The notes below the pieces were generated by a model, which was given only the letters and a program-made list of their open reading frames with translations, did not search any database and was not told the DNA's origin. From the IMG/VR virus record IMGVR_UViG_3300047325_000251, positions 1 to 20,142 of that record: DNA of 20,142 bases; one strand, 5' to 3'. Source of the stretch: a virus. A program made the translations under genes and the position numbers. How positions within the stretch are numbered: position 1 is the stretch's first letter; each line of letters opens with the position of its first letter. Of this stretch, positions 1-20,142 are shown in pieces.

Positions 1-426
1 ATGAAACAGGCCCGTGACTGTCTCGACACATTCTGGGATGATGAAGCCGGGTCAGGCCTGGCGCATCCACCCTTGCCACCGCATGTCCATGCCGATGAGC
101 TTGGCACTGCCGAACGGATCGCCTATCGGTTGATAAACCACGCTGCAGAGACCGGGCGCCCTTGCCCGGTCAATATCGACATCGAAGTCGCTGCCGGGTT
201 CAATTCGAGCTCGATGGGCCCCAAACTGGTGCGCAAACTTGAAAGCCGGGGCCTGATAAAGGTCAGCCGTTTCCAGCGATTTCGTCTGGTCGAAATCGTC
301 GCAACAGGCAAACAGACGGCGCGCCATCCATCGATGCACGCCGACCGGCCGCTGGTCCGGCGTGGGGCACGGTCGGCCGGTGGCATGGGAATGCCGAGCG
401 ATCGCAAACCCTATGCCACGCGCTGA
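1..426 (+). CDS. winged-helix DNA-binding protein
   Basis: This 141-aa protein has a winged helix-turn-helix pattern. Helices run at about residues 36-50, 56-66 and 70-84 (the last, ending near KLESRGLIKV, would be the recognition helix), with a basic wing at about 87-100. The C-terminal 35 residues are Arg-rich and probably disordered. The ATG is the very first base of the window, so the true start could lie upstream. The stop overlaps the next gene by 14 nt, which ties it to the packaging operon. Its place just before the terminase genes suggests either a late-gene regulator or a DNA-recognition partner in packaging. The fold is inferred from the residue pattern and the role is a guess. Confidence 0.7.
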   Translation: MKQARDCLDTFWDDEAGSGLAHPPLPPHVHADELGTAERIAYRLINHAAETGRPCPVNIDIEVAAGFNSSSMGPKLVRKLESRGLIKVSRFQRFRLVEIVATGKQTARHPSMHADRPLVRRGARSAGGMGMPSDRKPYATR

Positions 427-799
427 ACCTGGCGCCGCGCGCGGGCGCGTGCGCGGGTCCGCGACGATCGCGGCCGATGCAAAGTCCGCCGCGCAGTTGC
501 CCGGGCGCGGCGATGCGGCCGCGGCGCGCGCCCATACCGGCGAAGCGCTGGCGACGCTGGTCGCGATCATGACCAATGGCGATGCGCCGGCGACCGCAAG
601 AGTCAGCGCGGCCAATGCCGTGCTCGACCGCGCCTGGGGAAAACCGCGCCAGGATTTCGAACTGTCGAGCGCCGGCGATGCCGTTGCCGCGATCCAACGC
701 GCGCGGCAGCGAGTCCATCGCCAGCGTCAGGCAAAAGATGCGGAGCACGGCACGGACGATGACGCACACACGACGAAAGCAGGCGCCCGCGATGCCTGA
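413..799 (+). CDS. small terminase-like protein
   Basis: This 128-aa basic protein has a recognisable core at about residues 43-77: EALATLVAIM, a short linker, then ARVSAANAVLDRAWGKP. That helical pattern with a closing (Y/W)GKP is common in short proteins encoded just upstream of large terminases in proteobacterial phages. I chose ATG 413, which overlaps the previous stop. An upstream ATG at 362 would add 17 residues inside the preceding gene. The Arg/Gln-rich C-terminal tail could contact DNA. The last 8 nt overlap the large terminase start. Position and core motif support a small-subunit role in recognising phage DNA, but no enzymatic motif exists to prove it. Confidence 0.65.
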   Translation: MPRAEPGAARGRVRGSATIAADAKSAAQLPGRGDAAAARAHTGEALATLVAIMTNGDAPATARVSAANAVLDRAWGKPRQDFELSSAGDAVAAIQRARQRVHRQRQAKDAEHGTDDDAHTTKAGARDA

Positions 800-2300
800 G
801 TCGGATACGGCACTGACGCTGGCCGATGATATCGGCGCGTTCACCGCCGATCCGCTTGGCTATGTCCACTATGCCTTTGCCTGGGGAGAAGGTGATCTGG
901 CCGATATGCCCGGCCCGCGCGCCTGGCAGCGGGCGGTGCTGGAAGAAATACGCGATCATCTGTCCGACCCGGCACGCCGGTTCCAGCCCTTGCGCATCGC
1001 CCGCGCTTCGGGCCACGGTATCGGCAAGTCCGCGCTGATCGGCATGCTGGTCAAATGGGCGCTTGATACATGTCCCGATACGCGGGTGATTGTCACTGCC
1101 AACACCGAAGCCCAATTGCGTACGAAGACCGCGCCCGAACTTGGCAAATGGTCGCGACTGTCGCTGACCCACTCCTGGTTTCGGCAAAGCGCGACAGCCA
1201 TGATCGCGACGATGGCTGGACGTGAAAAGTCGTGGCGCTGCGATCTGGTCACCTGGAGCGAGAGCAATACCGAGGCGTTTGCCGGCCTGCACAACCAGGG
1301 CAAACGGATCGTGCTGGTGTTCGACGAAGCTTCGGGGATCGCCGACAAGGTCTGGGAAGTTGCACTGGGCGCACTGACCGACGCGGATACCGAGATCATC
1401 TGGCTGGCCTTCGGCAATCCCACCCATGCCGATGGTGCGTTTCGCCAGTGTTTCGGGCGGTATCGCGCGCTGTGGCACACCGCGCAGATCGATGCGCGCG
1501 ATGTCGAGGGCACCAACAAGGCTTATCTTGGTGAACTGGTCCGTACTTTCGGCGAAGATTCGGACATCGCACGAGTGCGCGTGCGTGGGCAGTTTCCTTC
1601 GTCCAGCGCGATGCAATTCATCGGCCAGCGCGAAATCGACGCGGCACTGAGCCGCGAGCTCCCGACGGTGGCGGGCAGCGAGCCGGTGGTGTTCGGAATA
1701 GACTGCGCTCGCTATGGAGACGATGAAAGCGTGCTGGCGATCCGCTGTGGCAGCGACGCACGGTCGCGCGCATGGCAGTCGTGGCACGCGACCGACGCGA
1801 TGCATCTGGCCGGCGATATCGCGATCGCGGCGCAGCGTTGGCAACCCGACGCGATCATGGTCGATGCCGGCAATATCGGCGCAGCGATCGTCGATCGGCT
1901 GCGCCAGCTGGTCGGCGATGTGCCGGTGATCGAGGTGTGGTTCGGCGGCCAAGGCCGCGATGCCGAACTGGAGCCCGGGGTTGCGGTGCACACGGCCAAC
2001 AAGCGGGCCGAAATCTGGACGCGGATGCGCGCCTGGCTGCGCCATGGTGCGTTGCCCGACGTCGCGCGCCTGCGCGATGATCTGGCGGGACCAACTTACG
2101 GCTTTGCCGCCGACGACACGCGCGTGCGGCTGGAACGCAAGGTCGAGATGAAGCGACGCGGCCTGCCCAGCCCAGACTGGGCCGACGCACTGGCCTGCAC
2201 ATTTGCCGAAACGGTGCTGCCCCGCCGCGTGCCGAACTGGCTCGATCCCGATCGCGTGGCCGCGTTGCGCGACGACGACCGCTATACCGAACTCGACTGA
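792..2300 (+). CDS. terL: terminase large subunit (DNA packaging ATPase/nuclease)
   Basis: This 502-aa protein drives DNA into the prohead at the portal and cuts the concatemer. The N-terminal ATPase shows a Walker A at residues 73-80 (SGHGIGKS), a TANTEAQ segment at 102-108, a Walker B at 174-179 (VLVFDE, D178/E179) and a coupling motif FGNPT at 207-211. The C-terminal RNase H-like nuclease has acidic candidates D304 (VVFGIDCARYGDD), D358 (IMVDAGNIG) and D462/D465 (SPDWADAL). Length and motif order match full-length tailed-phage terminases, so it looks intact. ATG 792 gives an 8-nt overlap with the small-subunit gene. An in-frame ATG at 576 would add 72 residues overlapping that gene and lacks the family start pattern. 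Confidence 0.95.
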   Translation: MPESDTALTLADDIGAFTADPLGYVHYAFAWGEGDLADMPGPRAWQRAVLEEIRDHLSDPARRFQPLRIARASGHGIGKSALIGMLVKWALDTCPDTRVIVTANTEAQLRTKTAPELGKWSRLSLTHSWFRQSATAMIATMAGREKSWRCDLVTWSESNTEAFAGLHNQGKRIVLVFDEASGIADKVWEVALGALTDADTEIIWLAFGNPTHADGAFRQCFGRYRALWHTAQIDARDVEGTNKAYLGELVRTFGEDSDIARVRVRGQFPSSSAMQFIGQREIDAALSRELPTVAGSEPVVFGIDCARYGDDESVLAIRCGSDARSRAWQSWHATDAMHLAGDIAIAAQRWQPDAIMVDAGNIGAAIVDRLRQLVGDVPVIEVWFGGQGRDAELEPGVAVHTANKRAEIWTRMRAWLRHGALPDVARLRDDLAGPTYGFAADDTRVRLERKVEMKRRGLPSPDWADALACTFAETVLPRRVPNWLDPDRVAALRDDDRYTELD

Positions 2301-2390
2301 CCTGGACCCATGCGAGAATGTGTTCGGCGCGCGATCCAAAGCGTGCCGGGGCCGGGTTAGACAGTTTTTCTCAAACACAGGAGGCAACCC

Positions 2391-2573
2391 ATGTGCAGCA
2401 CCCCCACGATCCCGACCGTGCCGGTCCGGCAACCGGTGCAGTTGCCCGACCAGGGTGCGCCGACCGGTCCGGTCGATCCCGAAGCATGGCAGCGCACCGT
2501 CCTGGCCGGAATGGTCACCGGCCCGCAGGGCGTGCTCGGATCGCCGAGCCTTGGCAAGCCCACGCTGGGTTGA
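2391..2573 (+). CDS. 60-aa protein between terminase and portal
   Basis: This small protein is Pro- and Val-rich at the N-terminus (MCSTPTIPTVPVRQPVQLPD) and ends in TGPQGVLGSPSLGKPTLG. Short proteins with a C-terminal TG.xG...K..LG pattern occur just before the portal in many podoviruses and resemble T7 gp6.7/gp7.3-like virion proteins; this comparison is from memory. A textbook ribosome-binding site, AGGAGG at 2379-2384, lies 6 nt before the ATG, which strongly supports translation. The 90-bp stretch before it holds a short T run (2365-2369) but no convincing hairpin terminator. The likely role is a minor head or head-tail component. It has no transmembrane segment or catalytic motif. Confidence 0.8.
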   Translation: MCSTPTIPTVPVRQPVQLPDQGAPTGPVDPEAWQRTVLAGMVTGPQGVLGSPSLGKPTLG

Positions 2574-2587
2574 GGAGCGCAAAGCGA

Positions 2588-4255
2588 ATGACCGGTAACG
2601 CAGATATTCGCAGCCATTGCGAACAGCGGCTGGCCCTGATGAAAAATGTCAGGACCGATTATGAATCGGAAGCCGAACAGATTGCCCGCTTTGCCCAGCC
2701 CGCGCGGTCGCGATTTCTGCGCGGCAGCAAGGACCAGAATGGCGGCCGTCGCCGGATGTGGAACAAGACTCTGTTCGATCCACACGGAATCGAGGCGTTT
2801 CGCACGCTGACCAATGGCATGACCAGCGGCCTGTCGAGCGCGTCGCGGCCATGGTTCACGCTGAACCTTGCCGATGAAGCCCTGATGGATGCCAATGGCG
2901 TGCGCGCGTGGCTGTCCGACGTCGAGCGGCGGCTTTATGCCTTTTTCGGTTCGACCAATTTCTATGCGGCGGCCAAATCGGGCTATGGCGAAATGGGTCT
3001 GTTCGGCACCGAAGGCTGCGTCATGGTCGAACATCCGACCGCAGGCGCAGTGTGCCATGCGCTGACCTTTGGCGAATACTGGATCGGCCTGTCCGATGCG
3101 CTGGTCCCCGATACGTTATACCGGGTCTGCCCGATGAGCGTGAAACAGGCGATCGAGACATTCGGCGATGCCTGTTCACCGGTTATCCGCGCGCTATATG
3201 ACCGCAGCCAGTACGAGGCGGCGATCGAGATCTATCACGCGATCGAGCCCGATCCGAACTACGATCCGGCGCAGTTCGGCGCCAAGCCATGGCGTTCTGC
3301 CTATTGGGATATCGCCGATCGGTCGGACACTGTGCTGCGCTTGTCGGGCTATCACGAACAGCCGTTCTGGGCACCGCGCTGGGACGTGGTCGGGGGCGAT
3401 ACCTATGGCGTTTCACCGGGGATGGAGGCCCTGCCATCGCTGCGCGAATTGCAGATGCAGGCCAAGCGGCGCAACGAGGCGATCGACCAGATGGTCAAGC
3501 CCGAAAAGATCGCACCACCCAATGTGCGGCTGACCGGAGAACCAGGGCGCGTCGTCGTCGCCGCCGGTGTCGATCGCGACCAGATCTTCATCCCCTACCC
3601 AATGCCCTATCAGGCGGTCGCGGCGATCGGCGAGGAAATGGACAAATGCCGGCGGCAAATCGATTCGCTGGCGTTTGCCGACCTGTTCAACGCGATTACC
3701 AATATGGCGGGCATCCAGCCGCGTACAGTTGAGGAAATCGCTGCGCGCAACGAGGAAAAGCTGACCCAACTGGGGCCCGTGATCGAGCGGGTGGCCAATG
3801 AAAAGCTGCAGATCGCGATCGAGCGCGGCTTCGGCATTCTGAGGCGCGGCGGGTTTCTGCCGCCGGTTCCTGCCGCGCTGTCGGAAAAGCAGATCAATGT
3901 CGAATTCGTATCGATCCTGCAACAGATGCAGCGAATGGTCGGGCTTGGCCAGATCGAGCGCGTGGTGGGTTTTGTCGGCAACCTGGCCGGTGTCCATCCC
4001 GAGGCGCTCGACAATATCGATTTCGACGAAGCGGTCGATGAATATGCTTATCGTGCGGGGGCGCCTGCACGACTGATCCGGCCGACAAAAGAGGTTGTCG
4101 CACTGCGTCAGGCCCGCGCCGCGCAGCAGGCCACGGCACAGACTTTGGCCGCCATGCCGGCGATGAAAGCCGGAGCCGATGCCGCGCGCCTGTTGGCTGC
4201 GACCGACGTGGGCAATGGTGAGACGCTGCTGTCGCGGATGTTGCCATCCGCCTGA
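2588..4255 (+). CDS. portal (head-tail connector) protein
   Basis: This 555-aa protein matches the T7 gp8-type head-to-tail connector family in length and pattern. It has an N-terminal helical region, then WNKTLFDPHGIEAFRTLTNG near residues 58-77 and GLSSASRPWFTLNL at 81-94. A central wing/stem region contains GVSPGMEALPSLRELQMQAK, and a long C-terminal helical part is Ala-rich at its end. Twelve copies would form the ring at one capsid vertex through which DNA enters and leaves. The start is set by GAGGAG at 2572-2577, which overlaps the previous stop codon and lies 10 nt before ATG 2588. The frame is open upstream to 2318, but that part overlaps the 60-aa gene and has no ribosome-binding site. 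Confidence 0.93.
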   Translation: MTGNADIRSHCEQRLALMKNVRTDYESEAEQIARFAQPARSRFLRGSKDQNGGRRRMWNKTLFDPHGIEAFRTLTNGMTSGLSSASRPWFTLNLADEALMDANGVRAWLSDVERRLYAFFGSTNFYAAAKSGYGEMGLFGTEGCVMVEHPTAGAVCHALTFGEYWIGLSDALVPDTLYRVCPMSVKQAIETFGDACSPVIRALYDRSQYEAAIEIYHAIEPDPNYDPAQFGAKPWRSAYWDIADRSDTVLRLSGYHEQPFWAPRWDVVGGDTYGVSPGMEALPSLRELQMQAKRRNEAIDQMVKPEKIAPPNVRLTGEPGRVVVAAGVDRDQIFIPYPMPYQAVAAIGEEMDKCRRQIDSLAFADLFNAITNMAGIQPRTVEEIAARNEEKLTQLGPVIERVANEKLQIAIERGFGILRRGGFLPPVPAALSEKQINVEFVSILQQMQRMVGLGQIERVVGFVGNLAGVHPEALDNIDFDEAVDEYAYRAGAPARLIRPTKEVVALRQARAAQQATAQTLAAMPAMKAGADAARLLAATDVGNGETLLSRMLPSA

Positions 4256-4319
4256 TCGGGCTGCCGAGCCACCCCATTTGTGATCACTTCGCGCCCGCGC
4301 ATGGCGCCTGACCGGGGTA

Positions 4320-4670
4320 TTGCCCGTGCCGTTCGAAGCCAAAGATGCCGAATTCCTGCTGACCCGGCCCGAATTTCGCCGGTTCCTTTTCGCCGCGATC
4401 CAAAGTTCGGGAATTCTGGTCCAGTCAGTATCGGCGGCGACCGCAGCCAGCCGAGACCTCGGCCATTTCGAAGGGCGCCGCGCGCTTGGCTTCGACCTGC
4501 TGATGCTGGTGCACATCGGCCAGAGCGAAGCCGTTCGCAACGACGATCCCGACGGGATCACGACACTTGCCCTGTGCCTGACCGAGGCGCTCTCCTGCAA
4601 GGACAACCACATTGACACAATCCACTTCCGCGACAGCGCCCGCTATGACGAGCTCCCCCACACCGCCTGA
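4320..4670 (+). CDS. Bbp19-like small phage protein
   Basis: This 116-aa protein (114 aa if it starts at GTG 4326) contains AEFLLTRPEFRRFLFAAIQS, followed by GIL, a serine/alanine stretch, then FEGRRALGFDLLMLV. The pattern 'F.RFL...I...GI ... EGRR..G..L' is that of the Bbp19-like family, named after a Bordetella phage BPP-1 protein and usually encoded between portal and scaffold, as here. No ATG is available. TTG 4320 and GTG 4326 are both possible, and GTG fits better with the GGGG run at 4314-4317. The function is not established; helper roles in head assembly are plausible from position. Its last 59 nt overlap the scaffold gene in another frame. The gap 4256-4319 before it shows no clear signal. 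Confidence 0.75.
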   Translation: MPVPFEAKDAEFLLTRPEFRRFLFAAIQSSGILVQSVSAATAASRDLGHFEGRRALGFDLLMLVHIGQSEAVRNDDPDGITTLALCLTEALSCKDNHIDTIHFRDSARYDELPHTA

Positions 4671-5265
4671 CGCCCCCTCTGCGCCAGTTGCCGAAAATGT
4701 CGCGATTGCGCCGACCGGCGCTATGCCAGCGGCACCGGCGGCTCCCCAGGCCGCTGCTACATTGGCACCGGTACCCAGCGCGCCGGACCGCTATGACTTG
4801 TCTCTCGAAGGGTTTTCGATCGATCCTTCACTCGTCCGGAATGCCGATCCCGTGTTGCGCGATCTCGGGCTGAGCAACGATGCGGCCAACAAGCTGATGC
4901 CGGTGGCGCGCGACATCATGGCGCGGACTCAGGAAACCTTGATGCGGCAGATCGAGGACGCCGCTGCCGTCCAGAAAAAGAGCTGGTACGACGCCTTTGT
5001 GGCCGACCCAGAAATCGGCGGAGCGCGGCGCAGCGAAACCGAGCACTTCGCCGCAAAGGGCCTGGATGCGCTGGGTTATCGCGACGGGCATCCGTTTCGC
5101 GAGGCGCTCAACGCCAGCGGTTTCGGCAATCACCCCGACATGCTCCGCGCGTTTCGCCGGCTGGGCGAACTGGTCGGCGAAGACGGCGGCCTGGTCCGGC
5201 CATTGACGGCCAGTAGCCGCGCCAAGCCGGTCTGGGAACGGCTTTACCCCGACGACGGGCGTTGA
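4612..5265 (+). CDS. capsid scaffolding/assembly protein
   Basis: This 217-aa protein has a disordered Ala/Pro/Thr-rich N-terminus (residues 1-58) and a helical C-terminal domain. The latter contains the hallmark series W125, DPEIGG (132-137), FG.xx.L-like spacing, FGNHPDMLRAFRRLGEL (171-187) and ED at 190-191, as in many podoviral scaffolds encoded directly before the capsid gene. It would guide capsid protein into procapsids and leave before or during packaging. The start is TTG 4612, with AAGGA at 4599-4603 eight bases upstream. An in-frame ATG at 4645 would drop 11 residues and has no clear ribosome-binding site. It overlaps the preceding gene by 59 nt and is followed by the 140-bp leader of the capsid gene. 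Confidence 0.85.
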   Translation: MTQSTSATAPAMTSSPTPPDAPSAPVAENVAIAPTGAMPAAPAAPQAAATLAPVPSAPDRYDLSLEGFSIDPSLVRNADPVLRDLGLSNDAANKLMPVARDIMARTQETLMRQIEDAAAVQKKSWYDAFVADPEIGGARRSETEHFAAKGLDALGYRDGHPFREALNASGFGNHPDMLRAFRRLGELVGEDGGLVRPLTASSRAKPVWERLYPDDGR

Positions 5266-5270
5266 TCGGC

Positions 5271-5290
5271 GCCTGCCCGTGCGGGCAGGC
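5271..5290 (+). promoter_or_regulatory. hairpin between scaffold and capsid genes
   Basis: The arms 5271-5278 (gcctgccc) and 5283-5290 (gggcaggc) form a perfect 8-bp GC stem with a 4-nt loop, starting 6 nt after the scaffold stop. No T run follows, so it is not a classic terminator. A second 6-bp hairpin lies at 5315-5331 (cgatgc, 5-nt loop, gcatcg). The rest of the 140-bp gap shows only the capsid ribosome-binding site. These hairpins may partly stop transcription or protect the 5' end of a capsid mRNA. Confidence 0.5.
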
Positions 5291-5405
5291 AGTGACGACG
5301 TCCGATGGAGCGACCGATGCCGGCCGCATCGCGCCCGATACCCCCTGTTGCCGGCGCCATCCGATACCCGCCGATCCTGCGGGAATCCTCAAGGAGACCT
5401 AAGCT

Positions 5406-6422
5406 ATGGCCATTCTTGGCAGCTCGTATTGGAATCTGATCGACGTTCTGAAGTCAAGCAGCGATGGCATCGGCGATGTAGTCGAAGCGCTGACCCAACT
5501 GACGCCGTTCATGAAAGACGCCAACGTCATCAACTGCAACAGCGGCACCGAGCACCGCTCTTCGATCCGCACTGGCCTGCCTTCGGTTTCGTGGGGCGCG
5601 CTGTATCAGGGTATTGCCCAGTCCAAGGGCAATTATACCGAAGTCAAGGACACCACCGGCTTTGTCGAAGGCCTGTCGAGCGTCGATGAACGCCTGCTCA
5701 ACCTGAAGCCGGCCGAATCGGCCAAGTTGCGGCTGGTCGAAGGACAGGGCTTTCTTGAAGCGATTGCCCAGACCGTTGAAAGCGCGATCTGGTATTCCGA
5801 CGTCAAAGTGAACGGCAAGCAGTTCCACGGCATGGGTCCGCGTTTCAATTCGCTGCAGAACCCCAATGTGATCAATGCCGGCGCAACCGGTTCGAACAAC
5901 ACCTCGATCTGGTTCGTCACACATGGCGATGCGCAGACTTCGGTGATCGTGCCCGACACTATTCCGGGCGGCATCCAGCGCGAGGACATGGGCCGCCAGA
6001 GGGTGCTCGATGGAAACGGCAACCCGTTCTATGTAAAGGAAGAAAAGTTCACCCAGCATGTCGGACTGTGCGTCAAGGACTGGCGCTACAACGCGCGCGT
6101 CTGCAATATCGATGTGCCCAGCGTGCTGTCCGGGTCGGTCGCGCTGAACCCGCTGATGCGCCATGCCTATTACAAGCTGCAGGGCCGACGCGCTTACCGC
6201 ATCGAGGCCGAGGGACAGATCAGCCCGGGACGCACGGTGCTCTACATGAACCGGACGCTGCTCGAAGCGCTCGATGCCGAAGGTACCAACAGCCGTTCGG
6301 GAATCGACAATTTCGTCCGCCTGACGCCGATGGAAATCCAGGGCGAGGAAGTGATGACCTGGCGGGGCATTCCGGTGCGCGAAACCGACGCGCTGCTCGG
6401 CACCGAGACGCTGGTTTCGTAA
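5406..6422 (+). CDS. major capsid protein (BPP-1-like HK97 fold)
   Basis: This 338-aa protein lies between the scaffold and a Bbp16-like cement protein, the canonical position for the major capsid protein. It opens with MAILGSSYWNLIDVLKSSSD and has the mixed alpha/beta, low-complexity-free composition of shell proteins. Its C-terminal stretch, EVMTWRGIPVRETDALL, is a familiar capsid-protein ending in this group. The pair with the cement protein suggests the BPP-1 lineage, whose capsid protein has a rearranged HK97-like topology. That topology is inferred here, not visible from sequence. Translation is backed by AAGGAG at 5391-5396, nine bases before the ATG. The gene has its own leader and is flanked by hairpins, fitting high and separately controlled expression. 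Confidence 0.9.
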   Translation: MAILGSSYWNLIDVLKSSSDGIGDVVEALTQLTPFMKDANVINCNSGTEHRSSIRTGLPSVSWGALYQGIAQSKGNYTEVKDTTGFVEGLSSVDERLLNLKPAESAKLRLVEGQGFLEAIAQTVESAIWYSDVKVNGKQFHGMGPRFNSLQNPNVINAGATGSNNTSIWFVTHGDAQTSVIVPDTIPGGIQREDMGRQRVLDGNGNPFYVKEEKFTQHVGLCVKDWRYNARVCNIDVPSVLSGSVALNPLMRHAYYKLQGRRAYRIEAEGQISPGRTVLYMNRTLLEALDAEGTNSRSGIDNFVRLTPMEIQGEEVMTWRGIPVRETDALLGTETLVS

Positions 6423-6436
6423 GGCCATTCGGCCGG

Positions 6437-6465
6437 CCGGATCGTGCGCGCCGCGGGCGATCCGG
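6437..6465 (+). promoter_or_regulatory. hairpin between capsid and cement genes
   Basis: The arms 6437-6444 (ccggatcg) and 6458-6465 (cgatccgg) form a perfect 8-bp stem with a 13-nt GC-rich loop, beginning 15 nt after the capsid stop. No T run follows. Its position just downstream of the major capsid gene suggests 3'-end protection or partial termination. This is inference only. Confidence 0.45.
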
Positions 6466-6493
6466 TACCCCCTTCGAGAAAGGATCTTCTTTC

Positions 6494-6931
6494 ATGATCA
6501 TCGACACTTCGCTTGTGTTCAGCGACCAGCAGGTGGTGACAGCCTCGACATCGTCGAGCAACTCCATCGACCTCGGCGCCACCGGCACCCCGTTCGGAGC
6601 CACCAACCCTCTGGTCCGCGATATCGGACGTGGTGAACCAATCGACCTTTCGGTCTCGGTCGCCCAGACTTTTGTCGGACCGACCTCGATCCAGGTTTCG
6701 GTGCAGACTTCGCCCGACAGCGTCACCTGGACGAACATCGATACCGGCGCGATCATTCCGGTATCGCAACTCGTCGCGGGCTATCTGTTCCGCGTTCCGC
6801 GAATCGTGCAGCAAACCGATGCGCGATACTTGCGCCTGTTCTATACCGTCATTGGCACCGCGACGCAGGGCACGATCAATGCCGCGATTGTTGCCAGCCG
6901 TCAGAGCAATCTCGCGGCCGGTGGCATCTGA
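6494..6931 (+). CDS. Bbp16-like capsid cement protein
   Basis: This 145-aa, beta-rich protein fits the Bbp16 capsid cement family from start to end. It begins MIIDTSLVFSDQQVVTAS, with NSIDLGA next, then DIGRGEPIDLSVSVAQTF, IQVSVQTSPDSVTWTNI, LVAGYLFRVPRI and DARYLRLFYTVIGTATQGTI. In BPP-1 this type of protein sits on the outside of the shell and clamps capsid subunits together; it is known from the cryo-EM structure of that phage. AAGGA at 6480-6484, nine bases before ATG 6494, fixes the start. The stop overlaps the next ATG by one base (TGATG), so the following small gene is probably translated by coupling. Confidence 0.88.
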   Translation: MIIDTSLVFSDQQVVTASTSSSNSIDLGATGTPFGATNPLVRDIGRGEPIDLSVSVAQTFVGPTSIQVSVQTSPDSVTWTNIDTGAIIPVSQLVAGYLFRVPRIVQQTDARYLRLFYTVIGTATQGTINAAIVASRQSNLAAGGI

Positions 6932-7107
6932 TGCCGCGCTTTCGTGCCAGTGAGCCGATCTACCTCAGCAATGAGCGCCGGCTGATTGCCGCGGGCGAAA
7001 TCTTTACCAGCGACGAAATCCCCGGCAGTGCATGGATTCCGCTCGATACCGCGCCGCCCGCCGCGGGCGCAAAGGCGCGCCGGACAGCGACGCAATCGAG
7101 CGAATGA
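6931..7107 (+). CDS. 58-aa protein after the cement gene
   Basis: The stop of the cement gene (6929-6931) shares its last base with this ATG. The ORF reads MPRFRASEPIYLSNERRLIA, then AGEIFTSDEIPGSAWIPLDT, and ends in a basic, Ala-rich tail. The core (an 'I....R.I..GE.F..D..P...W.PL' pattern) resembles tiny beta-rich proteins found beside capsid genes in many phages. Amino-acid use is balanced, with conserved-looking Trp, Gly and Pro positions, unlike random frames in GC-rich DNA. Function is unknown; a small virion or head-completion protein is plausible by position. It is short enough to be missed by automatic gene callers. A strong hairpin follows. Confidence 0.65.
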   Translation: MPRFRASEPIYLSNERRLIAAGEIFTSDEIPGSAWIPLDTAPPAAGAKARRTATQSSE

Positions 7108-7123
7108 TCGCCGTGTAACGGGG

Positions 7124-7176
7124 GATGCGGGGCACCGGCGGATCGGTGCCCCGCATCAGATCAACCTGCATTTTTT
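7124..7176 (+). terminator. strong hairpin with delayed T-run, end of head module
   Basis: The arms 7124-7137 (gatgcggggcaccg) and 7144-7157 (cggtgccccgcatc) pair perfectly over 14 bp with a 6-nt loop. A run of six T lies at 7171-7176, 13 nt past the stem. The stem is the longest perfect one I found in the window. The distance to the T run is longer than in classic intrinsic terminators, so it may act as a weak terminator, a pause site or an RNA end-protecting structure. It separates the head genes from the tail genes. Confidence 0.6.
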
Positions 7177-7207
7177 GAAGCATGCGCAATTCAAGAGGTG
7201 GTCCGGC

Positions 7208-7849
7208 ATGGCAACGTTAGACGACATCTGCAACCTGGCGCTGGCAGAGATTGCCGCCGGCCCGATCACCGACGTTGCGGACGGTTCGATCGAAGCCCGC
7301 GAGGTCAGCCGTTTTGCCGGTCCCTTGCTCGACGAGGTTTCGCTCTGGTCCGACTGGAGCTGGGCAGTGGTCCGCACGCTGTTGACCGAAACGACCAATG
7401 ACCGCCCGGCGGAATGGACCCACGCCTATGCTGTACCCGCCAATTGTGCCCGGCCGCTGGCAATACGTCAGGTGGAAAGCGACGCCTCACATCTGGCGCA
7501 CGGCGGCCCTTTCCCTTTCCCCGTGCAGGATTCCATGCCGCTGGCATTCCTGCACGAGGGCGGCCTGATCTATACCAATGTATGGTCTGCGACGCTGGTC
7601 TACGTCGCGACGCTGACCGATCCGACGATCCTGCCGCCGCTGGTTCAACGTGCCTTCGCACTCGAACTTGCTGCACGCGTCGCGATTCCGATCCGCAAGG
7701 ATACCGGGCTGGCCCGCGAAATCGGCGCGGCCGCGGAACTGGCCCGGGCCCGCGCCATCGCCGAAGATCGTAACCAACGTGCCGCCCGACCGGCCAGCTA
7801 CATCAGCGACGCCGCCTTTGCCCGCGCCGGAATCGGGAGTGAACTGTGA
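7208..7849 (+). CDS. tail adaptor, gp11-like (tail tubular protein A type)
   Basis: This 213-aa protein opens with MATLDDICNLALAEIAAGPI and continues with a helical domain containing LLDEVSLWSDWSWAV and PAEWTHAYAVPANCARPLAI. It then has a beta part with GGLIYTNVWSATLVYVATLT and a helical end. This order ('N.AL..IG...I ... W.fA ... W...Y..P.DCLR...I ... t.......Y...') is characteristic of the T7 gp11-type head-tail adaptor that sits under the portal. A purine-rich site near 7193-7201 (AAGAGGTGG) precedes ATG 7208. The frame is open upstream to 6986, but that region crosses the 58-aa gene and the hairpin. The next gene starts inside its stop codon (GTGA). Confidence 0.88.
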   Translation: MATLDDICNLALAEIAAGPITDVADGSIEAREVSRFAGPLLDEVSLWSDWSWAVVRTLLTETTNDRPAEWTHAYAVPANCARPLAIRQVESDASHLAHGGPFPFPVQDSMPLAFLHEGGLIYTNVWSATLVYVATLTDPTILPPLVQRAFALELAARVAIPIRKDTGLAREIGAAAELARARAIAEDRNQRAARPASYISDAAFARAGIGSEL

Positions 7850-8490
7850 CGCAACGCGTACCGCAGGTCAATTTCAGCAAGGGCGAACTTGCCCCGGAAC
7901 TGTACGGCCGATTTGATGTCGATGCCTGGCAATCGGCCCTGCGCCGCGCTCGCAACGTGATCGTCATGAAATACGGCGGCGTGACCAAGCGACCCGGCAC
8001 CCGCCTCGTCGGTGCAGTCATCAACCCCGGCCAGCCCACCCGGCTGGTGCCCTTCCAGTTCTCCATGACCCAGACTTATGCGCTCGAAATGGGGCAGGGT
8101 TATATGGCGCCTTGCGCCATGGGCGGACGCATCCTTGAAAACGAGCAGCCGATCACCGCGATCACCAATGCCGTTCAGGCGAAACTGACCGTGGTATTCC
8201 ACGGCTTTGCCAGCGGCAACCTGGTCTACATCGACGGGGTCGCCGACGGCATGGGCGTGGTGCTGAATTACCGCACCTGGACGGTGACCGCGATCATCGA
8301 CGCAAATACCTTCACAATCGATGCCGACACGTCGTCGTGCCCGGCATTTGCGGGCTGCAGCGGCGGAACGGCAAATACCTCGCCGCCGATCATCGTGCCG
8401 CCGCCAACCGTTCCGCCCCCGGTAGGCACCACAGTCGCACCGACCGTGAATTACGGTGGCGGACTGGGCAGCAATCGCCAGAAGGATTGA
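7846..8490 (+). CDS. tail nozzle protein, N-terminal part (gp12-like)
   Basis: This 214-aa protein carries the start typical of large gp12-like tail nozzle proteins: NFSKGELAPELYGRFDVDAW at residues 9-28, LRRARNVIVMKYGGVTKRPG at 32-51 and RLVPFQFSMTQTYALEMG at 66-83. A beta-module follows at about 92-173. Members of this family normally continue from a '.SGGT' segment straight into 'ARVY'. Here SGGT (172-175) leads instead into a Pro/Thr/Gly-rich tail of about 38 residues and a stop. The rest of the protein is encoded by the next ORF. GTG 7846 overlaps the previous stop. The two products presumably assemble together into the tube below the adaptor. Confidence 0.85.
   Translation: MTQRVPQVNFSKGELAPELYGRFDVDAWQSALRRARNVIVMKYGGVTKRPGTRLVGAVINPGQPTRLVPFQFSMTQTYALEMGQGYMAPCAMGGRILENEQPITAITNAVQAKLTVVFHGFASGNLVYIDGVADGMGVVLNYRTWTVTAIIDANTFTIDADTSSCPAFAGCSGGTANTSPPIIVPPPTVPPPVGTTVAPTVNYGGGLGSNRQKD
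8482..8486 (+). promoter_or_regulatory. ribosome-binding site for the second nozzle ORF
   Basis: AAGGA sits in the last codons of the N-terminal nozzle ORF, eight bases before ATG 8495, while the stop of the first ORF is at 8488-8490. The spacing is near ideal, so ribosomes ending the first part can restart on the second. This supports two separate, coupled proteins over a frameshifted fusion. Confidence 0.65.
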
Positions 8491-8494
8491 ACCG

Positions 8495-10297
8495 ATGGGA
8501 GCAGCTCGCGTCTATCAGGCAGGTTCGCCGTTCAACGGCGTGGAACTGGCCGATCTCGATTACGAACAGACCGCCGATACGCTCTATCTGGCGCACCTCG
8601 ATCATCCGCCGACGAAACTCGTGCGATCGGGCAATACCAATTGGTCTTTCGAAACGGTGCAATTTGCCCCGACGATTGCTGCGCCGACCAGTTGCCTGGT
8701 CAGTGCGACCGTGGCGGATACCGATTCTGCCAACAGCGGCCTCAATTTTTTCCCTGAAAACGCCACCTATTGTGTCACCGCCGTCGACGACGACACGACC
8801 GAGGAAAGCCGCGCATCGCCGACGGCGAGCGCGTATAACGATCTCACGCTCAAGCGCAATTACAACACCTTGACATGGAATGCGGTATCCGCCGCAACTC
8901 GTTACAACGTCTACAAGGCAAACAACACCCAGTTCTATGGCTATATTGGCACAACCACCGGCCTGACCTTCATCGACGACAATATCGGTCCATCGTATAT
9001 TCAGGCGCCGCCGCTGGCCAACAACCCGTTTGCGACATCCGGCAACTATCCTTCGACCGTAACGTTGTTCCAGCAGCGTTCGATCTGGGCCCGTTCAACG
9101 AATGTGCCGCACGGGATCTGGACATCGAAATCCGGGCAGATCGAGAACATGGACTATTCGACGCCGCTGCGCGCCGATGACGGCATGAGCTTTGCCATCA
9201 TGGCCGGCCGGGTCAATTCAGTGAACCAGTTGACGTCGACGACGGCTCTGCTGGCGCTGACCAGTGACAGCGTGTTCAACATCGTCGGAACGGCAGGCGG
9301 CGGCCCGCTCGACGGGTCGGCTCCGCCAGCGATCCAGCGTCAGGTGGGCCGCGGTTCGTCACGCCTGCCACCGCTGGTGGTCGACAATGTGGTTTTCTAT
9401 GTTCCATCGATCGGGTGCTCGATCCGCAGCCTTGGCTATGATTTCACGATCAACGGCTTGCGCGCGAACGATATCACGATCTTTTCGCCGCATCTGTTCG
9501 AAGGCCATACGATCGTTTCATGGTGTTACAGCCAGGAACCGCGCTCGCTGGTCTGGGCCGCGCGCGATGACGGTGCCCTGCTCTGCTTCACCTGGGAACA
9601 GGAACAGAATGTCTGGGGCTGGACGATGTGCGAAACCGCAGGCAGCGTCCTTTCGGTCTGTTCGATCACCGAGAATGGCGAGGATCGCGTCTATCTGATC
9701 GTGGAGCGGACGATCGCGGGACAGACGGTTACGTTTGTCGAGCGCATGGTTTCGCATCTGTGGGACACGCCGGCCGATTGCTGCTTTCTCGATTGCGCGG
9801 TTTCGGCAAGTTTCCCGACGCCGCAGGCGAGTTTTACCGGTCTTTGGCACCTTGAGGGCTGCACAAATGTCGCTGGTCTTGTGGATGGTGTGCCGGTTGG
9901 CGGCTTGACCGTTACAAACGGTACTGTCGTCCTGCCCTCGGCGATCGGCACGGCTTCGAACGTTTCGTTCGGGTTGCCTTATGACGTCGATGTGGAAACA
10001 TTGCCGCTACGCATTTCGGTCCCGGGTGCGGGTTCCAACATCGGGCGCGTACAAAATCCGGCGCAGGCCGTTCTGACGTTGCGCGATAGCGGTCCGGTCA
10101 GCGCGGGCATTGGCAGCGATGACCTGTTCCCGGTCAGGCCCTCACCGCAAGACGAGCCGGGCGCCTTGTTCGACGGGACATACGTGGTTTCGATGGACAA
10201 CAAGGTTCGCACCGAATGCACGGTGTGGATCAATCAAACCGTACCTTTGCCCTTTACCCTGCTGGGGGTCGCAGTCGATCCGGTGATCGACGGATGA
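8495..10297 (+). CDS. tail nozzle protein, C-terminal part (gp12-like)
   Basis: This 600-aa protein starts MGAARVYQAGSPFNGVELAD and continues LDYEQTADTLYLAHLDHPPT, which is the middle of the usual gp12-like nozzle sequence rather than its beginning. Next come a fibronectin-type-III-like segment (about residues 85-155, with TLTWNAVSAATRYNVYKA) and FQQRSIWARSTNVPHGIWTS. A long beta-rich region ends the protein (SRLPPLVVDNVVFYVP, IVSWCYSQEPRSLVWAARDD, FVERMVSHLW). Together with the preceding ORF the total, about 814 aa, equals one full-length nozzle protein. The frame is only open from 8450, so the ATG at 8495 with its ribosome-binding site is the best start. The end overlaps the next gene as ATGA. 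Confidence 0.87.
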   Translation: MGAARVYQAGSPFNGVELADLDYEQTADTLYLAHLDHPPTKLVRSGNTNWSFETVQFAPTIAAPTSCLVSATVADTDSANSGLNFFPENATYCVTAVDDDTTEESRASPTASAYNDLTLKRNYNTLTWNAVSAATRYNVYKANNTQFYGYIGTTTGLTFIDDNIGPSYIQAPPLANNPFATSGNYPSTVTLFQQRSIWARSTNVPHGIWTSKSGQIENMDYSTPLRADDGMSFAIMAGRVNSVNQLTSTTALLALTSDSVFNIVGTAGGGPLDGSAPPAIQRQVGRGSSRLPPLVVDNVVFYVPSIGCSIRSLGYDFTINGLRANDITIFSPHLFEGHTIVSWCYSQEPRSLVWAARDDGALLCFTWEQEQNVWGWTMCETAGSVLSVCSITENGEDRVYLIVERTIAGQTVTFVERMVSHLWDTPADCCFLDCAVSASFPTPQASFTGLWHLEGCTNVAGLVDGVPVGGLTVTNGTVVLPSAIGTASNVSFGLPYDVDVETLPLRISVPGAGSNIGRVQNPAQAVLTLRDSGPVSAGIGSDDLFPVRPSPQDEPGALFDGTYVVSMDNKVRTECTVWINQTVPLPFTLLGVAVDPVIDG

Positions 10298-10767
10298 GGT
10301 CCAGGGCAAAGTCGGCGATCCATTTGGTTCCAGCGCATCGCGATCACGTGTCCCGGCTGGCAACGCGCTTGCGTCCGATCGACCGGATCGAATGCCTGGC
10401 GATGGGGCGGGAACCCGGACAGGCGCTCGACCACGGCCTGGCGGCAAGCGCACGGGCCTGGACCGCGCTGTGCGAGGGCGAACCGCATGCCATGTTTGGC
10501 GTGGTGGTCGAATCCGTGGCCGCGGGGAATGCCATCCCGTGGTTTCTGGGCAGTTCGATAGTTGCGCAGCACGGACGCGCGCTGGTCGAGCAAGGCCCGG
10601 TGATCATCGCCGCCATGCACCGCCATGGCGCCCGCCTGCGCAATTTCGTGTCCTCGGACAATCGGCAAGCGATCCGCTTGCTCGAGCACTGGGGATTTAC
10701 CGTGGAGCACGAGCCGTTCTTCCTGCGCTCGGTCGCTTTTCGGCGTTTCATCCGGGAGATCATCTGA
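10294..10767 (+). CDS. gp13-like internal protein with GNAT-type fold
   Basis: This 157-aa protein looks like the podoviral Gp13 group, which carries an acetyltransferase-like fold. Residues 53-65 hold ARAWTALCEGEPH, followed by AMFGVVVESV as the central strand pair, GSSIVAQHG, and a C-terminal SDNRQAIRLLEHWGFTVEHE (121-140). That last segment matches the final GNAT motif (N..AI.LY...GF). The acetyl-CoA binding motif (Q/R..G.G/A) is not visible, so enzymatic activity is doubtful. The known T7 counterpart acts in virion assembly. ATG 10294 overlaps the nozzle stop (ATGA), and the stop shares a base with the next ATG. Confidence 0.72.
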   Translation: MRSRAKSAIHLVPAHRDHVSRLATRLRPIDRIECLAMGREPGQALDHGLAASARAWTALCEGEPHAMFGVVVESVAAGNAIPWFLGSSIVAQHGRALVEQGPVIIAAMHRHGARLRNFVSSDNRQAIRLLEHWGFTVEHEPFFLRSVAFRRFIREII

Positions 10768-11339
10768 TGTGTGCGCCCATCGTTCCCCTTGTCGCCACCG
10801 GACTTGGAGCCATCGGCTCCGGGATCAGCGCGGCTTCCTCGCTCAGCCAGGCCAGAGCCCAGGCGGCAGCAGCCGATGCCAATGCCGCAGCAGAAAGCAA
10901 TGCCGCGCAAATCGGCCAGCAAAACATGCGCGACGCGGCCTTGCAGCAATATCGGCAGATGGCGGCGGTCAGTGGACAACAGAACATGACGGCTGCGGCA
11001 AATGGCGACGCCACCGGCTATGGTACCGCAGCCAACGCGCTGAATGACACGCAAATCCTGGGCCGGGAAAACCTCGCCCGCATTTATGCGCAGGGCAACC
11101 AGAGCCTGATCGGATCCGACGTCGCGGTCGCCAATGACCTGGGGCAAGCCGCCGCGGCCAACAATCGCGGTGCTTCGGCCCTCGCCGGCGGCTTGTTCAA
11201 TATCGGAACGGGACTGATCAGTGGCGGCATGAATGCCGGCGCTTCCGGTGCAATGCCGCCCGCAAGTACCGGATCGTTCGGTACTGCACTGGGCGGCGCA
11301 AGCCAATATGCACCCTTCAAAGCGGGGATGGGGCTATGA
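10767..11339 (+). CDS. gp14-like internal virion (DNA ejection) protein
   Basis: This 190-aa protein is rich in Ala, Gly, Gln and Asn. It opens MCAPIVPLVATGLGAIGSGI, a glycine-rich hydrophobic N-terminus typical of small podoviral internal proteins. A long Ala/Gln helix follows (about 22-75), then a GTAANALNDTQILGRENLARIY segment and a Gly-rich hydrophobic stretch at about 137-165. T7 gp14 and its relatives leave the virion first and insert into the outer membrane during infection; this role is carried over by position and pattern, not proven. The gene is coupled on both sides: TGATG at its start and ATGA at its end. Confidence 0.75.
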   Translation: MCAPIVPLVATGLGAIGSGISAASSLSQARAQAAAADANAAAESNAAQIGQQNMRDAALQQYRQMAAVSGQQNMTAAANGDATGYGTAANALNDTQILGRENLARIYAQGNQSLIGSDVAVANDLGQAAAANNRGASALAGGLFNIGTGLISGGMNAGASGAMPPASTGSFGTALGGASQYAPFKAGMGL

Positions 11340-13168
11340 TGCGCGCGCCCGGTTTCGTGCCCACGTTCACGCCCGTCGAAGCGTACAAGGAACGATTTTC
11401 CGCGCCCGGTGGAACGGCGCTCGGCAATACAGTCGGACGTGCGCTGGTGATCGGCGGCGCAGACATCAACGACGCAGCGGCGATGCGCGGGGCGATCCGT
11501 GCGATGACCGACGCCAACGCCGGACGGGCCCGCGCGTTGCAGGACAAGGCCGCGCTCGCCAGTCTGGTCGACGCGCATACCGGGCTGAATGGCGGTGATG
11601 CTCTTGCCGGGCAACCGCTAGCCTTGGACGAGCTTGCAAGAATAAGGGCCAATGGTCAGGCCGCGCTGGCGACGCCCGCCATGATCGCGGCTTATGATCA
11701 GCAGATTGGTCCGGCCATCGATGAAGCCGCCAGCCAGATCACCGGTCACGCCCTGCGCCAGGCGATCGTTGAAAGACAGGCTTTGGCCGATCAGGAACTT
11801 CAGTCGGCGCAACGGTCTGCTGCTTCTGCCTGGCAGGATCCGGCGCGGCTTGTCCAAGGGCTCGACACCGTACGGGTGCTGGCGGCCAATCAGACCGGCC
11901 CCCAGGCGAGCAGCGAAGATCGTGCCTTGGCCGAGCGCAGCGCGGCCGGCGGGGCCGTCGCACATGCGGTCGGACAGGCGCTTGATGCCGGTGAGCCCGA
12001 ATTTGCAGCGCATATCCTGGGTGGATGGGGCCACACTTTGTCACCGGCGGCCTATCAACTGGCCGTTGCCCGCGTCGGCCAGGCGGCGCAGACGCAGCGC
12101 CTGGATACCATTTTCGCCCAGGCAGCGGGCGGCAATCGATTGCCTGGAGGTGCTGACTCGCCGGACGAACCAGCCTCGCCCGACAGCGTCGCAATCGCCG
12201 CGCCGCTCGGTGCCGCGGTTCATCCCATCGCAGGCGGGACTGTGACCGCGATTGGCGGCGCGCCGGACAATGCGTCCGTGCAAGTCCAGCATCCCGATGG
12301 CAGCACCACAGCCTATCACGGGCTGGGTTTGGCCGCAGTCGCAACAGGCGATCTGGTGGCACCGGCCCATGCGATCGGCAGCGCCGGGCCGGTCGTTACA
12401 CTGGCGGCCAACACGCCAACGGGCGATCCTGCCGATGCGGGCGCCCTGTTGCGTGACGCCGGCGGGCCGACTGCGATCATCGGCCAAACCAGTACACCGC
12501 GAGTCTGGAACATGCCCGCCATGAGCGACCGCATCGCGCAGCGTAGCGATCTGTCAGCCGAAGATCGCGCCCTGGCAGGCCAGTTTGCGCATCGCCGCAT
12601 GGCGGCCGATCAGGCGCAGCAGGCGGCCAACGATGTCAGCGCAGGCAGATCCGTCGTGTCGCTTCACGCCGCAATGCCCGATCGATTCAACCAGGCAGCC
12701 GACTTGCCGAGCGATCTTGCAGGGCAAATGACTCCCGCCACCCTGGCAAAGGTCGACGAGGCCTTGCGCAACGCATCGCGCGCCGCGACGTCGCCGTCGT
12801 CCGACAATACAGCCGCGCTGCGTCTCGAATTGCTGCAGCGTCAGGCACCCGATGCCTTTGCGCAAGTCAACCTGGGGCCGCTTGTCGGTTCAGTTCACCC
12901 CACAGACCTTGCACAGCTCGCCGCCAGCCAGGCAGCACTGGTGGCCGGCCAATCACCCGATGCGCCACTGACCAGCCGCGCGGCTGTGCTGGATTCACTG
13001 GCGCGGCAGCAGATTGCCGGCATCGTTCAATTGCCCGACGATGTCCTGGCCGCTGCACACGGATCGGCGCAAACTCTCCTGCGGATCAATCGCACCGACC
13101 CGAGCGACCGAGCGTCAATCGACAATACTGTCGCAGATGCGATCCAAAGTCAGAGCGGTCAATCGTAA
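11336..13168 (+). CDS. internal virion protein with degenerate M23-like segment
   Basis: This 610-aa, Ala-rich, mostly helical protein follows the gp14-like gene, where T7-like phages encode their large ejection proteins. Residues 1-280 and 370-610 look like helical repeats. Residues 290-352 instead look like a peptidase M23 (lysostaphin-type) beta domain: APLGAAVHPIAGGTVTAIGG, VQVQHPDGSTTAYHGL, and TGDLVAPAHAIGSAG. The upstream zinc-binding H...D pair is not visible and the usual Y.HL is changed to YHGL, so the domain is probably inactive and structural. The protein is much shorter than T7 gp16-type proteins. It starts with two Met codons overlapping the previous stop, ends with TAA and is followed by an intrinsic terminator. 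Confidence 0.75.
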   Translation: MMRAPGFVPTFTPVEAYKERFSAPGGTALGNTVGRALVIGGADINDAAAMRGAIRAMTDANAGRARALQDKAALASLVDAHTGLNGGDALAGQPLALDELARIRANGQAALATPAMIAAYDQQIGPAIDEAASQITGHALRQAIVERQALADQELQSAQRSAASAWQDPARLVQGLDTVRVLAANQTGPQASSEDRALAERSAAGGAVAHAVGQALDAGEPEFAAHILGGWGHTLSPAAYQLAVARVGQAAQTQRLDTIFAQAAGGNRLPGGADSPDEPASPDSVAIAAPLGAAVHPIAGGTVTAIGGAPDNASVQVQHPDGSTTAYHGLGLAAVATGDLVAPAHAIGSAGPVVTLAANTPTGDPADAGALLRDAGGPTAIIGQTSTPRVWNMPAMSDRIAQRSDLSAEDRALAGQFAHRRMAADQAQQAANDVSAGRSVVSLHAAMPDRFNQAADLPSDLAGQMTPATLAKVDEALRNASRAATSPSSDNTAALRLELLQRQAPDAFAQVNLGPLVGSVHPTDLAQLAASQAALVAGQSPDAPLTSRAAVLDSLARQQIAGIVQLPDDVLAAAHGSAQTLLRINRTDPSDRASIDNTVADAIQSQSGQS

Positions 13169-13187
13169 AGCCGGATCAAGGCTGACC

Positions 13188-13225
13188 AACCGTTCAACCG
13201 GCGCACATTCCGGTCAACGGTTTTT
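13188..13225 (+). terminator. intrinsic terminator after ejection module
   Basis: The stem aaccgtt (13188-13194) pairs with aacggtt (13216-13222). An inner accgg/ccggt stem (13197-13201 with 13210-13214) is separated by a small bulge, and the loop is 8 nt. A T run (13221-13225) follows directly, as in classic Rho-independent terminators. It lies 20 nt after the TAA of the 610-aa ejection protein and divides the assembly operon from the adhesion and lysis genes. Confidence 0.75.
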
Positions 13226-13261
13226 GCCCGATCCGCATCAAATCCCCGCCAGCAACCACTT

Positions 13262-13277
13262 CGATCCGATCGGATCG
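13262..13277. promoter_or_regulatory. 16-bp perfect palindrome in leader of adhesion operon
   Basis: CGATCCGATCGGATCG reads the same on both strands and lies between the terminator and the ribosome-binding site (AAGGAG, 13283-13288) of the next gene. It could bind a dimeric regulator or form an RNA hairpin. I see no convincing sigma-70 promoter in the remaining leader (13226-13294). A chance palindrome from the common CGATC words of this GC-rich DNA is also possible. Confidence 0.4.
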
Positions 13278-13294
13278 GAGACAAGGAGCGACGC

Positions 13295-13858
13295 ATGGCC
13301 GATATTACCACACCCGATCTTCTGCCCGGAATTGGTGGCAGTGTTGTCAAAAAACGCCTCGTCGACATGGGTGACGGCACATTTGCCGAAATGACCGTGA
13401 CGACGCTTGCTGCCAGCGCGAATGCCGTCGGCACGGTAAACCTGGGCTCACTGGGCGGTGCCGCCACCTCGGCAAACCAGGCGCTCGGCAATGCTACACT
13501 TACGACGCTTTCTGCGCCTTACGTGGGCGCAACATCGTCGCCGCTGACGGCGACGGTAAACGATACCAACGTTCGCACCTTCGGTCCGTTCGTGCCCCAG
13601 CTTGCCCGCGAAATCTGGCTGACTGTCAACGCCACGGTCGCCGCGTCGGGCTCGGTCCAACTGCTGCGCTCGACCGACGTCGGTGCAACGAAGGTCGGAT
13701 TGACCGCTGGCGGCCTGACCATTGGTGCCTATGCGTTCAGCGCGGTTAGCGGCGCGATCGCGAACGAAATCGTGACGGTCGAGACCGACGCGGCCGCAAC
13801 ATATTTCATAAGCATTGCCCTGACCGCCGGCACCGTTGCCGTGCGTCTGGCCCAGTAA
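13295..13858 (+). CDS. small structural protein with MGDGT N-terminal motif
   Basis: This 187-aa protein is beta-rich with an Ala/Thr/Gly bias typical of tail proteins. Residues 21-32 (RLVDMGDGTFAE) match the start of the fibre protein at 17285 (RIVDMGDGTWAE), and both begin MAD. This suggests a shared attachment or assembly module. The middle has GSLGGAATSANQALGNATL, a linker style seen in phage fibres. The rest (about 75-187) could be a single jelly-roll-like domain: FVPQLAREIWLTVNATVAAS, then SVQLLRSTD, and a TDAAATYFISIALTAGTVAV ending. AAGGAG at 13283-13288 sets the start. It is the first gene after the terminator. The role is probably a baseplate-like or fibre-linking subunit; the family is not recognised. 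Confidence 0.7.
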   Translation: MADITTPDLLPGIGGSVVKKRLVDMGDGTFAEMTVTTLAASANAVGTVNLGSLGGAATSANQALGNATLTTLSAPYVGATSSPLTATVNDTNVRTFGPFVPQLAREIWLTVNATVAASGSVQLLRSTDVGATKVGLTAGGLTIGAYAFSAVSGAIANEIVTVETDAAATYFISIALTAGTVAVRLAQ

Positions 13859-13872
13859 AGGGAAGCCCAAAA

Positions 13873-16245
13873 ATGGCCGGATCGGGCGCAGCATTTTCGC
13901 GGGCAAGCGCGGCACTTGTCAAAACGCAGTCGCTATCGACGAACCTGGCATCGAACGCGCCTGGGGCAGACGGTGCGTCACACATTGCCTCGAACGATAC
14001 CGCTGGTGGTTCATTATGGACTTCCATGGCCGGGTTCGTCACCGCTCTATTGAGCGGTCAGGTCACCAATTCGCTGCCGACACGGGCGCAAATGGTCGCC
14101 AATAAAGTACCGGCAGCCATTACCACAATCGCAACCAGCGGCTATTTCGCGGCTGGCGATGGTGGCGCAGCGACTTATGTTCGCGGACCCGGGCCGTATA
14201 ACGATGGGTCAAGCTTTGCCGATGCAAGTGGCGCATGGTGGAAACTGTCGGTTTCAACCGTCGTCCTTTCCATGTTCGGCGCCGTCGGTGGGCTCGCTGG
14301 ACAGGGTAGTTATGGGTCCCTGCCAGATGATACGACGCCGATCCAGAATGCATTGAATTATTGCATCGCCAACGGCTGCAAGCTGCAAATTCCACCCCGT
14401 CACTTCCGGTTCACCAAATCGCTGAATGCCGGCAAGACCAGTCCATTCAACGGTCTGTCGTTTCGCATCCAGGGCGACACCTCAGGCCAGTCGCGGCTGA
14501 TCGCAGATCTGACCGAAGCGTACCCGGCGATCGACCTGACCAACCAGGGCCACGCGCGGATCGAACATATCGGCTTCGACACCACGACCACCAGCCTGCA
14601 CACATGCGGGTGGCTGGTCGCGGAAACGACAGGCACAGGCTGCAACAACGGCCGGTTCGACAATTGCTATTTCATCGATCAGGGAACGTCGTCGAAATAT
14701 TGCGTGTTCGGCCTGACGGCCGACCAGTGGACTTTGGACAATTCGCTGTTTGTTACTTATGCGGGAGGTCTGGCAGCGGTGCGCTTCACGCGCATCAATC
14801 CCGACGCGATCGCCAGCAAGTTTTATGCGATCGGCGCCAACGACGCGGACCATACGGTATTCAGCGCCACGAACAGCGCGTTCATTGCCACGAATGGGCC
14901 GGGCCTGTGGCTGCAAGCCTATAACGGCGTTTCGCTGCCGGGTTGCTATTGCGGGGTCATCGGCACGGTCGGCCATGCGCAAGGGCTGCTGCGGCTCGGC
15001 ACGACGGGCGGTGCCTGGGTCCAATCGGTGTTCGCCACCAATTTCCGCACCGAAGACCAGGTCAACCCAACCGCCACAATCATGAGCTGCACCGCGTCGA
15101 TCGCGCCGAACGCCGATCTGGTAACATCGACCATGACCGTATCGGCCACGGCAACGGGCGCGGTTGCGGTGGGACAACTGTTGATCGGCACAGGCCTGGC
15201 TTTCTCCACCGTCGTGCTGGCCAATGTGTCGGCCAATGTCTGGATCGTGAGCAATTCGCAGACCGTGGCGTCGGAAACGATCACGGCGCAACAGATTTCG
15301 TCGCCGGCGGTCTATGTTGAGGACTATCTGCCGCAGAGCACATTCCACGGCAGTTTCAATACATCGGGCGCTGGTGCGTTTGGCGGCCCCGGCCAATACA
15401 TCGACTGCAACGTGCAGGCCGAAATTGGCACTGGCGCGTTCAACTATGCCGGGCCGATCATCGGCGGCAAATATACGTTTTCGGGGGCAACCTCGTACGG
15501 AAACTTTGGTGCCGGCTATGGCGGATCGTTCGACCAGGTCAATTCGCGCAACTATGCGCTGGGCGGCGCGATTGGCTTGCTCGCGACGGCGCTTGCCGCC
15601 TATGGCGGGACATGCGCGGAATTTACCGACCTGACTTCGGAATACCCGCCTGACCATCCGACTCGCTGGATTGCGTACCAGACCAGGGTGTTTTCGCCGC
15701 AGGCCAACACGCCGATCAATTACCGGATCGGTATCCAGGGCGAAGCGGGCACCCTGACACCGACGGCCTATACGGGCGGCGGCGGCCTGGCGCAGGTCGC
15801 GCAGGCGGTCATCAGCCCGGCGTTCTTCTACTACAATCCCGGCGGCGGCCCGACCGGCCTGGTTCGGCCCATGCGCGAGTTCATTATCGAGGGGCTGCTG
15901 GGCGCCACCTGGGCGGCGAGCGGGCAGATCGAGCTGACATTGAGCCAGGCTGTGACCGGCTCGCCCTCGGCCGTGCTGGCCTCTCTCACCGGCATTGGCG
16001 CCTATGCGGCAGGCGCAGGTTTTATCGCAACGGTGCGGGCCTATTTCGACGGGTACCAGTGGTACGCGAACACCAAGCTGCAACTGTTCGGGCCGAACGG
16101 CGCGTCGACCATGAATGTCACCAGTTTGGGCACCGGCACGAGCTCGTTCCTTTTCGCGTCTTCGGTGCCGCTCGATTTCAACGTGCTGATCAACAACACC
16201 GGGTCTTCGCCGCTGGCGAACCCGATTACGTATGTGTTGCGGTGA
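13873..16245 (+). CDS. tail spike, pectate-lyase-like beta-helix
   Basis: This 790-aa protein is probably a receptor-binding, polysaccharide-degrading spike. Its N-terminal 130 residues would attach it to the tail. At residues 134-180 it shows the classic start of a pectate-lyase-3/right-handed beta-helix domain: MFGAVGG, a loop, DDTTPIQNALNYCIANGCKL (152-171) and IPPRHFRF. Beta-helix-like sequence follows, with many N/S/G turns (for example ARIEHIGFDT, NGRFDNCYFID). Residues 403-475 look like an inserted beta-module (AVGQLLIGTGL, SNSQTVASETI). The C-terminal 300 residues are Gly-rich beta structure, perhaps a trimerisation and sugar-binding region. Catalytic acids cannot be assigned by eye. 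A GGGA-type ribosome-binding site precedes ATG 13873; the stop overlaps the next ATG. Confidence 0.87.
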   Translation: MAGSGAAFSRASAALVKTQSLSTNLASNAPGADGASHIASNDTAGGSLWTSMAGFVTALLSGQVTNSLPTRAQMVANKVPAAITTIATSGYFAAGDGGAATYVRGPGPYNDGSSFADASGAWWKLSVSTVVLSMFGAVGGLAGQGSYGSLPDDTTPIQNALNYCIANGCKLQIPPRHFRFTKSLNAGKTSPFNGLSFRIQGDTSGQSRLIADLTEAYPAIDLTNQGHARIEHIGFDTTTTSLHTCGWLVAETTGTGCNNGRFDNCYFIDQGTSSKYCVFGLTADQWTLDNSLFVTYAGGLAAVRFTRINPDAIASKFYAIGANDADHTVFSATNSAFIATNGPGLWLQAYNGVSLPGCYCGVIGTVGHAQGLLRLGTTGGAWVQSVFATNFRTEDQVNPTATIMSCTASIAPNADLVTSTMTVSATATGAVAVGQLLIGTGLAFSTVVLANVSANVWIVSNSQTVASETITAQQISSPAVYVEDYLPQSTFHGSFNTSGAGAFGGPGQYIDCNVQAEIGTGAFNYAGPIIGGKYTFSGATSYGNFGAGYGGSFDQVNSRNYALGGAIGLLATALAAYGGTCAEFTDLTSEYPPDHPTRWIAYQTRVFSPQANTPINYRIGIQGEAGTLTPTAYTGGGGLAQVAQAVISPAFFYYNPGGGPTGLVRPMREFIIEGLLGATWAASGQIELTLSQAVTGSPSAVLASLTGIGAYAAGAGFIATVRAYFDGYQWYANTKLQLFGPNGASTMNVTSLGTGTSSFLFASSVPLDFNVLINNTGSSPLANPITYVLR

Positions 16246-16487
16246 TGGCGCCAAATCACACCGATTTGCACAGAGACATCGGCCGTATGGAAGGACGGTT
16301 GGACGCAATGGAAGATCGTCTGTCCAAGATCGAAGCTATTGCGGAGCGGATCGACGGGCGACTGGCAAACATTGAAGCGCGGGAGAACGAGCGCAAGGGC
16401 GTGCTTTGGACGCTGAGCATTCTCGCAGCCGTCATTGGCGGGACGGCAGGCTACGTCGGCGCAATCATGGGGCATCTGCTGAAATGA
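16245..16487 (+). CDS. XhlA-like coiled-coil membrane protein
   Basis: This 80-aa protein has a charged heptad region (about residues 7-48, including MEGRLDAMEDRLSKIEAIAE) and one C-terminal transmembrane segment (about 53-76, WTLSILAAVIGGTAGYVGAI). That layout is typical of XhlA-type and similar holin-associated proteins encoded beside phage endolysins. Its ATG overlaps the spike stop (TGATG) and its end overlaps the endolysin start (ATGA), placing it firmly in a lysis cassette. It probably helps the holin or anchors lysis proteins at the inner membrane. A virion role cannot be excluded since fibre genes flank the cassette. Confidence 0.72.
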   Translation: MAPNHTDLHRDIGRMEGRLDAMEDRLSKIEAIAERIDGRLANIEARENERKGVLWTLSILAAVIGGTAGYVGAIMGHLLK

Positions 16488-17008
16488 GCAAAACATTCAC
16501 AGACGCGCTCGCGATCGTGCTCAGCGAGGAAGGCGGGTTTGTCGATGACGCTCGCGACCCCGGCGGCGCAACGAACCTGGGCGTTACGGCGCGCACGTGG
16601 TCGCAATGGACCGGCAGACCCGCAAGCAACGTCATCATGCAAACATTGACCGCAAGCAAAGTCACCCCACTGTACAAGGTATGGTTCTGGGACAAGATCA
16701 GCTGTGATGCCTTGCCCATCGCATTGGCCTTGCCGCTATTCGATTTCGCAGTGAACGCGGGGCCGCCCGCGGCCGTAGGTGTATTACAAAGCATCGTCGG
16801 CGCGCAAAGGGACGGGCAACTCGGAAAATCAACCCGCGCCGCAACCGAGATCTACATGCGCACCATTGGGCTGGCAAAGCTGATTGCCCGATTTTGTGAC
16901 GCGCGCCGCGACTATTACCGGGCGCGCGCAGAATATCCTGTTTTTGGCAAGGGCTGGCTCGCTCGCACTGCCCGTGTCGAAGCGGAGGCACTGCGATGGC
17001 TGGACTGA
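16484..17008 (+). CDS. endolysin, glycoside hydrolase family 108
   Basis: This 174-aa protein has the GH108 signature at its N-terminus: SEEGGFVDDARDPGGATNLG (residues 14-33), with E16 the likely catalytic acid. Family members hydrolyse bonds in peptidoglycan. The C-terminal half, LPLFDFAVNAGPPAAVGVLQ followed by DGQLGKSTRAA, fits the PG_binding_3 domain that usually accompanies GH108, so the enzyme looks complete. No signal peptide or membrane anchor is visible, so it would need a holin to reach the cell wall. It is translationally coupled to the XhlA-like gene, and the holin candidate overlaps its last 13 nt. Confidence 0.92.
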   Translation: MSKTFTDALAIVLSEEGGFVDDARDPGGATNLGVTARTWSQWTGRPASNVIMQTLTASKVTPLYKVWFWDKISCDALPIALALPLFDFAVNAGPPAAVGVLQSIVGAQRDGQLGKSTRAATEIYMRTIGLAKLIARFCDARRDYYRARAEYPVFGKGWLARTARVEAEALRWLD

Positions 17009-17292
17009 ATGTCGGCTGGCTTAAGGACGCCTTGACCGGCCCAGACAACCAGACCGTTGCGGTTGGTCGCCTGCTCGGGTGCGCACTCGCAGTGGTTCTG
17101 CTGATCGCCATTCCGATAACGGCAGTCGCGACGATCCTTTCGGGCCGCTGCGACGTGCGGGTCTGGCGGGAATTGCTGGGCTCGCTTGGACTTTACGTTC
17201 CGCTCGTGGTCGGCGCGATCACCGGCCTGATCTGGGGGACAAATTCGACCGAGCCGAAGACCGCACACAAGGAAGGTATGGAAAATGGCTGA
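16996..17292 (+). CDS. two-transmembrane holin candidate
   Basis: This 98-aa protein begins MAGLNVGWLKDALTGPDNQT and has two hydrophobic segments, about residues 24-48 (GRLLGCALAVVLLIAIPITA) and 61-81 (LGSLGLYVPLVVGAITGLIW). A charged tail follows (ends HKEGMENG). The 'L.G.DN.T..lGR' start is a pattern seen in small membrane proteins beside endolysins in alphaproteobacterial phages. Two segments with both ends probably in the cytoplasm fit a class II holin, which would form the lesion that releases the endolysin. It overlaps the endolysin by 13 nt and the fibre gene by 8 nt. No spanin pair is evident nearby. Confidence 0.72.
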   Translation: MAGLNVGWLKDALTGPDNQTVAVGRLLGCALAVVLLIAIPITAVATILSGRCDVRVWRELLGSLGLYVPLVVGAITGLIWGTNSTEPKTAHKEGMENG

Positions 17293-18820
17293 TGAAGTTC
17301 TTCCCAATGCAGTCGGCCTGGGCAACTACCCGCACCGCATTGTCGATATGGGCGATGGCACCTGGGCGGAAAAGGTTTTTGCCGTGGTTGCCGTCGGCGG
17401 GACGCAAGTGTCCTCCCTCAACCCCCTGCCCGTGGTCGTCGCATCAGGCGCGACATCGCTCGCCGATCAATCGGTCGTTGATAGCGCGGGTATTTATTGG
17501 CTCGTAAGGGATAACGGATCAACGCTGACGTACGTAAACTGGTCGACCGGAACGGCTGGCACGCCAAGCGCGCCAGTGTCTCCAGCGGGCAAATTGACCG
17601 GCGAACAACTCATATCGACCCAGTACACTGTCATGATCGCAGGTAGTGGATACGCGGTCGGCGATGTCCTTGCACATATTGTGATACTCAACATCGCGAC
17701 AAGCCCTGCGAGTGTGCTGGCCAGCGTCTGGGCGAACATTTCCCAGAGTACGATATTGTCGGCCAATCCTTTGTCGGCCAACCTGACTCAGTCGTCCGCA
17801 GCCGTTGCCATTTCATCCATGCCACCGCTTCCCGCCGGCAGCAATGCGATCGGTTCGGTTGCTGTCAGTGCACTGCCCGCAATTCCTGCAGGCGCGAACG
17901 CAATCGGTTCAGTTGCAGTAAGCAGCCTTCCCGCGCTGCCTCCTGGGTCGAACACGATCGGGACCGTCAGCATCGGTGGCTCGTTGCCCGCATTCTCGGC
18001 CACTCCCGCAGTCAACGTGGCCACTCTTCCAGCGCTCCCGCCAGGGGGGAACCTGATCGGCGCGGTCAATCTCGACATCGCCGGTGCAGCGCTTTCGGCG
18101 AGCAACGCCATGCCCGTGCTTGATGCCTATCTGGCACCAAGTTCGTCATCCTGGACCACGGCTACGGCAGTAAATACCGCATTAACGTTTTCCACCAACG
18201 GCTATGATACGGCAATCGTGACTTTGGTCGCCAGTGCAAGTTTCGCCGGCGGCGCGGTCGTGTTCGAAGTGTTCGACGGTGCCAACTGGATGCCGGTAAA
18301 GGCGGCGAACATCCTGAATTATACGACGACGGCTGCGACGATCGCACCGGCGGCGAACACCGCCAACGGCTATCAGATTTCGATGGCCGGCTTTCCGCAA
18401 TTCCGCGTGCGACTATCGAGCGCGCTTGCTGCAGGAAGCCTGGGCGTCACTGCGATCATATCGTCGGCACCCGATGTGTCGCTTGTGACTGTCGGCCTCG
18501 ATCCGACCCAACCACTGCCCGCGGGAACCAATACTCTGGGCGCTGTGACCCAGGCGAACCCGGTCACGATCAGTGCCGGCCAGCAAACGCTGACCGCAGG
18601 CGCCGCCGCGCTGCCATCGCAAGCACTGACGAACGGCGTTGTCCTCACAGCTCTCACGACCAACATGGGCACGGTCTACGTGGGCCCGGCGGGCGTGACC
18701 GCATCGACCGGCTATCCACTGAATGCCGGCCAGTCTGTGTCCTACGCTGTGACCAACCAAGGCGCCATTTTCATCATCGGCACCAATACGACTGACAAAG
18801 TCGCATTCACAGGGAATTGA
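17285..18820 (+). CDS. tail fibre-like protein with 18-residue repeats
   Basis: This 511-aa protein starts with a module also seen at 13295 (HRIVDMGDGTWAE, residues 17-29). A beta domain follows (about 50-165), then a repeat region at 182-264 with three clear 18-residue units such as LPAGSNAIGSVAVS and LPALPPGSNTIGTVSI, and related degenerate units. A further unit lies at 411-421 (LPAGTNTLGAV). Repeats of this type are common in phage tail and fibre proteins and may form an extended shaft. Between the repeats, residues about 290-400 form a globular beta domain (FEVFDGANWMPVKA, YQISMAGFPQFRVRLS). The ribosome-binding site is AAGGAAGG at about 17269-17276. The exact virion role is unproven; a fibre or connector holding the SGNH enzyme encoded next is plausible. 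Confidence 0.75.
   Translation: MADEVLPNAVGLGNYPHRIVDMGDGTWAEKVFAVVAVGGTQVSSLNPLPVVVASGATSLADQSVVDSAGIYWLVRDNGSTLTYVNWSTGTAGTPSAPVSPAGKLTGEQLISTQYTVMIAGSGYAVGDVLAHIVILNIATSPASVLASVWANISQSTILSANPLSANLTQSSAAVAISSMPPLPAGSNAIGSVAVSALPAIPAGANAIGSVAVSSLPALPPGSNTIGTVSIGGSLPAFSATPAVNVATLPALPPGGNLIGAVNLDIAGAALSASNAMPVLDAYLAPSSSSWTTATAVNTALTFSTNGYDTAIVTLVASASFAGGAVVFEVFDGANWMPVKAANILNYTTTAATIAPAANTANGYQISMAGFPQFRVRLSSALAAGSLGVTAIISSAPDVSLVTVGLDPTQPLPAGTNTLGAVTQANPVTISAGQQTLTAGAAALPSQALTNGVVLTALTTNMGTVYVGPAGVTASTGYPLNAGQSVSYAVTNQGAIFIIGTNTTDKVAFTGN
17828..18076 (+). repeat. coding repeats, 18-residue (54-nt) units
   Basis: Three consecutive 54-nt units encode L/IPAGxNAIGSVAVSxLPA-type sequence; two less regular units follow up to 18076. 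The protein repeat is well conserved, but the DNA differs at many third positions (for example gcgatcggttcggtt against gcaatcggttcagtt). It is therefore old and kept by selection rather than a fresh duplication. Confidence 0.75.
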
Positions 18821-18822
18821 CC

Positions 18823-20142
18823 ATGGGCGCTCCTGCAATTCCCCCATCGGCGCCAGCCGCAGCCATGTCCACGCTTGACCCCCGCCAGTGGAACGTCAAA
18901 TCGGCACTGCGCCACGTCACCAATCGCACCGCGCTGTGCAACGCCATTTCGGGCAGCCAATCCCAAAGCGGCGGCCGCTGCTGGCAGATCAGCTATGTGC
19001 CGATCAGCGGCGCGATCACGATCTATTTCTGGAATGGCTACATCCTGACCGGCGGCGGCGGCGAGCAAGGCACCGGCGGCACGATGACCATGCGGTTTTC
19101 GATCGTCCAGCCCAACGGCACGACCACAGCAACATACACGTCGGCGGCCGTGGCCTCGGGCGCGGTCGGCTCAGTGACGATCCCGAGCGTGCAGATCCCG
19201 GCGTTCACGCGTTTTTTCATCAACTACGACATCAGCATGGGCACCGGCGGCTTTGTCCCATCAATGTCGTTTTCGAACTGCTGCGACCGGGGCAACGGCG
19301 ACCAATATGCCGTGGGCGCAGCAGGCTATGGCCACACCCAGGACACAAGTTATCTGGGCGCCGGCGAATCGGGCAACTGGCTTCCCGCCGCAGTCGTTGC
19401 ACAGTCGAACCGCAATTGCTGGGCGATGATTACCGACAGCCTGGGGGAAACGTCCGACGTGGTGTTTGACCCCGCTGGCGGCCGTGGCGAGTTTGGGCGG
19501 TCAGCGGCGGCGTCGGGCATTCCGCATGTCAACTATGCAGCGCCGGGCGACCGGGCGCAGTTGGCGGCGTCGGGCTTTACCGCGCGAGCGGCGCTTTTGA
19601 CGGCGGGGGGCGCGACACACGCGATCCTTAACCTTGGCCGCAACGACTTTTCGAACAGCCGAACTGCGACCAATGTTATTGCCGATCGCGCCACCGTGCG
19701 CGCGGCGATCATCACGGCCGGCGTCGGCAAAGTGTTCGACACGACCGTGACGCCCTACACGACCAGCACGGACGGGTGGAACACGACCGCCAACCAGACC
19801 GTGCAGAGTGCGGCACAGGAAATCCAGCGCGCCACATTCAACGATTATGCGCGCGGGGCCGCGCCCTATTCGACAACGGGCACGCTGACCAATGCCAGCG
19901 CGACGATCACGGCGGTATCGAACCTGACGCTGTTCGGCATGTATCCGGGTATGACGATCAGTTCGACCAGCAGCGGCATTCCGGGCGGCACGACCATTTC
20001 CGCCATCAATTATGCAACAGGTACGATCACCATGTCGGCAGCGTTTACCGGCACGACCACGGCGGGCGCGGCGCTGACGGCAACACAGGCGACCGCGACC
20101 GGCACGTTCCCGCTGCTCAACTCATCCGGGCTGATCGATGTG
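18823..20142 (+). CDS. SGNH/GDSL hydrolase, tail-associated (partial)
   Basis: The ORF runs 440 codons to the window edge with no stop. Residues 1-190 are a beta-rich domain, with YVPISGAITIYFWNGYILTG and TRFFINYDISMGTGGF, probably for attachment or binding. Residue 203 onward is SGNH-like: MITDSLGETSD (nucleophile S206) and LNLGRNDF (block III, G272, N274, D275). The final D..H block should follow and is outside the window. Residues 353-421 look like a beta-module inserted within the catalytic domain (GMTISSTSSGIPGGTTISAI). Such enzymes on virions usually remove acetyl groups from capsule or O-antigen sugars; the substrate here is unknown. ATG 18823 lies two bases after the fibre stop, suggesting coupling. 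A second Met is at residue 15. Confidence 0.82.
   Translation, partial: MGAPAIPPSAPAAAMSTLDPRQWNVKSALRHVTNRTALCNAISGSQSQSGGRCWQISYVPISGAITIYFWNGYILTGGGGEQGTGGTMTMRFSIVQPNGTTTATYTSAAVASGAVGSVTIPSVQIPAFTRFFINYDISMGTGGFVPSMSFSNCCDRGNGDQYAVGAAGYGHTQDTSYLGAGESGNWLPAAVVAQSNRNCWAMITDSLGETSDVVFDPAGGRGEFGRSAAASGIPHVNYAAPGDRAQLAASGFTARAALLTAGGATHAILNLGRNDFSNSRTATNVIADRATVRAAIITAGVGKVFDTTVTPYTTSTDGWNTTANQTVQSAAQEIQRATFNDYARGAAPYSTTGTLTNASATITAVSNLTLFGMYPGMTISSTSSGIPGGTTISAINYATGTITMSAAFTGTTTAGAALTATQATATGTFPLLNSSGLIDV

Follow-up and report, generated by a model that had tools for sequence, protein, structure and literature searches.

Solved podophage nozzles are built from single-chain subunits that gate the release of DNA. 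In T7-type phages the nozzle protein (gp12, or tail tubular protein B, TubeB) is one chain of ~680–830 aa, encoded between the genes for the adaptor and an internal virion protein, and the closest solved example to the locus described here is the Carin-1 nozzle (PDB 8ck1; sequence profile 3e-123, Foldseek 3e-39). BPP-1 Bbp13 and epsilon15 gp12 are members of the same family from phages with the same gene order and a related capsid group, each encoded by one unbroken gene with nothing inserted at the site that concerns us below. No account of a nozzle made of two chains, or of one with a Hint tail, turned up in the open-access literature. The Pseudomonas phage UFJF_PfDIW6, in which g11 and g12 have been described as a pair of TubeB proteins (PMC8951688), resembles the present locus in that its nozzle is annotated as two genes; however, the break lies elsewhere, the genes overlap by 20 nt with an apparent local duplication, and the barrel, tail and restart described below are lacking. 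We therefore do not regard it as a precedent, as it is probably a local duplication or an error. The dual-TubeA phages (PMC10386132) were likewise set aside because they concern the adaptor and not the nozzle. In T5-like phages one tail protein is replaced by two, LtfA and LtfB, although these form a tail fibre, not a nozzle, and belong to an unrelated family (PMC4728585).

In the 20,142-nt stretch of viral DNA analysed here (hereafter the window), two adjacent ORFs occupy the place expected of gp12/TubeB, between adaptor (phrog_394) and internal virion protein (phrog_308) genes (Table 1), and the GP7-type capsid protein belongs to the same family as epsilon15 gp7. Profile searches match ORF1 residues 1–107 to positions 2–108 of phrog_376 (tail protein, 1e-32) and ORF2 residues 4–595 to positions 102–706 of the same profile (7e-136), such that the pair jointly spans positions 2–706 of 712. 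As both match the same PHROG, the two ORFs together spell one nozzle protein, in agreement with the preliminary description of this locus; the pair also matches 8ck1 N-, mid- and C-terminally, and the best cultured match is BPP-1, with ~34% identity to ORF2. The single polypeptide per subunit that characterizes gp12/TubeB is not what the window encodes: whereas known nozzles are one chain, here there are two ORFs, separated by a stop and a restart, and the break is marked by an FCCH-like barrel and a Pro/Gly tail. The positions first reported for the ORFs, the ribosome-binding site and the ATG of ORF2 proved exact, as did the opening of the ORF2 frame at 8450, and the ~38 Pro/Thr/Gly-rich codons and stop noted after SGGTA (ORF1 residues 172–176) correspond to residues 177–214.

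Table 1. Features of the nozzle locus and its neighbours in the window, with the basis of each assignment
Feature	Position	Strand	Basis
Tail adaptor (gp11/TubeA-like) gene, upstream, overlaps ORF1 start	7202..7849	+	phrog_394 tail protein, 2e-36
ORF1, nozzle chain A, 214 aa	7846..8490	+	GTG start at 7846, overlapping the adaptor stop; TGA stop 8488–8490; phrog_376 profile 2–108; PDB 8ck1 nozzle residues 14–115
ORF1 residues 1–96, N-terminal nozzle segment	7846..8133	+	phrog_376 and 8ck1 matches
ORF1 residues 97–176, inserted small E1 FCCH-like beta-barrel	8134..8373	+	PF16190; Foldseek of a relative
ORF1 residues 177–214, Pro/Thr/Gly-rich C-terminal tail ending YGGGLGSNRQKD	8374..8487	+	Sequence; dN/dS
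AAGGA ribosome-binding site for ORF2, within the 3' end of ORF1	8482..8486	+	Sequence
Junction: TGA 8488–8490, 4-nt gap, ATG 8495–8497	8488..8497	+	Sequence
ORF2, nozzle chain B, 600 aa	8495..10297	+	ATG start; family profile match
Internal virion protein gene, downstream, overlaps ORF2 end	10297..10767	+	phrog_308, 9e-30

The first scan of viral contigs returned 63 relatives of ORF2, 96 to ~52% identical, and further scans added more viral contigs as well as prophages from Novosphingobium, Sphingobium, Sphingomonas and Croceibacterium, among them those of the laboratory strains Novosphingobium sp. FSW06-99 (L080) and Sphingobium xenophagum NBRC 107872 (L097). After deduplication the set held 94 split nozzles without a Hint domain, 27 split with one and 20 uninterrupted (11 phage records outside the clade defined below and nine clade members). 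With UFJF_PfDIW6 (L067) left out of the count for its different break, 120 distinct split nozzles, the window included, keep the split, the tail and the close stop-start layout down to ~50% identity. The search for an uninterrupted frame near 8450–8490 that had been proposed earlier thus found the closest relatives split and the Pro-rich tail conserved, the nearest of all (96% identical) having the same stop-plus-restart layout. Among the 84 junctions counted first, 57 show a one-base overlap (TGATG or TAATG), six an ATGA overlap and 13 a 4-nt gap, with a few others; an SD-like 4-mer is present in 52 of these 84 relatives. The length and Pro/Gly pattern of the tail are also kept. Comparison of the window with eight close relatives of equal length gave dN/dS values of 0.01–0.11 for the nozzle part of ORF1, which is its most constrained part, 0.15–0.36 for the barrel, 0.10–0.41 for the Pro/Gly tail and 0.05–0.13 for ORF2. 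The values for the tail indicate purifying selection, and hence that the tail is translated in the frame of ORF1 and constrained.

In single-gene relatives the region between '..GGRVLDG' and 'VYEIANPY..' is variable. The site is empty in BPP-1, epsilon15, L043, L045 and L049, holds a short domain that by eye resembles a carbohydrate-binding module in Jess A and L075, and holds an FCCH-like barrel in Vibrio phage MZH0603, Nostoc phage Nsp-JY18, Pelagibacter phage Baldr, L042 and the alphaproteobacterial L337–L342. Several of the FCCH-bearing single-gene nozzles, with a similar barrel at the same site, end it in GGTA-ARxY and read through without interruption (SGGTAARLYTLATPY in L337), as one continuous chain with neither Pro/Gly tail nor stop, whereas members of the window's clade carry the tail, the stop and a restart after the barrel, at GGTA|ARxY. 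The match of the window's ORF1 to E1 FCCH (PF16190) lies below the cut-off of 29.5 bits (19.7 bits, E=9e-4); the barrel of the relative L104 exceeds it (46.9 bits, 3e-12), as does that of L096, and Foldseek matches the L104 barrel model to the FCCH region of Uba6 at ~2 Å rmsd. By these matches ORF1 is a nozzle N-terminus joined to a putative inserted E1-FCCH-like barrel.

New here is a predicted Hint domain that continues the ORF1 tail in 27 relatives, where the Pro/Gly-rich sequence runs on into a stretch of ~110 residues that opens with CVxxDTxILxADG, contains a block-B His and closes with LSHN. Profile searches of the PDB with this region return inteins and BIL domains (6y75, 6e-6), NCBIfam intein models match it weakly, and Foldseek of its model returns 6y75 (BIL, 3e-9), the DnaB intein 1mi8 (1e-7) and hedgehog 1at0 (2e-4). 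In seven aligned members the residue after the terminal Asn is Ile, Lys or Phe and not Cys, Ser or Thr, so that self-cleavage rather than splicing is to be expected, as described for A-type BIL domains lacking such a nucleophile (PMC7765530, PMC7664689). The Hint domain is thus predicted to cleave itself off the ORF1 tail in the relatives that bear it. These domains share with A-type BIL/Hint domains the fold, Cys1, the block-B His, the C-terminal His-Asn and the missing nucleophile, but differ in that they cap the C-terminus of a structural tail protein and are followed by just ~5–14 residues. ORF1 of the window was searched for a Hint domain with these signature residues and has none; the window's tail, with its YGGGLGSNRQKD end, looks like a stalk without the Hint cap. 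Carriers are spread over several basal branches (L291, L299, L104, a clade of 24 rows of which 20 are carriers, L178 and L041), and Hint distances track ORF2 distances (Spearman 0.81, with none of 1000 permutations as high), which fits a Hint domain ancestral in the clade and then lost in branches; it may instead have been gained repeatedly, the Hint tree being short and poorly resolved. Many other phage tail proteins also end in similar Hint caps, and some of these fall among the nozzle Hints in that poorly resolved tree.

The models available for the two chains come from relatives. In the ORF1 model of L104 the nozzle segment (1–90) has block-mean pLDDT values of 33–51, the barrel ~89 and the Hint domain ~94, whereas the same segment (11–100) in the uninterrupted homologue L042 is modelled at 63–90. 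The fused L042 model is of middling quality (mean pLDDT 72, with the barrel poorly modelled) and is matched by Foldseek to 8ck1, T7 gp12 and other nozzles with the propeller, platform and fibre dock fold. In T7 gp12, three strands of the platform barrel are supplied by the N-terminal 45 residues (PMC6702177). As the segment is confident only in the fused model, and given the T7 platform strands, we infer that the N-terminal segment of chain A supplies what the platform of chain B lacks, the models compared being those of two different relatives.

ORF2 trees place the split nozzles in one Sphingomonadales phage and prophage clade (SH-aLRT 100) that is almost wholly split. Genome samples were drawn by class (385 genomes) and by order (399 genomes) of the host of L104. 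In the class sample the nozzles of other alphaproteobacterial genomes are single genes: N-termini other than that of L104 lie in open frames of at least 546 codons, bar one short degenerate fragment. In the order sample the top eight matches, which come from seven genomes, are all split. The fused nozzle known also as L042 ranks ninth, and the weaker matches below it are other nozzles in open frames of at least 745 codons, all but L377; this short nozzle frame (311 aa) of a Sphingomonadales genome has no barrel, tail or restart at the break site. At the level of sequence, the layout is characteristic of one Sphingomonadales phage clade. The earlier statement that the family runs on unbroken at this site thus applies outside the clade; inside it the break is the rule. 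The nine uninterrupted clade members (L042/L093, L102, L200, L202, L043, L045, L046, L049 and L087) show that a single-chain nozzle works too, and as they are few and nested inside the split clade, the split is an old trait that a few lineages lost or had replaced through recombination.

A sequencing error, or a frameshift or nonsense mutation that recently broke up what is normally one nozzle gene, had been put forward as the simple alternative, and one gene is indeed what BPP-1, epsilon15, Tr60_Ab31, Jess A and other cultured phages from outside the clade have. The layout common to 120 distinct nozzles nevertheless leads us to reject both, and with the tail under purifying selection and its length and Pro/Gly pattern kept, this explanation retains practically no credence. 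Programmed frameshifting or readthrough could also yield a fused nozzle, ORF1 being the in-frame terminated product, and would accord with stops and starts that overlap or lie no more than 5 nt apart in almost all relatives. A constant frame relation is the mark of programmed frameshifting, but all three relations are found here (ORF2 is +2 to ORF1 in 98 of the 120 split nozzles, +1 in 20 and 0 in two), and on this variation programmed frameshifting, and with it the fused product that had been considered, is rejected. Further evidence against frameshifting or readthrough is that in 21 of 84 relatives no more than five codons of open ORF2 frame precede its ATG, and that a start codon is kept throughout (ATG in 116, GTG in three and TTG in one of the 120). 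In L096, moreover, 922 nt separate ORF1 from ORF2 and contain a reverse-strand mntP gene (PF02659, 5e-48), an arrangement that separate cistrons would permit; the 922-nt spacing recurs in L187, a metagenomic contig from a different source. A fused product of this kind is extremely improbable.

The chains could instead be made apart and joined later, the Gly thioester formed by the Hint domain being ligated to an N-terminal Ser or Gly of ORF2. Such a reaction is suggested by the intact Cys1, block-B His and His-Asn of the Hint domain and by residue 2 of ORF2, which is Gly or Ser in 117 of the 120 nozzles and Ser in 23 of the 27 Hint-bearing relatives; yet the ATGA overlap in part dictates Ser at this position, and the relatives share ancestry and are not independent. 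As most relatives, including the window, have no Hint domain, ligation cannot be required in them, and we regard it as very unlikely. It is also very improbable that ORF1 is a regulatory or assembly-only fragment outside the virion and that ORF2 alone makes the nozzle: ORF2 by itself does span profile positions 102–706, but nothing else in ORF1 is as constrained as its N-terminal segment, which is part of all family nozzles and corresponds to the segment that contributes the T7 platform strands (PMC6702177). A wider scenario, unlikely as a whole, starts from the entry of an intein-like element into an FCCH-bearing nozzle gene at GGTA|ARxY; by losing the ability to splice, the element would have turned the gene into two cistrons. 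In Hint-bearing members the Hint domain would process the Pro/Gly stalk via a Gly thioester and join it by a covalent bond either to chain B, at its N-terminal Ser/Gly, or to some other tail part, and the lineage of the window would have lost the Hint domain while keeping the two-chain nozzle and the stalk.

The window thus very probably encodes a podovirus nozzle (gp12/TubeB) built from two separately translated chains, a reading of the preliminary description that gains support from the conserved stop-restart layout and the constrained tail. The break is, on these comparisons, an old working arrangement, and both chains are presumably present in the virion. ORF2 would be translated by coupled termination-reinitiation aided by its own ribosome-binding site, which would give matched amounts of the chains; the N-terminal strands of chain A would then co-fold with chain B and complete the platform beneath the adaptor, leaving the barrel and tail to stick out from the nozzle. 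The tail might serve as a flexible tether or as a dock for another tail part. In the Hint-bearing relatives, cleavage would leave a Pro-rich, poly-Gly-ended chain such as the window encodes directly.

A stable, old two-chain nozzle would show where the fold tolerates a break and offer a natural split point for tagging, and the break would mark an insertion site that different phage groups have filled with different domains. That relatives carry a Hint domain on this same tail raises the question of self-processing in tail assembly and, were the scenario of intein entry and stalk ligation true, such processing would amount to hedgehog-like autoprocessing in the assembly of a phage tail.

The second residue of ORF2, the restarting chain of the two-ORF tail nozzle, is Gly or Ser, and rarely Pro or Thr, in all 120 distinct relatives of the split clade, the window included. 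At junctions unforced by overlap, Ser occupies this position in 5/9 relatives whose ORF1 ends in the intein-like Hint domain and in 0/83 without it, the relatives in both counts not being independent of one another.

Unbroken nozzles are nested among the split clade (loci L042/L093, L102, L200, L202, L043, L045, L046, L049 and L087), and some of them are missing the FCCH-like barrel. These would reflect either re-fusion or recombination with single-gene nozzles. In locus L096, mntP, encoding a manganese efflux pump, lies between the two nozzle ORFs, and L187 has the same ORF1–ORF2 spacing of 922 nt. The nozzle of phage UFJF_PfDIW6 is also annotated in two parts, but its break lies elsewhere than that of the window and is accompanied by an apparent short duplication. 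The short L377 frame has no barrel, tail or restart at the window's break site, and is possibly a decayed copy.

Features compared with the window nozzle
Feature	Location	Strand	Remark
ORF2 codon 2	window 8498-8500
UFJF_PfDIW6 nozzle	L067:2056-4525		annotated as two overlapping genes
Short nozzle frame	L377:832-1767	reverse	311 aa; Sphingomonadales genome
mntP	L096:4101-4673	reverse	between nozzle ORF1 and ORF2
Hint cap	about 3001-3400 in most loci		L268, L272-L274, L276-L330

Elsewhere in the window, the products of 13295-13858 and 17285-18820 have an N-terminal motif, RxVDMGDGTxAE, in common, and the latter also contains imperfect repeats of the type PLPAGSNAIGSV; no convincing Pfam match was found for either product.

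At the exact position of the window's FCCH-like barrel, other phages (L066 and L075) carry a different short domain, likened by eye to a carbohydrate-binding module; this position is a hot spot at which the nozzle is decorated. The nozzle-type Hint domain also caps the C-termini of large, unrelated phage tail proteins in other loci (open frames of ~650-1140 codons), often with Gly-rich sequence before it and a few closing residues after it. Hint caps are thus common to phage tail proteins in general.
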